This document shows positions 1-64,000 of a DNA stretch of 64,000 bases, piece by piece. The translations under genes and the position numbers were made by a program. Source of the DNA: Gemmatimonadaceae bacterium (lineage in GTDB: Bacteria; Gemmatimonadota; Gemmatimonadetes; Gemmatimonadales; Gemmatimonadaceae); contig JADZAN010000005.1 in NCBI GenBank assembly GCA_020852815.1, positions 1-64,000 on the forward strand, read 5' to 3'. The first letter of the stretch is position 1; every line of letters starts with the position of its first letter. Below the pieces are notes generated by a model. It saw only the letters and a program-made list of their open reading frames with translations. It was not told the origin of the DNA and did no database searches.

Positions 1-1447
1 AGGTCGTAGTTGTCGCGCCAGAACTTCGCCGTGACGGGGTCGATCTTTCCGCTCAGGCGATCCCAGATGCGGCGGGGATATCCGTCGGGGCCCACGGGCG
101 AGTAGACGCTCTCCCACACGTCCCACTGGTCGCCCGACCGCGCCTTGGTGCCTAACAAGTATTCGTACCGGTTCATCTCCTCGAGCGTCGCGTCCACGTG
201 GCCCAGGTAGTTGCGGTGCCCGGGGCGCGGCGTGCGCTTCCACTGCGAACCGGCCCAGTAGGCGTTGGTGTCGCTGTAGATGTTCACCACCGTGTAGTGG
301 CGGAAGTCGATCGGGTCTGGGCAGGCGATCCAGGCGCCGTTGTACTCGTCCGGATAGAACATCTGCACCGCCATCGACTCCCACCCACCGGTCGAGCCGC
401 CGAAGACGAAGCGCGCCCACCCCTGCCCGAGTCCACGAAAACGCTTTTCGATCTCGGGGATGAGTTCGTACTGGATCGCGTCGCCATACGGGCCGTTGTT
501 GGCCGAGTTGACGGCATACGAATCGTCGTAGAACGGCGTGGCGTGCTGGATCTGCACGAGCAGCACGCGCGGGAAGCCGGGGCCGGTCCACTCGGTGAAG
601 AACCTGTACGACTCCTCCTGCTGGATCCGGTTGTAGCCGGCGAGCGCGAAGCGTTCGCTGTAGTCGGGCCTGAGGTTCGGGTCGGGCGGGGTCTCGCGCC
701 AGTTATCGGGGACGGTGGAGAAGTGCCCGTGGTTGATGACGAGCGGGTACCGCGACTGCGGGTGCGACTCGAACCCCTCGGGGAGCGTCACGAAGGCGGC
801 GAGGTACATGTCGCGTCCCCAGAAGCGCGACAGGCGCTCGCTGCGGATGCGCACGTGCTTGACGTACTTCGTCTCCTGGAACGCCGGGATCGCGGGGATC
901 ACCTGGTCAACCGTCAGACGCAACTCGCCGCCGCGCGCCGGGTCGACGGCGATGCTGCGCGGGACCGAGTAGAGGTTTCCGGGCTTGGCGTTCCACTTCT
1001 GCCCTTCCCCCTGGTCGGGGGGGAGCGAGACCGTGACGCCGTCGCCACGCCTGAAGGTCTCGTAGCGGTTGAGGAGCGCCTGCACGCGATACGTCCCGCG
1101 CGGCAGCGCACCTAACGAGGCGAGCGGAAAGCCGAAGGCGCTGGCATCGATGACGCGCGTGTCACCGGGCTTCCAGTCGGTGACGTCGATGGCGAAGGCC
1201 GGCTGCGTGCTGACGCCGTACCCCACCTGGAAGCGCGGCTCGGCGCTCGAGTCGGCGGAGAAGACGACGACGAGGCGCCCGTCCAGCCCGGTCGCACCGC
1301 CGGGGATCCCGCCAGGGATGGTGGCGGGAAGGGTGACGGCGATGCGAAGCCGAGTACCGGCCGATTGCGCGTGGGCCGGCGACAGCGCAGCAAGGGCGAG
1401 CGCAACGCCGACGGCGACCGTCGCGCGTCGGGAGCGGAGTGACGACA
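1..1447 (-). CDS. Secreted putative esterase, alpha/beta-hydrolase fold (partial, C-terminus off window)
   Basis: The frame is open from an ATG at 1447 down to base 1, so about 482 residues are present and the C-terminus lies outside the window. A typical signal peptide begins the protein (MSSLRSRRATVAVGVALALA, cleaved after AHAQ). The C-terminal half has the esterase nucleophile elbow GGSTGGWES near residues 345-353, which fits the GxSxG rule, and a preceding NHGHFS stretch of the kind that forms an oxyanion-hole region in enterochelin-esterase-like proteins. I infer a periplasmic or secreted carboxylic-ester hydrolase; the substrate cannot be read from the sequence. The catalytic His would be beyond the window edge. 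It is transcribed away from the small gene at 1618-1965, with a short 12-bp tandem repeat between them. Confidence 0.85.
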
Positions 1448-1563
1448 TGGGAGATCCTCTGGTGGGCGGGCGGCGGCAACGTGCATCGCCCCCGACGCGC
1501 CGTCAAATCACCGTGTCGTTTTGGGGGGGTGAGTTTATGGGGCGCGCGCCGATGATCGCACAG

Positions 1564-1611
1564 GTGAGCGCGCCGGTGAGCGCGCCGGTGAGCGCGCCGG
1601 TGAGCGCGAAG
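1564..1611. repeat. 12-bp tandem repeat, four copies
   Basis: The unit GTGAGCGCGCCG is repeated three times exactly, and a fourth copy has changed last bases (GTGAGCGCGAAG). It lies a few bases beyond the stop codon of the minus-strand gene at 1618-1965 and upstream of the esterase gene. The period is a multiple of three, as in the other short repeats of this window. Confidence 0.9.
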
Positions 1612-1617
1612 TCCAGC

Positions 1618-1965
1618 TCAGCTCGCGGGCGGCACGCGCTCGGGGAACCCCTCATCGTTCCAGAACCACCGCGACCCATCGGAGGCCTCGACGCCGATGG
1701 CATCGCGCCAGGCGTCGGGGATGGGGTGCGGCATGGCGACGATCGCGTCCGGGGCGATCTCGAAGAGGACGAAATCGAGCTTCCCGCGCGCAGGCCTGCC
1801 GATCTCGACGCGTACGCGCCACCCGCCGCTCCACTCGCGATAGAAGCGGATCGACGTGTGTTGATCGGGGAGGCGGCGCTCCAGTTCGCGCTCCACCAGC
1901 TCGCGGGCGACGGGGGCGAGTTCCTGAAGATCCTTCAGTGGCAGCGGGGCGTCGGTGGCACTCAT
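1618..1965 (-). CDS. Small hypothetical protein
   Basis: A 115-residue protein starting at the internal ATG (MSATDAPLPLKDLQELA). The frame stays open upstream to 2067, but the extra N-terminus is Arg/Ala-rich and looks non-coding. The protein is acidic and soluble, with no signal peptide. It has a helical start followed by an aromatic-rich beta-like part (FYREWSGGWRVRVEIGR, and GSRWFWNDEGFPE near the C-terminus). I do not recognise the family. It is divergent from the DUF5916 gene at 2188 and stands alone. Regular codon use and a well-formed end support a real gene. Confidence 0.6.
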   Translation of the reverse strand: MSATDAPLPLKDLQELAPVARELVERELERRLPDQHTSIRFYREWSGGWRVRVEIGRPARGKLDFVLFEIAPDAIVAMPHPIPDAWRDAIGVEASDGSRWFWNDEGFPERVPPAS

Positions 1966-2187
1966 GCGAATGCGGCGTCTGTCCAGGGGCGCGTTGGGGG
2001 GCGCGGCGTCGAACGGGCCGGCCGCTGCCAAGGTAGCGCGTCCGCGCTCGGAGCGGGACGACTGCACGACAAGCGCCGCGCGGCCTCACGCCTTCCATCG
2101 GGCGGTGCGTCCGCGCACCTTCGCAGCGCCGCGCCTGCGTCCGACGTAAGGACGGGGACGCTCTCACTCCTCCCCTCGATCTTCTCG

Positions 2188-4464
2188 ATGCACCTGCTTG
2201 CCTTCCGCCCCGGCGCGACGCTGGCCCCGCTCGCCCTGGCGTGCCTCCTGTCCCTCGCCGCCCCGCGCGTCGCTCATGCGCAGGAAATCACCCCCACGGC
2301 AGCGAATCGCCCGCTGCGCACCGCGCGTGTCGGCGCCGCGCACACCATTACCAAGGCGCCGGTGATCGACGGTCGCCTGGACGACGCCGAGTGGAAGGAC
2401 GGTGAGCCGTTCCGCGGCTTCGTGCAGCGCGAGCAGAGCGAGGGGGCGCCGGCCACCGAACGCACCGAGATCCGCTTCCTGACCGATGGCGAGGCGCTGT
2501 ACATCGGCGCGTGGCTGTACGATCGCGAACCGTCCGGCATCGTCCCGGGTGAGAAGGTGCGCGACGTGACGCTGACCAACAGCGACTACGTGGCCATCAT
2601 GCTCGACACGTTCCACGACAAGCAGAACGGCTTCCTCTTCGCCACCACCCCCGCGGGGATCGAATACGACGGGCAGATCATTCGCGAAGGCGAAGGGGGC
2701 GGGGTGATGCAATCCGGGCAGAACCGGATGCAGGCGGGATCGATGGGAGGGTTCAACCTCAACTGGGATGGCAGCTGGCGGGTGGCGACGTCGAGCGACT
2801 CGTTGGGGTGGTACGCCGAGTTCCGCATCCCGTTCTCGACGCTGCGGTACGGGGGCGCCGCGGTGCAGACGTGGGGGCTCAACGTGGCGCGCATGATTCG
2901 CCGCAAGAACGAGGAGTCGTTCTGGTCGTTTGTCCCGCGGCAGTTCAACCTGTACCGCATGTCGCTCGCGGGGACGCTGGAAGGGCTGACGGTCCCGGTG
3001 CGCCGCGTCGCGACCGTCACGCCCTACGTGCTGGGATCGGCGACGCGCGACTTCGTCTCGCAGGTCAAGGCGAAGTACCCGGTGGAGTGGGGGGCCGACA
3101 TGAAGTACGGCCTCACGCCAAGCCTCACGCTCGACCTCACGTACAACACCGACTTCGCCCAGGTGGAGGTGGACGAGCAGCGCACGAACCTTACGCGCTT
3201 CCCGCTCTTCTTCCCCGAGAAGCGTCCCTTCTTCCTCGAGAACGCCGGCGTCTTCTCCGCCGGCACGCCGCAGGCGGTCGACCTCTTCTTCAGCCGCAAG
3301 ATCGGGATCGACAACGGGACGCCGGTTCCGATCATCGGCGGCGGGCGCCTGACGGGGCGCGTGGGGAGCACCACGGTTGGCGCGATGCAGATCTTCACCG
3401 ACCAATCGCCCGCGGGAACGGTATCGGGGCAATCGTACACGGTGCTGCGTGCGCTGCGTGAAGTGTCGCGGCGCGGGCGCATCGGGGTGATCGGGGTGCA
3501 GCGGCAGTCGACCGACAGCTCCGGCAGCTACAATCGCACCATCGGGCTCGACGGGCGCATCGGGCTCGGCGACGCCTGGACCATCGACTGGTGGGGAGCC
3601 GGGACGCAGACGCCGGGGAAGACCGGCGACGACCTCGGCTACAGCGCGCGTGCCGCGTACACCACGCGCGACTGGAACAACAACGTCCGCTTCCTGCAGA
3701 TTGGCGAGGACTTCAACCCCGAGGTCGGCTTCCTGGGGCGCACCGCGGGGTATCGCTACTACGAAGTGGGGTTGATGCGCTACGTGCGGAAGAAGGAGTG
3801 GGAGTGGTTCCGCCAGTGGAACCCGCACATCACGTATCGCGGCTACTACGGTACCGACGGCTTCTTCCAGAGTGCGCAGTACCACGTCGACTTCTCGGAG
3901 ATCGAGTTCTCGAACGGCGGGCGCTTCGGCCCCGAGTTCAACGCCTATCACGAGGGGTTGCAGGAGCCGTTCGCGATTGCCGAGAACGTGATTCTGCAGC
4001 CCGGGGGCTACGACTGGTCGTCGATCGGGCTCGACTGGTCGACCGACCCCAGCTCGGCGCTCTCGATGGTGTTGCGCGGCGACTTCGGCCCGTTCTACAC
4101 GGGGACGCGCAACGGCGGGACGCTCACCGTCACCGCGCGCAAGGGCGCGACGATCTCCTCGTCGCTCCTGCTCGACTACCAGGACGTGAAGCTCGACGAG
4201 GGGGCGTTCACGCGCTCGCTGATCGGGATCAAGGGGGCGTACTTCTTCACGCCGCGCATCTTCCTGCAGACGCTCACGCAGTTCAACAACCAGCAGAAGG
4301 TGTGGACGGCCAACCTGCGCTTCGGTTGGCTCAACACCGCCGGCACCGGATTGTTTGTCGTGTTCAACGACGGGGAGCTGGCGGACTCGTTCTTCAGCTG
4401 GCAGCGCCCGCGGTCACGGTCGCTGGTGATCAAGTACACGAAGCAGTTCGGGACGGGGACGTAG
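2188..4464 (+). CDS. DUF5916 family outer-membrane protein with CBM9-like N-terminal domain
   Basis: The 758-residue protein starts at the ATG giving MHLLAFRPGATLAPLALACL, a signal peptide cleaved after AHAQ. The frame is open far upstream, but that part is low-complexity. Residues about 45-240 resemble the CBM9-like domain found in secreted carbohydrate-binding and xylanase proteins (VIDGRLDDAEWKDG, then EIRFLTDGEALYIGAWLYD). The rest matches DUF5916, including the hallmark FPEKRPFFLENAGVF and alternating aromatic strands that suggest an outer-membrane beta-barrel ending in a Lys/Thr-rich strand. The function of this family is unknown; a role in surface binding or uptake is inference. It converges with the RND pump gene at 4519. 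Confidence 0.85.
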   Translation: MHLLAFRPGATLAPLALACLLSLAAPRVAHAQEITPTAANRPLRTARVGAAHTITKAPVIDGRLDDAEWKDGEPFRGFVQREQSEGAPATERTEIRFLTDGEALYIGAWLYDREPSGIVPGEKVRDVTLTNSDYVAIMLDTFHDKQNGFLFATTPAGIEYDGQIIREGEGGGVMQSGQNRMQAGSMGGFNLNWDGSWRVATSSDSLGWYAEFRIPFSTLRYGGAAVQTWGLNVARMIRRKNEESFWSFVPRQFNLYRMSLAGTLEGLTVPVRRVATVTPYVLGSATRDFVSQVKAKYPVEWGADMKYGLTPSLTLDLTYNTDFAQVEVDEQRTNLTRFPLFFPEKRPFFLENAGVFSAGTPQAVDLFFSRKIGIDNGTPVPIIGGGRLTGRVGSTTVGAMQIFTDQSPAGTVSGQSYTVLRALREVSRRGRIGVIGVQRQSTDSSGSYNRTIGLDGRIGLGDAWTIDWWGAGTQTPGKTGDDLGYSARAAYTTRDWNNNVRFLQIGEDFNPEVGFLGRTAGYRYYEVGLMRYVRKKEWEWFRQWNPHITYRGYYGTDGFFQSAQYHVDFSEIEFSNGGRFGPEFNAYHEGLQEPFAIAENVILQPGGYDWSSIGLDWSTDPSSALSMVLRGDFGPFYTGTRNGGTLTVTARKGATISSSLLLDYQDVKLDEGAFTRSLIGIKGAYFFTPRIFLQTLTQFNNQQKVWTANLRFGWLNTAGTGLFVVFNDGELADSFFSWQRPRSRSLVIKYTKQFGTGT

Positions 4465-4490
4465 GGGGGACGGGAGACGGGGGACGGGAG
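4465..4490. repeat. G-rich period-7 tract between convergent genes
   Basis: Directly after the DUF5916 stop codon, GGGAGACGGGGGACGGGAG-type units (roughly ACGGGAG and ACGGGGG) repeat. The reverse-complement type of tract (CTCCCAT, CTCCCGT) appears at about 40670-40700. No clear U-rich terminator follows. Confidence 0.5.
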
Positions 4491-4518
4491 TGCCGAACGG
4501 CGCCTGGCGGCGGGGCGC

Positions 4519-7500
4519 TCAGCCCTGCTGCGGCGCGATGATAGACGCGGCGGCTGGCGTGCCGGCGACTGGGCGGAGAACGGGGGGCGGTGACTGCTCC
4601 TCCACCTGTTCACTCTCCTCCGTGCGCTTGCGGCGGCGCATGCGGCCGGTGAAGTCGTCGAAGTACGTATAGATGACCGGCGTCACGTACAGCGTCACGA
4701 GTTGCGAGAAGGCGAGCCCGCCCACCACCGCGATCCCCAGCGGACGGCGTGACTCGGCGCCGGCGCCGTGACCCAATGCGATGGGGAGCGTCCCGACCAG
4801 CGCCGCCATCGTCGTCATGCTGATGGGGCGGAAGCGCACCATGCACGCCTCGAAGATCGCCTCGAAGGCGTTCTTGCCATCCTTGCGCTCCGCCTCCTGC
4901 GCGAAGTCGATCATCATGATCGCGTTCTTCTTCACCAATCCCACCAGGAGGATGACCCCCACCCAGGCGTAGACGCTCAGTTCCGTCTTCGTCAGGAGCA
5001 ACGCGATGAAGGCGCCAAAGGCCGCGAACGGGATCCCCGACAGGATGGTGATGGGGTGGATGAACGACTCGTACAGGATCCCCAGCACCACGTAGATGAC
5101 GAAGATCGCGACGAGAAAGAGCACGCCCAGCCCGCGCTGCGTGTCCTGGAAGGCCTGCGCGGCGCCGGCAAAGCCGGTGCTGATTCCCTCGGGAAGGATC
5201 TCGTGGGCCGCCCGCTCCACCTCGGTCACCGCCTCACCTAACGAGGCCCCCTCGCGCAGGTTGAACGACAGCGTCACCGAGGGGATCTGCCCCGTGTGGT
5301 TCACCAGTTGCGGCCCGATGCTGCGGTCGGTGCGCGTGACGGTCGAGAGCGGGACAAGGACGCCGCTCCGCGCGCGCACGTACAGCAGGTCGAGCGCGCT
5401 GAGGTCCGTTTGGTACTCGGGGAGCAGCTCGAGGATGACCCAGTACTGGTTGTTGGGCGTGTAGATGGTCGAGACCTGGCGCGAGCCGTAGGCGTTGTAC
5501 AGCGCCTGCTCGATCTGCTCGGCGGTCACGCCGAGGCGCGACGCGTGGTCGCGATCGATCGAGATGGTCGCCTGCGGGTTGCGGATCTGCAGGTCGGTGG
5601 AGATGTCGGTGAGCGCGGGAAGGGTGCGCATCTTCGCCTCCATTGCCTGCGCCGCCGGATAGAGCACGTCGAGGTCCGCCCCCTGCAGCGTGTACTGGTA
5701 GAGCGCCTTGGCCGTGCGCCCGCCGAGCTGGATGATGGGGGTGTTCTGCCAGTACACCGAGATCCCCGGGATGTCGGCGGTCTCCTTGGACAGGATGCGC
5801 ACCATCTCGTCGGCACTCGGTCGTTGGTCACGCGGCTTGAGGCGCACGGTGAGGCGCCCCTGGTTCGGCAGCCCCGCCGAGTTCCCCGACCCGGTCCCGA
5901 TGTTCGAGAGGACGGCGTCGACGTACGGGTTCTGCCGCACGCGCTCGCCGGCGCGCTTCTGGTGCTCCACCATGTCGGCGAACGAAGTTCCCTGTGCGGC
6001 CTCGGTCGATGCACGAATGCGCCCCGTGTCCTCGCTGGGAATGAACCCCTTGGGGACGAGTCGGAAGAGCGTGATGGTGGCAATGAGCGTGGCCAGCGAG
6101 AAGGCCATCACGGTGCGGCGATGCTGCATGGCCCAGCGCAGCGTGCGTTCGTAGAAGCCGAGCACCGCCTCGTAGCCGCGCTCGAAGGCGTCGAAGAGCG
6201 GGTTGTGGATCTCCTGCTCGCTGTGGTGCCCTCCCTTGAGGAAGCGCGCGCACAGCATGGGGGTGAGCGTGAGCGAGACGAAGCCCGACACGAGGATGGC
6301 GGCGGCGATCGTGACCGCGAACTCGTGGAAGAGGCGCCCCACGATCCCGCTCATGAAGAGGAGCGGGATGAAGACGGCGGTGAGCGAGATCGTCATCGAC
6401 AGGATCGTGAAGCCGATTTCCCTGGCGCCGTCGAGCGCCGCCTGCATCGGCTTCTTTCCCATCTCCATGTGCCGGACGATGTTCTCCAGCATCACGATGG
6501 CATCGTCGACCACGAAGCCCACCGCCAGCGTGAGCGCCATCAACGACAGGTTGTCGAGACTGTAGTCCAGGCTCCACATCACCGCGAACGTCCCGACGAG
6601 CGACATCGGGAGCGCGAGCGAGGGGATGACGGTTGCCGGGAGGTTGCGCAGGAAGAGGAAGATCACCATCACGACGAGCGTGAGGGTGAGAACGAGCGTG
6701 AACTTGACGTCGGCCACGGACGAGCGAATCCCCTCCGAACGATCGAAGAAGGTCTCGATCTCGACGGAGGCCGGCATCTGCGCGCGCAGCGTGGGGAGGA
6801 GGTCGTTGACCTTCTCGGCCACCGCCACGGTGTTGGTCCCGGGCTGTTTCTGCACGGCGAGCGTCACCGAGCGCGTGTCGTTGAACCAGGCGGCGACGCG
6901 GTTGTTCTGCACGTCGTCCTTCACCCGTCCCACGTCGCGCAGGCGCACCGGGTTGCCGTTGCGATAGGCAACGACGAGGTCGCCGAACTGTGCCGCGTTC
7001 TCCAACTGGCCGTCGGCTTTCACCGTGTAGGCACGGTTGGGCCCCCACAGGACGCCGGTGGGGAGGTTGACGTTGCCCTGCGAGACGGCGCTTGCCACCT
7101 CGTCGATCCCGATCCCGCGCGAGGCCAGGGCGCGCGGATCCACCTGGATGCGGGCCGCGTACTTCTGCGTCCCGTAGATGATCACCTGCGCCACGCCGCT
7201 GATGGTCGAGATGCGCTGCCCCAGGACGGTCTGCCCGTACTCGTCGAGTGCCGACAGCGGCAACGACTTTGACCGCAGGTTGAGGTACAGGAACGGCTCG
7301 TCGGCCGGGTTGGTCTTTTGCAGCGACGGCGGGACGATGCCCGGCGGGAGTTCGCGCAGCGTCTTGGAGATGGCCGCCTGCACGTCCTGCGCGGCGGCGT
7401 CGATGCTGCGGTCCAGGGTGAACTGGATGGTGATGGTCGTCCCGCCTAACGACGACGAGCTCACCATGTTGTCGATGCCGGCAATCGTCGTGAACTGCTT

Positions 7501-7704
7501 CTCCAGCGGCGTGGCGACGGCCGAGGCCATCGTCTCCGGGCTGGCCCCGGGAAGCGACGCGCTGACCGTGAGCGTGGGATAGTCGACGTTAGGCAGGTCG
7601 CTCACCGCCAGTTGGCGGTACGACATGGTCCCGAACGCGAGGATCGCGACCATGACCAGCGTGGTCATGACCGGACGCCGGATGAACAGCGCCGTGAAGT
7701 TCAT
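4519..7704 (-). CDS. RND multidrug efflux pump, HAE1 (AcrB/MdtB-like) family
   Basis: A 1061-residue inner-membrane proton antiporter, close to the usual AcrB-family length. It opens with the family N-terminus (MNFTALFIRRPVMTTLVMVA, TM1). The large periplasmic porter domain contains PNVDYPTLTVSASLPGASPE. The proton-relay aspartate pair is intact at D400-D401 (GFVVDDAIVMLENI, equivalent to AcrB D407/D408), and the second transmembrane bundle has GLVKKNAIMMIDF with the conserved Lys. It is the last gene of a three-gene operon: its ATG overlaps the adaptor stop (ATGA at 7701-7704). It probably exports hydrophobic drugs or toxic compounds through the TolC-like protein encoded at 8861. The C-terminal tail past the last membrane helix is Glu/Pro/Ala-rich and non-conserved. 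Confidence 0.95.
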   Translation of the reverse strand: MNFTALFIRRPVMTTLVMVAILAFGTMSYRQLAVSDLPNVDYPTLTVSASLPGASPETMASAVATPLEKQFTTIAGIDNMVSSSSLGGTTITIQFTLDRSIDAAAQDVQAAISKTLRELPPGIVPPSLQKTNPADEPFLYLNLRSKSLPLSALDEYGQTVLGQRISTISGVAQVIIYGTQKYAARIQVDPRALASRGIGIDEVASAVSQGNVNLPTGVLWGPNRAYTVKADGQLENAAQFGDLVVAYRNGNPVRLRDVGRVKDDVQNNRVAAWFNDTRSVTLAVQKQPGTNTVAVAEKVNDLLPTLRAQMPASVEIETFFDRSEGIRSSVADVKFTLVLTLTLVVMVIFLFLRNLPATVIPSLALPMSLVGTFAVMWSLDYSLDNLSLMALTLAVGFVVDDAIVMLENIVRHMEMGKKPMQAALDGAREIGFTILSMTISLTAVFIPLLFMSGIVGRLFHEFAVTIAAAILVSGFVSLTLTPMLCARFLKGGHHSEQEIHNPLFDAFERGYEAVLGFYERTLRWAMQHRRTVMAFSLATLIATITLFRLVPKGFIPSEDTGRIRASTEAAQGTSFADMVEHQKRAGERVRQNPYVDAVLSNIGTGSGNSAGLPNQGRLTVRLKPRDQRPSADEMVRILSKETADIPGISVYWQNTPIIQLGGRTAKALYQYTLQGADLDVLYPAAQAMEAKMRTLPALTDISTDLQIRNPQATISIDRDHASRLGVTAEQIEQALYNAYGSRQVSTIYTPNNQYWVILELLPEYQTDLSALDLLYVRARSGVLVPLSTVTRTDRSIGPQLVNHTGQIPSVTLSFNLREGASLGEAVTEVERAAHEILPEGISTGFAGAAQAFQDTQRGLGVLFLVAIFVIYVVLGILYESFIHPITILSGIPFAAFGAFIALLLTKTELSVYAWVGVILLVGLVKKNAIMMIDFAQEAERKDGKNAFEAIFEACMVRFRPISMTTMAALVGTLPIALGHGAGAESRRPLGIAVVGGLAFSQLVTLYVTPVIYTYFDDFTGRMRRRKRTEESEQVEEQSPPPVLRPVAGTPAAASIIAPQQG

Positions 7705-8864
7705 GGCGTGCCACCTCCCTTGGCGGGAGCGGCGCCCTTCACGCCAGCCTCGGCCTTGATATCCACCTTCGACCCGGGCGCCAACTTCCCCTGCCCGTCC
7801 GTCACGATGCGTTCACCGCCGTCGAGCCCGTGCTCGATGACGGTGAAATCGCCCACCTGTCGCCCCGGGGTGACGGGCTTCATCACCGCCTTCTTCTCGT
7901 CGTCGACGATGAAGACGAAGGCCCCGTCCTGTCCCGTCTGCACCGCCTGGCTCGGGACCAGCACCGCCCCCGGCTCGGTGAACAGCTCGAGCTCGACCCG
8001 CACGAACTCGCCCGGCCACAGGCGACGGTCCTCGTTGGCGAAGCGCCCCTTCAGCGTGACGGTTCCCGTCGTGGTGTCGACTTCGTTGTCGAGGAAGCTG
8101 AGCGTTCCCGCCACCGGCGCCTCCGGCTTCGCCTCGTTTGGGGCATAACGCACGCGCACGGGGAGCGCGCGCTTGCTGGCATAGCGCTGCACCAGCGGGA
8201 ATTCCCGCTCGGGGACGGAGAAGCGCACGAGGATGGGGCGAATCTGGTTGATCACCACGAGCGGCGGCGCCGCCCCCGGGCGCACCAGGTTCCCCTCGCG
8301 CACCAGGAGCGCGCCGGTCTTCCCGGCAATTGGCGCACGGATGGTCGCGTTGTCGAGGTTGAACTTCGCGTTGGACACCCCTGCCCGATCGGCCTCGACC
8401 ACGGCTGCGAGCGCCGTCGCATTGGCCGCCGCCTGGTCGGCCTGTGCCCGCGTCACGTAGTCCTTCTGCACCAGCGCCGCAAAGCGCGACGAGTCGCGGC
8501 GCGCGTTCTCCGCTTGCGCCTGGTCGCGTGCCAGCACCGCCTCGGCCTGCCGCAGCGCCGCCTCGTACGGGCGCGGATCGATCGTGAAGAGGAGTTGCCC
8601 CGACTGCACTTCGTCGCCCTCGCGGAAGTGCACGCGCAGCAGGACACCGCCTACCTGCGATTGCACCGACACCGACTGCATCGGCTCGACCAGGCCGTTG
8701 GCCGTCACCAGGTACGGCGCCTCGCCACGCGCCGAGGTGGCGACCGCAACGGCAACCGGCGGTTTGGTGGGGGGCGCTGGCTTGCTGCACGCTCCCGCCA
8801 GCACCACGACGCCCGCGATGGCAACTCGCAGGAGCAACGAATCGGGACGAACTCTATGCATCAT
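7701..8864 (-). CDS. RND efflux periplasmic adaptor, membrane-fusion protein (HlyD/MexA family), lipoprotein
   Basis: A 387-residue adaptor joining the RND pump to the outer-membrane channel. I chose the ATG at 8864 because it forms an ATGA overlap with the TolC-like stop, and the resulting N-terminus is a lipoprotein signal with the lipidated Cys at residue 26 (VVVLAGAC). Family regions follow in order: a lipoyl/barrel-sandwich half motif (SVQSQVGGVLLRVHFREGD), an alpha-helical hairpin rich in Ala/Gln, the second lipoyl half (FNLDNATIRAPIAGKTG), then beta-barrel and membrane-proximal domains (DTTTGTVTLKGRF, GEFVRVELEL). The terminal KGGGTP is flexible. The stop overlaps the RND start, so the two are translationally coupled. 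Confidence 0.93.
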   Translation of the reverse strand: MMHRVRPDSLLLRVAIAGVVVLAGACSKPAPPTKPPVAVAVATSARGEAPYLVTANGLVEPMQSVSVQSQVGGVLLRVHFREGDEVQSGQLLFTIDPRPYEAALRQAEAVLARDQAQAENARRDSSRFAALVQKDYVTRAQADQAAANATALAAVVEADRAGVSNAKFNLDNATIRAPIAGKTGALLVREGNLVRPGAAPPLVVINQIRPILVRFSVPEREFPLVQRYASKRALPVRVRYAPNEAKPEAPVAGTLSFLDNEVDTTTGTVTLKGRFANEDRRLWPGEFVRVELELFTEPGAVLVPSQAVQTGQDGAFVFIVDDEKKAVMKPVTPGRQVGDFTVIEHGLDGGERIVTDGQGKLAPGSKVDIKAEAGVKGAAPAKGGGTP

Positions 8865-10447
8865 CGCGGCAATCCACCGGTGGAGTCGGACGAGAGACGG
8901 AGCGCCGTGGCGCCAGTCGGGGAGAGGGCACCAGCGTCGCGGGCCAACTGGGCCAGTGACGAAAACCACGACCAGCGAGCGGTCACCGCCTGCGCGCGCG
9001 CATCGGCCAGCGCCTGCTGGGCCGCGAGGACGTCGAGCATGCTTCCGACGCCCTCGGCATAACGTCCGCGCGCCACTTGCTCGGACTGCGTTGCGCTGGC
9101 CAGGAGTCGCGACGACGTCGCCACGCGCTGGGTGGCGGTGCGCAGCGTGTGATACGACGTGTACACCTGCGCCGCCGCCTGCACTCGCGCCTGCGCGGCG
9201 CGGGCCGCCGTGGCCGCCGCGTTCTCGCGCGCCACCACGACATCGTACTGCCGCGCCAGCCCGCTGAAGATCGGGATGGAGAAGCCAAGGGTGAGCGCAT
9301 ACGTCTGCCCCTCGAGCGCGGGGGCATTCGAGAGGTTGCGCCCCGCGGTGCTTCCCATCGTCAGGCTCGGCAGCGTCGCCGAGCGCGCCACGCGCACCTG
9401 CGCCTCGCCCTGGCGCGCGAGGGCGCGCGCGGCGGCCAGGTCCGGTCGCTCGCGCTCGGCGCGCGCAATGAGCGAGTCGACCGACTCGGCCACCGTGCCT
9501 AACGGGACCGGCGTGGTGTCGCTGGCAATCTCGAACGGGCGATTGGCCTCCAGCCCCATCGATGCGGCCAGCGTGGCGCGCGCTCCCTGCAGCGTCCCGT
9601 CGGCCCCCTGCGCGGCGAGTTCGGCCTGGGCCAGCGCCGTGCGCGCCTGCAGCACGTCGGCTATGGTCGCCAGCCCCACCTCATGCCGGCGATCGGCGGC
9701 GGCGAGGTTCTCGCGCGCCGTCTCCACGTTTGCCTGGGCCGCTGCCAGCCCCCCGCGCGCCGACTGGAAGGCAAAGTACGCCTGCTGCGTCGACAGGATG
9801 ACCGCTTGCACCTGCGCGTTGTGCGTAAAGTCGGCGGCGAAGAGTCCTTCCCGCGCCGCCGACGCCGCACCTCCTCTCGCCCCGAAGTCGAAGAGGAGGT
9901 ATTGCAGCGACACGGAGGGAGTCCACGTCGTGCGATTGGCGGGGAGTCGCGCCGGGTTGGCGGAGATTGCGCGCGCCGGCCCGCCGTTCACGTCGCCAGT
10001 GATGGTCGGGAGCCAGCGCCCCCTGGCAGAACCGTACGCCGCCGCCGCCGCGCGCGCCTGGGCCCAGCTCGTCTGCGTGACGGGCGAATTGCCGAGCGCG
10101 AGATCGACGACGTCGGTGAGACTCAACTGCTGCATCCGCGACTGCACGTCGGCCGGAATGGCTGGCGTTCGCGAGGTGGCGGCGGCGCTGACTGTATGGG
10201 TGGGGGCGGTCGCGGCCGGCGGCGGTGCCCAGCTTCGCCCGGGAGCGGCGCTCGTGCTTGGGAGCCCTCCCACCGTGCGCGGCGGCGCCGACGCACACGC
10301 CGCGGTCAGGAGCGCGCCAGCGATGCGGGCAACGGTGCGGGCAACGGTGCGGGCAACGGTGCGCACCGGTGGGCGCCAATCAGTCGCCGGCGCAATCGCT
10401 GACGATGCGCGACCGGTCGAGCGCACGGCTCGTGGGAGGAGGTGCAT
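8861..10447 (-). CDS. Outer-membrane efflux channel, TolC/OprM family
   Basis: With the ATG at 10447 the product is 528 residues. A GTG at 10366 is an attractive alternative because it places the start directly before RTVARTVARTVARIAGALLT and the lipobox-like TAAC, giving a normal lipoprotein signal. The mature part shows two repeated TolC halves of long Ala/Gln-rich helices with strand motifs (SLQYLLFDFGARGG; YALTLGFSIPIFSG) and the family signature Y(A)EGVGSMLDVLAAQQAL near the C-terminus. It is first in the efflux operon and its TGA overlaps the adaptor start. Its signal region contains a 12-bp in-frame tandem repeat. Confidence 0.92.
   Translation of the reverse strand: MHLLPRAVRSTGRASSAIAPATDWRPPVRTVARTVARTVARIAGALLTAACASAPPRTVGGLPSTSAAPGRSWAPPPAATAPTHTVSAAATSRTPAIPADVQSRMQQLSLTDVVDLALGNSPVTQTSWAQARAAAAAYGSARGRWLPTITGDVNGGPARAISANPARLPANRTTWTPSVSLQYLLFDFGARGGAASAAREGLFAADFTHNAQVQAVILSTQQAYFAFQSARGGLAAAQANVETARENLAAADRRHEVGLATIADVLQARTALAQAELAAQGADGTLQGARATLAASMGLEANRPFEIASDTTPVPLGTVAESVDSLIARAERERPDLAAARALARQGEAQVRVARSATLPSLTMGSTAGRNLSNAPALEGQTYALTLGFSIPIFSGLARQYDVVVARENAAATAARAAQARVQAAAQVYTSYHTLRTATQRVATSSRLLASATQSEQVARGRYAEGVGSMLDVLAAQQALADARAQAVTARWSWFSSLAQLARDAGALSPTGATALRLSSDSTGGLPR
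10325..10360. repeat. 12-bp in-frame tandem repeat in the TolC signal region
   Basis: Three perfect copies of GCGGGCAACGGT (plus strand) encode a repeated Arg-Thr-Val-Ala unit at the start of the TolC-family signal peptide. Copy-number change would lengthen the n-region without shifting frame. Confidence 0.9.
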
Positions 10448-10779
10448 GAAATGGGGAGGGATCGGGAGGCTGCTCCTCCACCTAGCGCGCACGTGTCCCG
10501 GCCTGGAGGGCTCAGAGCTGGTACGCGGGCGATGAAAATAGCGTTGTCCGGCAGACGTTGAATACCGGTAGGGCGGGTGACCACGGCCGACGTGCAAAGC
10601 CGGGCGAAAGATCACACCCACTCGCCGGTGCGCAGCGCCGGGAGGCGCGACAAACCCCCGTGAGATGGGCGTGCTCCAATGACAGCGCAGTGGAGTCGGC
10701 GCTGGACGGCGCCGACAATCCTCAGCATGGGGGGTGACGCCTCCTCCCCCGTTCGCCGCGCCTCGCCAGCCCCCCGTCC
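10448..10779. other. Divergent intergenic region, efflux operon / GGDEF gene
   Basis: This 332-bp gap separates the leftward efflux operon from the rightward GGDEF-EAL gene and should hold both promoters. A small AT-rich island lies near 10533-10560 (GATGAAAATAGCG, then GTTGAATACCGG). I see no convincing -35/-10 pair, operator palindrome or regulator gene. If the TolC-family gene starts at GTG 10366 the gap is 413 bp. Confidence 0.5.
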
Positions 10780-13434
10780 ATGTCGTTTGGCCCCGCCTTG
10801 TCGAGATCCGGCATTCACACGGACTCCATCTCCGCGCACGACCTGATCGCGCGCGAGGAGACCATTTTTCAGCGGGAACTGCTGAACCGCGCCACCCAGG
10901 TGCGCTTCCGGCTCGTCGTCCTCGAACTCGCGGTGGGGATCGTGGACTTCGCGTTCAACGTCCTGCCGGGGCCGTGGCAGTTCCTCGTGGTGGACTCGGT
11001 GTTGCTGCTGCTGGTCAATGAGCTGGTGCGGAGCTGGAACCGGCGCGGCGCGACGAACGAGCGGCACCTGTTGGGAATGCAGGTGCTCGACGCAATCATG
11101 TTCGGCCTCATCATCGCGTCGTTCGGTCACGAGGGACATCTGGTGATCCCCTTCCTCGTGTTGACGGTCGCCGGCTACGCGATGGGGCATCCGCGTGCGG
11201 CGCGGCGACAGCTGGTGCTGAGCTGTCTGCTGTATCCGATCGCGCACCTCATGGGCGAGCGGATGTTCTCGCCGTCGTTCTCGGTCGTCCACATCCTGCT
11301 CGAGACGTTCCTGATGGGAGCGATTTCGTGGCTCGCGATGCAGACGCCGATTCGCTACGTGTTCCGAGTACGTCGGGCGCGGCGGGCGCTGGCGGCGCTG
11401 GCAGAGGGGGATTGGTCCGTGCGTCTTCCCACGCGCGCCCTGGACGACGTCGGCTTTCTGGGTGTGAGCTTCAATGTGACGGCGGAGCAGCTCGGGGCGG
11501 CGGTCCGCGCGCTCGAGGACGAGGTCGAGGAGCGCGCCCGCGCCGAGGAGTCGATGCGCGTGGCGCGCCACGAGGCGACGCAGATGGCCGAGCGCATGTC
11601 GGCCGTGGCGCAGGCGGCGGCCGGCGTCCTGGCGACCGACTCGGCGCGTGCGCTGCGCGACGTGTTGCGACGGGCGTGTGCCGACGTGCTCCACCTTCAG
11701 CGATTCGCGATCATCCTCGTGGACAGGCGCGCGGGCACCATTCGTGTGTTAGGGGATTCGAACGGGGACGACGTGTCGCGCCCCCTTCCCACGCGTGGCG
11801 CGCTTCGCCGCGTGATCGACGAGCGGCAGTCGTGCATCTCCGACGAGCCGTTCGACGGGGCCGATGGCGGCGCCCCCACAGCGCCGGGGACGATGATGCG
11901 CACCCCCATCATTGTGGGAAACGATGTGGTGGGGGTCCTCGCCGTGAGCGGCGCCGACGCCTACGGCACGGCCGATGTGGCCGTGTTCGAGGCGCTGGCC
12001 GCACTCGCCGCCACCGCGTTGCGCAACATTCTTTTAGTCGAGGAGTTGCGATCGTCGCGGGAGGCGCTGTCGCACCAGGCGCACCACGACGGGCTCACCG
12101 GGCTGGCCAACCGCCGGCGCTTTCGCGCGCGCGTGTCGCAGTCGCTGGAGCGCGAGGGGACGCAGCGCGTCGCCCTGCTCGCGCTGGACCTCGACGGCTT
12201 CAAGGAGGTCAACGACACGCTGGGCCACGCCGCCGGCGACCGCGTGTTGCAGACCGTGTCCGATCGCCTGCTGAATGCCACGCGCGGCAGCGACCTGGTG
12301 GCGCGCCTGGGGGGCGACGAGTTCGCGGTGCTGCTCGAGCATGTCCCCGACGACGCGCAAGCCGTGGTGGTGGCCGACCGCATCCTGCGCTCGGTGTCGC
12401 AGCCCATCACGATCGGCGACCGCCTGGTGGGGATCGGGACGAGTATCGGGATCGCCTTCGGGCATACGGAAGCGCGGACGGACGAGGCGGGCGCGCTCGC
12501 CAATCCGCAGGAACGTCATCGTGACCTGGTGGACGTGCTGCTGCACGAGGCAGACGTAGCGCTCTATCGAGCGAAGACGGCGGGAAAGTCGTGCTGGGTG
12601 ATCTTCGAGTCGTCGATGCACGAGGAGGAGCGGTCGCGCCGGCAGCTGGAGGGCGAGCTGCGCGAGGCGGTGGCGAGTGGCGAGTTGCAGCTCCTGTTCC
12701 AGCCCATCTGCGACATCGAGCGCGGGGCGTTGCGCGGCGTGGAGGCCACGGCACGCTGGGACCATCCTCGTCGCGGCACGGTGGCTCCCGCGGTGTGGCA
12801 ACCGCTGGCCGAGGAGAGCGGGCTGGTGGTCGACATCGGCGAGTGGCTGCTGGAGCGCGCCTGCACGGCTGTGGCGCAGTGGCCCAACGTGGCGGGCGAC
12901 CGGGTTGGCGAGGAGCGTCCCATTTCGCTGACGCTCAAGGTATCGATCCGACAGTTGCAATCGGCCGTCTTCGCGACGACGGTCCAGCGCATCCTGGCCA
13001 CGTCGGGGCTGCCCGCGTCGTCGCTCCTTCTCGAGGTCACGGAAGAGGCACTCACCCGCGCATCGGCGGCCGCCCGCGACCAGATGCAACGGCTGCACAA
13101 CATGGGGATCCGGTTCATCGTCGACGACTTCGGGATGGGGGCCTCGTCGCTGGGCTACCTGCAGGGGCTTGCGGTGGACATGCTGAAGATCGACCGCAGC
13201 TTCGTGCAGGGAGTGGCGCGCGGCGGATCGCAGACCGCACTGGCCCGCACCATTCTGGCGTTAGGCCGGGCCCTCAACCTCGCGACGATTGCCGAGGGGG
13301 TAGACACCGAGGCTCAACGAGTGGCGCTCCAGTCACTGGGCTGCGAGTTGGGGCAGGGGACGTTCTACTCGCGCCCGGTATCGGAGGAGGCGATCGTGCG
13401 GATGCTGGAGGGAGAGCGGGTGGGAACCGCGTGA
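10780..13434 (+). CDS. Membrane sensor with GAF, GGDEF and (degenerate) EAL domains
   Basis: An 884-residue cyclic-di-GMP signalling protein. About five hydrophobic segments lie in residues 40-195. A HAMP-like linker follows (ALAALAEGDWSVRLPTRALD), then a short coiled region, a GAF domain (about 285-430), a GGDEF domain with intact GGDEF at residues 511-515, and an EAL domain (about 630-880). The diguanylate-cyclase part looks active. The EAL part is altered: the signature EAL reads E655-A656-T657, and the metal-binding Asn of the usual VN(V/L)S motif is Lys720 (TLKVS). Other EAL residues remain (LLLEVTEE, DDFGMGASSLGYL, LKIDRSF, AEGVD, GQGTFYSRP). I infer a cyclase with a sensory or weakly active EAL module. 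It converges with the S9 peptidase gene across a large inverted repeat. Confidence 0.92.
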   Translation: MSFGPALSRSGIHTDSISAHDLIAREETIFQRELLNRATQVRFRLVVLELAVGIVDFAFNVLPGPWQFLVVDSVLLLLVNELVRSWNRRGATNERHLLGMQVLDAIMFGLIIASFGHEGHLVIPFLVLTVAGYAMGHPRAARRQLVLSCLLYPIAHLMGERMFSPSFSVVHILLETFLMGAISWLAMQTPIRYVFRVRRARRALAALAEGDWSVRLPTRALDDVGFLGVSFNVTAEQLGAAVRALEDEVEERARAEESMRVARHEATQMAERMSAVAQAAAGVLATDSARALRDVLRRACADVLHLQRFAIILVDRRAGTIRVLGDSNGDDVSRPLPTRGALRRVIDERQSCISDEPFDGADGGAPTAPGTMMRTPIIVGNDVVGVLAVSGADAYGTADVAVFEALAALAATALRNILLVEELRSSREALSHQAHHDGLTGLANRRRFRARVSQSLEREGTQRVALLALDLDGFKEVNDTLGHAAGDRVLQTVSDRLLNATRGSDLVARLGGDEFAVLLEHVPDDAQAVVVADRILRSVSQPITIGDRLVGIGTSIGIAFGHTEARTDEAGALANPQERHRDLVDVLLHEADVALYRAKTAGKSCWVIFESSMHEEERSRRQLEGELREAVASGELQLLFQPICDIERGALRGVEATARWDHPRRGTVAPAVWQPLAEESGLVVDIGEWLLERACTAVAQWPNVAGDRVGEERPISLTLKVSIRQLQSAVFATTVQRILATSGLPASSLLLEVTEEALTRASAAARDQMQRLHNMGIRFIVDDFGMGASSLGYLQGLAVDMLKIDRSFVQGVARGGSQTALARTILALGRALNLATIAEGVDTEAQRVALQSLGCELGQGTFYSRPVSEEAIVRMLEGERVGTA

Positions 13435-13436
13435 AG

Positions 13437-13557
13437 GGAGAAGACGAGAAGACGAGAGGACGAGAAGACGAGATGAACACCCTGAACGCCAGACACTCGC
13501 GCGCCCGCGTCCCAGTCCCCCCTCGTCTTCTCGTCTTCTCGTCCTCTCGTCCTCTCC
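13437..13557. repeat. Large inverted repeat built of period-8 GACGAGAR units
   Basis: The left arm (13437-13474) is a purine tract of GACGAGAA/GACGAGAG units; the right arm (13522-13557) is the complementary CTCGTCTT/CTCGTCCT tract. The arms pair over about 35 bp with few mismatches and flank a roughly 47-bp loop. It sits exactly between the convergent GGDEF and S9 genes and touches the S9 stop codon, so a bidirectional terminator role is plausible. The same units recur at 16394-16425, 55288-55330 and 62464-62503. Confidence 0.85.
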
Positions 13558-16217
13558 TATGAGACTGGCTTCTGCCCCTTCACCGGCTTCTTCTCCCCCT
13601 GCTTCACGTACACGTCGAGCCACGCCGTCCACCGGGCCCACTGGTCGAGCAGCGTTTCGCGCGTGGCGGGGCCGTGATCCTCATACGGGTACATGTACAG
13701 CGACGCCGTCTTCCCCAACCCCTCGAGGGCGTGCATCAGGCGTTCCGACGAGATGGGCGCCGTGCCCACGTTCTGGTCCTCGATCGAGTGGTACATCAGC
13801 AGGGCGCCGGTGAGCTGATCGGCCTTGAAGAAGGGCGACATCTCGAGGTAGGTCTGCTGCCCTTCCCAGAAGTCGCGACGCTCGCTCTGGAAGCCACTGG
13901 GAGTGAGCGTGCGGTTGTACATCCCGTCGCCGGCAATCCCCGCCTTGAAGTAGGGCGTGTGCACCAGGGCGTTGACCGTGGTGAAGGCACCGTAGCTGTG
14001 GCCGCCGATCGCGAGCTTGGTGCGGTCGATCAACTGCTGGCGATCCAGCTCGTCGATGATCGCCGAGAGGTTCTTCTGCAGGTCGGTGACGTAATTGTCG
14101 TTCATGCGGCCGGCGGCGCCGATCACCGGCGGCGAGAAGTTCGCCACCGCATAGCCCTGCGTCACCATGTACTCGATGGTGCGCGGCCCGGCCTGCGGGA
14201 AGCGGTTGATGTTCTCGGTGCGTAGGGTGCGGTCGTAGCCGGCTTGGTCGGTATACTCGTACGGGTAGATCCAGAGCAGCCCCGGCAGCCGCGTCCCGGC
14301 CACGTAGCCGGCGGGGAGCGTGACGTTCACCATGAAGGTGATCCCGTCGGCGCGCGTCACCTGCACGCGCTTGCGAACCGCGTTCGTGAATTCCGGCGTG
14401 AGGTCGGTGTTGTTCGTGATGGGTGTGTACTGCCCGCTCGCCATGTCGCGCACGAACGAGTTGGGGACCATCGACGGCGATTCGCGCGTGATCACCGCCT
14501 GCTTGAAGTCGTCATCGAGCGCGGTGACCACGTTGTCGAACGTGTCGCCCGCCCCCTCGAAGAGGCGCGTCTTCTTCGCCGTCTTGACCTCGATCCGGTC
14601 GACGAAGCCGCGCGGCGCCTGCGACTGCCAGTCCTTGAAGTAGCGCGTTCCCTCGAGGTACGCGCTCGAGCCATCGCTGGAGAGCAGCGCCACGTCGACG
14701 CCAAGCTTCCCGCGCTTGACCATCAGGTCGCCCGGATTCTGATAGAAGGTGAGCGAGTCGTCGCCCGCCCCGCCACGCCCGCCGCCGCCAAAGAAGCCGC
14801 CGCGCCGTCCCACGCTCGCCGTGATCCCGCGCAGGCGCCACAGCGTGTACTTCTTTCCCGGATCGTCGAGGCTCACCGCGTACACGGTCCCGGTGTTCTG
14901 CGCATTCTCCGCCACGAAGACGGTCCGCGCATCCTCGGAGAAGAGGACGCCGCTCATCCGGTTGTCGCTCTCGAGGACGCTCTTTTCCGTCCCCGCGGCA
15001 TACGGCGGCGCCCAGGTGAAGAGCTTGTCCTTGCGGCGGGCCCCGTTGGCGAGCGGCCCGCGCGGCGATTCACCGGCGGCCGTGTCGCTCCCCGCCCCGC
15101 GCGCCGGCGCCGGGTCCTGCTTGAGGAAGTACAACCCCGCCCCGTTGGGGAGCCACCCCACGTTGCGCCTGGCGGTGTCACTCGCCTGCGAAGCCACCGG
15201 GCCGTCGGCCACCGGCGTATCCCCCTCGCGCAGCGGGCGCACCACGAGCGTCGTCACCACCTTCCCCGCCGCGTCCCACAGCTCTTCCCGCTGCGCAAAG
15301 TTGGTGTACTGCACGATGTAGGAAAACGGCTCGTCCATCCGCGTCACGCGCACGTACTTCCCGTCGGGCGACGGGTCGATCGCGGCAATCAGCGACGGCG
15401 TCCCGATCTTCGTCGCCGCACCGCTCTTCACATCCACCGCCGCCAGCTGCCCCATCACGTAGTACTTCATCAAATCCCGCTCGAACGGATCGCGCAGCAG
15501 CGAGGCGTAGGTGCGCGTCTTGTTCTTGTCGGCGTCGGTGATGCGCACCAGCGGCCCCGTCTCGATCGCCGGCCGCTTGGGCTCCGCCCCGCGCGCGTCG
15601 GGAACATAGACCGCATAGACCTTCGACCCGTCGCCCGACCACTCGGGCGCCGTCACCAGCGTCGCCAGCAGGTTCCCCGCGCCAAGCGGACGCGACTTCC
15701 CGGTGGCAACGTCGGCAACGTACAGTTTGGTCGCGTTGTCGAAGTCGGCCAGGTAGGCGATGCGCGAGCCGTCGGGCGACCACGCCGGCGAGGCGATCGT
15801 CGCCCCCTTGGGCGCCTCGATGGTCCGCACCTTCCCGCTCGTCGCCTCCACCAGCGCCAGCGACGTCGCCCCGCGGTTGGTCAGAGAGCGCGCGCGGTTC
15901 CCCTGCCAATCGACCTGCAACCCCGCGAAGTAGTAGTGCGGCTTTCCGAACACCTGCACCGTCGGCAACCCGTCGGTGAGCGTGCGCAGGAAGAACTTCC
16001 GGTCGGGCGAGACATCGCTCAACGGCCCCTGATTCTGGCGCGGTGCCGTGACGAGACGCGCGATCGCCGAGGGGGGCGCGACATACGTCTCCTTCGTCAG
16101 GACCTCGCGCGGCTGCCACCCGGGATCGCCTTGCTGCGCAAGGACGAGACTCGGCACACCCGCGATCGCGACGATCGCCATGCGCCAGGATTGAGAACGG
16201 ACCACCGTGTGTTCCAT
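13557..16217 (-). CDS. Secreted S9 family peptidase (prolyl-oligopeptidase fold)
   Basis: An 886-residue exopeptidase-type serine hydrolase. The frame is open beyond 16217, but the ATG there gives a signal peptide (MEHTVVRSQSWRMAIVAIAG, cleaved after VLAQ). A beta-propeller region with repeated SPDG/WSGDGSKV-type blades precedes the C-terminal alpha/beta-hydrolase domain. The catalytic serine is in GGHSYGAF near residue 737, with Asp in YHSIEDQNVG and His in YPYEDHGPA. The C-terminal domain resembles the glutamyl-endopeptidase-like or dipeptidyl-aminopeptidase branch of S9. It probably degrades peptides in the periplasm. It is divergent from prfC. Confidence 0.92.
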   Translation of the reverse strand: MEHTVVRSQSWRMAIVAIAGVPSLVLAQQGDPGWQPREVLTKETYVAPPSAIARLVTAPRQNQGPLSDVSPDRKFFLRTLTDGLPTVQVFGKPHYYFAGLQVDWQGNRARSLTNRGATSLALVEATSGKVRTIEAPKGATIASPAWSPDGSRIAYLADFDNATKLYVADVATGKSRPLGAGNLLATLVTAPEWSGDGSKVYAVYVPDARGAEPKRPAIETGPLVRITDADKNKTRTYASLLRDPFERDLMKYYVMGQLAAVDVKSGAATKIGTPSLIAAIDPSPDGKYVRVTRMDEPFSYIVQYTNFAQREELWDAAGKVVTTLVVRPLREGDTPVADGPVASQASDTARRNVGWLPNGAGLYFLKQDPAPARGAGSDTAAGESPRGPLANGARRKDKLFTWAPPYAAGTEKSVLESDNRMSGVLFSEDARTVFVAENAQNTGTVYAVSLDDPGKKYTLWRLRGITASVGRRGGFFGGGGRGGAGDDSLTFYQNPGDLMVKRGKLGVDVALLSSDGSSAYLEGTRYFKDWQSQAPRGFVDRIEVKTAKKTRLFEGAGDTFDNVVTALDDDFKQAVITRESPSMVPNSFVRDMASGQYTPITNNTDLTPEFTNAVRKRVQVTRADGITFMVNVTLPAGYVAGTRLPGLLWIYPYEYTDQAGYDRTLRTENINRFPQAGPRTIEYMVTQGYAVANFSPPVIGAAGRMNDNYVTDLQKNLSAIIDELDRQQLIDRTKLAIGGHSYGAFTTVNALVHTPYFKAGIAGDGMYNRTLTPSGFQSERRDFWEGQQTYLEMSPFFKADQLTGALLMYHSIEDQNVGTAPISSERLMHALEGLGKTASLYMYPYEDHGPATRETLLDQWARWTAWLDVYVKQGEKKPVKGQKPVS

Positions 16218-16372
16218 GGGTACTCCAGCGTTGCTGTGGCAGGCCCCAAACCGGACCTCGGCAGAGTATACGCGCGAGTTGAGGAAAGCGCGGGAGGGAG
16301 AGGAACCGCTGAAGTCTCCCACGCGCCGCCCTCCCCAACCTCCCCACCCCCCTCCACCCCGCCACCTCTCGG

Positions 16373-16425
16373 CCCCAGCCTTCGCTGGGGCATGCCTCTC
16401 GTCTTCTCTTCCTCTCGTCTTCTGT
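16373..16425. repeat. Composite intergenic repeat: hairpin CCCCAGCCTTCGCTGGGG plus CTCGTCTT tract
   Basis: A 7-bp stem with a 4-base loop at 16373-16390 is followed at 16394-16425 by pyrimidine units CTCGTCTTCTCTTCCTCTCG. The same hairpin is at 49994-50011 and 62508-62525; at the last it again abuts the period-8 tract. It lies between the divergent S9 and prfC genes. Confidence 0.85.
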
Positions 16426-16443
16426 TCGTATGTATTCTTCGTG

Positions 16444-18051
16444 ATGCCCACCGCCGCCCCCTCCGAACTCGAGCGAGCCGTCGCCAGCCGGCGCACCTTC
16501 GCCATCATTTCCCACCCCGACGCCGGGAAGACGACGCTCACGGAGAAGCTCCTCCTCTACGGCGGCGCCATCCACCTGGCCGGCGCCGTCAAGTCGCGCC
16601 GCGCCGAACGACATGCCACCTCGGACTGGATGAAGCTGGAGCAGGAGCGCGGAATCTCGGTCACGTCGAGCGTGATGCAGTTCGAGTACGACGGCTTCGC
16701 GGTCAACCTGCTCGACACCCCGGGGCACGAGGACTTCTCCGAGGACACCTATCGCACGCTGGTCGCCGCCGACAGCGCCGTCATGCTGCTCGACAACCGC
16801 AAGGGAGTCGAGGAACGCACGCGCCAGCTCTTCGAAGTCTGCAAGAAGCGCCGGACGCCGATCTTCACCTTCGTCAACAAGTGCGATCGCGTGGGCGAGG
16901 ACTCGCTCAAGCTGGTGAGTGACGTCGAAGCCGACCTCGGAATCGCCTGCCACCCGATCACCTGGCCCATCTTCAACGGCAACGCCTTCGTCGGCGTGTA
17001 CGACCGCCGCCTGGATCAGGTGCACCTCTTCGGCAAGGACGAGCACCACGGCTCGCACAAGGCACTGTCCGAGCGGCTGGCGCTGCACGCCCCGGGGACG
17101 CGCGAGCGTGTGGGCGACGGACCGTACGCGCAACTCCTCCACGACATCGAACTCCTGGACGCGGCGGGGCATCCGTTCGATCGCGACGCGGTGATGCGCG
17201 GCGAACTCTCCCCCGTCTTCTTCGGGAGCGCGCTTACCAACTTCGGCGTCGAACCGTTCCTGCGCGAATTCCTCGAGCTGGCGCCGCCGCCGCTCCCGCG
17301 CGAGAGCACCCTGGGCCCCATCGAACCGGCGTCGAGCAACTTCACCGGCTTCGTCTTCAAGATCCAGGCGAACATGGACCCGCGGCATCGCGATCGCGTG
17401 GCCTTCGTGCGCATCTGCTCCGGGCGCTTCACCGCCGGCCTTGAAGTGACGCAGGTACGGACGGGGAAGAAGGTGCGGCTGTCGGCGCCGCAGCAGTTCA
17501 TGGCGCGCGAACGCACCGCCGTGGAGGAAGCGTGGCCCGGCGACGTGATCGGCGTGATTGACCGCGGCAGCCTGCGCATCGGCGACACGCTGGCCGAGGA
17601 AGGGAACCCCGAGTTCACCGGTATCCCGCGCTTTCCGCCCGAGCACTTCGCGCGCGTCGTCCTCATCGACCCGATGAAGCGCAAGCAGCTCGACGCCGGG
17701 CTTCGGCAACTGACGGAAGAAGGGGCGGCGCAGGTCTTCTTCACCTCACCCACGGAAGTCTCCGGCCCCACGCCGCTCATTGGCGCGGTGGGGATGCTGC
17801 AGTTCGACGTGATGCTGCACCGCCTGGAACACGAGTACGGTGTGCGCTGCCGCCTGGAGAAGATCGCCGGGCGCTATCCGCGATGGGTCACGGGGCCGGC
17901 GGAGGCGATCGAACGCGTGGGGCGCGAGCGCGGCCGCTCGATCCTGTACGACGCCAACGGGGCGCCGCTCATCCTCTTCGAGGACTCGTGGGGGTTGCGC
18001 TGGGCGCTGGAACGCGAGACGAGCGTGACCTTCCACGAATCGGCACCGTGA
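16444..18051 (+). CDS. prfC: Peptide chain release factor 3 (RF3)
   Basis: A 535-residue GTPase, matching the roughly 530 residues of known RF3. RF3 recycles RF1/RF2 from the ribosome after termination. The G1 motif is ISHPDAGKTTLTEKL, G3 is LLDTPGHEDFSEDTYR and G4 is FVNKCDR, followed by the RF3-specific stretch HLFGKDEHHGS and beta-barrel domains (VGMLQFDVMLHRLEHEYGV near the C-terminus). The switch motif TSDWMKLEQERGISVTSSVM is the RF3 version of the translational-GTPase effector loop. The start could also be the adjacent in-frame GTG at 16441. crcB follows after 37 bp. Confidence 0.96.
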   Translation: MPTAAPSELERAVASRRTFAIISHPDAGKTTLTEKLLLYGGAIHLAGAVKSRRAERHATSDWMKLEQERGISVTSSVMQFEYDGFAVNLLDTPGHEDFSEDTYRTLVAADSAVMLLDNRKGVEERTRQLFEVCKKRRTPIFTFVNKCDRVGEDSLKLVSDVEADLGIACHPITWPIFNGNAFVGVYDRRLDQVHLFGKDEHHGSHKALSERLALHAPGTRERVGDGPYAQLLHDIELLDAAGHPFDRDAVMRGELSPVFFGSALTNFGVEPFLREFLELAPPPLPRESTLGPIEPASSNFTGFVFKIQANMDPRHRDRVAFVRICSGRFTAGLEVTQVRTGKKVRLSAPQQFMARERTAVEEAWPGDVIGVIDRGSLRIGDTLAEEGNPEFTGIPRFPPEHFARVVLIDPMKRKQLDAGLRQLTEEGAAQVFFTSPTEVSGPTPLIGAVGMLQFDVMLHRLEHEYGVRCRLEKIAGRYPRWVTGPAEAIERVGRERGRSILYDANGAPLILFEDSWGLRWALERETSVTFHESAP

Positions 18052-18088
18052 TGCATCACCGTGCCATGACCCGTCACGCCACGGCCGC

Positions 18089-18475
18089 ATGCGCATGATC
18101 GCCTCCATCGCCCTTGGCGGGGCGATCGGGAGCGTGGCACGCTTCGCACTCGGCGCGCTGCTGCAGTCGCGCGAGCCGGGCGCCTACCCCTGGGGGACGT
18201 TCGTCATCAACATCTCCGGCGCGCTCCTGCTCGGCTTCCTGATGCGCGTGGCGATGGCGTCGGCCGACTTTTCCCCCGCCATGCGCGCCTTTCTCACCGT
18301 GGGCTTATGCGGTGGCTTCACGACGTTCTCCACCTACAGCTACGAAACCGCCGTCCTGCTCGAGACCGGACACGTGGCGAAGGCGGCGACCTATGCCATT
18401 GCCAGCGCGCTCCTCGCCCTCACGGGGACCTTTGCCGGCTTCTGGCTCGCGCGCGAGTACCTCGACCGCGCCTGA
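18089..18475 (+). CDS. crcB: Fluoride ion channel CrcB/Fluc
   Basis: A 128-residue inner-membrane protein with four hydrophobic helices, the normal size of a Fluc channel subunit that works as a dual-topology dimer to expel fluoride. Family motifs are present: GGAIGSVARFALGAL in TM1, GTFVINISGALLLGF with the conserved Asn in TM2, and GLCGGFTTFSTYSYE in TM3 with the Phe/Thr track. The first ATG (18089) is followed by an in-frame ATG at 18095. No fluoride riboswitch fits in the 37-bp gap before it. The coding end overlaps a 16-bp duplicated sequence. Confidence 0.93.
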   Translation: MRMIASIALGGAIGSVARFALGALLQSREPGAYPWGTFVINISGALLLGFLMRVAMASADFSPAMRAFLTVGLCGGFTTFSTYSYETAVLLETGHVAKAATYAIASALLALTGTFAGFWLAREYLDRA

Positions 18476-18495
18476 CGCGGACCGCGCCTGACGCG
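18464..18495. repeat. 16-bp perfect tandem duplication at the crcB stop
   Basis: GACCGCGCCTGACGCG occurs twice without spacer. The first copy contains the crcB TGA stop codon; the second lies in the intergenic region and looks like a recent slippage duplication. Confidence 0.85.
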
Positions 18496-18656
18496 ACGCC
18501 CCCGGGCGCGGATGTCGGGGGATTTCCCCGCGAAGCGCGACGACCGGCGGTTGTCTTCCCGCGTCCCGCTCTCCATTTGTAGATCGGTGCCGCGCGCGTA
18601 GGGGCGGCACGAAGCCATCCGCCATACGGCAGCGCTCCGTTACCGGAGAAGACGTC

Positions 18657-19601
18657 ATGCGTGCCTTCCTGGTCCCACTCGACGGCTCGGCGCTGGCCGA
18701 GTCGGCCCTGCACACCGCCATCGCCCTCGCCCGCCGGTCGCCGGGAGCGCGACTCGAGGCGCTCGTCGTCCTCGCCCCTCCTCCCGCCGTGGTCCAGGTG
18801 AGCGGCGCCCCGGTCACCGACCGCCGCTTCGACCATGACCTCTATGCGGAGATGGAGCGCTACGCGGCCGCGATGCGCCAGCAGCTCCTCACGCTCGCCC
18901 CCGAGCTCGCGCCGTCGCTCACGCTGCTCTACGGCGACGCCGCCGAGCGCATCGCGCACTTCGCGCGTGAAGGCGAGTTCGACCTCATCGTCATGACGAC
19001 GCACGGGCGCACCGGGGTAAGCCGCGCCTGGCTGGGGAGCGTCGCCGATGGCGTGCTCCGCCTTTCCAGCGTTCCGGTCCTCCTGCTGCGAGAGGAGACG
19101 GCGGGTGCCACGCGCCCGGCGCTGTCGCCAGGCGCCACGGTGGTCGTCCCCCTCGACGAGGGGAACGTGAGCGAGGAGATACTCTCCGACGTGCTGGGAC
19201 TCGCGGGAACCGATGCGCTCATTCACCTCGTCCACGTGGTGGTCCCCGCGCGGTGGCTCCCCCCGCCTTCGGCGCTCGAGGTCGTCGCGGCGGGCGAGAC
19301 CGCCGCCGTCGTCGATCAAGGCGAGCTGACCCAGGAGCAGCGCCACGCAGCGATGCAGCGGCTCGACCGCGTGGCGGGGCAACTGCGCGCGCGCGGAGTC
19401 GAGGCGACGGTGGAGGTCGTGGTGCACGCGAGGGCAGCGGAGGCGATACTCGCCTGCGCGGAGCGGGCCCGTGCATCATTGATTGCCATGACGACGCACG
19501 CGCGAAAAGGAGCCGGGCGCCTCTTGTTAGGCAGCGTGGCCGACAAGGTCGTGCGCGCGGCCCCGGTCCCGGTCCTCGTTCGCATGCCCACGCACCGCTG
19601 A
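18657..19601 (+). CDS. Universal stress protein, tandem UspA domains
   Basis: A 314-residue protein with two Usp domains. Domain 1 starts FLVPLDGSALAESAL and carries the nucleotide-binding signature THGRTGVSRAWLGSVAD; domain 2 begins near residue 160 (TVVVPLDEGNVSEEI) and ends with MTTHARKGAGRLLLGSVAD. Both keep the ATP-binding-type pattern. It is followed 13 bp later by a second Usp gene, so they are probably co-transcribed. Usp proteins help survival during stress; the exact ligand is unknown. Confidence 0.9.
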   Translation: MRAFLVPLDGSALAESALHTAIALARRSPGARLEALVVLAPPPAVVQVSGAPVTDRRFDHDLYAEMERYAAAMRQQLLTLAPELAPSLTLLYGDAAERIAHFAREGEFDLIVMTTHGRTGVSRAWLGSVADGVLRLSSVPVLLLREETAGATRPALSPGATVVVPLDEGNVSEEILSDVLGLAGTDALIHLVHVVVPARWLPPPSALEVVAAGETAAVVDQGELTQEQRHAAMQRLDRVAGQLRARGVEATVEVVVHARAAEAILACAERARASLIAMTTHARKGAGRLLLGSVADKVVRAAPVPVLVRMPTHR

Positions 19602-19614
19602 CGCGAGAGCTGCC

Positions 19615-20565
19615 ATGCCGATCCTGTGTGGAACCGACTTCTCCCCAGCCGCCACGGGGGCGGTGGACGCGGCGGTGGCCATCGCGCGCCGCGCCAGGCT
19701 TCCGCTCTCGCTCGTGCACGCCGAGGGGCACCCATTGCACCTGTCGGCACTGCCCGACACGTCGCACGGGATGCGCGACGCCGCGGCGCGCCACGCGCAG
19801 GTGCTCGAGCGGCTCGAGCGCGCCGTGGCGGCGGCGCGCACGCACGACGTTGTGGCTGACGGAACGCTCGACGCGCGCAGCGCCGACGTCGCCCTGCTCG
19901 ACCGGGCCCGGCACCCTGGCGTCGAGCTCCTCGTCCTCGGCGCGCTGGGTCACACCGCGCTGGAGCGCCTCCTCCTGGGGAGCGTTGCCGAGCGCGTCAC
20001 CATGTCGTCGCCGCGCCCCGTGATCGTCGTGCGCGACGGCGCACCGTGGCGCCAGTGGGACGCGCATCGCGCCCCGCTGCGCGTGGCCGTCGCCTTCGAC
20101 TCCGGCGCCTCGGCGCGCGACGCGCTGGCCTGGGCCGGGTGGCTCGCGTCGCTGGGTGAGGTTCGCCTCTCGGCGTGCTGGGTCGTCCACCCCGCCTTCG
20201 AGAACGAGCGGCACGGCGCCTCGGGCGAAGGGGCCGGCATCGAACTCCTCCCCGCCACGCTCGACGCCCTCACCAGCGAACTGGCGCGCCGTACTCGCGA
20301 GGTCCTCCCCGACCGCCCCGTCTCGTTGCAGCTGGAGGCCAACATGGGGCGCGTCGATGGCGCACTGGTCGACTGGTCGCGGCGCGAACATGCCGACCTG
20401 CTCGTGGTTGGCTCGCACCAGCGACACGGCTTCGAACGCCTGTGGAACGCCTCGATCTCTCGCGGCTTGCTCCACCACGCCCCCATGAGCGTAGCGGTCG
20501 TCCCGCACGCCATGTCCGGCGCTGGCGCGGCCGCCGATTCCGGCGCGGGTGACGGCTTGGCGTGA
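19615..20565 (+). CDS. Universal stress protein, tandem UspA domains (second half degenerate)
   Basis: A 316-residue protein starting MPILCGTDFSPAATGAVDAA. Domain 1 has LGALGHTALERLLLGSVAER, a recognisable Usp nucleotide-loop variant. Domain 2 (from about residue 150, LRVAVAFDSGASARDALAWA) ends VGSHQRHGFERLWNASISRG, where the usual GxxG...GS loop has lost its second glycine and GS. This suggests a structural rather than ATP-binding second domain. It pairs with the Usp gene at 18657. Confidence 0.88.
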   Translation: MPILCGTDFSPAATGAVDAAVAIARRARLPLSLVHAEGHPLHLSALPDTSHGMRDAAARHAQVLERLERAVAAARTHDVVADGTLDARSADVALLDRARHPGVELLVLGALGHTALERLLLGSVAERVTMSSPRPVIVVRDGAPWRQWDAHRAPLRVAVAFDSGASARDALAWAGWLASLGEVRLSACWVVHPAFENERHGASGEGAGIELLPATLDALTSELARRTREVLPDRPVSLQLEANMGRVDGALVDWSRREHADLLVVGSHQRHGFERLWNASISRGLLHHAPMSVAVVPHAMSGAGAAADSGAGDGLA

Positions 20566-20693
20566 CGAGGGGGCGAGGCGGCGAGGCGCCTTCCCAACAC
20601 ACGCGTTCAGCTCCCTTGTCGCCGGTGCGCAACGAATGTCGCAGGCTGGAATTGGCGTCATGCCGCGCGGCTTTCGCGCGTTACGCATCTCGC

Positions 20694-20708
20694 GTCCGGA
20701 TTCCGGAC
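20694..20708. promoter_or_regulatory. Perfect 7-bp inverted repeat, possible operator
   Basis: GTCCGGATTCCGGAC (arms GTCCGGA/TCCGGAC, one central base) lies in the 312-bp gap between the Usp genes and the polysaccharide operon. It could be a regulator site or a small hairpin; nothing else identifies the binder. Confidence 0.35.
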
Positions 20709-20834
20709 AGACATGCACGGCTTTCCCCGACTGACGAGTGATGCACTCGCGCGGTCTGCGCTGCGATTCCGCCGGTTTCAGGCGCGTAGCAACCCAAAAA
20801 CCGGAGTCGGAGCCCGGGCTATCTGCGAGGTTTT

Positions 20835-20850
20835 TGTGATCTAGATCACG
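20835..20850 (+). promoter_or_regulatory. CRP/FNR-family binding site upstream of the polysaccharide operon
   Basis: TGTGATCTAGATCACG matches the CRP consensus TGTGA-N6-TCACA in nine of ten positions and has a perfectly symmetric centre. It ends 27 bp before the first ATG of the operon (20878), within the 312-bp gap 20566-20877. The position, near or downstream of a promoter, could mean repression or activation depending on the transcription start, which I cannot place. Apart from this site and the inverted repeat at 20694 I see nothing in the gap. Confidence 0.6.
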
Positions 20851-20877
20851 GCACAGGACCTGCGATGAAACGGGCTC

Positions 20878-22104
20878 ATGCGCATCCTGTCGCTCGCCAA
20901 CATCACGCCGTATCCGGCGCGAGGTGGCATTCACCTGCGGATCCTGAACCTCCTGTCGCGCGTTGCCCAGCGCCACGAGGTGACGCTGGGTTGCCACTTC
21001 TGGGACGAGCGGGATCGGGAGAGCGGCGAGGTCCTGTCGCGCATGGGGATCCGGACCGTTGGCGGGATGGTCCGTTCGGGGTCGCTGCGTCAGCACGCGC
21101 TTCCGGGGATCCGGCGGGCGTTGCGCGGGATCCCGCCGGAGACCGCGCAGTACGAGTCGCCGGCGTTGCACCAGCTGGTCCAGCGTGGCGGCTATGACCT
21201 CCTCCACGTGGAGGAGACGATCCTCACGCCGTACGCGCGGTCAGTCGCGCCCGGCGAGCGCCCGCTCAAGGTCCTGACGCTGCACAACGTGCACTTCGCG
21301 CAGGACCGTCGCATTGCCGCCATCGAGCCATCGGCCGGGCGACGCGCCATGAAGCGGTGGAACGCGCAGTGGATGTGGCACTACGAGCCGCGCGTCGCGC
21401 GAGAGTTCGATCGCATCATTGCGGTGTCGGAGGACGATCGGCGCACGCTGCTGGCGCGCGACGCCGCGCTCCCCATCGCCGTGGTCCCCAATGGCGTGGA
21501 CACGCGCGCGCTGCAGCCGCTCCCCGAGCACGGCGGCCGGCCGTCGATCCTCTTCGTGGGCTCGATGGCCTACCGACCGTGTGCAGACGCCGCCATCTGG
21601 CTCGTGCGCGAGATCCTGCCGCGTCTTCGCGCCACCATTCCCGACGCCGAGGTCTGGATCGTGGGGAAGTTCCCGCCTGCCGACGTGCTGGCGCTGGCCG
21701 GCGCCGGCGTCTTCGTCATGGGTGAGGTCCCCGACGTCGTCCCGTATTACGCGCGCGCGAGTCTCTCCGTCGTGCCGCTGCGTGCCGGAGGCGGGACGCG
21801 CCTCAAGATCCTGGAGTCGATGGCGCTGGGGCGCGTGGTGGTGTCCACCGCGCTGGGTGCCGAGGGACTCGATGTGTCAGACGGTCGCGATATCGTGCTC
21901 GCCGAGTCGGCCGACGCGATGGCAGACGCCATTGCCGGTTTGTTGCGGGACACCGCGCGTCGCCAGGCGATTGCGCGCACGGCGCGCGCGCTGGTGGAGC
22001 GGTCGTACGACTGGGACGACATCGCCGAGCAGCAGCTCGGGGTCTTCGAGGAGCTCGAGGCGTCCTCACGCGAGCGCCGGGCGATGGCATCACTTCCCCA
22101 ATGA
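20878..22104 (+). CDS. GT4-family glycosyltransferase (first gene of polysaccharide operon)
   Basis: A 408-residue GT-B enzyme. The N-terminal Rossmann half begins MRILSLANITPYPARGGIHLR, with the glycine-rich acceptor loop. The C-terminal half starts with FVGSMAYRPCADAAIWLVRE and has the donor-binding region VVPLRAGGGTRLKILESMAL, whose E(S)MALG corresponds to the GT4 E-x7-E area. This arrangement is typical of sugar transferases in exopolysaccharide clusters, including those of the PEP-CTERM/exosortase type, though no exosortase is visible. It is cytoplasmic, transferring a nucleotide-sugar to a lipid-linked acceptor. The GT25 gene follows after 3 bp. Confidence 0.9.
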   Translation: MRILSLANITPYPARGGIHLRILNLLSRVAQRHEVTLGCHFWDERDRESGEVLSRMGIRTVGGMVRSGSLRQHALPGIRRALRGIPPETAQYESPALHQLVQRGGYDLLHVEETILTPYARSVAPGERPLKVLTLHNVHFAQDRRIAAIEPSAGRRAMKRWNAQWMWHYEPRVAREFDRIIAVSEDDRRTLLARDAALPIAVVPNGVDTRALQPLPEHGGRPSILFVGSMAYRPCADAAIWLVREILPRLRATIPDAEVWIVGKFPPADVLALAGAGVFVMGEVPDVVPYYARASLSVVPLRAGGGTRLKILESMALGRVVVSTALGAEGLDVSDGRDIVLAESADAMADAIAGLLRDTARRQAIARTARALVERSYDWDDIAEQQLGVFEELEASSRERRAMASLPQ

Positions 22105-22107
22105 CGG

Positions 22108-22935
22108 ATGTTTGACGCGACCTACGTAATCAATCTGGACCGGTCGGTGGATCGTTGGGCGCATGCCCAGCGCATCACGGCGTTGGCGGGGCTCCCGAAC
22201 GTCATCCGCTTCTCGGCGGTGGATGGGCGGGCGCTCGGTGCGCAGGGGATGGAATCGCTGCAGCGGCGCGGGGTGCTGTCGACCGACCTCTCGCGCTTCT
22301 CCGCGGGGTGTTACGAGGGGGAGATTGGATGCGCGGTGAGCCATGCGTTGGTCCTGCAGGACATCCTGGAGCGCGGGTGGCGCACGGCGCTGGTCCTCGA
22401 GGACGACGTCGAACTGGCGGGCGATCCGGCCACATGGCGCGCACGCAGTGAGGCGGCGTTTCGTGACCTTCCGCGCGACTGGGAGGCCTGGTACCTCTAC
22501 CGCTGCTTCGACATCGAGCATCGTGTGCGGCGCCTGTCGCCGCGCACGGTGGTTCCGTGGGTGCCGCAGGGTGGGGCGGCGTACGCATTGAGCGCCACGG
22601 GGGCGGCCATCTTCCACAAGGCGCTCACGCCGGTGGGCGACGCCGTCGATCGCGTCTATATGGACGTGGTGAAGGCGCGCGCCATCAAGGCGTTTGCCGC
22701 CTCGCCGCTCCTGATCGACCCCGGCGTGCAGCCGTCGGTGATCAACCTGGACAACCCGTCCAAGGAATGGGTGGAGGACGGGGTCAATCGCCCGCCCGAG
22801 TACTGGCCGGTGACGCACCTGGCCCACCTGGGCGAGTCGGTCCCGGAAGCGCCGCCACCGTTACACACGCGGGCATGGCAGGCGGGGCTGCGCACCTTTG
22901 GTCGTCTCCTGGGACGACAGGACCGTACCGCCTGA
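22108..22935 (+). CDS. GT25-family glycosyltransferase (LPS/glycan biosynthesis)
   Basis: A 275-residue protein matching the GT25 family of lipooligosaccharide galactosyltransferases. It has ATYVINLDRSVDRWAHAQ at the start, the family signature EIGCAVSHALVLQ, the metal-binding EDD in ALVLEDDVEL, and VPWVPQGGAAYALSATGAA in the donor region. It is likely a cytoplasmic enzyme adding one sugar to the growing chain. Its TGA overlaps the ATG of the next gene by one base. Confidence 0.9.
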   Translation: MFDATYVINLDRSVDRWAHAQRITALAGLPNVIRFSAVDGRALGAQGMESLQRRGVLSTDLSRFSAGCYEGEIGCAVSHALVLQDILERGWRTALVLEDDVELAGDPATWRARSEAAFRDLPRDWEAWYLYRCFDIEHRVRRLSPRTVVPWVPQGGAAYALSATGAAIFHKALTPVGDAVDRVYMDVVKARAIKAFAASPLLIDPGVQPSVINLDNPSKEWVEDGVNRPPEYWPVTHLAHLGESVPEAPPPLHTRAWQAGLRTFGRLLGRQDRTA

Positions 22936-25415
22936 TGACACGCGTCCCGTCCCGGATTTTCCAGGTGGTGTGGGGCTTCGACCAGTTTGGGGGGTTGGAG
23001 CACCACCTGACGGAGCTGTCGCTCGCGCTGGCGCGCCGCGGCGCCGAGGTGCTGGTGTTCTCCGAGGTTCCGGTATCGGGGACAAACGCCTACGTGCGCC
23101 GACTGCGCGATGCGGGGATCGCGGTGAGCGGGGCGGGGCTCGCCGCCGGTGCGGCGAACGCGGTGGGGCAGCTCCCGCTGGCCCCGGTCTGGTCGGGGGC
23201 TGCGCGGGTCATGGCGGGGCTTCGCTCGTTAGGCGAGCGCCTCCCCACCAACGCGCGCGTCACGGAACCGGACGTCGAGGCGGTGTTGGCGCAGCGCCTG
23301 TACCATCCGGTCACGCAGGACCTCTTTGCCCGGCTCGACGCGGCCGCCGACGCCGCCCCCCCCGACGTGGTGCACGTGCACGGCTCGCGGCTGGGGCAGT
23401 GGTGGGTGCTGCAATGGGCCACCGCGCGCGGCATCCCGACCGTTTACACGGAGCACGTCACGCTCGACGAGTGGGGCGGCCCCCGCGACGCCGGCTCGGT
23501 GGACGTGATGCGCGAGCACGCCGGCGTTATCGCCTGTGTCTCGGAGCGATCGCGTGTGAGCCTTCACGCCACGCTGGGTGACGAGGTCCCCGTGGCGGTG
23601 GTGCGGCATGTGGTCGAGGACGCGGGGCCGGTGCGTTCGCCGTCGTCCGACGGCCCGCTCCGTCTCCTGTGCGCGGCCCGGCTCAATCCGTACAAGGGGA
23701 TCGACGTCCTTCTGCACGCGGTGGCGCGCGCCCGCGGCGCCGGCGCCGACCTCAAACTGACGATTGCAGGCGACGGCCCCGAGCGGCAGCGGCTGGGCGA
23801 GCTCGCGTTCGCCCTGGGGCTCAAGGACATCCACTTCCTGGGGGCGGTGGCCCCGGCGTGGGTGAGCACGCTGATGCGCGACGACGACGTCGTGGTCCTC
23901 CCGTCGCGCGGCGAGGGGCTCCCCGTGGCGCTGGTGGAGGCAATGGCCTGCGGGCGCGCCGTCGTGGCCACGCGCAGCGGCGGCAACGCCGAGGTGGTGC
24001 GCCACGGCGAGACGGGACTCCTCGTCGATTCCGAGCGCCCCGACCAGCTGGCGGACGCGCTGTTGCAGCTGTCGAACGACCGCCCGCTGGTCGAGCGCCT
24101 GGGCAACACGGCGCGCCAGGCCTGGCAGGACGGCGGCTGGAGCGCCGACGACGTCGTCGCCGAGACGGTGGAGCTGTATCGCGCCGCCGCCCGCCGCCGC
24201 CGTCGCGACCCGATGGCCGAGCGCGCCGAGGACACGGCGTCGGAGCGCGTGCGCTCGATCTGCCTCGTGACGTGGAGCCTGCACGGCGAGGGGGCGATGA
24301 TCGATCACATCCGGTCGCTGGCGCTGCAGCTCGCCAGCCGCAACGTGTCGGTGACGATCCTCGCGTCGTCGGTGCGCGCCCCGTCGCGTCGCCTCGTGGC
24401 GGAACTGGAGCGCGCAGGCGTCGAGGTGCGCGTGGGAACGCCACTGGCGCGCGGGCGCGCGGTGGCGCGCGCGGCGATGGATCGCGTGCGCTGGTCGCTG
24501 CGCCACGGCCGCCGCGGCGGGATTCGCAAGGCCGCGGTCAACGCAGGGCTCAACCTCCTGGCGATGCTCGCCGAACGCGTGCGCGAAGGGCGCCCGAGCG
24601 TGGTGCACGTGCACGGATGGCGCCTCGGCCTTGCCGCCGTGGGAACCTGGGGGCGCACGGTCGGCATTCCCGTGGTCTACACCGAGCATGCAGGGCCCGA
24701 GGCGTGGCTCGGCGCGCCGCCACCTAACGAGGCCGACCTCGAGGGGGCGCGGGCCGCGGTCGTCCTCACCTCGGCACACGCCGAGACGGCGCACCTCCTG
24801 GGTGGCGTGGTCCAGGCGCCGGTGCACGCGCTTTCGCACGGAAACGACGCCGTCCTCGCGCTCGGCGCCGCCCCCGCGCACGCGCTGCAGGCCCCGCGCG
24901 AACAGGATGAGGCCGTGCGCCTGGTGGCGGTCGTGGCCGACGCCGAGGAACGCACGCGCGTCGAGGACGCGCTGGAACGCATCAGCGCGCGCACGCCGGC
25001 GCTCGAAGCACTGGTGATCGCGTCGCCGGCGGCTGCAAGCCGTGGGACCACCGAGACGCACCTGGCCGGGATCTCGCGCGACGCGCTGGCGAGCGCCGAC
25101 ATCGTGTACCTGTCCCCGCACGCCGCATGCGCCGCCCGCATTGGCGGCTTCGTGGTCGCCTGCGGCGTTCCCCTCATCCTGGGGGGAGCCGTGGCGCAGT
25201 TGCCGCTGGTGCACCGCGCGAGCGCGCTCGTGGTGAAGGAAGACGCGGCGACCATCGCCGACGCGATCGACGAGCTGGCGCGCGACTCGATGCTGTCGTT
25301 CGCGCTCGCCGTCGCCGCGCGCCGGCGGGTGCCGGCGGTCGACGGACGCACGGGGATCGAGCAGCTCCTCGCCGACGAAGCGTTGGCGACTTACGCGGAT
25401 GCCCTCGAGGCGTGA
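22935..25415 (+). CDS. Tandem glycosyltransferase: active-type GT4 domain fused to a degenerate GT4-like domain
   Basis: An 826-residue protein starting MTRVPSRIFQVVWGFDQFGG, with the start fixed by its one-base overlap with the previous stop. Residues 1-425 form a complete GT4 (VHVHGSRLGQWWV, AARLNPYKGIDVLLHA, LPSRGEGLPVALVEAMACGR with both Glu residues). After a linker of Arg repeats, residues about 435-826 start a second GT-B fold (LVTWSLHGEGAMIDHIRSLA, VVHVHGWRLGLAAVG, PVVYTEHAGPEAWL). This half lacks the ARL-K and E-x7-E donor motifs, so it is probably non-catalytic. The first domain is clearly paralogous to the GT4 part of the gene at 26407. Confidence 0.85.
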   Translation: MTRVPSRIFQVVWGFDQFGGLEHHLTELSLALARRGAEVLVFSEVPVSGTNAYVRRLRDAGIAVSGAGLAAGAANAVGQLPLAPVWSGAARVMAGLRSLGERLPTNARVTEPDVEAVLAQRLYHPVTQDLFARLDAAADAAPPDVVHVHGSRLGQWWVLQWATARGIPTVYTEHVTLDEWGGPRDAGSVDVMREHAGVIACVSERSRVSLHATLGDEVPVAVVRHVVEDAGPVRSPSSDGPLRLLCAARLNPYKGIDVLLHAVARARGAGADLKLTIAGDGPERQRLGELAFALGLKDIHFLGAVAPAWVSTLMRDDDVVVLPSRGEGLPVALVEAMACGRAVVATRSGGNAEVVRHGETGLLVDSERPDQLADALLQLSNDRPLVERLGNTARQAWQDGGWSADDVVAETVELYRAAARRRRRDPMAERAEDTASERVRSICLVTWSLHGEGAMIDHIRSLALQLASRNVSVTILASSVRAPSRRLVAELERAGVEVRVGTPLARGRAVARAAMDRVRWSLRHGRRGGIRKAAVNAGLNLLAMLAERVREGRPSVVHVHGWRLGLAAVGTWGRTVGIPVVYTEHAGPEAWLGAPPPNEADLEGARAAVVLTSAHAETAHLLGGVVQAPVHALSHGNDAVLALGAAPAHALQAPREQDEAVRLVAVVADAEERTRVEDALERISARTPALEALVIASPAAASRGTTETHLAGISRDALASADIVYLSPHAACAARIGGFVVACGVPLILGGAVAQLPLVHRASALVVKEDAATIADAIDELARDSMLSFALAVAARRRVPAVDGRTGIEQLLADEALATYADALEA

Positions 25416-25429
25416 GTCGGAGTGCCGGG

Positions 25430-26410
25430 ATGACGCTGGTGAGCGTGGTGATTCCGTTGTACAACCGACGCCGCTACATCGTCGGTACGGTCGAGAGCGT
25501 GCTCGCGCAGCGTCATCCCGGCGTCGAGGTGCTCGTGATCGACGACGGCTCGAGCGATGGCTCGCCCGAACTCGTCGAGGCAACGTTTGGCGATCGCGTG
25601 CGCCTGGTGCGCCTGCCGCACAACGTGGGGCGATCGACGGCGCGCAACCTGGGGTGGGAGATGGCGCGCGGTGAGCTGGTCGCCTTCCTCGACTCCGACG
25701 ACCTCTGGCTCCCCGACAAGCTGTCGCGCCAGGTGGAGCACTTCCGCGATCCTTCCGTCGTGCTCGTGCACTGCTGGGTGGGGAAGATCGACGCCGAGGG
25801 GGAGCCGCTCGTGCGTGACGGCGAGGCGCTGGCGCGCGAGTTCGCGCGCGCGCTGGAGCGCGGCTACGGCTACGGGGGCATCACCGAGACGTGGAGCCGC
25901 CTCTACACATCGGCAGCGGTGGTGCGGCGCGAGGCGCTGCAGGCCAGTGGGGGCTTCGACCCGCGGCTGTCGAACTTCGAGGACTGGGATGTCCTCTGGC
26001 GCATTGCCAAGGGGGGGCGCGTGGTGACGGTCCCCGAGCCGCTCGTGCTGCATCGCACCCACGACGACAACACGACGTCGAGCTGGGCCGACGCGGCCAA
26101 GCCGTGGCTCGAGGTGATGCGCAAGCACCTGCGCGAGTTGCAGCCGACGGATAGCGGGCCGGAGGCGCGGCGAGCGCGGCACAATCTCTACCTCAACATG
26201 TCGCTGGGCGAGTACTGGCGCCGGCGCCACTGGGCGTCGCGGTGGTGGATGTGGCGCGCCCTCCTCGTCGATCCCCGCCCGCTGCGCAATCCGGGGTACT
26301 ACATGTGGGGAGCGCCCCTCCTCAACGCCTTCCTTCCCGGCGCCCTCGCCGATCGCGTGGCCCGGCGGTGGAACGTGGACCGCTACCTCGGGACCCCGAG
26401 GCCCGCATGA
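25430..26410 (+). CDS. GT2-family glycosyltransferase
   Basis: A 326-residue GT-A enzyme. It has SVVIPLYNRRRYIVGTVESV at the N-terminus, then VLVIDDGSSDGSPEL (nucleotide-binding Asp), FLDSDDLWLPDKL (the DxD metal motif) and FEDWDVLWRIA, giving the ED-type catalytic base region. I use the ATG at 25430; an in-frame GTG at 25412 overlaps the previous stop as GTGA and could be the coupled start. The stop overlaps the next ATG (ATGA at 26407). It probably adds one residue to the polysaccharide or a glycan-modification branch. Confidence 0.9.
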   Translation: MTLVSVVIPLYNRRRYIVGTVESVLAQRHPGVEVLVIDDGSSDGSPELVEATFGDRVRLVRLPHNVGRSTARNLGWEMARGELVAFLDSDDLWLPDKLSRQVEHFRDPSVVLVHCWVGKIDAEGEPLVRDGEALAREFARALERGYGYGGITETWSRLYTSAAVVRREALQASGGFDPRLSNFEDWDVLWRIAKGGRVVTVPEPLVLHRTHDDNTTSSWADAAKPWLEVMRKHLRELQPTDSGPEARRARHNLYLNMSLGEYWRRRHWASRWWMWRALLVDPRPLRNPGYYMWGAPLLNAFLPGALADRVARRWNVDRYLGTPRPA

Positions 26411-28257
26411 GCGACGTGGCGCAGGCCATGGGGGGCGAGGTGACGCTGGTCATCGACGACGGGCCGTCGCCGGCGACGACGCGCATGCTCGACATGCTCG
26501 AGGCCGGGGGGCACCGGGCCGTTCTGTTCCTCCTCGGGTGCGAGGTGGCGGGGCGGGAGGCGTCGCTCATCGATGCCATCCGGCGCGGCTTCGCGTTAGG
26601 CAACCACTCGTTCTCGCACCCCAACTTCTCGGAGATCACCGTCGAGGTGGCGCGCCGCGAGATCCTCGACACCGAGGCGCGCATCGACGCCCTGTACGCG
26701 CGCGCTGGCGTGGCGCGCCCCGGGAAGTGGTTCCGCTTTCCGTACCTCGACTCGGGGGGCGAGCGGCACGACGACTTCCAGCGCCTCCTCGACGACCTCG
26801 GCTTCTCCATCCCCGAGGCGGTGCGGATGCAGCTCGACCCCGCCGACCGGCAGCGCCGCGACTGGCCCAGCACCGTCGTCACGCGGGACTGGGCGCTCCC
26901 CCCGCTGGACGAGTTCAACGCCATCATGCAGGAGGCGCAGGCTGGCTCCGTGGTGGAATACCACGACAAGGTGGAAACCGTCGAGCGGCTATGTGCGCCG
27001 CTGGTGGAGGCGCTGGAGGAGCATGCGCTGCGCGCCGTCGTCCCCGCGCCGGGGATCCAGCGCGTCTTCCTGGTGAGCTGGTGGATGGACACGCTGGGCG
27101 GGATGGAGCGGCACATCTGCGAACTGGCCTGCGCGCTGGTGCGATCGGGAGTGCGCGTGGACTACTTCAGCGAGATGCCGCTCCCGCCGGGCAACGCGTA
27201 CCGCTCGCAGATGGAGCGCCTGGGCGTGCGGGTGCATGCCCCATCGGCGCGGCGGGCGCGTGCCAACGAGTGGCGGCGCGCGGTGCTTGGGCATCCGCTC
27301 GTGCGCTGGATGACGGCGTGGCGGCGCTATGCGGGGCTGGAGCGTCTCACCGAGGGCGACCTGCTGAGCGCCGCGCTCGTCCGCGAGATGGAGCGCGTCG
27401 CGGCCAACGATGGAAAGCCTGACGTGGTGCATGTCCACGGCTCGCGCCTGGGGCAGGCGTGGCTGCTGGAGTGGGCGCAGCGGCGCGGCGTGCCCAGCAT
27501 GTACACCGAGCACGTCGCCATTGCCGACATGGGGGGGCCGTGGGAGGCCATCGCCCCGGCACTGGCGATGACGGCCGGCGTGCTGTCGAGTGTGTCGTCG
27601 CACGCGTGTGCCTCGCTGCAGTCGGTGCTTCCGGAAGCGCGTCCCATCGCGCTCTCCAACCACATCGTGCACGAGTCGGCGTCGGGGAACCCGGACGCGT
27701 ACTCGCCCTATCGCTGGGTGTGCGTGGCGCGCCTCGAGCGGCACAAGGGGATCGACGTCCTGTTGCGCGCCCTCGCACTCTGCCTGGCCAGCGATCCCGA
27801 GTACGAGGTGGTCCTCGCCGGCGATGGGAGCGAGCGCGAGGCGTTGCAGGCGCTGGCCCATTCGCTCGGCATTTCGCAGCGCGTGCAGTTCCTGGGGATG
27901 CTGCCGCAGGAGGCGCTGTCGTCGGTGCTGCACGCGGCCGGCGGCGTGGTGCTCGCGTCGCGTACCGAGGGGCTGCCCGTGTCACTGGTGGAGGCGATGG
28001 CCCACCGCAAGGCGATCATCGCCACGCGCGTGGGCGGGATACCGGAGCTGCTGCACGACGGTGAGAGCGCAGTGCTGGTTGCGCCTGACGACGCCGCCGC
28101 GCTGGCCGAGGCCATGCGTCGCGTCTCGACAAATGACGGGCTGCGCGAGCAGCTGGCCGAGGCGGCGCTGGCGCGCTTCCGTGCCAGCCGGTACCACGAG
28201 GGGGCGGTGATTCCCGACATGCTCGCGCTCTACCACGCGGCCATCGGCGACGCATGA
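26407..28257 (+). CDS. Fusion of NodB polysaccharide deacetylase and GT4 glycosyltransferase
   Basis: A 616-residue bifunctional protein. Residues 1-215 are a NodB/CE4 deacetylase: catalytic/metal D17-D18 in VTLVIDDGPSP, metal His pair H67 and H71 in GNHSFSHPNF, the R-x-P-Y motif in KWFRFPYLD, and VVEYHD for the last motif. Residues about 220-616 are a full GT4 (VHVHGSRLGQAWLLEW, VARLERHKGIDVLLRALA, ASRTEGLPVSLVEAMAHRK). All key residues of both halves are present. No signal peptide or membrane segment is visible, so both activities should be cytoplasmic, which is unusual for a CE4 enzyme. It is coupled by ATGA overlaps on both sides. Confidence 0.92.
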   Translation: MSDVAQAMGGEVTLVIDDGPSPATTRMLDMLEAGGHRAVLFLLGCEVAGREASLIDAIRRGFALGNHSFSHPNFSEITVEVARREILDTEARIDALYARAGVARPGKWFRFPYLDSGGERHDDFQRLLDDLGFSIPEAVRMQLDPADRQRRDWPSTVVTRDWALPPLDEFNAIMQEAQAGSVVEYHDKVETVERLCAPLVEALEEHALRAVVPAPGIQRVFLVSWWMDTLGGMERHICELACALVRSGVRVDYFSEMPLPPGNAYRSQMERLGVRVHAPSARRARANEWRRAVLGHPLVRWMTAWRRYAGLERLTEGDLLSAALVREMERVAANDGKPDVVHVHGSRLGQAWLLEWAQRRGVPSMYTEHVAIADMGGPWEAIAPALAMTAGVLSSVSSHACASLQSVLPEARPIALSNHIVHESASGNPDAYSPYRWVCVARLERHKGIDVLLRALALCLASDPEYEVVLAGDGSEREALQALAHSLGISQRVQFLGMLPQEALSSVLHAAGGVVLASRTEGLPVSLVEAMAHRKAIIATRVGGIPELLHDGESAVLVAPDDAAALAEAMRRVSTNDGLREQLAEAALARFRASRYHEGAVIPDMLALYHAAIGDA

Positions 28258-29120
28258 GCACCCTGCTGCGCACGCCGGGCGTGACGCCCGCGCCTGCCGC
28301 GCCCGTGGAGACGGTGCTCGACGGCCGGCGCACGCCGCTGGCCGATTCGCTGCGCGAGCTGTGGCGCTTTCGCGACCTGGTGCTCCTGCTCACGCTGCGC
28401 GACATCAAGCTGCGCTACCGCACCACGGCGGTGGGGGCGGCGTGGGCGGTGGTGCAGCCGCTGCTCACCATGGTGGTCCTGGTCGGCTTCGCGCGCCTGT
28501 TTGGCGTGAGCGGCGAGCGCGTGCCGTACCCGCTCTTTCTCATCAGCGGGCTGGTGCCGTGGACGTACTTCACGCACGGGCTCACGCAGGCCACGCACAG
28601 CATCCTGTCGCACGAGTACCTGCTGGACAAGGTGTACTTCCCGCGCGTGGTGTTGCCGCTGGCGGCCGTCCTCGGCGGGCTGGTGGACTTCCTGACCGCC
28701 GCGGTGCTCGTTCCGCTGTTCATGGTGTACTTCGGCGTGGTGCCCTCGATCGCCGCCGTCACCATTCCGCTGTTTGTCTTCCTGGCCGTGGGGGCCTCGC
28801 TGGGGCTCGGGCTGTGGCTGGCGGTGCTCAACGTGCGATACCGCGATGTGGGAAACATGCTCCCCTTCGTCACGCAGCTCCTCTTCTTCGCCACCCCCAT
28901 CTCGTACCCGATGAGCGCGATCCCCGAGCGCTATCACCTGGCGGCCGGGCTCAACCCGATGACGGGGATGGTGGAGGGGTTCCGCTGGGCACTGTTTGGC
29001 CAGGCGGGCGAGGCGCTCCCGGGGGCGGTGTGGGTCTCCATCGCGATGTCGTGCCTCCTCCTCGTCTCGGGCTTCTGGTTCGTCCTGCGCGAGCAGGACG
29101 TCATCGGGGACAGCCTGTGA
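28254..29120 (+). CDS. Polysaccharide ABC exporter, permease (Wzm/ABC-2 type)
   Basis: A 288-residue inner-membrane permease with six hydrophobic segments. The Wzm family N-terminal interface sequence is LVLLLTLRDIKLRYRTTAVG, followed by WAVVQPLLTMVVLVGFARLF, and LLFFATPISYPMSAIPERY occurs in the C-terminal half. It forms a homodimer with the ATPase encoded directly downstream and exports undecaprenyl-linked polysaccharide to the periplasm. The ATG overlaps the previous stop (ATGA) and its own TGA overlaps the GTG of the ATPase gene. Confidence 0.93.
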   Translation: MSTLLRTPGVTPAPAAPVETVLDGRRTPLADSLRELWRFRDLVLLLTLRDIKLRYRTTAVGAAWAVVQPLLTMVVLVGFARLFGVSGERVPYPLFLISGLVPWTYFTHGLTQATHSILSHEYLLDKVYFPRVVLPLAAVLGGLVDFLTAAVLVPLFMVYFGVVPSIAAVTIPLFVFLAVGASLGLGLWLAVLNVRYRDVGNMLPFVTQLLFFATPISYPMSAIPERYHLAAGLNPMTGMVEGFRWALFGQAGEALPGAVWVSIAMSCLLLVSGFWFVLREQDVIGDSL

Positions 29121-29902
29121 GCCAGCGCGAACTGGCCCTCGTGGTCCGCGGCCTGGGCAAGCGCTACCCTGCCAGCGCGCACGGACCCGGCCCCGTGCGC
29201 GCGCACGAGGCGCTGGAGCGGGCGATGCGCTCGCCGCTGCGCATGCTCAAGGCCGCGGTGCTCGGCGAGGGGCGCAGCGCCGGCGGGCACACCTGGGTGC
29301 TGCGCAACGTGTCGTTCAACGTTGCGCCTGGCGAGATCCTGGGGATCGTCGGGCGCAACGGCGCCGGCAAGTCGGTCCTGCTGCGCATGCTCTCGCGCGT
29401 CACGCGCCCCACCGAGGGGTCGGTCACCGTGCGCGGGACCGTGGCCCCGCTCCTCGAGGTCGGCGCCGGCTTCCACCACGAGCTGAGCGGACGCGACAAC
29501 ATCTTCCTCAACGGGACGATCCTCGGCATGCGCCTGGACGACATCGCGCAGCGCGTCGACGAGATCGTCGAGTTTGCCGGCGTCGGCGACGTCCTCGACG
29601 CCCCGGTAAAGACGTATTCGAGCGGGATGCGCATGCGCCTCGCCTTCTCCGTCGCCGCACACCTCGATCGCGACATCTACCTGCTCGACGAGGTGCTCGC
29701 CGTCGGCGACGAAGCGTTCCAGGCGCGATGCCTCAACCGGGTGCGTGAACTCGCCGCGGCGGGGCGCACCATCCTCCTGGTGAACCACACGGCAGAAGTC
29801 ATCTCCGAGTTCTGCAGCCGGGCCATCCTCCTCGACAAGGGAGCGCTGCTCGGCAGCGGCAAGCCGAAGGCCATCATCGCCCGCTATCACGGGTTGGAGT
29901 GA
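29117..29902 (+). CDS. Polysaccharide ABC exporter, ATP-binding subunit (Wzt-type, short)
   Basis: A 261-residue ATPase with start GTG at 29117 (GTGA overlap with the permease). Walker A is GRNGAGKSVLLRML, the ABC signature is YSSGMRMRLAF, Walker B is DIYLLDEVLAVGD, and the switch His is in LVNHTAEV. It contains GAGFHHELSGRDNIFLNG, typical of Wzt/KpsT-like enzymes. It lacks the C-terminal carbohydrate-binding domain of O9a-type Wzt, so substrate choice may not depend on a chain-end modification. Confidence 0.93.
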   Translation: MSQRELALVVRGLGKRYPASAHGPGPVRAHEALERAMRSPLRMLKAAVLGEGRSAGGHTWVLRNVSFNVAPGEILGIVGRNGAGKSVLLRMLSRVTRPTEGSVTVRGTVAPLLEVGAGFHHELSGRDNIFLNGTILGMRLDDIAQRVDEIVEFAGVGDVLDAPVKTYSSGMRMRLAFSVAAHLDRDIYLLDEVLAVGDEAFQARCLNRVRELAAAGRTILLVNHTAEVISEFCSRAILLDKGALLGSGKPKAIIARYHGLE

Positions 29903-29909
29903 CGGCCGA

Positions 29910-31091
29910 ATGATGCGCGTGCTGGTCGCCGTGGTGGACTGGGGCGTGGTGGCGTTGCTGGGGATCTTCCTCGTGCGACGCTACCTGCTGATCGTGGCGT
30001 CGTCGCTGCCGCGGCGCGCCGCCGGGCGCAACACGAAGCGCTCGATCGCCATCCTCGTTTCCGGGCGCAACGAGGGGGCGCATGTCGACGCCCTGCTCGA
30101 CGCCATCGACCATCTCGACTATCCGCGGCAACTGGTGCACGTCGTCCTCGTCTCCGACGGTTCCACCGACGACACCGCGGCGCGCATGCAGGCATGGTCG
30201 GCGCGACGCCCGCAGACGAGCGCCGTGGCACTCGGGCAGTCGCGCGGCAAGGGAGGGGCGCTCGCCGTCGCGCTGGAGCAGGCACCGCCGACCGACCTCG
30301 TCGTTGTCTTCGACGCCGACAGCGTGCCATGCCCCGGCGTGCTGCAGGCGCTGTCCGGCGCCTTCGACGACGCACGCGTCGGCGCGGCCACCGGCTATCC
30401 CTCGCCCGGCAACGCCTGCGCGAGCCTCGTCGCTCGTTATGCAGCGCTCGAACGGTGGACGCATCACCTCGTCATCCTGGCCGGGAAGGATCGCCTCGGG
30501 CTCAATCCGTCGATCATCGGCGTCGTCTTCGCGGTCCGTCGGACGGCGCTGGACCAGGCGGGGGGCTTTCCCGTGGGACGCATGTCGGAGGACATCGACC
30601 TCGCAATGGCGCTCCTCAACAACGGCTGGACGTTGCGGTGGGTGCGCGAGGCCGAGGTGCGCGAGGACGTCGTGGAGCACCTGGGTGCCTTCGTCGCCCA
30701 GCGCACCCGCTGGGGACGCGGCATCCTCCAGAGCGCGCCGGCGGCGCATGGCATCGAGCAACTGTTCGTGGTGGCCGGCTACCTCGATCGCATCGTCCTG
30801 GTGCTCGCCGTGGCGCTGGCGGCCGCGGGGATGCTCCCGCTCTGGATCCCCGCCGCCTATCTCCTCGCCCCGGGAATGAGCGCCCTGGCCGCGCTGTGGC
30901 AGGCGCGCCAACCGAACATCCCGATGTTCGGCGTTGCCGCGGTCGTGATGCTGGCCGCCGACATCGCCGTCTCGGTCGCCTCGTCGCTGGGGCAGTTGGT
31001 GGGGACGCGCGTGGGGTGGTCCGCCGCGCCGCGCAGCGCGCGTAGCCGCTCGGCGTTCGCACGGCCGACCAGTCCTGCAAACGACGACTAG
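29910..31091 (+). CDS. Membrane GT2 glycosyltransferase, processive (cellulose/hyaluronan synthase-like)
   Basis: A 393-residue protein with one N-terminal helix and about three C-terminal helices (LDRIVLVLAVALAAAGMLPL and following). It holds the complete D, D, D, Q-x-x-RW set of processive inverting synthases: VLVSDGSTDD near residue 83, DAD at 135-137, ED at 227-228 in MSEDIDLAMAL, and Q264-R-T-R-W268. It is therefore likely to polymerise a beta-linked sugar at the membrane. It ends the operon. Its stop TAG overlaps the stop of the convergent deacetylase gene within CTAG at 31088-31091. Confidence 0.88.
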   Translation: MMRVLVAVVDWGVVALLGIFLVRRYLLIVASSLPRRAAGRNTKRSIAILVSGRNEGAHVDALLDAIDHLDYPRQLVHVVLVSDGSTDDTAARMQAWSARRPQTSAVALGQSRGKGGALAVALEQAPPTDLVVVFDADSVPCPGVLQALSGAFDDARVGAATGYPSPGNACASLVARYAALERWTHHLVILAGKDRLGLNPSIIGVVFAVRRTALDQAGGFPVGRMSEDIDLAMALLNNGWTLRWVREAEVREDVVEHLGAFVAQRTRWGRGILQSAPAAHGIEQLFVVAGYLDRIVLVLAVALAAAGMLPLWIPAAYLLAPGMSALAALWQARQPNIPMFGVAAVVMLAADIAVSVASSLGQLVGTRVGWSAAPRSARSRSAFARPTSPANDD

Positions 31092-32035
31092 TCCGGGCGC
31101 ACCAGGTCGTCGTCGGGGACGCCGAAGTACACGGGGATGCGCTTCACGTCACGCACGTCGGTGTGCGCCAGGTCGTTGATTCCGCCGTGGAACGAGAAGC
31201 ACGCGCGGTAGCCGGCGCGTCGCGCCTCGCGCATCGTCTCCTCGGTGAAGGCATCGCTCGAGCCCACCGGATAGGCCAGCGTGGCCACCTTGCACCCCAG
31301 CTCGCGCTCCAGCCACGCCTTGCCGGAGCGCAACTCGTCGCGTTGCTGCTCGCGGGGCAGCTTGCCGAGGATGGGGTGCGTGCGCGTGTGCGCCCCGATC
31401 GTCATCCCGCCGCGCACCATCTCCCGCGCCTGCTCCACCGAGAGGAAGAGTTCGCGCGCGTTGGTGGGAGCGGCGACGCCCAGTCGCGCCGGGAGCCCCT
31501 CGAGCATCGCCCGCGCCGACTCGGCGTCGAGCGACTTGTAGCTGGCGATGAGCGCCGCCGCCTCGCGTCGCGCCTCCAGCGCCACGTCGCCGTCCAGCTC
31601 TCCCTCGCCGCGCGCGCGCCGGCACATCCAGGCAATCGAATCCCACCACGGCACCGTCGCCCCGCGCACGTAATCCACGACCAGGAAGAAGGTCGCGCTC
31701 ACGCCATGCGCGGCGAGGACCGGATAGGCAGTCGTATAGTTGTCGAGATAGCCGTCGTCGAAGGTCAGAAGGACCGGCGGCACCCCGCCCGGGTTCCCCG
31801 ACCGGCGCCCCGCCAGCAGCTGCAACGCCTCGTCGCTCCCCACGATCCCGTGCACACGCTTGAGGTAGCCAATGTGCCGGTCCAGCTCATCCGCCGTGGA
31901 CGAGAAGAGATCGGGATCCCACGCCGTGCGCGCGGGATCGCCCACCCGGTGATAGCCGAGCACCGCCAGCCCCCCTTCGCGTAACGGGAAGACGTGGCGA
32001 AACGGCGGGCGAGTAAGGAACGCGGGCCTCACCAC
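31088..32035 (-). CDS. Polysaccharide deacetylase (NodB/CE4)
   Basis: The frame is open up to an ATG at 32212, but the N-terminal 59 codons are Arg/Ser-rich and non-conserved. I place the start at the GTG pair near 32035, giving about 315 residues. CE4 motifs are complete: LLTFDDGYLDNY (base and metal Asp), MTIGAHTRTHPIL (metal His pair), and LAYPVGSSD. A YHRV segment near the N-terminus (LAVLGYHRVGDP) is common in exopolysaccharide-locus deacetylases. It faces the polysaccharide operon and probably trims N-acetyl groups of the same polymer. The start is the weak point of this entry. Confidence 0.82.
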   Translation of the reverse strand: MVRPAFLTRPPFRHVFPLREGGLAVLGYHRVGDPARTAWDPDLFSSTADELDRHIGYLKRVHGIVGSDEALQLLAGRRSGNPGGVPPVLLTFDDGYLDNYTTAYPVLAAHGVSATFFLVVDYVRGATVPWWDSIAWMCRRARGEGELDGDVALEARREAAALIASYKSLDAESARAMLEGLPARLGVAAPTNARELFLSVEQAREMVRGGMTIGAHTRTHPILGKLPREQQRDELRSGKAWLERELGCKVATLAYPVGSSDAFTEETMREARRAGYRACFSFHGGINDLAHTDVRDVKRIPVYFGVPDDDLVRPD

Positions 32036-32224
32036 GAAGTGTCCGGCGCAGGGCTCAATGAACGGAACGGCGCGACGGCGCGCCGAGCGAGGCGAGCGCC
32101 GATGCGCGCCCGGGCCTCGTCCCGTTAAGACGACACAAAGGTACCTCCGCGTCACAAGGCGGCCAGACCGCCGCGAGGAGCGATCTGGCCGCTGGTCGGA
32201 GGCGCTCGGCAAACGCGCGGGGCG

Positions 32225-33901
32225 CTACCCGCGCACCAACTTCCGGTACGCGATGCGGTGCGGCTGGTCGGCGTCGGGCCCTTTGCGCTTCTTCAGGTCC
32301 TCGATGTAGGCGCCGTAGTTGCCCTCGAACCAGACCACGTCCGAGTTCCCCTCGAACGCCAGGATGTGCGTGGCGATGCGGTCCAGGAACCAGCGGTCGT
32401 GGGAGATGACCACCGCGCAGCCGGCGAAGTCGAGGAGCGCATCTTCCAGCGCGCGCAGCGTGTCGACGTCGAGGTCGTTGGTCGGTTCGTCGAGGAGGAG
32501 GAGGTTGCCGCCGGTCATCAGCGTCTTCGCCAGGTGCAAGCGGTTGCGCTCCCCGCCCGACATGTTGGCCACCAGCTTCTGCTGGTCGCTCCCCTTGAAG
32601 CCGAACGATCCCACGTAGGCGCGCGAGTTCATTTCCTTCTTCCCCACCGGGATCGTCTCGCGCCCACCCGAGATCTCGTCCCACACCGTGCGCGCCCCGT
32701 CGAGCGTGCGCGTCTGGTCGCCATACGAGACCTGCACGGTCTCGCCCAGCTTGAGCGTCCCCTCGTCAGGTGTCTCCGAGCCGGTGATCATGCGAAAGAG
32801 CGTCGTCTTCCCCGCCCCGTTGGGCCCGATGATCCCCACGATCCCGCCGCGCGGGAGCGAGAAGCTCACGTTCTCGAAGAGGAGCTTGTCGCCGAACGAC
32901 TTCTTGAGCCGGTCGGCAATGACGACGTCGTTGCCCAGGCGCGGGGCCGGCGGGATGACGATCTCGTGCTGCGTCACGCGTTCCTGCGCCGCCTCGCTCG
33001 CCATCTCCTCGTAGGCCTGCAGGCGCGCCTTGTTCTTGGCCTGCCGGGCACGCGGCGCCATGCGCACCCACTCCAACTCGCGCTCCAGCGTCTTCTGCCG
33101 CATGCTGGCCGACTTCTCCTCCTGCGCCAGGCGCGTCTTCTTCTGCTCCAGCCACTGCGTGTAGTTCCCTTCGTACGGGAAGCCGCTCCCGCGGTCGAGT
33201 TCGAGAATCCACTTGGCCACGTTGTCGAGGAAGTAGCGGTCGTGCGTGATGGCCACGACGGTCCCGGCAAAGTCGGCGAGGAAGTGCTCCAACCACGCCA
33301 CGCTCTCGGCGTCGAGATGGTTCGTCGGTTCGTCCAGGAGGAGCATGTCCGGCTGCTCCAGCAGCACACGGCATAGCGCCACGCGGCGCTTCTCACCGCC
33401 GGAGAGTGTGGTCACGTCGGCGTCGGCCGGCGGGAGGCGCAGGGCATCCATCGCCACCTCGATCTTGTTGTCGAGGTTCCACAGGTCGAGGTGGTCGATC
33501 TTGTCCTGCACCTTGGCCTGTTCGTCCAGGAGCTTCTGCATCTCGTCGTCGCCCATGGGCTCGGCGAACTTCATCGAGATGTCGTTGAAGCGGGTGAGCA
33601 GGGCGCGCTGCTCCTTCACCGCGAGCTCCACATTCCCCTGCACCGACAGCGTCGCGTCGAGCTGCGGCTCCTGCGGGAGGTAGCCGATCTTGGTCCCCTG
33701 CGCCGCCCACGCCTCGCCGTTCCAGTCCTTGTCCACCCCGGCCATGATGCGCAGGAGCGACGACTTCCCCGCCCCGTTGCTCCCCAGAACGCCGATCTTG
33801 GCCCCCGGGTAGAACGAGAGCCAGATGTCGTTGAGGATGACGCGCTGAGGCGGGACCACCTTGGTCAGCGCCTTCATGACATAGATGAACTGCGGTGCCA
33901 T
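32225..33901 (-). CDS. ettA: Energy-dependent translational throttle protein EttA (ABC-F ATPase)
   Basis: A 558-residue cytosolic ABC-F protein, very close to the roughly 555 residues of EttA. It binds the ribosomal E site and gates the first elongation steps according to ATP/ADP level. Two ABC domains are present: Walker [12 protein letters not shown] and [11 protein letters not shown], signatures [14 protein letters not shown] and [13 protein letters not shown], Walker [16 protein letters not shown] and [15 protein letters not shown]. The EttA-type arm and linker ([20 protein letters not shown]) lies between them. The start [18 protein letters not shown] is conserved; the longer upstream frame is discarded. 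Confidence 0.95.
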
Positions 33902-34149
33902 GTATCGGGACGGAATCGGGGGTGGGGAGGGTACCGGCCAACGCGCGACCGCACGCCGGCGCGCCGGCAACGTGGGCCGGCACCGGGCGGTCGCGTACTT
34001 GGGGAGATGGCTTCGCGTGATGGCGTGAATCTAAGCGGGTTGAGACGAGGATCGCGCATCAAACGAAAGTGGCAACCTCGCGGCACCGACTCTGGCCATG
34101 TCGCCGGCGCCGCCGATATTTCATGTAGCAAGGCAGGGGCGCCGCCCGG

Positions 34150-36765
34150 ATGTGCGCCCCGCGGAACCGTCAGGCAACTGCCGTGGCGTTCCGCGCGCAG
34201 CCCGCGATCGTGCGCGAGCCCTCTCCCCCCTCCGGCATGAGCTTCTTGGACCCTCAGGACCCTCACGGCGGCCACGAGCGTCTCGCCCTTCTGGCGCGAA
34301 CGACCTCGCTCTTTGCTTCAGGCATCGACCTGAATGCCACGCTGCGGAACGTCGCGGACATCTTCGTCCCCGGCCTTGCTCAGGCGGCGGCGATCGACCT
34401 GCTGGAGGGCCCCGCCTTCCGGCGCGTCGCCTTCGCCATCGATGACGCCGGCGCCTCTGCGCCGCCACCGCTCGAGATGACGACGGAATCCGGGCTCTCG
34501 CCGCAGGAGCGCAGCATGCATGAGCTCCTGCAGCGCGGTGAACCGCTCGTCATCCAGGTGCGCGCCTTCGAGGACTTTCCGTACCCCCCAACGAGCGCCG
34601 CTCGCGCCGACTTCCTGCGCGCCGCCATGCCGCTCTCCGTGATTGTTGCGCCGCTGCGGGCGCACGGCGTGGTGTTGGGCGTGATGCAGGTCATGTCGAT
34701 GCGGGGGAGCCGCACCTACTCCGCCGACGATGCGAGCCTGGTGGCCGACGTTGCCCAACGCGCCGCGTTCGCGATTCACAACGCGCGGCTGGTGCGTCAG
34801 CTCACCAACGAGCTCGAACTCAGCTCCAATGCGCTCTCGCTCCTCGAGGAATCGGAGCGTCGCTATCGCCGGATCTTCGAGGGAAATCCGCTCCCCCTCT
34901 GGCTCTACGACCTCGAAACGCTCCGCTTCATGGACGTGAACCCGGCGGCCGTGGCCGACTACGGCTACTCGCGCGACGAGTTCCTGGCCATGTCGATCCT
35001 CGACATCCGCCCCGACTCCGAGCGCGACAAGGTGCACGCCGCCCTCCGCGACATCGAGCGCGGGACCCACCAGCCGCGAGTCTTCCGCCACCGGCGCAAG
35101 GACGGGACGGTGATCCTCGCGGAGATACACTCGCACGACGTGGAGTTGGAAGGGCGCCGCTGCCGAATGGTGCAGGCAATCGATGTCACTGAGCGCGTAC
35201 GCACGCTCCAGTCGCTGCGTAGCGCCGAGGAGCGCCATCGCCTCCTGACGCGCGTCACGAAGGAAGCGATCTGGGAATGGAACGGCGACAGCAACACGAT
35301 GGAGTGGACGCAGGCCCTGTACGACCTCTTCAACTTTGCTCCTGACGAGGTCATCCCCACCGGGACGTGGTTCCTGTCGCGCATTCATCCCGACGACCTG
35401 GGACGCAGCCACGAGATCCAGCGCCTGATTGCCGAGTCGGGAACGGAGACGCTCACGGCCGCCTTCCGCTTTCAGCGCGGCGACGGGAGCTACGCGTCGG
35501 TGGAGAGCCGCATGGTCATTGCCCGACGCGACGGGAAGGTGGAGCGCATCGTCGGATCGCTCGCCGACGTCACCACCGAGCAGGCGGTGAGCGAGCAGCT
35601 GGCCATCGCGCAGCGCATGGAGGCGGTGGGGCGGCTGGCCGGGGGCGTGGCCCACGACTTCAACAACCTCCTCACCGCCATTCGCGGCTTTGCCTCGTTT
35701 GCCCTCGACGACCAGCTCCCGTCGAGCCGCGCCCGCGACGACATCGAGCAGATCCTGCAGGCGACCGATCGCGCCGCGGCGCTCACGCGCCAGCTCCTCG
35801 CCTTCTCGCGCCGCCAGGTGCTGCAACCGCAGGTGGTCCGCGTCAACGAGCTCCTGCGCAACCTGCTGAAGATGCTGGCCCGCGTGCTGGGCGAGGACGT
35901 CGAGGTGCAGACGTTCCTCGACCCCGACGTCGCCGCCGTCACCGTCGATCCGGGGCAGTTCGAGCAGGTCATCATGAACCTCGTGGTGAACGCCCGCGAT
36001 GCGATGCCTAACGGCGGGCTCCTCACCATCGAGACGGCCAACGTCTTCCTCGACGAGGCCTACGCCGAGACGCACCTCAACGCCACCGCCGGCGAGCACG
36101 TGATGATCGCCATCACCGACTCGGGGACCGGGATGGATGCCGCGACCATGGCGCGCATCTTCGAGCCCTTCTTCTCCACCAAGGAGCGCGACAAGGGGAC
36201 CGGGCTGGGGCTGGCCACGAGCTACGGCATCATTCGCCAATCGCTCGGCCACATCTGGGTCTACAGCGAGCCGGGCAAGGGGAGCACGTTCAAGGTCTAC
36301 CTCCCCCGTGCCGCCAGCGACGACGCCTGCGTTCCTCGCACCACCTCCGAGGGGGCCATGCACCTCAGCGGCAGCGAGACGATCCTCGTGGTCGAGGATG
36401 ACGACCGGGTGCGGCGCGTCTCCACCGGCGCACTCACGCGCCATGGCTATCACGTCCTCGAGGCACGCTCCGCCGAATCGGCGCTCAACGTCTTCAAGGC
36501 CGAGGAAGAATGGATCGCGATGGTCGTCACCGACATCGTCCTCCCGCGCATGAGCGGCCTCGCCCTGGTGCGAGAGATGCGGCAGCTACGACCCGAGCTG
36601 CGCGTTCTCTACGTCTCGGGGTACACCGAGAACGCCTTTCTCCAGTCGGGGGCGATCGATCCGGCGATGGACCTGCTGGAGAAGCCGTTTGCCCCCGAAG
36701 CGCTGGCGCGGCGAGTGCGCGCGATCCTCGATCGTCCGGCGACCCCGCGCCCGCTGGATTCGTAA
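34150..36765 (+). CDS. Hybrid sensor histidine kinase (GAF-PAS-PAS-HisKA-HATPase-REC)
   Basis: An 871-residue soluble hybrid kinase. A GAF domain occupies about residues 40-215, then two PAS domains (from [18 protein letters not shown], and from [18 protein letters not shown], each followed by a PAC-like DVTE segment). The HisKA phospho-acceptor is H502 in [17 protein letters not shown]. The HATPase domain has [22 protein letters not shown] and [12 protein letters not shown], and the C-terminal receiver has phospho-acceptor D795 in [12 protein letters not shown]. The DFNN-type H box places it with NtrB-like hybrid kinases that often lack a DNA-binding partner next door; none is seen here. An ATG at 34237 ([12 protein letters not shown]) is an equally good start. 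Confidence 0.93.
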
Positions 36766-36874
36766 CCGGGGTCAGCGCGCTGGCGCGGCGCCGGTTGCGA
36801 TTGGCTCGCGGCCACGGATAGCCCGCGCACACTCGCGAGAAACCTTCGGGCCGAGGGTTAGCTTGATCCCTCGT

Positions 36875-37615
36875 ATGGATTTCTCGTCGATTGCGCAACA
36901 CCTCTCCGGCTCGCCGGCAACCGCGCTCCCGCTCCTTTTCGTGGCGGGGGTGCTGACGTCGCTCACGCCATGCATCTACCCGATGATCCCGATCACCGCG
37001 GCGATTGTCGGCGGCCAGGCGGCGGAGGGGAGCGGCGGCGGCACTCGCGACGGGAGTGTGAGCATGCGCGTGCGCCCGCTCCTCCTCACCCTGAGCTATG
37101 TGCTGGGGCTCTCGCTCGTGTACGCCGGGCTCGGGCTCTTCGCGGGGATGACGGGGACGATGTTCGGGCGTGTGAGCACCAATCCGTGGCTCTACTTCGC
37201 GATGGCCAACCTCCTTGTCCTGGCCGCGCTCTCGATGTTCGACGTGATCCCGGTGCGGCTCCCCTCGTTTGTCCTCCAGCGCGCCGCGAGCGCCGGAACC
37301 GGGGGGCGAGTCGGTGGCGCGTTCGCGATGGGCGCAATGTCGGGGCTGGTCGCCGCCCCCTGTTCTGCCCCGGTAATGATCGCCGTCCTCACGTGGGTCA
37401 CCGAAACGAAGAGCGGGGTGCTGGGTTTCATCTATCTGTTCGCCTTCTCCCTGGGGATGTGCACGCTCCTGGTCGTGGTCGGGCTTTCGTCGGGGGCCAT
37501 CTCGCGCCTGCCGCGCGCCGGGGTGTGGATGGTGACGGTGAAGAAGCTGTTCGGGCTCGTGATGCTCGGCGTGGCCGAGTACTACTTCGTGAAGATGGGG
37601 CAGCTGCTGATATGA
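36875..37615 (+). CDS. CcdA/DsbD-beta-like thiol-disulfide transporter
   Basis: A 246-residue inner-membrane protein with six or seven helices. It starts at MDFSSIAQHLSG; the longer open frame upstream lacks membrane character. The two redox cysteines of the DsbD beta/CcdA family are present: C33 in LTSLTPCIYPMIPIT and C163 in LVAAPCSAPVMIAVLTW. It moves reducing equivalents from cytoplasmic thioredoxin to periplasmic proteins. The TGA overlaps the ATG of the thioredoxin-like gene (37612), so the two act as a pair. Confidence 0.9.
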   Translation: MDFSSIAQHLSGSPATALPLLFVAGVLTSLTPCIYPMIPITAAIVGGQAAEGSGGGTRDGSVSMRVRPLLLTLSYVLGLSLVYAGLGLFAGMTGTMFGRVSTNPWLYFAMANLLVLAALSMFDVIPVRLPSFVLQRAASAGTGGRVGGAFAMGAMSGLVAAPCSAPVMIAVLTWVTETKSGVLGFIYLFAFSLGMCTLLVVVGLSSGAISRLPRAGVWMVTVKKLFGLVMLGVAEYYFVKMGQLLI

Positions 37616-38193
37616 TCGGTCGACTGAAGTTGATGACGCGCCGGGCGCGTGCTGGCGCGTTTGTCGCCGGCGTGCTTGTCGCCGGCGCGTTTGTCGCCGG
37701 CGTGCTTGTCGCCGGCGCGCTGGGGATTGCGCTCGCGCTCACGCCGGCCGCGGCGCGGGCGCAGCACGCGATCGACCTCCCGTTAGGCTCGACGCTCCCC
37801 GACCTCAAGGTCGAGACGCTCGACGGCCAGCCGGCCAGCATTGGCCCCTACATCGGGAAAACTCCGCTCCTGATCGAGGTGTGGGCCACGTGGTGCGAGA
37901 ACTGCAAGGCGCTCGAGCCCAGGATCCTCGCCGCCAGGAAGAAGTACGGGCAGCAGGTGAAGTTCCTGGGGCTCGCCGTCTCGTTCAACCAGTCGCCGCA
38001 GCGCGTGAAGCTCTACATGGAGAAGCACGGCTTCGACGTGGAGACGCTGTACGATCGCAAGGGCGAGGCCGACGCCGTGTACGGCGTGAAGGCCACCTCG
38101 ACCGTGATCGTGGTGAACAAGGCGGGGAAGATCGTCTACGCCGGCGCCGGCGGCGACCAGGACATCGAGGCCGCGATCCGGAAGGCGTTGTAG
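37612..38193 (+). CDS. Periplasmic thioredoxin-like (TlpA-type) protein
   Basis: A 193-residue exported thioredoxin-fold protein with active site C95-E-N-C98 in EVWATWCENCKALEP and a cis-Pro-type region at VKATSTVIVVNKAG. The signal peptide is unusual because its hydrophobic core is a duplicated ten-residue unit GAFVAGVLVA, encoded by a 30-bp direct repeat. It is likely kept reduced by the CcdA-like membrane protein to which it is translationally coupled, and may serve cytochrome c maturation or repair of oxidised exported proteins. Confidence 0.9.
   Translation: MIGRLKLMTRRARAGAFVAGVLVAGAFVAGVLVAGALGIALALTPAAARAQHAIDLPLGSTLPDLKVETLDGQPASIGPYIGKTPLLIEVWATWCENCKALEPRILAARKKYGQQVKFLGLAVSFNQSPQRVKLYMEKHGFDVETLYDRKGEADAVYGVKATSTVIVVNKAGKIVYAGAGGDQDIEAAIRKAL
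37651..37719. repeat. 30-bp in-frame tandem repeat in a signal peptide
   Basis: Two 30-bp copies (37651-37680 and 37681-37710, one base different) plus about nine bases of a third encode GAFVAGVLVA twice in the h-region of the thioredoxin-like protein. Confidence 0.9.
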
Positions 38194-38197
38194 CTCG

Positions 38198-38327
38198 CGA
38201 CGACGCGGCGCGGGATCGCGCGGCACGCGACGGCGCGGCGCGGGACGACGCGGTACGGGACGACGCGGCGCGAGACGACGCGGCGGGCGACGGCGCGGCG
38301 CGCGACGGCGCGGCGCGCGGCGGCGCC
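38198..38327. repeat. 15-bp tandem repeat array, eight units plus a partial
   Basis: Units vary around CGACGACGCGGCGCG, with the third, seventh and eighth being CGACGGCGCGGCGCG. The array fills the gap between the stop of the thioredoxin-like gene and the stop of the convergent decarboxylase gene. The period would code for a five-residue repeat (ARDDA-like) in one frame, but no start or gene context supports translation. Confidence 0.85.
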
Positions 38328-38385
38328 TCGGACGCGATCGTGCTGGAACGCGGCGCGCGGCGCCGCTCGCCCTTGCGGCGGAACG

Positions 38386-39891
38386 CTATCCCCGCGTGCC
38401 GTCCCTGGCTTCGCGCAGCAGCTGCACGCCGATCGCGTCCAGCCCGTCCAGCAGCCGCGCCAGGTGATCACGCCCGGTGCGCGGATTGATGATCGTCACC
38501 CGGAGCACGCGCCGGCCGTCGAGCAGCGTGGCCGTGATCCATCCCGCACCCGAGGCGTTGTAGCGCTCGCGCAGCTCGCGGTTGCAGTCGTCGAGCGCTG
38601 CCTCGTCCAGCGCCGCACCGGGGCCGCCGGTGAAGCGGAAGCAGAGGATGTTCGTCTCCGGCAGGTGCAATGCCTCGAAGTGCGGGTGCGCCGTCACCAG
38701 GCCGTGGAACTCGGCCGTGAGGTCGCACAGGTAGTCGTAGAACGCGGCAATTCCCGACTGCCCGTAACGGAGGATCGACGCCCACACCTTGAGCACGTCG
38801 CCACGGCGCGAGCACTGGAGCGAGCGCGGCCCCAGGTCGAGCACCGGTGCCCCACTCCCCTGGTGAAAGAGGTACGGCGCCGACTGGCTGAAGGCGCGGT
38901 CCAGCACTGAAGCGTCGCGCACCAGGACCATCCCCGCCGCCAGCGGCATCAGCATCATCTTGTGCGGGTCCCACGCCAGCGAGTCGACGCGCTCGATGCC
39001 GCGCAGTCGTTCGCGGTGCCTCGCCGTGAACAGCGCCGAGGCGCCGTGCGCCGCATCGACGTGCAGCCAAGTGCCGTGCGCCGCGCAGGCATCGGCAATC
39101 GTCGCCAGGTCATCGAAGGCACCCGTGGCCGTGCTCCCCGCGGTCGCCACCACGGCAAGGACGCGCCGCCCCTCGCCGCGCAGGCGCTTCAGCATGGGCG
39201 CCACCTGGCGCGCGTCCATGCGATAGCCATCGGAAGGGACGATGATGGCCTGCCGCACCCCCAGCCCCATGATCCCGACGGCGCGACTCACGGCGTAGTG
39301 CGCGTGCGCGCCGCACAGTACCACGGGCGCTTCGGCGCCGACCCCCTCCTCCCATGCATTCGGCATGACGCGCCCGCGCGCCGCCAGCAGCGCCGTGAGC
39401 GTCGCCTCGGTCCCGCCCGACGTGAAGGTCCCACCGCCCTCCGCCCCAAAGCCCGCCAGCGTGCACATCCAGCGAATCACCTGCCGCTCCACCATCGTCC
39501 CCGCCGGCGACATCTCACGCACCGCCTGCGAGTTGTTGAGCGCCGAGATCACCGCCTCGGTCCAGATCGCGACGGGGAGCGGTGGCGACACCTGGTGGCC
39601 CACGTACATCGGATGCGTGAGGCGGTTCGACTCCGCCATCACGTCATCGCGCAGGCGCTGCGCCACCACGTCGAGCGGTACACCGTCCCACGGCAGCGCG
39701 CCGGCGAAGCGCTCCGCCAGCTGCATCGGGGGCGTGCCGCGCGACACCGCACCGTCGCCCGCCCCAGCGGTGGCGAGGTACTCCACCGCCAGGTCGACCA
39801 GGCGATGCGCGGCCTCGGGTGTCGCATCGTCGGCAAGCGATCGGTAGGGCGTCGAGTCGCGGAAGGCGTCGAGCCGGTCGGGCCGCGTCAT
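38386..39891 (-). CDS. PLP-dependent group II decarboxylase (aromatic-L-amino-acid/glutamate decarboxylase-like)
   Basis: A 501-residue pyridoxal-phosphate enzyme. The PLP lysine is K311 in DSLAWDPHKMMLMPL, preceded by the cofactor-binding Asp and Ala in WLHVDAAHGA and the phosphate-binding GGTFTSGGTEATLTAL. MYVGHQVSPPLPV is the group II substrate-side segment. It removes the carboxylate of an amino acid or diamino acid to give an amine; I cannot choose the substrate. The ATG overlaps the stop of the RNA ligase-like gene (ATGA at 39888-39891). Confidence 0.92.
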   Translation of the reverse strand: MTRPDRLDAFRDSTPYRSLADDATPEAAHRLVDLAVEYLATAGAGDGAVSRGTPPMQLAERFAGALPWDGVPLDVVAQRLRDDVMAESNRLTHPMYVGHQVSPPLPVAIWTEAVISALNNSQAVREMSPAGTMVERQVIRWMCTLAGFGAEGGGTFTSGGTEATLTALLAARGRVMPNAWEEGVGAEAPVVLCGAHAHYAVSRAVGIMGLGVRQAIIVPSDGYRMDARQVAPMLKRLRGEGRRVLAVVATAGSTATGAFDDLATIADACAAHGTWLHVDAAHGASALFTARHRERLRGIERVDSLAWDPHKMMLMPLAAGMVLVRDASVLDRAFSQSAPYLFHQGSGAPVLDLGPRSLQCSRRGDVLKVWASILRYGQSGIAAFYDYLCDLTAEFHGLVTAHPHFEALHLPETNILCFRFTGGPGAALDEAALDDCNRELRERYNASGAGWITATLLDGRRVLRVTIINPRTGRDHLARLLDGLDAIGVQLLREARDGTRG

Positions 39892-40478
39892 CCCTCGACC
39901 GCTCCTGCCGTAGTCCCGGTGAGCCGGAGCTCGAACAAGGGGCGCGGCGGGAGTGGCTCGTCGGTGAGCGAGCAGCGGATGTGGTCCACCACCAGCGGGG
40001 TCTCCAGCCGCACGGCCAGCAGCTCGCGGCGCTGCACGGGAGTCAGCGTCCGGAAGAAGGAGAGCGTCACGTGCGGCGTGAAGGAAAAGCGCGCCGGCTG
40101 GAACGACAGCCCGCTGCTGGCAATGCGCTCATGCAACTCCCGCAGGGGACCGTGATGGTCCACGGGGAGGACGATGATGTCGGTCTGCATGAAGCGAATG
40201 GGATGGAGGAAGGCAAGCTCCATCGGCGGCGTGGTCGCCGCGATCGCCTGCATCACCTCGAGCAGCTGCTCGCGCGGAGTGCGGGGGTCGATCGGCCCCA
40301 CCCCCGACGACCCGGCCAGGGTGAGGTGCGGCGGGAGGTAGTTGGCGAGCTTGGGATCGTAGCGATGCTGAATGGCGTGGATGCTCTCTCCGGCGGGACC
40401 CCGGGCATCGATGACGACGAAGATCCCGGGACCTCGTCGCCATTTGTCAGAGAGTTCGGCGTCAATCGATGAGGACAC
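39888..40478 (-). CDS. 2'-5' RNA ligase / LigT-like 2H phosphoesterase family
   Basis: About 196 residues from a GTG at 40478. No ATG lies near the conserved part and the frame is open upstream to 41078, so the start is uncertain. The two HxT motifs that define 2H phosphoesterases are both present: PPHLTLAG and FTPHVTLSFF, about 85-90 residues apart. The family acts on 2',5'-linked or cyclic-phosphate RNA ends; the real substrate here is unknown. Translational overlap with the downstream decarboxylase is odd and has no obvious functional reason. Confidence 0.8.
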   Translation of the reverse strand: MSSSIDAELSDKWRRGPGIFVVIDARGPAGESIHAIQHRYDPKLANYLPPHLTLAGSSGVGPIDPRTPREQLLEVMQAIAATTPPMELAFLHPIRFMQTDIIVLPVDHHGPLRELHERIASSGLSFQPARFSFTPHVTLSFFRTLTPVQRRELLAVRLETPLVVDHIRCSLTDEPLPPRPLFELRLTGTTAGAVEG

Positions 40479-40715
40479 GTGCTGCGGAAACGAGTAAGGC
40501 GGGGGAGGGGTTAGCGCGGACACGGAGCCGTGCGATGGCACGCCGGTGCGCAAATGGACGACGGGAATGATATGGTACAATGCGAGCTGTTTCGATGGTG
40601 CGCGTTGAGGGGTGGGGAGGCATCTTGGTTTCGGGGGGGGCCCCCGCACCCCACCCCCCAGATTCTCCCATCTCCCATCTCCCGTCCCCCCTCCCCCGGC
40701 ACCCGTCCGCCCCCC

Positions 40716-41696
40716 ATGCCCCTCCCCGCCGCCCGCGACCGACTCCTCGCCCTTCCCCACATCGCGCTCGGCGCGCTCCCCACACCAATCGACGACGCCC
40801 CCCGACTGCGCGAGGCCATCGGCATGGGAGCCCGCCTCGTCATCAAGCGCGACGATGCGCTCCCCTTCGGATTCGGCGGCAACAAGGTGCGCAAGCTCGG
40901 ACTCGTCGCCGCCCAGGCGCAGCGAGAGCATATCGACACGCTCATCACGTGCGGCGGCGTGCAGTCCAACCACTGCCGAGCCACCGCCGCCACCGCCGCC
41001 CGGCTCGGCATGGCGTGCCACATCGTCGCCAACGGAACGCCCCCCGATCGACTGAGCGGCAACGCCCTGCTCGACCACCTCCTGGGCGCACAGGTCACGT
41101 ACGTCGCGCAGCGCACCGATCGCGCGCCGGGCATGGAGTCGCTGGCCCAGCGCCTCCGCGCCGAGGGACGCAAGCCGCTCATCATCCCGTTAGGCGCGTC
41201 GACCCCCCTCGGCGCGCTCGGCCTGACGCTGGGCGTGGGCGAGATCGCCCGCCAGGGGATCGTCCCCGACGTCATCGTGCACGCCACCTCATCGGGCGGG
41301 ACCCAGGCCGGGCTCCTCGCTGGCTGCGCCTTGTTTGGGCTCCGCACGCGCGTCATCGGGATCAGCGCCGACGATCCCGTTGCGGACATCGCACACGTGG
41401 TCGCCGGGATCGGCGCCGGTATCGAGGAGTTGCTGGTCCTGCCGCACGGCGCGCTCGGCCTCGAGGCACGCTTCGAGGCCGATGCCTCGTACGTGGGCGA
41501 TGGGTATGGGATCCCGAGCGAGGCGTCGCGTGAGGCACAGTCGCTCGCCGCGCGCACCGAGGCGCTCTTCACCGATCACTGGTACACGGCCAAGGCGCTC
41601 GCCGGGCTCATCGCGATGGCCCGCGCCGGGCGCTTCCATGACGGCGAGACGGTGATGTTCTGGCACACCGGCGGGCAGGTCGGGCTCTTCGCCTGA
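40716..41696 (+). CDS. D-cysteine desulfhydrase / ACC deaminase family (PLP, fold type II)
   Basis: A 326-residue enzyme starting MPLPAARDRLLALPHIALGA. The PLP lysine is K57 in FGFGGNKVRKLG, followed by the family signature CGGVQSNHCRATAA and the phosphate loop HATSSGGTQAGLLAG. It resembles DcyD-type enzymes that break D-cysteine into pyruvate, sulfide and ammonia; a 1-aminocyclopropane-1-carboxylate deaminase role is the main alternative. A D-amino-acid enzyme next to the D-amino-acid locus is notable. A strong terminator hairpin follows. Confidence 0.9.
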   Translation: MPLPAARDRLLALPHIALGALPTPIDDAPRLREAIGMGARLVIKRDDALPFGFGGNKVRKLGLVAAQAQREHIDTLITCGGVQSNHCRATAATAARLGMACHIVANGTPPDRLSGNALLDHLLGAQVTYVAQRTDRAPGMESLAQRLRAEGRKPLIIPLGASTPLGALGLTLGVGEIARQGIVPDVIVHATSSGGTQAGLLAGCALFGLRTRVIGISADDPVADIAHVVAGIGAGIEELLVLPHGALGLEARFEADASYVGDGYGIPSEASREAQSLAARTEALFTDHWYTAKALAGLIAMARAGRFHDGETVMFWHTGGQVGLFA

Positions 41697-41718
41697 GGTC
41701 GCGCACGCCCCCGATAGA

Positions 41719-41749
41719 AGACGGGCGGCGCATCGTGCGCCGCCCGTCT
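41719..41749. terminator. Strong 14-bp GC hairpin between convergent genes
   Basis: AGACGGGCGGCGCA and TGCGCCGCCCGTCT pair perfectly around a three-base loop. It lies 22 bp after the stop of the desulfhydrase-like gene. There is no T-run, so it may work as a stable bidirectional barrier rather than a classic intrinsic terminator. No stop codon in the S12 gene's tail frame is seen before it. Confidence 0.75.
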
Positions 41750-41762
41750 CGTGTGGTCGCCC

Positions 41763-42041
41763 CTGCTTCTTGAACTTGAGCGCGGGTTGCGGTGCCGCCT
41801 GGACGAGCGTGGCGCCGGTCGCCTTCCCGCCCGTCATCTCGAAATCGACCAGGAAGCCATCGGGAAGTCCTGGCGGTCCCGTTAGGCGGAAGCGCGTGGG
41901 CGTCAGCGCCACCAGCGAGTACCTCGGCTGCCCGGGAACGGTCATCGTGACCGTCCCGCCCACCACCTGCACCTGGACCTCGAACGGCGCCTGGTCCGGC
42001 TTGTACGTGCCGGCCAGCGCTTGCAGCTGCTCCTCATCGAG
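41763..42041 (-). pseudogene. Frame-displaced C-terminal tail of the S12 beta-lactamase-family gene
   Basis: In a different frame from the gene at 42034, the minus strand reads TLDEEQLQALAGTYKPDQAP and then a beta-rich stretch up to QPALKFKKQ. This resembles the accessory C-terminal domain that follows many S12 serine hydrolases. It begins within bases of the upstream stop codon, so a single indel near 42045-42060 would join the two. After KFKKQ the frame runs on without a stop through the hairpin. This suggests a frameshift, an assembly error, or decay of the 3' end. Confidence 0.6.
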
Positions 42042-43635
42042 CGTGACCGCCGCTGTCGGCGGCCGGCGGCGCCAGTCGGAACCTGGCCTCGGGGGCAATG
42101 TCGAGCCTCAACTCCGACGGCTTCCCCGCCGCATCGATCATGAACGTCGCCATCGGCTTGCCTAACGTCCGGTTGTCGAGCACGACGCGGAACGAGTCGT
42201 AGTTCCAGTGCTCCAACGTCCCGCCAAAGCGACCGAACTGGAGGCGCAGCGCGCCGTCTCGCGCGGTGACCACCACGTCACCATACAGCGAGTCGTTGTA
42301 CGTCCCCGCGTACTTCGCCGCCTCGAGCGACGGCCGGGTCCCCGCGATGCGCGCCTTCTCCATCGCCGCTTCCGCCTTCTTCCCCGCCTCGGTCAGGGGG
42401 GCGAGCATCTTCAGGTACTCGGCGTTCCAGTCGCGCGGCGTGTCGCGCGTGTACAGGTCGAAGACGTACGGGAAGATCGACTCCGGCGCCGGCGTCCCGT
42501 TGAGGTTCGTGAGGACCACGACCCCCAGCTTCTCGTCCGGCAGCATGGCCACCATCGCCGACATCCCGTCGATGTTGCCGCCATGGTGCACGGCGAGGCG
42601 CCCGTTGAAGTCCTGCAGGAACCACCCCATCCCGTACGAGGCGAGGTTGGCCCCCGGCGCCAGGAAGCGGCCGGTGGGCCCCTCGAGGCGTATGTGCGTG
42701 TTGGGGAGCCACATGTCGCCGTGGTTCCCCGTGGTGATCAACTGCTTCCCCGCGAATTTCCCGCGCCCCAGCTGCAAGCGCACCCACTGTGCCATGTCGC
42801 GCACGTTGGAGTTGATCGAACCGGCAGGCGCAATGTTGTCGATGTTCTTGTACTGAACCGTGAGCAGCGTGTCGTTGAGCAGGTAGTGCGGGGTTGCCAC
42901 GTTGGGGCGCCCGGCGAGGGCGGTGACCGACGTCGACGACGAGGTCATGCCGAGCGGCGCGAAGATCTTCGTGCGGATCTGATCGTCCCACGACGCACGT
43001 TCCACCGCCGCCACCGCCTCGCCGGCCGCCAGGTACATCAGGTTCTGGTAGCCGAAGGTCGACCGGAACGACCAGGTCGGGGCCAGGTAGCGCACGCGAC
43101 GCAGGAGATCGGCGCGATCGAAGCCGCCGATGTACCAGGCGAAGTCGCCGCGCGCGAGCCCGCTTCGATGCGACAGCGCATCGCGCACGGTGAGCTCGCG
43201 CGAGGCATAGTTGTCGTACATCGCGAACCCGGGGAGGTAGGCTGAGACCTTCTCGTCCCACTTCATCTTCCCCTCGTCCACCGCCATGGCCACCAGCGCC
43301 GCGGTGAACGCCTTGGATGATGAGCCGATGGCGAAGATCGTGTTCGCGTCGACCGTCTCGTCCTTCCCCACGGTGCGCGTCCCGTACCCCTTGGCGTAGA
43401 CGAGGGAATCGTCCTTCACGATCGCCAGTGCGATCCCCGGGACCTTCCATGCCTTCATCGTCGCCGCCACGTAGGCGTCGAGCTTCGCATAACGAGCGGC
43501 GTCGCCGCCGCCCTTCCCCTTCTGCGCCGCGCCGCTCGTGCTGAGCACGGCCACCAGGAGCATGGCCGCCCCCGTCCGCGCCGCCGCCGTGCCCAGCTGC
43601 AACCTCCAACGTGCGTTGATCATTCCGTCCCCCAT
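42034..43635 (-). CDS. S12-family serine hydrolase (class C beta-lactamase-related), secreted
   Basis: A 533-residue exported protein; the signal peptide runs to STSGAAQ. S12 catalytic motifs are complete: SxxK in FAIGSSSKAFTAAL, YxN in STFGYQNLMYLAAG, and the third motif as HHGGN in RLAVHHGGNIDGM. A beta-sandwich DUF3471-like domain follows (KYAGTYNDSLYGDVVVTARD). The family includes D-aminopeptidases, esterases and D,D-peptidases as well as lactamases. Given the D-aminoacylase-like gene 7 bp upstream, a role in releasing D-amino acids from peptides is a reasonable inference. The reading frame probably ends early (see the tail at 41763). Confidence 0.88.
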   Translation of the reverse strand: MGDGMINARWRLQLGTAAARTGAAMLLVAVLSTSGAAQKGKGGGDAARYAKLDAYVAATMKAWKVPGIALAIVKDDSLVYAKGYGTRTVGKDETVDANTIFAIGSSSKAFTAALVAMAVDEGKMKWDEKVSAYLPGFAMYDNYASRELTVRDALSHRSGLARGDFAWYIGGFDRADLLRRVRYLAPTWSFRSTFGYQNLMYLAAGEAVAAVERASWDDQIRTKIFAPLGMTSSSTSVTALAGRPNVATPHYLLNDTLLTVQYKNIDNIAPAGSINSNVRDMAQWVRLQLGRGKFAGKQLITTGNHGDMWLPNTHIRLEGPTGRFLAPGANLASYGMGWFLQDFNGRLAVHHGGNIDGMSAMVAMLPDEKLGVVVLTNLNGTPAPESIFPYVFDLYTRDTPRDWNAEYLKMLAPLTEAGKKAEAAMEKARIAGTRPSLEAAKYAGTYNDSLYGDVVVTARDGALRLQFGRFGGTLEHWNYDSFRVVLDNRTLGKPMATFMIDAAGKPSELRLDIAPEARFRLAPPAADSGGHAR

Positions 43636-43642
43636 GCGAGTG

Positions 43643-45412
43643 TCAGTGACCGCGTCCCGGGCCGTACAGCACCTGCCCGGCGCGAACGCCCGTGTGCTTC
43701 CCCTGCTCGACCGTCACCACGCCGTTCACCAGGACGTACGCGATCCCCGTCGGCGTCGAAATCGGGGCATCGTACGTCGCCTTGTCGTCGAGGGTGGCCA
43801 GGTCGAAGATCGTGACATCGGCCCAGTTCCCCTCCTTGATCGACCCGCGCCCCGCCAGCCGCATCCGCGTCGCCGGCCACGAGGTCTGCTTGCGGATCGC
43901 CTCCTCCAGCGACAGAACCTTCCGGTCACGTGCATAACGAGACACCACGCGCACGGCGTTGCCGTACATGCGCGGATGCGGCAGCCCCGTCTGGTCCACC
44001 GAGCCCGGTGCGAGCGCCGCCCCGGCGTCGCTCCCGATGCTCGTCCACGGAAAGCGCAGCGCCGTCTCGATGTCCTGCTCGCTCATCATGTGGTAGATCG
44101 CCATCACGCGCCCGCTCCCTTCCAGCACGAGGTCCCACGCCGCATCGGCCGGGTCCTTCCCCATTTCCCGCGCAATCTGCGCGATGGTCTTCTGCTGGTA
44201 CTTCACGTTGGCCGGGTTCTGCGCGTTCACCAGCACCACGCCGTCCCACCCGCCAGCTGCCTCGATGATGTTCCACCACCCTGGCGATCCGGTCTGCACC
44301 TCGCGCTTGAGGCGCGCGCGAATCGCCGGGTCGGCGAGGCGCTTGCGCAGCGAATCGCGCCCGCCATCGGCGGCCCACGAGGGAATCGTCGCCTCGAGTC
44401 CGGTCCCGCCGGCCGTGTAGACATAGAGGTCGGCCGCGACGTCAACGTTGCGCGCGCGCGCCGCCTCCACCGCCTGGCGGATGGAGTCCATCAGGATCCC
44501 CCACCCGGGACGGTACGCCACCTTCAGGTGAAAGACCTCGCCCGGGAGCCCCCCTTCCTCGGCGATTCGGATCAGCTCGCGCACCGACTGCACCACCTCC
44601 GCTCCCTCGCCGCGGATGTGCGAGGCGTAGGTCCCGCCGTACTTCGCCGCCACCTTGGCCAGTTCGATGAGTTCCTCGGTGGTGCTGTACGAACTGGGCG
44701 GATAGATGAGCGCCGTCGTCATCCCCATCGCGCCGGCGCGCATCGCCGAGTCCATGCTGGCGCGCATGCGGTCGAGCTCTGCCGCGTTAGGCGCGCGGTT
44801 GAACGACTGCAGCACCGCCACGCGCGCCTGCGTGGCCGAGTAGTAGTTGCCGAAGTTGATGCTGATGCCCTGCTTTTCCAGGTTGGAGAAGTACTCGCCG
44901 ATGCGCGACGCCGGGACGGGAAAGCCCCCCTCGCCGCCGATCGCCGTCGTCACCCCCTGCAGCAGCTTGTTCTGCGCCAACCCGTTGCGCGGCAGCACGC
45001 CGCCGGACTGGTCCATCATGTCGATCCATCCCGGGGAGACGTAGAGCCCCCTGGCGTCGATCTCCTTCGCGCCGCGCCCGGTGATCTTGCCGATGGTGGC
45101 GAACTTCCCGCCGATGATGCCGACGTCGGCCAGGATCCATGGGTTCCCCATCCCGTCGAGCACGCGCCCATTGCGGATGACGACGTCGTAGTCGGCGCCG
45201 CCAAGTCGTGCCCTGGCGTCGAGCGCCTCGCGCGAGGCCTGCGCCGACACGGCAGGGGCCACCGCCGGCGCCGGCGCCGAAACGGGAGCCGTACGACAGG
45301 CGACCACCCCGAGCCCCAGCAGTGCGGACGCCGCGAGCGGGCGAAGGGAAGCGAGCACTCCGGAACGAAGCGAGCGGACGTGGGCGGAACCATGCGAGGC
45401 GCGCGCGGCCAT
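43643..45412 (-). CDS. N-acyl-D-amino-acid deacylase (D-aminoacylase)-like lipoprotein, remodelled metal site
   Basis: A 589-residue amidohydrolase-superfamily protein. The start ATG at 45412 has a good AGGAG 10 bases upstream, and a lipoprotein-like signal ends LLGLGVVAC. The D-aminoacylase framework is clear (YDVVIRNGRVLDGMGNPW, GALIYPPSSYS-type loop, ASHIRGEG, VFHLKVAY, SIGSDAGAALAPG). The first metal motif, normally D-x-H-x-H, reads IDMMDQSG, and the usual GNCG cysteine is replaced by GGEGG. The two later His ligands and the catalytic Asp (GSDAG) remain. It may hydrolyse N-acyl-D-amino acids or D-dipeptides with one metal. A GntR-type operator lies just upstream. Confidence 0.88.
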   Translation of the reverse strand: MAARASHGSAHVRSLRSGVLASLRPLAASALLGLGVVACRTAPVSAPAPAVAPAVSAQASREALDARARLGGADYDVVIRNGRVLDGMGNPWILADVGIIGGKFATIGKITGRGAKEIDARGLYVSPGWIDMMDQSGGVLPRNGLAQNKLLQGVTTAIGGEGGFPVPASRIGEYFSNLEKQGISINFGNYYSATQARVAVLQSFNRAPNAAELDRMRASMDSAMRAGAMGMTTALIYPPSSYSTTEELIELAKVAAKYGGTYASHIRGEGAEVVQSVRELIRIAEEGGLPGEVFHLKVAYRPGWGILMDSIRQAVEAARARNVDVAADLYVYTAGGTGLEATIPSWAADGGRDSLRKRLADPAIRARLKREVQTGSPGWWNIIEAAGGWDGVVLVNAQNPANVKYQQKTIAQIAREMGKDPADAAWDLVLEGSGRVMAIYHMMSEQDIETALRFPWTSIGSDAGAALAPGSVDQTGLPHPRMYGNAVRVVSRYARDRKVLSLEEAIRKQTSWPATRMRLAGRGSIKEGNWADVTIFDLATLDDKATYDAPISTPTGIAYVLVNGVVTVEQGKHTGVRAGQVLYGPGRGH

Positions 45413-45443
45413 GCGGCGGACTCCTGGGGGAGGGAGGAGCCAC

Positions 45444-45457
45444 AATTGTATACAATT
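45444..45457. promoter_or_regulatory. GntR-type operator palindrome before the D-aminoacylase-like gene
   Basis: AATTGTATACAATT is a perfect 14-bp palindrome in the 149-bp gap, 31 bp upstream of the ATG at 45412. The core TTGTATACAA recurs at 49079-49088 beside the GntR/FCD regulator gene. Such T-x-GTATAC-x-A sites are typical for that family. Confidence 0.72.
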
Positions 45458-45561
45458 TCGCGTGCCGTTCGCAACGGCTCCCCGCCCCCGCACGACGCCC
45501 GCGTTCGCACGGCGCCGCCAACGCAGCGCGCCCGCGCGCCCAGCGACGGCGATGTCGGGCG

Positions 45562-46962
45562 CTACTTCACGCCGAACGGCGCCGGTCCCGACTTGGGAAC
45601 GTGACGCGGAATCGCCACACGCCCGCCCTCCACCACCACCCAGCCGTCGCGAATCACCGTCTCCACCTTCGCCAGGTCGTCGAGCCGCTCGTCCGGACGC
45701 CCGCCGACCACCAGCACGTCCGCAAGCTTCCCCGCCTCGAGCGTCCCGAGCTTGTCGTCCATGTCCAGCAACTCGGCGTTCGTCTTCGTGGCCGCCACCA
45801 GCGCCTCGAGCGGCGTGTACCCGGCCGCGGTGAAGTACTTGAGCTCGTTGATGTACGGCGTTGGCAGCTGACGGAACCAGTCGATCACGAGGTCGGTGCC
45901 CACGCCCAGCTTCACCCCCGCGCGCCGCATCCGGCGCAGCACGTCGAGGTTGAGCGAGTCGTTGAAGTTGAAGCGGCGCGACGTCGACGCGAAGTAGCCA
46001 CCCCCCGAGGCGGCGAAGAGAATCGTATAGACATAGACCGTGGGATCGGCCTCCACCTTTCGCTCCGCCATCTTCCGGATCACGTCGTCGGTGCGCGGCA
46101 GCGGGTGCTCGATCATGTCGACGCCGGCGTCGACGGCGCGGTCGATATAGAAGGTCTCGCAGTCGCAGGTGACCTTGAGGCCGAGCGCATGCGCCTCGTC
46201 GACCGCGGCCTTCACCTCGTCGACCGAGAAGTGCGAGGCAATCTTGATCACGTCGGCGCCGCGCCGGAACATGTCGCGCACCGCCTCGCGCCACTGGTCG
46301 GCGCCGGTCGCCGTGCGGATGGAGCCGGTGCTGTTCACCTCCAGCGCCCCCTCCGAGCCGTGCCCGCCGGGCGCGGTGATCAACTGGCCGGCGGCAAAGA
46401 CGCGCGGCCCCACGATGTCGTTCCGCGCCACCCACTCCTTGAGGCGGAAGGGGACGTCGCCCTCGGAGGCCACGTCGCGCACGCTGGTGATCCCGCTCTC
46501 GATGAAGTAGCGCAGGCGCTGCACCGCGCGCAGCGTCCCATCGGGATCGCTCGGCATTTCCGAGTTGGAGTATGGCGGGTCGAAGTACGAGAGGTGCGTG
46601 TGCAGGTCGATGAGCCCGGGGAGCACCGTCTTCCCGCTCACGTCGACGACGCGGGCCTCCCGGGGCCAGTCGGTCTCGTTAGGTCCGAGCACCTTGGCAA
46701 TGCGGTTGCGCGTGATGACGACCGTGGCGGCACGCGCTGGCGCCCCGGTCCCGTCGATCAGGCGCCCCCCGCGCAGCACGATCGTCCCCTCGGGGCCGCG
46801 CGGCGTGGCCGGCATCGGGACACGGCGCGGGTCGTCGGACGTGACCTGGTTGGGACCGAGCCACTTGCGCCGGTCCTGGGCGCGATCCTGCCCCTGCGCC
46901 GCCCACGGCAACGTCACCACGGCGCTCCCCACCAGCAGCGCCATTCGAACGATCGACTTCAT
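45562..46962 (-). CDS. Secreted metal-dependent amidohydrolase (imidazolonepropionase/prolidase-like)
   Basis: A 466-residue exported protein with signal peptide MKSIVRMALLVGSAVVTLPW and a strong GGGAGGGAGC ribosome-binding sequence. Amidohydrolase motifs: HxH in LPGLIDLHTHLSYF, metal-ligand region ADVIKIASHFSVDEV, His in DMIEHPLPR, and the catalytic Asp in LGVGTDLVIDW. Many relatives hydrolyse Xaa-Pro, acyl-Arg/Lys dipeptides or other N-acyl bonds. The permease stop overlaps its ATG (ATGA at 46959), so it is translated with the transporter gene. The operator at 45444 lies downstream, which may separate it from the D-aminoacylase-like gene. Confidence 0.9.
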   Translation of the reverse strand: MKSIVRMALLVGSAVVTLPWAAQGQDRAQDRRKWLGPNQVTSDDPRRVPMPATPRGPEGTIVLRGGRLIDGTGAPARAATVVITRNRIAKVLGPNETDWPREARVVDVSGKTVLPGLIDLHTHLSYFDPPYSNSEMPSDPDGTLRAVQRLRYFIESGITSVRDVASEGDVPFRLKEWVARNDIVGPRVFAAGQLITAPGGHGSEGALEVNSTGSIRTATGADQWREAVRDMFRRGADVIKIASHFSVDEVKAAVDEAHALGLKVTCDCETFYIDRAVDAGVDMIEHPLPRTDDVIRKMAERKVEADPTVYVYTILFAASGGGYFASTSRRFNFNDSLNLDVLRRMRRAGVKLGVGTDLVIDWFRQLPTPYINELKYFTAAGYTPLEALVAATKTNAELLDMDDKLGTLEAGKLADVLVVGGRPDERLDDLAKVETVIRDGWVVVEGGRVAIPRHVPKSGPAPFGVK

Positions 46963-48245
46963 GCTCCCTCCCTGCGTGGCGTGAGTTGAACCCGGTACAG
47001 CACGGCGCCGGCGGCCAGCGCGCCAGCAAAGGTCAGGACGCTCCCCGGGCTCTGGGCCACCGCCAGCGCCAGGAAGGCAATTGAGATCACGACGAGCCCC
47101 CAACCAAAGAAAGCGAGCACCGCGGGCGAAGGCTTGAACGGCGAGCGTTGCCAGGCGACCGGAGCGCGGGCCGGCAGGCGCAACGCCGACAGGCCGAGCA
47201 TGGCCTGCACCGTCATCATGCACATCGCCGTGAGGATGGCGTACTCGCGAATCGACGCGCCGGCGGCGGTGGCGAGGAGCGACGCCGCCCCCAGCGCGAG
47301 CACCGCCGGGCGAGGGATACCCCCCTCGTCCCGCGCGAGCAGGCGCGGGAGGCGCCCGTCGAGCGCCAGGGCGCGCACGTCGCGCGCCTGCGTGAAGAAG
47401 ATCCCGTTCACCGACGTGGCGGCGGCGAGCAGCGCGCTCAGCACCACGGCGCGCGCAAAGCCAGCCCCGAAGTGCTCCTCGGCCATGCGCCCCACCAGCG
47501 CGTTGGCGCTCGCCGGCGTCGTCGTGTCGCTCAGCAGCACCATGGCGATCACGAACAGGAGATACAGCGCGAGCACGACGGCGAACGAGATGGCCAGTGC
47601 GCGCGGGATCGTGCGCCCCGGTTCCCTGATCTCGCCGCCAACCTCGATGAGAACCTGCAGCCCTGCATAGCTGAAGTAGGCCGCCACCGCCCCGGCAAGG
47701 ACCGGCGACCATCCGTGCGGCACCAGGGGCGAGAGTCGTCCCCAGTCACCGGCGACGAAGCCGCCAGCTGCAAACGCGGCCAGCACCACGGCGAAGAAGA
47801 CGACCATGGCCGCCTGCGCCGCCACGGTCACGGTGACCGGCGTGAGGTTGAGCAGCACGAAGGCGAGCACCACCCCCACCGCGCAGGCGCGCGCATCGAT
47901 CGCGGGGACGAAGAAGGCGATGTAGTCGGCGAAGCCGTAGGCAACGAGCGCTGCCCCGATCGCGCCGGCGCAGACGATGAGCCACGCGGTGAGAAAGGCG
48001 AAGAAGGGCGACATGGTCTCGCGCACCCCGACGTACGACGCCCCGGAGACGGGAAAGGCGTTGCCCACCACCGCTCCGGCCACGCACGTGAAGACGGCGG
48101 GGATCGCCGCGATGGCGTACGACAGGATTACCCCGGCGCCGGTCGACGGGAGCAGCTCGGCGGGGAGGACGAAGATCGATGCGCCGATGACGTACCCGAC
48201 CAGCGTGGCCACGGCTCCCCAGAGCCCGATGCGACGTTCGTGCAT
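46959..48245 (-). CDS. APC-family amino-acid permease
   Basis: A 428-residue inner-membrane protein with about twelve hydrophobic helices. It begins MHERRIGLWGAVATLVGYVI and has the APC glycine motif GASIFVLPAELL in TM1 and the TM6-8 region SYAGLQVLIEVGGEIREPGR typical of amino-acid transporters. It likely imports an amino acid or its N-acyl derivative. It lies between the GntR regulator (67 bp upstream) and the amidohydrolase (ATGA overlap), so it is the transport arm of this locus. Confidence 0.92.
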   Translation of the reverse strand: MHERRIGLWGAVATLVGYVIGASIFVLPAELLPSTGAGVILSYAIAAIPAVFTCVAGAVVGNAFPVSGASYVGVRETMSPFFAFLTAWLIVCAGAIGAALVAYGFADYIAFFVPAIDARACAVGVVLAFVLLNLTPVTVTVAAQAAMVVFFAVVLAAFAAGGFVAGDWGRLSPLVPHGWSPVLAGAVAAYFSYAGLQVLIEVGGEIREPGRTIPRALAISFAVVLALYLLFVIAMVLLSDTTTPASANALVGRMAEEHFGAGFARAVVLSALLAAATSVNGIFFTQARDVRALALDGRLPRLLARDEGGIPRPAVLALGAASLLATAAGASIREYAILTAMCMMTVQAMLGLSALRLPARAPVAWQRSPFKPSPAVLAFFGWGLVVISIAFLALAVAQSPGSVLTFAGALAAGAVLYRVQLTPRREGA

Positions 48246-48312
48246 GCGTGGGTCGCTCGCGCCGGCCGCCGTGATGAGTCAGCCGTGCCGCGGCGTCAGG
48301 CGCAACGCATCC

Positions 48313-49026
48313 TCACCACTGCCCGCGCTCGCCCACGTTCGTGATCACGCTCCCCAGGCGATCGGCGGCGTTGCGCCAGTTGGTCTGCACGGACTGCTGT
48401 GCCACGTCGGCATTGCCTGTCTTGATGGCCTTGATGATGGTGACGTGCTCGGCCACCGAGGGGGTGAGGTCGCGGGAGAGGAGGGAGACGTAGATGCGTT
48501 CGTAGCGTTCGGCCTGGGGCTTGACCGCGTCGTGGAGGGCGAGCAATCGGGGGCCGGCGCCGATCTCGACATACCGGCGATGGAACTTCTCGTCGAGTTC
48601 CCAGAGCCGGTTGTGGTTCTGCTGCTTGGCGTCGGCGGCCTTGCGGAACTGTTCGTTGATGGCGGTGAGGTCGGCGGCCAGCTTCTCGCGCTCGGCGGCG
48701 GGGCGCTGGGCGGCGAAGCGCGCGGCGAGCCCTTCGATCTCGGCGACGATGGAGAAGAGTTCGCGCGCGTCCTCGCGCGTGAGGGGGGCGACCGTGGGTC
48801 GCGACTGCTGCAGCGCCGGCGAGTCGAGGATGTAGCCTTCCTGCTGGAGGCGTTGGAGGGCGCCACGCACCGGCGTTCGCGAGACGCCGAGGCGCTGCGC
48901 GACGTCGGTCTCGACGATGCGCGTTCCGGGGGCGAGCTGTCCGCGCACGATGAGTTCGCGGAGCTTGCGGTAGACCAGTTCGGGACGTGCCGCCCGCTGC
49001 GGGGCACCCTTCATCGACGCGGCCAT
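48313..49026 (-). CDS. GntR-family transcriptional regulator, FCD subfamily
   Basis: A 237-residue regulator. The N-terminal winged helix has LVYRKLRELIVRGQLAPGTR and the recognition helix VAQRLGVSRTPVRGALQRLQ. The all-helical FCD effector domain follows (ELFSIVAEIEGLAARFAAQR, then LDEKFHRRYVE and EHVTIIKAIKTGN), containing the metal-binding Asp/His set. FCD members sense small carboxylates or amino acids. A TTGTATACAA palindrome lies 53 bp upstream of its start, in the divergent region, and another precedes the D-aminoacylase-like gene. I infer autoregulation and control of both arms. Confidence 0.93.
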   Translation of the reverse strand: MAASMKGAPQRAARPELVYRKLRELIVRGQLAPGTRIVETDVAQRLGVSRTPVRGALQRLQQEGYILDSPALQQSRPTVAPLTREDARELFSIVAEIEGLAARFAAQRPAAEREKLAADLTAINEQFRKAADAKQQNHNRLWELDEKFHRRYVEIGAGPRLLALHDAVKPQAERYERIYVSLLSRDLTPSVAEHVTIIKAIKTGNADVAQQSVQTNWRNAADRLGSVITNVGERGQW

Positions 49027-49078
49027 CAGGCACCCTCCCCCGTGCGGCAGAAACCGGCTCTTCTCTCGCGGGTCAATT

Positions 49079-49088
49079 TTGTATACAA
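49079..49088. promoter_or_regulatory. GntR-type operator in the divergent regulator/GNAT region
   Basis: TTGTATACAA (10-bp perfect palindrome, extended to TTTTGTATACAATT with two mismatches) lies between the regulator start (49026) and the GNAT start (49158). It can serve both directions and shares its core with the site at 45444. Confidence 0.72.
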
Positions 49089-49157
49089 TTGCTGCGGCTC
49101 CTGACTCTACGACTCTTGTGGAAGGGACGCAAGAGCACCGGCCCCAACGATCCCCGC

Positions 49158-49979
49158 ATGTCCAATCCGCTCGACACCGTCACGATCCGCGACCTCGCCA
49201 CGCTCGAGGAGTACGTCGAGTGCGTGGACCTGCAGGAAGAGACCTGGGGGCGCGGCTTTTCGGAACGCGTTCCCGGGGCAATTCTTCGCGTCTCGCAGAA
49301 GATCGGCGGAGTGACCGCCGGCGCATTCGACTGTAACGGACGAATGATCGGCTTTGTGTTCGGCATGACGGGCATTCGCGACGGGCGTCCGGCGCACTGG
49401 TCCGACATGCTGGCGGTGCGGGAGGAGGCGCGTGGGCGCCACATCGGCGACCAGCTCAAGCACTACCAGCGGGAAAAGTGCATTTCCCTTGGCGTCCAAA
49501 CAATGCTCTGGACGGCCGACCCGCTGGTGGCGCGCAATGCGCACTTCAATATCAACCGCCTTGGGGCGCGCCCCGTCGAGTACGTGGAGAACATCTACGG
49601 CGCCAACACGGGGAGCACGCTGCACGGCGAGCTACCCACGGACCGCTTCGTGTACGCGTGGGAGCTGATGCAGCGCTTCACGCCGTCGCCGGGGAGCGAC
49701 GCGGTCCTGGCGGGCGACGACGACCGTCCGCTGGCGAACCCGCTGGCGCTCGACGGCTTGCCCGCCTTTGCCGCCGATGTCGCGGCGCGCTCGGTGCGCG
49801 TGCAGGTTCCGCACGACCTGGTGGCCGTGCAGGGTGCCGGCGGTGACGACGCGATGCGGTGGCGGCTGAGTGTCCGCGCCGCGTTCGGCGCGCACTTTGC
49901 CCGCGGCCTCAAGGTCGTCCGCTTTGTCCGCGCGCGCGGCGACGCATATCCCTACTACGTTCTCGAAGCCTCGGAATAG
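49158..49979 (+). CDS. GNAT-family N-acyltransferase (probable D-amino-acid N-succinyltransferase)
   Basis: A 273-residue predicted GNAT enzyme. Residues about 20-135 carry the acyl-CoA core with DMLAVREEARGRHIGDQLKH, where R-x-x-H-I-G stands for the usual R/Q-x-x-G-x-G/A pyrophosphate loop, and CISLGVQTMLWTADPLVARN. The N-x-x-R-L-G-A-R segment and the C-terminal half (after about 175) are typical of the larger group found next to menC/NSAR genes. In Geobacillus kaustophilus such a neighbour succinylates D-amino acids. The racemase gene follows after 64 bp that include a hairpin. Confidence 0.82.
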   Translation: MSNPLDTVTIRDLATLEEYVECVDLQEETWGRGFSERVPGAILRVSQKIGGVTAGAFDCNGRMIGFVFGMTGIRDGRPAHWSDMLAVREEARGRHIGDQLKHYQREKCISLGVQTMLWTADPLVARNAHFNINRLGARPVEYVENIYGANTGSTLHGELPTDRFVYAWELMQRFTPSPGSDAVLAGDDDRPLANPLALDGLPAFAADVAARSVRVQVPHDLVAVQGAGGDDAMRWRLSVRAAFGAHFARGLKVVRFVRARGDAYPYYVLEASE

Positions 49980-49993
49980 CACGTTCCGTCATC

Positions 49994-50011
49994 CCCCAGC
50001 CTTCGCTGGGG
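49994..50011. repeat. Intergenic hairpin repeat CCCCAGCCTTCGCTGGGG
   Basis: Second copy of the 7-bp-stem hairpin, between the GNAT and racemase genes. It may reduce read-through or protect an mRNA end. Confidence 0.85.
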
Positions 50012-50043
50012 CAAGCTTTCCCCCGTTTCCCGTTAGTCAACGC

Positions 50044-51165
50044 ATGTTGCAGCTGACCAGCATCACCCTTCGCGAAATCGGGCTCCCGCTGCGCGAGCCG
50101 TTCCAGATCTCCTCCGGCACGATGACCGCGCGCCGCATCTGCCTCCTTGAGCTGCGCGACGCGAGCGGCGCCACGGCGTGGAGCGAGATGGTGGCCGACG
50201 ACACGCCGAACTACACGTCCGAGACGATCGACACGGCGTGGCTGGCGATCACCAAGTGGGTGGCGCCGCGCGTCCTTGGCAAGCGGTTCGACGCGCCGGG
50301 GGAAGTGCACGCGGTGCTGGAGCAGGACTTTCGCGGGCACAACATGGCCAAGGCGGGGGTGGAGATGGGGATGTGGGGGGTCGAGGCCGAGCGGCTGCAG
50401 ATCCCGCTGGCCCGCCTCATCGGCGGGACGCGCGAGCGCATCCCGGTGGGGATTTCGTTAGGCATCCAGGCGTCGCCGGACAAGCTGGTGGAGAAGGCGC
50501 GCGCGGCCCTGGCCGAGGGGTATCGCAAGATCAAGATCAAGATCAAGCCGGGGAAGGACGTGGAGTACGTGCGCGCGGTGCGCGCGGCGTTTCCCGACGC
50601 CCCGATCATGGCCGACGCCAACAACGCCTACACGCTCGAAACCGCCGATGCGCTGGTGGCGATGGACGACCTGAACCTGATGATGTTCGAGCAGCCGCTC
50701 GACTGGGAGGACATCGTCCGGCACGCCGAGCTGCAGCGCCGCCTCAAGACGCCGGTCTGCCTGGATGAGTCAATCACCTCGCTCGCCCGGGCGCAGGACA
50801 TGGTGACGCTCGACGCGGGGCGCATCATCAACATCAAGCCGGGGCGCGTGGGGGGCTTTGGCCCGTCGCTGGCCATCCACGACTTCTGCGAATCGCGCGG
50901 GATCCCGGTGTGGTGCGGCGGGATGCTGGAGAGCGGGATCGGGCGCGCGTACAACGTGGCGCTCGCTTCGCTCCCCAACTTCCAGAAGCCGGGCGACGTG
51001 AGCCCGAGCGCGCGCTACTGGGCGCGCGACGTGGTGACGCCGGAGTGGACCATGTCGCCGGATGGCTACGTGACCGTCCCGCTCGATCGCGCGGGGATCG
51101 GGGTCACGGTCGACCTGGACCGGATCGACGACCTCACGGTGCGACTGGAGCGCGTGGGTGAGTAG
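50044..51165 (+). CDS. N-acylamino-acid/N-succinylamino-acid racemase, enolase superfamily (MenC-type)
   Basis: A 373-residue enolase-superfamily enzyme starting MLQLTSITLREIGLPLREPF. The catalytic K-x-K is K164-I-K166 in GYRKIKIKIKPG, metal ligands are D191 (MADANNAYT), E216 (MFEQPLDW) and D241 (CLDESITS), and the second catalytic lysine is K265 in INIKPGRVGG. All residues needed for 1,1-proton transfer are intact. The fold is shared by o-succinylbenzoate synthase (MenC) and N-succinylamino-acid racemase. The neighbours (GNAT, M20) and the absence of other menaquinone genes favour the racemase. The M20 gene start overlaps its end by 8 bp. Confidence 0.9.
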   Translation: MLQLTSITLREIGLPLREPFQISSGTMTARRICLLELRDASGATAWSEMVADDTPNYTSETIDTAWLAITKWVAPRVLGKRFDAPGEVHAVLEQDFRGHNMAKAGVEMGMWGVEAERLQIPLARLIGGTRERIPVGISLGIQASPDKLVEKARAALAEGYRKIKIKIKPGKDVEYVRAVRAAFPDAPIMADANNAYTLETADALVAMDDLNLMMFEQPLDWEDIVRHAELQRRLKTPVCLDESITSLARAQDMVTLDAGRIINIKPGRVGGFGPSLAIHDFCESRGIPVWCGGMLESGIGRAYNVALASLPNFQKPGDVSPSARYWARDVVTPEWTMSPDGYVTVPLDRAGIGVTVDLDRIDDLTVRLERVGE

Positions 51166-52399
51166 TTCGCCGGTGGTGATCAGCACGCCGACGACGGGGG
51201 TCCCGATCCACCTCGACGCCCCGGCGCGGGCGCGGGATCGCTTCACGCACGACGAACTGGCGCGCCTGGTGGCGCTGCGCCGGGAGCTGCATCGCCACCC
51301 GGAGCTGTCGTGGAAGGAGTACGCGACCTCGGACCGACTCGCTGCGGTCGCCGAGTCGTTAGGCGGGACGGTGACGCGCGTGGCGAACACCGGGATCGTG
51401 GCGCGCTTCAAGGGGCGCGATCCGCTCGCGCCGGTGGTGGCGGTGCGGGGCGACATCGACGCCCTCCCCATCCACGAGGAGACTGGACTCGACTACGCGT
51501 CTGCCGTCCCGGGCGTCATGCACGCCTGCGGGCATGACGTGCACGCCACGTGGGCCATCGGGGCGGCGATGGACCTCGTGCGCCACCCGGCGCGCGGCGA
51601 CGTCCTCGTCGTGTTGCAGCCGGCGGAGGAAATCGGCGCCGGCGCGCCCGCCATCCTCGCCAGTGGTGCGCTGGACGGCGTGGCGGCGATCTTCGGCGGG
51701 CATGTCGACCGGCGCTTCGACGTGGGGCAGGTCATCGCCGAGCCCGGCCCGCTGGCCGCCTCGGCCGACAGCTTCCAGATCACCCTCGTGGGGCGCGGCG
51801 CGCACGGCGCGCGCCCGCACGAGGCGGCCGACGCCGTCGTCGCTGCCGCCGCGGTCATCACGGCGCTGCAGACCATCGTTGCCCGTCGCCTGGACCCCGC
51901 CGCCCCCGCCGTGTGCACCGTGGGGAGCGTACACGCCGGGGTCGCGCCTAACGTGATTCCCGAGACGGCCACGCTCACCGGGACGCTGCGGGCAATGGAC
52001 CCGGACACGCGGCGACGCCTGGGCGAGGAGGTGACGCGACTGGCCACGCAGGTGGGAGAGGCGTACGGCGTGCGCGCCGAGGTGTCGCTCGAACTGGGCA
52101 CGCCGCCGATCGTGAACCCGGTGCGCGAGGCGGCATGGGCGCGGCAGGCGGCCACCACGGTGTTGGGCGAGCACGCGGTCGTCCCCTTCGGGATCACGAA
52201 CATGGGGGGCGAGGACTTCGCCTTCTACATGGAGAAGATCCCGGGGTGCTTCTTGCGCATCGGCGCGCGCGAACCGGGCGGGGCGTCGATCGCCGCACAT
52301 TCGCCGCGCTTCTACGCCGCCGACGGCTCGATCCTGGTGGGGGCGGCGGTGCTGGCGGAGTGTGCGCGCCTGGCGAGCGAGGCGCTGGCGAACGCCTGA
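51158..52399 (+). CDS. M20-family N-acyl-L-amino-acid amidohydrolase
   Basis: A 413-residue metallohydrolase from a GTG at 51158 that overlaps the racemase stop. M20D motifs: DALPIHEETGLDYAS, metal His in GVMHACGHDVHATWA, the glutamate pair in VVLQPAEEIGAGAP, GGHVDRRFDVG, dimerisation-domain GRGAHGARPHEAADA, and NMGGEDFAFYMEKIPG near the end. It removes acyl groups from N-acyl-L-amino acids such as hippurate or N-succinyl-L-amino acids. Next to NSAR and GNAT it would make the D-to-L conversion irreversible. No signal peptide is seen, so it is cytosolic. Confidence 0.9.
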   Translation: MSSSPVVISTPTTGVPIHLDAPARARDRFTHDELARLVALRRELHRHPELSWKEYATSDRLAAVAESLGGTVTRVANTGIVARFKGRDPLAPVVAVRGDIDALPIHEETGLDYASAVPGVMHACGHDVHATWAIGAAMDLVRHPARGDVLVVLQPAEEIGAGAPAILASGALDGVAAIFGGHVDRRFDVGQVIAEPGPLAASADSFQITLVGRGAHGARPHEAADAVVAAAAVITALQTIVARRLDPAAPAVCTVGSVHAGVAPNVIPETATLTGTLRAMDPDTRRRLGEEVTRLATQVGEAYGVRAEVSLELGTPPIVNPVREAAWARQAATTVLGEHAVVPFGITNMGGEDFAFYMEKIPGCFLRIGAREPGGASIAAHSPRFYAADGSILVGAAVLAECARLASEALANA

Positions 52400-52478
52400 C
52401 ACCACGCCGCATCGCCACCGAACGTCACGCCCCAACTCCACGCAGCCGCGCGATCGCCAAACGCGATCGTGCAGCGCG

Positions 52479-55280
52479 CTACCTGAGCCACCCTCCCAGG
52501 TCGCGGGCAATCGACTGCAGCATGGCCGGTGTGAGCGACATCGTCACGCGACGCTTCTGGTCCGCATCGACGACTTGCACCTGGTACGCCGCCGAGGGAT
52601 CGGCGAAGTCGGAGGGATGGAAGACGTAGATCCCGGCGTTGGGGACGCTCTTGCGGTCGCGCTTGTACGCGTCCGGGTTGCCGACGGCGTGGATGGTCTG
52701 GCTCTCGAGCGGGATGAGCGGCGTCCCGTTGCGGGTGATGCTCATGGAGTAGAAGTCGCCCTTCCTGGCATCGAGCGGCTTGTCGGGGCGCTGCGGATAG
52801 GCGGCCTTGTCGGGAGAGACTTCGAGGATGACCACGGCACGCCGCTCCTCGCGGTAGTCGCGCCACGCCTTCCACTCCAGCAGCGGATCGGGAGGGCCGG
52901 CGGGGGTCCTGGCGCCGATGTCGAACGGGTTGTCCGACGGCGCCGGCGCCGACTTCGCCATGCGCCAGGCCAGCAGCTGCGGCGTCATGGCCAGCACGTC
53001 GAAGCCGCCCTGCGTGACGCGGTACTGCTGGAGGTCGACGCTTCCCGCCTCGGCGGCGGCGATTGCATCTGACGGAACGGGGCGCGCCGGCCACGAACGG
53101 GTGAGCGTGGTGTCGGGGACGATCGCCGCCGCCGCGCCGCGCGCCGTGTGCAGGAGCGAACGCAGGGCGCCGGCGCCGACAATCGCGGTGCTCCCCCGGC
53201 GGCGGGTGACGATGCCCGCCACCCCACCGGTCCTGGGGTTGAGGACAGGGGCACCTAACGCCGCGTTGCCCACCGCCCCCGCCGCGGCGAGCGTGGTGCC
53301 GCTCACCCTGGCAACGACCACCGGCTGCTGCGTCACGGTGCTGCGCCCCACGACACGCAGCGCAAGGAGCGAGTCGCCCACCGCGGCCGCCGTGGCCGTC
53401 GTGTCGCGCCGCCCCACGTCGAGCGTCCGGCAGCGCCGGCAGCGGCGTGGGGAGACGACAAGTGCCGCGACGCCGTTGGCGCTGTCGATGGAGGCAACGC
53501 TGGCCTTCACCGAGTGTTCGCCGTCGATGAAGACGTCCACGCGCTGGTCGGGGGGGACGAGCGACGCGGCGGTGAGGAAGATGCCTGCCGAGTCGACCAG
53601 GAAGGCGCTCCCACGCCCTGCCGATGACGTCACGAAGAGGACGCCGCTGCGCGCGCGCTGCACGTACTCGCTGTCGGCGCCCGCGGCCGCCGGCAGCGTC
53701 GCGGACGGTGCGCTGTCGCTCGCACTGGGCGCTACCTCGCTGACAATCGAGTCCGTGGCGGCACTGACCGCCGGGGGCTGCTCCCCCTTTCCTCCCAGCA
53801 TCTTCGTGGCGGCGAAGCCGAGGACCGCGATGCCTAACGCGGCTGCGGCCAGCATCCCCAACTTCCCGCCCCGGGCAGCGGCCGGCCGCTCGCTCGGTGG
53901 CGAGAGGTGCCTCGCGTCGGCACCGTCGCCCACCGCCGGGAGCGGGGTGGTGGCGCCGGCGTGGCGCACCTTCACGGTCGGCGTGGCCTTTGTCACGTCC
54001 GGCGCCGGCTCGATGGCGCGGGATGCCGCCGTCTCGACCGTCGGCGCGCGACGTTCTCCCGTGTCGCCGTCGCCCGCCACGCCGGGCGTTGCGGCTGGCG
54101 ACACGGTCGTGGGCGGGAGCGTGGGGCGCGGAATCGCCTGCGACTCGCTGGGCGGGGTCACCACGCTCACCGAGCGCTCCCCCGACGTGGGCGTGGGATT
54201 GAGCGAACCGCGCACCGCCGACATCGAGCGCACCGGCGTGGAGCTGTCGATCGCCATCCCGCCACGGCTCGGCGTCGCCATGCGCTGCGAAAGGAGGAGG
54301 AGGTACGCCTGGTCCTCCTCGGTCAACGGCATCTCGCTCACCGCACCATCGAGTTCTGCCACGAACTCCATCGCGTCTGCATAACGAGCCGACGGTTCGA
54401 CGTCGAGCGCACGGTCAAAGGCCGCCTGCAGCCCGGCCGGCCACTCGACCTCGGGGAGCACCTCGCCGAGGGCGCGCGGCTTGCCCAGCATGCGCGCCAT
54501 GAGCGCGTCGCCCCCCCCGCTCGCCTTGAAGGCGCTCGAGCCCGTGAGGACGCGGAAGGCAATGAGCGCGAGGGCGTACAGGTCCGAACGCTCGTCCAGG
54601 ACATCGCCCGTCAGCTGCTCGGGGCTCATGTAGTCCGGCGTGCCGACGATCATCCCCGTCGACGTGAACTGCTGCGTCCCGCGGCTCATCATCCGCGCGA
54701 TCCCGAAATCGACCAGCTTGACCAGGTCGGTCCCGGCGCGCGTGCGCGCGACCATGACGTTGTCCGGCTTCAGGTCGCGATGGAGAATCCCCATCCCGTG
54801 CGCGGCGACCAGCGCCTCCGACGTCTGCCGAATGATCTCCACCGCGCGCACCGTGTGCAGCCGCCCCTCGCGGTCCAGGATCGACGAGAGCGGTTCGCCG
54901 GGCACGAACTCCATCGCCAGGTAGATCATCCCGTCCGACGTCTCGCCGAAGTCGTAGATCTGGGCGACGTTGGGATGTGAGATCTGCGAGGCATTCTCCG
55001 CTTCACGGTGGAAGCGCGATACCGCCACCGGATCGCCCAGCATCCACGAGCGCATGAGCTTGACCGCCACCTTGCGCTTGATGCGCACGTGCTCCGCCAG
55101 GTACACCTCGCCCATCCCCCCTTCGCCCAGGCGCTCCTTCACCAGGTAGCGATCGGCCAGCACCGTCCCGATCAGCGCGTTGGCACCACTGCCGGACGCG
55201 ACCAAGGCCGCGCCGTCGATCGTGCAGAACCGATCGTCGTCGCCGTACTCCTTACCACATTGCGGGCAGAGCTTGGCCAC
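52479..55280 (-). CDS. Ser/Thr protein kinase fused to a degenerate HtrA-like (trypsin) sensor domain
   Basis: A 933-residue membrane protein. Residues 1-22 are a zinc-ribbon start (CPQCG...FC) with only three Cys; the fourth is Asp22. The kinase (about 45-310) is complete: K74 in VAVKLM, HRDLKPDN at 167-174, DFG at 191-193, and GTPDYMSPEQL. A Pro/Thr/Ser-rich linker leads to one transmembrane helix near 471-494. The extracytoplasmic part, from about residue 540, resembles HtrA (GRGSAFLVDSAGIFLTAASL), but the catalytic residues are lost: the His position reads LTAASLV and the serine loop reads GNAALGAP instead of GNSGGP. A Cys pair is present (CRRC). The C-terminal 200 residues are beta-rich and unknown. 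I infer a kinase that senses envelope state with a dead protease fold. Confidence 0.92.
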   Translation of the reverse strand: MAKLCPQCGKEYGDDDRFCTIDGAALVASGSGANALIGTVLADRYLVKERLGEGGMGEVYLAEHVRIKRKVAVKLMRSWMLGDPVAVSRFHREAENASQISHPNVAQIYDFGETSDGMIYLAMEFVPGEPLSSILDREGRLHTVRAVEIIRQTSEALVAAHGMGILHRDLKPDNVMVARTRAGTDLVKLVDFGIARMMSRGTQQFTSTGMIVGTPDYMSPEQLTGDVLDERSDLYALALIAFRVLTGSSAFKASGGGDALMARMLGKPRALGEVLPEVEWPAGLQAAFDRALDVEPSARYADAMEFVAELDGAVSEMPLTEEDQAYLLLLSQRMATPSRGGMAIDSSTPVRSMSAVRGSLNPTPTSGERSVSVVTPPSESQAIPRPTLPPTTVSPAATPGVAGDGDTGERRAPTVETAASRAIEPAPDVTKATPTVKVRHAGATTPLPAVGDGADARHLSPPSERPAAARGGKLGMLAAAALGIAVLGFAATKMLGGKGEQPPAVSAATDSIVSEVAPSASDSAPSATLPAAAGADSEYVQRARSGVLFVTSSAGRGSAFLVDSAGIFLTAASLVPPDQRVDVFIDGEHSVKASVASIDSANGVAALVVSPRRCRRCRTLDVGRRDTTATAAAVGDSLLALRVVGRSTVTQQPVVVARVSGTTLAAAGAVGNAALGAPVLNPRTGGVAGIVTRRRGSTAIVGAGALRSLLHTARGAAAAIVPDTTLTRSWPARPVPSDAIAAAEAGSVDLQQYRVTQGGFDVLAMTPQLLAWRMAKSAPAPSDNPFDIGARTPAGPPDPLLEWKAWRDYREERRAVVILEVSPDKAAYPQRPDKPLDARKGDFYSMSITRNGTPLIPLESQTIHAVGNPDAYKRDRKSVPNAGIYVFHPSDFADPSAAYQVQVVDADQKRRVTMSLTPAMLQSIARDLGGWLR

Positions 55281-55287
55281 CTTTCTT

Positions 55288-55330
55288 GAGAAGACGAGAG
55301 GACGGGAGGACGAGAGGACGAGAGGGGGGA
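55288..55330. repeat. Period-8 GACGAGAG tract upstream of the kinase gene
   Basis: Five units (GACGAGAG, GACGGGAG, GACGAGAG and so on) directly precede the kinase start and belong to the family seen at 13437, 16394 and 62464. Confidence 0.85.
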
Positions 55331-55377
55331 GGCGGGGCGATCAGGGTGGGAACAGCAAAGTAAGGGCCGGAGGGCAG

Positions 55378-55696
55378 CTATTGAGCGTTCCGGATCAACT
55401 GCGCCCAGAATCTGATCCCGTGCGCGAAGTCCGCCAGCGGCGCCCGCTCATTGGTTCCATGCCCTCCCGAGATGAGCGCCGAAGGCCAGGAGGACGGTGC
55501 GTGTGGGCGCGAAGCCCTGGGCGAGGAGGAGGTCGACCCCTTCCAGGATGCCGATGACCGATGCCTTGTCGTCGAATGCCGCGTCGGGGGGCACGACGGG
55601 CGCCGGATGCGGGACGAGTCGCGTGGCGCGCCAACTACCGATTTCGCCCAGGGCAACGACGACCAGGGCGAATACGGCGAGCAGTTTCCTGATCAC
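55378..55696 (-). pseudogene. Remnant of an M20-family (carboxypeptidase S-like) peptidase
   Basis: From a GTG at 55696 the frame gives a hydrophobic N-terminus (IRKLLAVFALVVVALGE). It then jumps to the M20 core segment DDKASVIGILEGVDLLLAQG and PTRTVLLAFG, and then stops. In another frame the sequence continues as GGHGTNERAPLADFAHGIRF and WAQLIRNAQ, which is the usual C-terminus of M20 carboxypeptidases. A normal relative has about 480 residues, so most of the gene is deleted and the pieces are out of frame. It follows the D-aminoacylase-like gene at 55721 by 24 bp and was probably its operon partner. Confidence 0.7.
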
Positions 55697-55720
55697 GGTG
55701 CGTTGGATCGGAGGGAGCGA

Positions 55721-57469
55721 TTACCGAACGACGGTGCCATCCCATCCCGGGCCGCGCAGTGCGCGACCGGGGCGGGCGTTGGTGTGGCGCCCATCGCGCA
55801 GGACGCGGACGCCGTTGACCCACACCTGCTCGACGCCGGTGGAGAGTTGGTGCGGCTGCTGCGGCGTGGCGCGGTCGATGATGGTGGCGGGGTCGAAGAT
55901 GACGACGTCGGCGAACAGCCCTTCGCGCAGGAGGCCGCGATCGCGCAGCGCCAGGCGCGAGGCCACGGCGCCGCTCATGCGCCGCACGGCATCCTCGAGG
56001 GTGAGGAGGTGCTGTTCGCGCACGTAGCGCCCCAGGATGCGCGGATAGGTCCCGTAGGAGCGTGGGTGCACGACGATGGTGGTGCTGTCGGGATCGACGC
56101 CGCCGGCGTCGGAGCCGATGGAGACCCAGGGGGACTTGAGCTGCATGCGCACGTTCTCCTCGGACATGGTGAAGTTGATCTTGTCGAGGTCGTGCCCTTC
56201 GGCGAGGATCAGCTCGATGACGGCATCGGGCCAGGGGCGGTTCATCGCGGTGGCAATGTCGGCGAGGTACTTCCCTTCGTACTGCTTGTGCTCGGCCCTG
56301 GTGAACCCGCCGATCATGTACGCGCCGGGCCCTTCCAGCTGGCAGAGCGGCGCCCCGTTCATGTCTGTCATCTCGCGCACGATGCGCGCGCGTGTGTCAG
56401 CATTCCGCAGGTTGTCCATCAGCTTCCCGTTCTCGGCGGCCCAGTCGGGGAAGCACTCGCCCAGGTTGTTGCCGGAAAAGGGATAGGGGTACATGGTGGC
56501 GGCAACGTCGAAGCCGGAGGCGCGCGCCGAGTCGATCCTGGCGACCATGGCGGGCGCCTTGCCCCAGTTGCGGCGGTTCGACGCCTTGAGGTGATAGATG
56601 TCGACGCGCACGCCGCCCTCGCGCCCGATGCGGAAGGCCTCGTCCATGGCCTGGAAGAGCGAGTCGTCCTCCGAGCGCATGTGGGTGATGTAGCCCCCCT
56701 GGAAGGGGGCCATGGCCTTCGCCATCTCGACTAACTCGCCGGTGCTGGCGTACGACCCTGGCGGGTAGATGAGTGCGGTGGAGATGCCGAAGGCGCCGTC
56801 GGCCATGGCGCGCCGGACGACCGCGCGCATCGTGTCCGATTGCGAGGCGTTAGGCATCCCGGGCGCCTGCCCCATGACGTACGCGCGTACGGTGGTGGCG
56901 CCAAGGTAGGATCCGGCGTTGACCGAGATCCCGTTGCGCTCCATGGCCGTGAGCCAGGCGCCAAAGCCGCGGGAACCGTGAAAGCCGGGCTGCAGTGCCG
57001 CGCGCCTGGGGGCGAAGGCGTCGGCGCCGAGGAGCGTGTCGACGTGCGCATTGGCCGGCGCGGGGGTCGTCGCTTCGCCGAGTATCTCGCTCGTGACGCC
57101 CTGCGTGACCTTGGAGAGGACGCGTCCATCCTGCCAGAGGAAGGCATCCCACGAGTGGGACTGGATGTCGATGAAACCCGGGGCTACGACGCGATTGCGA
57201 GCGTCGATGCGTTCCCGCGCCGTGGCGTTGCGCAAGCCGCCGGCAATGGTGATGGCGGCGATGCGGTCGCCGCGAATGGCGAGGTCGCCGGCGAACCACG
57301 GATTGCCGCTCCCGTCAACGATGCGCCCGTTCTCGATGATGACGTCATAGGGAGCGCGGTCGGGGACGAGCCGCGGCGCAGGGCCACGGCTACACGCCGC
57401 GAGCATGAACGCCGCGAACACCGGGGCGATCCGGATCGTCCCACGAAGGGCGCGCGAATGGGAGGACAT
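55721..57469 (-). CDS. N-acyl-D-amino-acid deacylase (D-aminoacylase)-like lipoprotein, second paralogue
   Basis: A 582-residue amidohydrolase with lipoprotein signal (VFAAFMLAACSRG). Same family order as the protein at 43643: YDVIIENGRIVDGSGNPW, GVTSEILGEATTP, ALIYPPGSYASTGELVEM, YITHMRSEDD, VDIYHLKASN, SIGSDAGGVDPDS. The first metal motif is IDIQSHSWD, so one of the two His is Gln, and the usual Cys loop reads GEATT. It is likely an envelope hydrolase of N-acyl-D-amino acids or D-containing dipeptides. No GntR-type palindrome precedes it. The region upstream is shared with the divergent TonB-plug gene. Confidence 0.88.
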   Translation of the reverse strand: MSSHSRALRGTIRIAPVFAAFMLAACSRGPAPRLVPDRAPYDVIIENGRIVDGSGNPWFAGDLAIRGDRIAAITIAGGLRNATARERIDARNRVVAPGFIDIQSHSWDAFLWQDGRVLSKVTQGVTSEILGEATTPAPANAHVDTLLGADAFAPRRAALQPGFHGSRGFGAWLTAMERNGISVNAGSYLGATTVRAYVMGQAPGMPNASQSDTMRAVVRRAMADGAFGISTALIYPPGSYASTGELVEMAKAMAPFQGGYITHMRSEDDSLFQAMDEAFRIGREGGVRVDIYHLKASNRRNWGKAPAMVARIDSARASGFDVAATMYPYPFSGNNLGECFPDWAAENGKLMDNLRNADTRARIVREMTDMNGAPLCQLEGPGAYMIGGFTRAEHKQYEGKYLADIATAMNRPWPDAVIELILAEGHDLDKINFTMSEENVRMQLKSPWVSIGSDAGGVDPDSTTIVVHPRSYGTYPRILGRYVREQHLLTLEDAVRRMSGAVASRLALRDRGLLREGLFADVVIFDPATIIDRATPQQPHQLSTGVEQVWVNGVRVLRDGRHTNARPGRALRGPGWDGTVVR

Positions 57470-57602
57470 GTCGGGTTTGGGGGCGCGATGGGGGCGGGTA
57501 GTGCTTTTCTCGCGCCGGAAGGGTACGATATCTGTCGCCTGCTGGCCATCACCCCCTTGGATGCCACGCGCACCCGCCCCGGCGGGGGAGGTTCAATTCG
57601 TG

Positions 57603-58766
57603 ATGTACACACGCCCATCGCGCCCCGGTTCCGGTCAGCGCGCTGTTGTCGTCGCCGTCTTTCTCGCCTGCCTAACGGCGCTCCCCGCCGCGGCGCAGAA
57701 GGGCGAAGTCGGGACCGGCGGGATCAAGGGGATCGTGCGAGACTCCAGCGGTGCCGCGGTGGAAGGGGCGCAGGTATCGGTGAAGGGGGTGGACATCCAC
57801 GGCGAGAGCGGCGCGGGGGGTGAGTTCCTCTTCGCCAAGGCCAATGCCGGAGCGCTGACGATCCAGGTGCGACGCATCGGCTTCCTTCCCGAAACGGCCA
57901 CCGTGAACGTCCTTGCCGGGACGACCATCAACGCGGAGTTCACGCTCAGGCGCGTCGTGGTGGCGCTCACCCCGGTGGTGATCACGGGGCGTCGCGAGAT
58001 TACGGGGCGCATGGCCGGCTTCTACCAGCGCCTGTCGCGTGGACACGGGCACTTCTTCACGCGCGAGCAAGTGGACAGGCGCAACCCGGCCAACATGACG
58101 GACCTGTTCCGCATGATTCCCGGGGTGAGAGTCGACTCGCGCGGCTTCAACAACCATGTGCGCTTCCGCGGCGCCCGCTGCGCCCCGCTCACCTGGCTCG
58201 ACGGGTCGCCGCTCTATGCGGGCGAATTCGACCTCGACTCGGTGGATCCGCGCTCGTTCGAGGGGATCGAGATCTACAGCGGCGCGGCGTCGGTTCCCGC
58301 CGAGTTCCAGGGGAACCGCTCGCTGTCCAGCGCTTGCGGGACGATCATCCTCTGGTCCAAACAGGGAGAGCTGCGCCCCAAGAAGCGGAAGAAGGGCGAC
58401 CTCTCACCGGCCGCCGAGATCGCGCAGGCGGTGCAGCAGCTCTCCGTCTTCACCCCCGACCAGGTGGACCAGCAGGCGCGCGTGGACTCCACGCGGCTGC
58501 AACGCCCGGTGTATCCGGACTCGCTGTACACCAACATGGTGCCGGGGCGCGTGCTGGCGGAGTTTGTCGTGGACGCGAAGGGCTCGGTGAACCTCGACAC
58601 CTTCAACGTGGTGACCACGACGCACCCCGGCTTCATCGAGTCGGTGCGCATCTCGCTGCGCGACCAGGCGTTCTACCCGGCGGTGCGCAAGGGGCAGCCG
58701 GTGCAGCAGGTGGTGCAGCTCCCCTTCACGTTCATTCCCGACTCGACGGCGTTGCGCAAGCGTTAG
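57603..58766 (+). CDS. Hybrid protein: carboxypeptidase-regulatory-like domain, TonB-receptor plug and TonB C-terminal domain
   Basis: A 387-residue exported protein. It starts at ATG 57603 (a GTG precedes it directly), with the signal ending LTALPAAAQ. Domain order: a CarboxypepD_reg beta-sandwich (GIKGIVRDSSGAAVEGAQVS), a plug-like domain (NPANMTDLFRMIPGVRVDSR, GCAPLTWLDG-type Cys pair, FEGIEIYSGAASVPAEF), a Lys-rich linker, and a TonB C-terminal domain (PVYPDSLYTNMVPGRVLAEF and following strands). There is no beta-barrel. It may act as a periplasmic bridge or decoy in TonB-dependent transport. Its TAG overlaps the fabI stop at 58763. Confidence 0.8.
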   Translation: MYTRPSRPGSGQRAVVVAVFLACLTALPAAAQKGEVGTGGIKGIVRDSSGAAVEGAQVSVKGVDIHGESGAGGEFLFAKANAGALTIQVRRIGFLPETATVNVLAGTTINAEFTLRRVVVALTPVVITGRREITGRMAGFYQRLSRGHGHFFTREQVDRRNPANMTDLFRMIPGVRVDSRGFNNHVRFRGARCAPLTWLDGSPLYAGEFDLDSVDPRSFEGIEIYSGAASVPAEFQGNRSLSSACGTIILWSKQGELRPKKRKKGDLSPAAEIAQAVQQLSVFTPDQVDQQARVDSTRLQRPVYPDSLYTNMVPGRVLAEFVVDAKGSVNLDTFNVVTTTHPGFIESVRISLRDQAFYPAVRKGQPVQQVVQLPFTFIPDSTALRKR

Positions 58767-59725
58767 GCGACGGTCGAGGCGGCCTTCGCCTCGGCCTCGG
58801 CACGCTGTTCCTCCTCCTCGTCCTTCATCCACTGCGGGATGGCCACCGCCATGCCCATGGCATGGAAGCCCTTGTCGACGTAAACCGTGGCGCCGGTGAT
58901 TCCGCTGGCCAGAGGCGAGGCGAGGAAGGCGGCGGTGTGCCCCACTTCCATCGCCGACAGCTCGTTGGTAAGCGGCGCGTTGAGGCGATAGTAGGAGACC
59001 ATCTTCTCGACGATCCCGATGGCGCTGGCGGCGCGCGAGGCCAGTGGGCCGGCGGAGATCGTGTTGACGCGGATGCCCCAGCGGCGCCCGGCCTCGAACG
59101 AGAGCTGGCGCGTGTCGGCTTCGAGGGCGGCCTTGGCGGTGGACATCCCGCCGCCGTAGCCGCGCACCACGCGCTCGGCGGCGAGGTACGAGAGCGATAG
59201 GACCGAGCCGCCGCGGTTCATCAGCGGCGCGAGGTTGCGCGTGAGGGAGACCAGCGAGTAGGCGCTGGTGCCGACGGCGGCGAGGTAGCCGGCGCGCGAG
59301 GTATCGACCAGCGCCTTGCGCACCTCCGGGCCATTGGCGAGGGAGTGGACGACGATGTCGAGCCCTCCTTGGCCAAAGTCGGCGGCGATGGCGTTGGCCA
59401 TCCCCGTGATGGAGAAGTCGCCGACGTCCTTGTACCGCTTGCTGCTGCGGATGTCGTCGGGGGCGTCATCGAGCGTGTCGTACGCGGCATCGAGCGGGTA
59501 GATCTGCTTGAACTGCAGCAGTTCGCCGTTGGAGAGTCGACGCGAGTCGTCGATTTTCCCGCGATCGAGGAGGTTGCGGAAGATGTTGAGCGCAGGGGGC
59601 CAGGTGGCGACGACGATTTCCGCGCCGGCCTCGGCCATGGCCTTGGCAATCGCGAAGCCGAACCCGTTGTCGTCGGCGACGCCGGCCACGAGGGCGCGCT
59701 TGCCGGTGAGGTCGATGGAGAGCAT
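58763..59725 (-). CDS. fabI: Enoyl-[acyl-carrier-protein] reductase [NADH], plant/chlamydial-type FabI
   Basis: A 320-residue SDR enzyme of fatty-acid elongation, reducing trans-2-enoyl-ACP. It starts MLSIDLTGKRALVAGVADDN with the FabI nucleotide motif GxxxxxGFG. The catalytic pair is Y190 and K198 (RGYGGGMSTAKAALEAD), spaced by seven residues as in plant and chlamydial enzymes rather than six as in E. coli. The insert QIYPLDAAYDTLDDAPDDIR before VHSLANGPEV is also plant-type. The longer upstream frame is discarded because homology starts at MLSID. The C-terminal tail is Glu/Ala-rich. Confidence 0.93.
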   Translation of the reverse strand: MLSIDLTGKRALVAGVADDNGFGFAIAKAMAEAGAEIVVATWPPALNIFRNLLDRGKIDDSRRLSNGELLQFKQIYPLDAAYDTLDDAPDDIRSSKRYKDVGDFSITGMANAIAADFGQGGLDIVVHSLANGPEVRKALVDTSRAGYLAAVGTSAYSLVSLTRNLAPLMNRGGSVLSLSYLAAERVVRGYGGGMSTAKAALEADTRQLSFEAGRRWGIRVNTISAGPLASRAASAIGIVEKMVSYYRLNAPLTNELSAMEVGHTAAFLASPLASGITGATVYVDKGFHAMGMAVAIPQWMKDEEEEQRAEAEAKAASTVA

Positions 59726-59862
59726 GGAGAGGTATATGTCCCGGTCCAGGGGGGCGTCGCAAGTCGGGTGGGGGCGCTGTCCGTCCCCCTTCACGGGGGC
59801 TTCGCGACAACTTAAGGTGCGGAGGCCGCCGGCCGCTGGCGGTGCCCCTCACCCGCGCTCAC

Positions 59863-61182
59863 ATGAGCGCCATCCCGAGCGCGTCCATGACCACCGAGCA
59901 GGCGACGCCGAACCTTTCGTTGACGGCGCTGTACGAGGCGCCGCCCTCGCTGTCGCCGACGACCGATGAAGATGCGGTGCAGTTTGTGGCGCTGGCGGCG
60001 CGCGCGTACGCCGCGGTGGACGAGGTCCCGGCGCGGACCGAGGAGGGGCTCGAGTATCTCGCGCGCCACCTGGGCTTCACCGCCGACTGCACGGCGACGG
60101 CGACGGCGATCTTCCTGACGTTGTCGAAAGGGGGGCGTCGATGGACCGAGGTAATCCGCGTGCGCGCCTCGAGCCCCGACTTCACGCGCGCGGTGGCGCT
60201 GCATCGTGTGCTGGAGCGCGTGGCCAAGAACGAGATCACCCCGCATGATGCCGCCGAGCGTTTGACGTCGCTCCTGGCCTGGCGCGCGAGGTCGAGCATG
60301 TTGCTCGACACGCTCGCGGGGGCGCTGTTGAGCGCATCGTCGGCGCTCCTGTTGCGCGCCGACCTGCCGGAGATGGGGCTGGTGGCGCTGCTGGGGGCGA
60401 CGGTGGGGGCCGTGCTGCACCTGGTGGCTGGTCGCGAGACGCTGATGCCGTTGGCGACCGTGCTGCTGGCGGCGATGGCGTCGGGGGCGGCGTTCGGCTT
60501 TGACCGGTTGCACATGGCCGACATCCGTCCCGTGCCCGTGCTGGTGGCGTCGCTGGTGATCCTGCTGCCGGGGTGGCGGCTGACGGTGTCGATGAGCGAG
60601 CTGGCGCAGGGGCACTGGACGGCGGGGTCGGGGCGTTTCCTGGCGGGGGTGGTGACGCTCCTGCTGCTGGTGGTTGGCGTGGTGGTGGGGCAGCAGGCGG
60701 TGGCGTCGAGCGAGAAGGCGCGATTGATCCTGCCGGCGGCGGCCAACCTTCCGGCGTGGATTCGCGTCCTGTCGCCACTGGCGGCGGGGTTGTCGATGAC
60801 GCACTTGTTCAACGCGCGGCGGCGCGATGCGCCGTGGATCATGCTCATCTGCGTGATCACGTCGCTGGTGGCCTTCGGCGGGGGGATCCTCCTCGGCTCC
60901 AACGCCGGCGCGTTCGTGGGGGCGTTCACGGCAACGGCGGCGAGTATCCTGCTGGCGCGTCGCCTGCGCCTTCCGTATGCGGTGTTGCAGCAGCCGGCCA
61001 CCGTGCTCCTGGTGCCGGGAACGATCGGCTTCCTCAGCTTCGGATCGTTGGTGGACCAGAACGTGAACCGTGCAATCCAGACGGGGTTTCTCATGCTCAT
61101 GGTGGCGCTGACGTTGTCCATCGGGTCGTTGCTGGCGCGTGTGGCGCTGCGGCAGGGGATGGCGCGCGAGTACCAGCGGTGA
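59863..61182 (+). CDS. Threonine/serine exporter family protein (ThrE-like)
   Basis: A 439-residue inner-membrane protein. The N-terminal cytosolic part (about 40-150) matches the ThrE domain (GLEYLARHLGFTADCTATAT), followed by about ten helices in two bundles, with VVGQQAVASSEK between them and QQPATVLLVPGTIGFLSFGS in the second. In Corynebacterium ThrE exports threonine and serine using the proton gradient. The stop overlaps the GTG of the PLD gene (GTGA at 61179), which suggests a shared operon. Confidence 0.88.
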   Translation: MSAIPSASMTTEQATPNLSLTALYEAPPSLSPTTDEDAVQFVALAARAYAAVDEVPARTEEGLEYLARHLGFTADCTATATAIFLTLSKGGRRWTEVIRVRASSPDFTRAVALHRVLERVAKNEITPHDAAERLTSLLAWRARSSMLLDTLAGALLSASSALLLRADLPEMGLVALLGATVGAVLHLVAGRETLMPLATVLLAAMASGAAFGFDRLHMADIRPVPVLVASLVILLPGWRLTVSMSELAQGHWTAGSGRFLAGVVTLLLLVVGVVVGQQAVASSEKARLILPAAANLPAWIRVLSPLAAGLSMTHLFNARRRDAPWIMLICVITSLVAFGGGILLGSNAGAFVGAFTATAASILLARRLRLPYAVLQQPATVLLVPGTIGFLSFGSLVDQNVNRAIQTGFLMLMVALTLSIGSLLARVALRQGMAREYQR

Positions 61183-62468
61183 GCGAGCTGCGGGAGGAGA
61201 CGCCGCTCCCGCGCGATCGCGAGCCGCTCGCGCGGGAGCTCGAGCCGCTCGCGCGGGAGGTCGAGCCGCCGTTGCGCGAGCTCGAGCGGTCGTCGCGCGA
61301 CGTCGAGTCGCTCGGGCTGGCCAACGCCCCCGCCTCGCTCCCGCCCACAGCCGAGCGGACGCGCACCTTCGCGCGCGGGCTGTGGCGCATTGCGGCTGCC
61401 GACGTCTCGGCGGACAACCGCGTGCAACTGCTTGCCGACGGCGCGACCACGTTCGACGCGATGATCGCGGCGATTGGCGAAGCTTCCACGCGCGTCGACT
61501 TCGAGGGGTACATCTTTCGCGACGACGAGGTCGGGGTGCGCTTCAAGGAGGCGCTCATCGAGGCGGCGATGCGAGGTGTGCAGGTACGGTTGCTGGTGGA
61601 CTGGGTGGGGCGGATGGGGACGCCCCTGCGCTTTTTCGGGGAGATGGCGAAGCACGGCGTGGTGGTGAAGCTCTTCTCGCCGCCGGGTTTTCATCGTTGG
61701 GGGGGGATCCTGCCGCGCGATCACCGCAAGCTGGTGGTGGCCGACGGCGCCGTGGCGGTGACTGGGGGGATCGGGATCGGGCGGGAATGGAAGCACGGTG
61801 TGCTTCGGCGCAAGCGTTCGCCGTGGCGCGACACCGCGGTGCGCATAGCCGGGCCGGCGGCGGTGGACATGCAGGACTCGTTCGAGCGGATGTGGGCGCG
61901 CGCCCATCAGGGGCGCCCCAAGGGAGTCCGCCTCATCCGTCGCCCCAGCGCCTCGCACCTCGACCCGCAGGTGGACCCGCCGTCGCTGGTGGGGATCGTC
62001 GAGGGGGAGCCGGGGCGCATGCGCGCGTCGCGCGGGCTGCAGATGCAGGCGTTGAATGCGGAGCGCACCATCTGGATTGCCAGCGCCTACTTTGCGCCGT
62101 CGCTGGGGATGGTGGAGGCGCTGGCCGGCGCGGCGCGAGACGGTGTCGACGTGCGCATTCTCGTCCCGTCGCGCTACGACCATCCGTGGCTGCGCACCAT
62201 CATCTCCCCGTTCTACTCCCGCCTCTTCAAGCACGGCGTGCGCATCTGGGAGTGGCGCGGCGAGATGATGCACGCCAAGACCAACGTGGTCGACGGCCGC
62301 TGGGTGCGTGTCGGATCGACCGACTTCAACCTGCTCGGCGTGGCGATCAACTACGAACTGGACGCCGTGATCGAGGATGCGACGCTGGGTGAGCAGGCGG
62401 AGGCGATGTTCCTCGAGGACTTGCATCGGGCGCGGGAGATTCGCTGGCGGAGCACACGCACTGTGTGA
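61179..62468 (+). CDS. Phospholipase D-family protein, cardiolipin synthase-like
   Basis: A 429-residue enzyme from a GTG that overlaps the ThrE stop. Both HKD motifs are intact: H182-x-K184-x4-D189 (RDHRKLVVADG) and H365-x-K367-x4-D372 (MMHAKTNVVDG). It lacks the two N-terminal membrane helices of classical Cls; instead residues 8-42 form charged heptads (EPLAREL, EPLAREV, EPPLREL), coded partly by a 21-bp tandem repeat at 61221-61262. It is likely to be membrane-associated and to make cardiolipin from phosphatidylglycerol or a related phosphatidyl transfer product. Confidence 0.9.
   Translation: MSELREETPLPRDREPLARELEPLAREVEPPLRELERSSRDVESLGLANAPASLPPTAERTRTFARGLWRIAAADVSADNRVQLLADGATTFDAMIAAIGEASTRVDFEGYIFRDDEVGVRFKEALIEAAMRGVQVRLLVDWVGRMGTPLRFFGEMAKHGVVVKLFSPPGFHRWGGILPRDHRKLVVADGAVAVTGGIGIGREWKHGVLRRKRSPWRDTAVRIAGPAAVDMQDSFERMWARAHQGRPKGVRLIRRPSASHLDPQVDPPSLVGIVEGEPGRMRASRGLQMQALNAERTIWIASAYFAPSLGMVEALAGAARDGVDVRILVPSRYDHPWLRTIISPFYSRLFKHGVRIWEWRGEMMHAKTNVVDGRWVRVGSTDFNLLGVAINYELDAVIEDATLGEQAEAMFLEDLHRAREIRWRSTRTV
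61221..61262. repeat. 21-bp in-frame tandem repeat (heptad-coding)
   Basis: Two near-identical 21-bp units code for EPLAREL and EPLAREV at the N-terminus of the PLD protein, matching a coiled-coil heptad. Confidence 0.8.
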
Positions 62469-62525
62469 GAGGACGAGAGGACGAGAAGACGAGAGGACGA
62501 GAAGCCTGCCCCAGCGAAGGCTGGG
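62464..62525. repeat. Composite repeat: period-8 GACGAGAR tract plus CCCCAGCGAAGGCTGGGG hairpin
   Basis: The purine tract starts at the PLD stop codon and runs to 62503; the hairpin is at 62508-62525. It is the inverse-oriented version of the composite at 16373-16425. The remaining bases to 62692 are G-rich, with no other feature I can name. Confidence 0.85.
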
Positions 62526-62692
62526 GACGAGGTGCTTGTCCAGGGGCGAGGGCTTGGGGGGGTGGGGCCGTGGTGGGGCGGGACTCGCGCGCGTTGGACA
62601 GCGAACTCGTCCAACTGTCGGCGGAGGTTGTGGAGGGGGCAGCCTTCTCGGGGCCTCGTCTTCACCGTATGATCTCGCGTCCCCCCAAACGG

Positions 62693-64000
62693 ATGGTTCC
62701 CATGCGGTTCGCTCGTGTGATGTGTGTGCTGCCGGCGGTGTCGCTGGTCGCTGCGGCCGGACTTCTTCCTGCACAGGAGAAGGCGGTCGACACCCTCCTG
62801 ACCGTCAACCACTACCTGGACTTCGAGACCGTTGGCGCGCCGCAGCTTTCACCTGACGGGGCGCGGATCATCTACACGCGACGGTCGGTGGACAAGCAGA
62901 AGGACACGTTCGAGTCGGCGTTATGGATCATGAACGCCGACGGATCGGAGAACCGCTTCCTCGCGCGCGGTGGCGATGCGACCTGGTCGCCCGACGGGAC
63001 GCGCATTGCCTACATCGGCGAAGGGCAGCCGGGGGGCGCGCAGGTCTTCGTGCGCTGGATGAACGCCGAGGGAGCCACGTCGCAGGTGACGCGCGTGGAG
63101 CGCGCGCCGGGCGACCTCGCCTGGTCGCCCGACGGGAAGTGGATCGGTTTCGCGATGTTCACCCCAAAGGCCGAGAGCTGGGCGATCGACATGCCGGCCG
63201 CGCCGCCGGGGGCGCAGTGGACACCGTCGCCGCGCTATGTCAACACGGTGCACTATCGCGCCGACCGGCGCGGCTTCCTCGATCAGGGATTCGTGCACCT
63301 CTTCGTCGTCCCGGCCGACGGTGGCACGGCGCGGCAGTTGACGAAGGGGGACTGGAACGCCGGCTCGCGCTTCGATGGCCAGCCGGGATCGGTGGGGTGG
63401 AGCTGGTCGGCGGACGGCGCATCGATCGTCTTCGACGGGTTGATGAGCAACGAGTCCGACAAGAACTACCGCGACTCCGACATCAACGTGGTCGACGTGG
63501 CGACGGGGGCGATGCGGAAGCTGACGACGCAACGTGGCAGTTGGTCCAACCCGGTGGTATCGCCTAACGGGGAGTGGATCGCCTTCAGCGGCTACCCGCA
63601 CACCGAGGACACGTATCACGCGTCGGAGCTCTACGTCATGCGGCGCGACGGCTCGGGGATGAAGAAGATCTCCGGGACGCTGGACCGCGACATGGGGGAG
63701 ATCTTCTGGGCGGGGGACAACAGCGGCGTCTACGTGAATGTGCAGGACCGCGGGTCGTCGCAGCTCTTCTTTGCCAGCGTGGCGGGAGCGGTGCGCCAGC
63801 TGAGCCAGGGGGCGCAGATGCTCGGCGTCTCATCGATCGCGAAGAATGGCCTGGTGGCCGCGGTGCGGTCGACGCCGACCGAGCCGGCCGACGTCGTCAC
63901 CTTCGCCCTGGCAACCCCGCAGAAGGTGTCGCGCCTGACGAGTGTGAACGCCGACATCCTTGGCAACAAGCGGCTTGCATCCACCGAGGAAGTGTGGCTG
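62693..64000 (+). CDS. Secreted S9-family peptidase, N-terminal propeller part (partial)
   Basis: Open to the end of the window (436 codons). The ATG at 62693 is followed by another at 62702 (MRFARVMCVLPAVSLVAAAG); the signal is cleaved after LLPAQ. Repeated WD40/PD40-like blades are clear: LSPDGARIIYTRRS, ATWSPDGTRIAYIGE, LAWSPDGKWIGFAMF, WSADGASIVFDGL and VSPNGEWIAFSGYP. This is the beta-propeller of a dipeptidyl/acylaminoacyl peptidase; the catalytic domain lies beyond the window. It is a different subfamily from the S9 gene at 13557. Confidence 0.88.
   Translation, partial: MVPMRFARVMCVLPAVSLVAAAGLLPAQEKAVDTLLTVNHYLDFETVGAPQLSPDGARIIYTRRSVDKQKDTFESALWIMNADGSENRFLARGGDATWSPDGTRIAYIGEGQPGGAQVFVRWMNAEGATSQVTRVERAPGDLAWSPDGKWIGFAMFTPKAESWAIDMPAAPPGAQWTPSPRYVNTVHYRADRRGFLDQGFVHLFVVPADGGTARQLTKGDWNAGSRFDGQPGSVGWSWSADGASIVFDGLMSNESDKNYRDSDINVVDVATGAMRKLTTQRGSWSNPVVSPNGEWIAFSGYPHTEDTYHASELYVMRRDGSGMKKISGTLDRDMGEIFWAGDNSGVYVNVQDRGSSQLFFASVAGAVRQLSQGAQMLGVSSIAKNGLVAAVRSTPTEPADVVTFALATPQKVSRLTSVNADILGNKRLASTEEVWL

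Follow-up and report, generated by a model that had tools for sequence, protein, structure and literature searches.

A probable receptor-type kinase of Gemmatimonadaceae that combines an HtrA-fold pseudoprotease with an undescribed C-terminal domain

Bacteria have numerous receptor kinases, few of whose sensor domains have a known ligand. The locus studied here raises the question of which part would do the sensing in a kinase whose ectodomain includes a degenerate protease fold. It lies in what we call the window, the whole stretch of 64,000 nucleotides that was analysed (Gemmatimonadaceae bacterium, GenBank assembly GCA_020852815.1, contig JADZAN010000005.1). The original prediction, made from the letters alone, described a Ser/Thr kinase with a catalytically dead HtrA-like domain and assigned to that domain the sensing of unfolded envelope proteins. 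We lean, if only somewhat, towards another division of labour, in which the protein would be a receptor-type Ser/Thr kinase whose ectodomain, chiefly its C-terminal domain (CTD), binds an envelope ligand, with the pseudo-HtrA domain as a non-cutting accessory. The parts of the gene are listed here in the order of the protein.

52479..55280, minus strand: whole kinase gene (933 aa, GTG start), comprising kinase, transmembrane helix, pseudo-HtrA domain and CTD
55212..55268, minus strand: N-terminal ribbon-like motif CxxC-x10-CxxD, residues 5-23 (Pfam Zn_Ribbon_1, 2.4e-4, below cut-off)
54312..55160, minus strand: kinase domain, about residues 41-323 (Pfam Pkinase, 2e-42; NCBIfam PknB_PASTA_kin span 37-323)
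53805..53861, minus strand: predicted transmembrane helix, residues 474-492 (hydropathy maximum 2.07)
53121..53672, minus strand: pseudo-HtrA (S1C-fold) domain, residues 537-720 (Pfam, profile, structure alignment)
53562..53564, minus strand: S573 at the catalytic His column (alignment with intact relatives)
53472..53474, minus strand: G603 at the catalytic Asp column (alignment with intact relatives)
53430..53441, minus strand: CxxC (C614, C617), the sole two Cys of the window ectodomain
53256..53258, minus strand: L675 at the catalytic Ser column (alignment with intact relatives)
52482..53120, minus strand: CTD, about residues 721-933 (profile A6; model pLDDT 74.5, pTM 0.77)

The possibility that this is a pseudogene or an artefactual reading frame was rejected, because orthologues of the same architecture are present in other genera and because dN/dS lies below 1 for every domain in the three pairs compared of this architecture (type I below), a ratio to be read with dS at about 1 or above 1 in several comparisons. 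Pfam finds the kinase domain, a Trypsin_2 domain below threshold and a weak zinc ribbon. Of the 17 fused proteins, 15 have their hydropathy maximum between kinase and ectodomain; in L021 and L072 it falls at other positions. The topology that we infer places the ribbon motif and the kinase domain inside, followed by one membrane helix and, outside, by the dead HtrA fold and then the CTD.

The identification as a Ser/Thr kinase holds. The window protein carries VAVK, HRDLKPDN, DFG and an activation-loop TSTGxxVGTP. Each of the 17 fused proteins, of which nine belong to type I and eight to type II, keeps the Lys, the DFG and the activation-loop motif together with HRDLKPDN or HRDIKPDN; judging by these intact catalytic motifs, the kinase looks alive. 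Like the PASTA kinases (PknB/Stk1) it has a kinase domain, a transmembrane helix and an extracytoplasmic part. However, an assignment to that group was rejected, as the match to PknB_PASTA_kin reaches 265.9 bits against a cut-off of 450 bits and the Pfam scan finds no PASTA repeats. A role as an anti-phage kinase was also considered and set aside: there are PADLOC matches in 33 families, every one of the 25 listed maps to the kinase domain and the linker that precedes the membrane helix, and the matches are therefore generic.

The protein starts with CPQCGKEYGDDDRFCTIDG, in which, as had been claimed, the ribbon consists of three Cys with an Asp in place of the fourth. All 17 fused kinases have the same C, C, C, D set and none has a four-Cys set. 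When 20 other genomes were searched with the window's ribbon and kinase, the best-match kinase was readable in 18, of which two have no ribbon and 16 have one, with the Asp in all 16. Since the Asp is invariant in the 17 fused and the 16 other ribbon kinases, the three-Cys ribbon is the norm of the clade and not a degenerate form. Aspartate is able to act as a zinc ligand, and the window ribbon can be regarded as a putative zinc-binding motif. The idea that the ribbon is standard equipment of the host's kinases was rejected: the 5.4 Mb host genome has 29 kinase matches, and among the 28 others, 23 of which are readable by motif, none of the 23 has a ribbon. Across genomes, ribbon kinases are widespread (16 of the 18 read, L132-L149), and the tails behind their kinase domains are varied, several of them helical-looking and ending near Cys; swapping of sensors among ribbon kinases looks common.

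The evidence for an HtrA fold in the trypsin-like domain is as follows. Trypsin_2 covers its full profile (1-144 of 144) at 7.9e-05, with 23.9 bits against a gathering score of 27.6. A profile built from 24 ectodomains recovers HtrA structures, with HTRA2 at 2e-23. The original prediction of a retained HtrA fold was also borne out by structure prediction and comparison: in the ectodomain model (pLDDT 77, seven sequences), the first 184 residues align to DegQ with Z 21.2 (2.4 A over 169 residues) and to DegS with Z 20.6. Residues 537-720 are thus predicted to have the chymotrypsin-like HtrA fold.

The catalytic triad, by contrast with the intact relatives, is lost at all three positions of the window domain. 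The loss of the His and Ser motifs had been recognized, and S573 and L675 stand in their columns; the Asp, which had gone unnamed, is lost as well (G603). In the ten type I domains, nine of which are seen joined to a kinase while the tenth (G181) begins at a contig edge, neither His nor Asp is present in any, and the Ser column holds Ser in two of ten, in an altered context. An intact triad elsewhere in the domain, which would have overturned the loss, was looked for across these ten domains and was not found. No alignment column holds more than three His, and four of the ten domains contain no His whatsoever, so the triad cannot have moved and a relocated triad was rejected. As far as its residues tell, the window domain is an HtrA-fold pseudoprotease that would not cut. 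Its active-site segments vary between lineages. The domain itself is constrained, with dN/dS of 0.41, 0.32 and 0.32 in the three type I pairs.

The ectodomain continues beyond this fold into the CTD, which the original prediction had overlooked, together with the CxxC pair. Comparison of the CTD model with solved structures gives weak matches only (best Z 6.2, best Foldseek E 9.3e-3), which by Foldseek and VIA-align are Ig-like or to DUF4426. The CTD is known so far solely from the present group and is a domain undescribed before. It evolves under constraint (dN/dS 0.26, 0.40 and 0.40 in three type I pairs and 0.10, 0.13 and 0.28 in three type II pairs), although in two of the three type I pairs it is no slower than the pseudo-HtrA domain (0.40 and 0.40 against 0.32 and 0.32).

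Relatives were collected with an ectodomain profile in 179 genomes of the family, with at most ten candidates scored per genome, and with a CTD profile in 395 genomes of the phylum, 24 of which gave a match. They fall into four architectures. Type I (n=10) is that of the window, kinase, transmembrane helix, pseudo-HtrA and CTD. Type II (n=8) has kinase, transmembrane helix, linker and CTD, and in none of the eight does Pfam detect Trypsin at E up to 10; the pseudo-HtrA domain is thereby absent from 8 of 18 fused members. Type III (n=7) is a stand-alone protein in which His and Asp are present in all seven and Ser in none, with Thr in its place and Leu for Gly two residues before; one more genome, G071, has just a C-terminal fragment of 112 aa. 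Type IV is likewise stand-alone, probably secreted, with the triad intact in four of four (G044, G054, G275 and G331, from other families of the phylum), and the match of the G331 protein to the CTD profile is partial (9-141 of 217). The CTD is the ectodomain part common to all four types, a constancy that is partly built in because the searches used the CTD. Kinase-HtrA joins without a CTD would escape a CTD search, and partial-match frames were therefore read as a check: the seven longest among the partial matches listed (675-965 aa) have no kinase motif, and all seven have the His and Ser triad motifs.

Two observations concern single members of this set. In G331 (L111, 4869-6581, plus strand), the intact-triad Trypsin_2 protein with its truncated CTD is followed in frame by the ATPase domain of a histidine kinase (HATPase_c, 1.2e-18), near a contig end; this join is either a second kind of kinase fusion or an assembly or gene-fusion artefact. 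Seven named records have a related ectodomain, five labelled Gemmatimonadaceae, one Gemmatimonadetes and one Chthoniobacterales. The contig stretches L078 and L079 are almost identical (3799 of 3800 bases compared) and were assigned to a Gemmatimonadaceae bin in one case and to a Chthoniobacterales bin in the other, probably through contamination of one of the two bins.

In the ectodomain tree, rooted on type IV, the fused rows are monophyletic (95/99), as are those of type II (100/99), while the branching of type I is partly unresolved and three type I lineages sit on long branches. As Ser is gone in both types I and III, the nucleophile was probably lost before fusion, and the kinase may never have been joined to an active protease. 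The route that we envisage would start from a secreted HtrA-type protein with a CTD that loses its nucleophile. In one branch this protein would have remained a separate gene, in genus g22 directly behind a ribbon kinase gene; in the other it would have been joined to a ribbon kinase, whereupon His and Asp would have been lost too. Later, one branch of fused kinases would have dropped the protease domain and kept the CTD.

The gene pairing in g22 is itself real. Four of the seven type III genes, all in g22, lie directly downstream of a kinase gene, and in three of these four pairs the partner's in-frame ATG overlaps the kinase stop by one base, the first ATG of the fourth being five bases on. 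The ribbon is seen in three of the g22 kinases, and the fourth kinase is cut by a contig end. For the type III genes of genus g32, no kinase motif was found in the neighbouring stretches read. In a kinase tree with the host's kinases alone, the 17 fused kinases form one clade with the g22 kinases as sister (97/97). This sister relation was dropped after 14 further ribbon kinases were added, which left the fork open: the ribbon kinases, including those of g22, group in a single clade (100/99), in which the fused kinases again cluster (96/92) and the g22 kinases become one of several unresolved branches. They are not specially close to the fused kinases, and a direct path from operon to fusion is therefore unsupported by the tree. 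In the same larger tree, the unfused kinase of G024 falls inside the type II part (94/84), so that either its CTD was lost or the history of fusion was more complex.

These comparisons bear on which part of the ectodomain would be the sensor. Because eight fused kinases keep the CTD without the protease domain, the CTD is the likelier ligand binder, and the pseudo-HtrA domain is more likely a retained scaffold or an accessory binding site in type I. Counting against the CTD as a constant sensor are the 491-aa ribbon kinase of G024, which is close to the type II kinases and has no CTD, and the constraint on the pseudo-HtrA domain as well. Under the CTD-centred reading, an envelope ligand would be bound by the ectodomain, mainly by the CTD, and the pseudo-HtrA barrel would act as a spacer, an oligomerization surface or a co-binding site. 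The kinase domains would thereby be brought together, presumably as dimers, and would trans-phosphorylate the activation-loop Thr and phosphorylate cytoplasmic targets.

The original prediction of a dead-protease receptor kinase keeps its sense in one respect, that of a non-catalytic, receptor-like role; its second part, in which unfolded envelope proteins are captured by the dead HtrA domain itself and phosphorylation carries the signal, as in a DegS-like stress sensor that does not cleave, is in our judgement unlikely. HtrA proteins do bind unfolded polypeptides, and the fold (Z 20.6 to DegS) and the constraint on the domain are consistent with such a function. However, DegS recognizes unfolded outer-membrane proteins through its PDZ domain, and no PDZ turned up in Pfam scans of the window protein (E up to 10), of nine whole or partial relatives (E up to 1) and of the eight type II kinases. 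The loss of the domain from 8 of the 18 fused members and the differences in its active-site segments among lineages also argue against it, and the claim finds no support here.

A second alternative starts from the CxxC pair, which on the pseudo-HtrA domain might sense oxidation or metal in the envelope. Among the 21 trypsin-bearing members, 19 have CxxC or CxxxC at the C614/C617 site: nine of ten in type I, all seven in type III and three of four in type IV. The columns of the pair are among the best kept of the type I domain, and the two canonical HtrA proteins read (from four loci) lack Cys in this domain altogether. Precedent comes from MamO, an HtrA pseudoprotease of magnetosomes in which the triad is degenerate and residue 193 is not Gly, and which was repurposed for metal binding (PMC4794232). 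The pair has outlasted the triad. Nevertheless, it is also present in three of the four intact-triad members and may be a plain disulfide staple, and neither G029 nor G054 nor any of the eight type II kinases has it, for which reasons a sensory role seems to us improbable; the pair may be either such a staple or a redox or metal site. MamO resembles the window protein in its repurposed HtrA/trypsin-2 domain with a degenerate triad but is not a kinase, and its surface di-His metal site was not found in type I, where no column has His in more than 3 of 10 and four of ten domains are without His.

Returning to the CTD-centred receptor, its nearest known counterparts each share one part of it. The HtrA/Deg proteases (DegQ, DegS, HhoA) share the domain fold (Z about 20-21), whereas the window domain lacks the triad, shows no PDZ and is joined behind a kinase. 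RsgI9 of Clostridium thermocellum is an anti-sigma factor whose protease-like S1C domain reportedly binds polysaccharide (PMC12203970); it is likewise a transmembrane signalling protein with an extracytoplasmic S1C domain (window model against 7sjy, Z 20.5), but is not a kinase and has an NTF2-like domain. The principle of a repurposed HtrA-fold domain is already known from MamO and RsgI9. What appears new is the combination of kinase, pseudo-HtrA and CTD with surviving intermediates. A kinase with an HtrA pseudoprotease ectodomain was not found described in the titles and abstract beginnings searched, a coverage that leaves most subscription journals outside. Taken as one series, the family may hold a record of the path from enzyme to receptor, from secreted protease through a dead partner encoded next to a ribbon kinase and a fused dead ectodomain to the CTD alone as receptor domain, a reading that is attractive and that we offer only tentatively. 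As the protease-to-ectodomain states survive in related genomes, the acquisition of a sensor by a receptor kinase becomes testable by part swaps and deletions, and attention shifts from the conspicuous dead protease to the undescribed CTD as candidate ligand binder.

The third alternative comes from the neighbourhood of the gene.

50044..51165, plus strand: N-acylamino acid racemase-like enzyme of the enolase superfamily (PDB 2zc8, 2.6e-92)
51158..52399, plus strand: M20 amidohydrolase, convergent neighbour of the kinase
55721..57469, minus strand: amidohydrolase, upstream neighbour (NF006560, 2.3e-55, below cut-off), which we take to be of the N-acyl-D-amino-acid deacylase type

Of the ten type I genomes, eight have the M20 gene convergent with the kinase (in G029 across two contigs, the second of which carries the gene end), six have the racemase in the same stretch and seven have the upstream amidohydrolase. 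This arrangement suggests a link to the salvage of D- or N-acyl amino acids, and the kinase might report D-amino acids, N-acyl amino acids or wall peptides in step with these genes, the racemase of which matches N-acylamino acid racemases closely. Set against this, 16 racemase loci (15 in genomes without a type I kinase and one on another contig of G007) have no such kinase adjacent, although M20 stands beside the racemase in 12 of the 16. The type II and III genes, moreover, sit at loci other than the M20/racemase stretch, and the common position may reflect inheritance alone. Because the racemase genes occur elsewhere without the kinase, the D-amino-acid link is kept only as a rival, and one of little probability.

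Around the kinase, the window holds at 46959-52399 a permease, a divergent GntR regulator, a GNAT-like gene, the racemase and the M20 gene, the last two overlapping; the whole resembles a set for converting D- to L-amino acids. The gene at 49158-49976 is GNAT-like by our assumption and gave no family or PDB match. This island is flanked by a pair of amidohydrolases, at 43646-46435 and at 55724-57469 on the minus strand, that both match the NCBIfam subfamily NF006560 below its cut-off. Between the kinase and the upstream amidohydrolase, an 82-aa reading frame (55448-55696, minus strand) resembles by eye a piece of an M20 peptidase and has no Pfam match; it is perhaps a gene remnant. Beyond the upstream amidohydrolase, the product of the gene at 57465-58763 (plus strand) unites a TonB plug and a match to the TonB C-terminus with a carboxypeptidase-regulatory-like domain, and a relative of this product is encoded near the kinase in G002, G007, G030 and G183.
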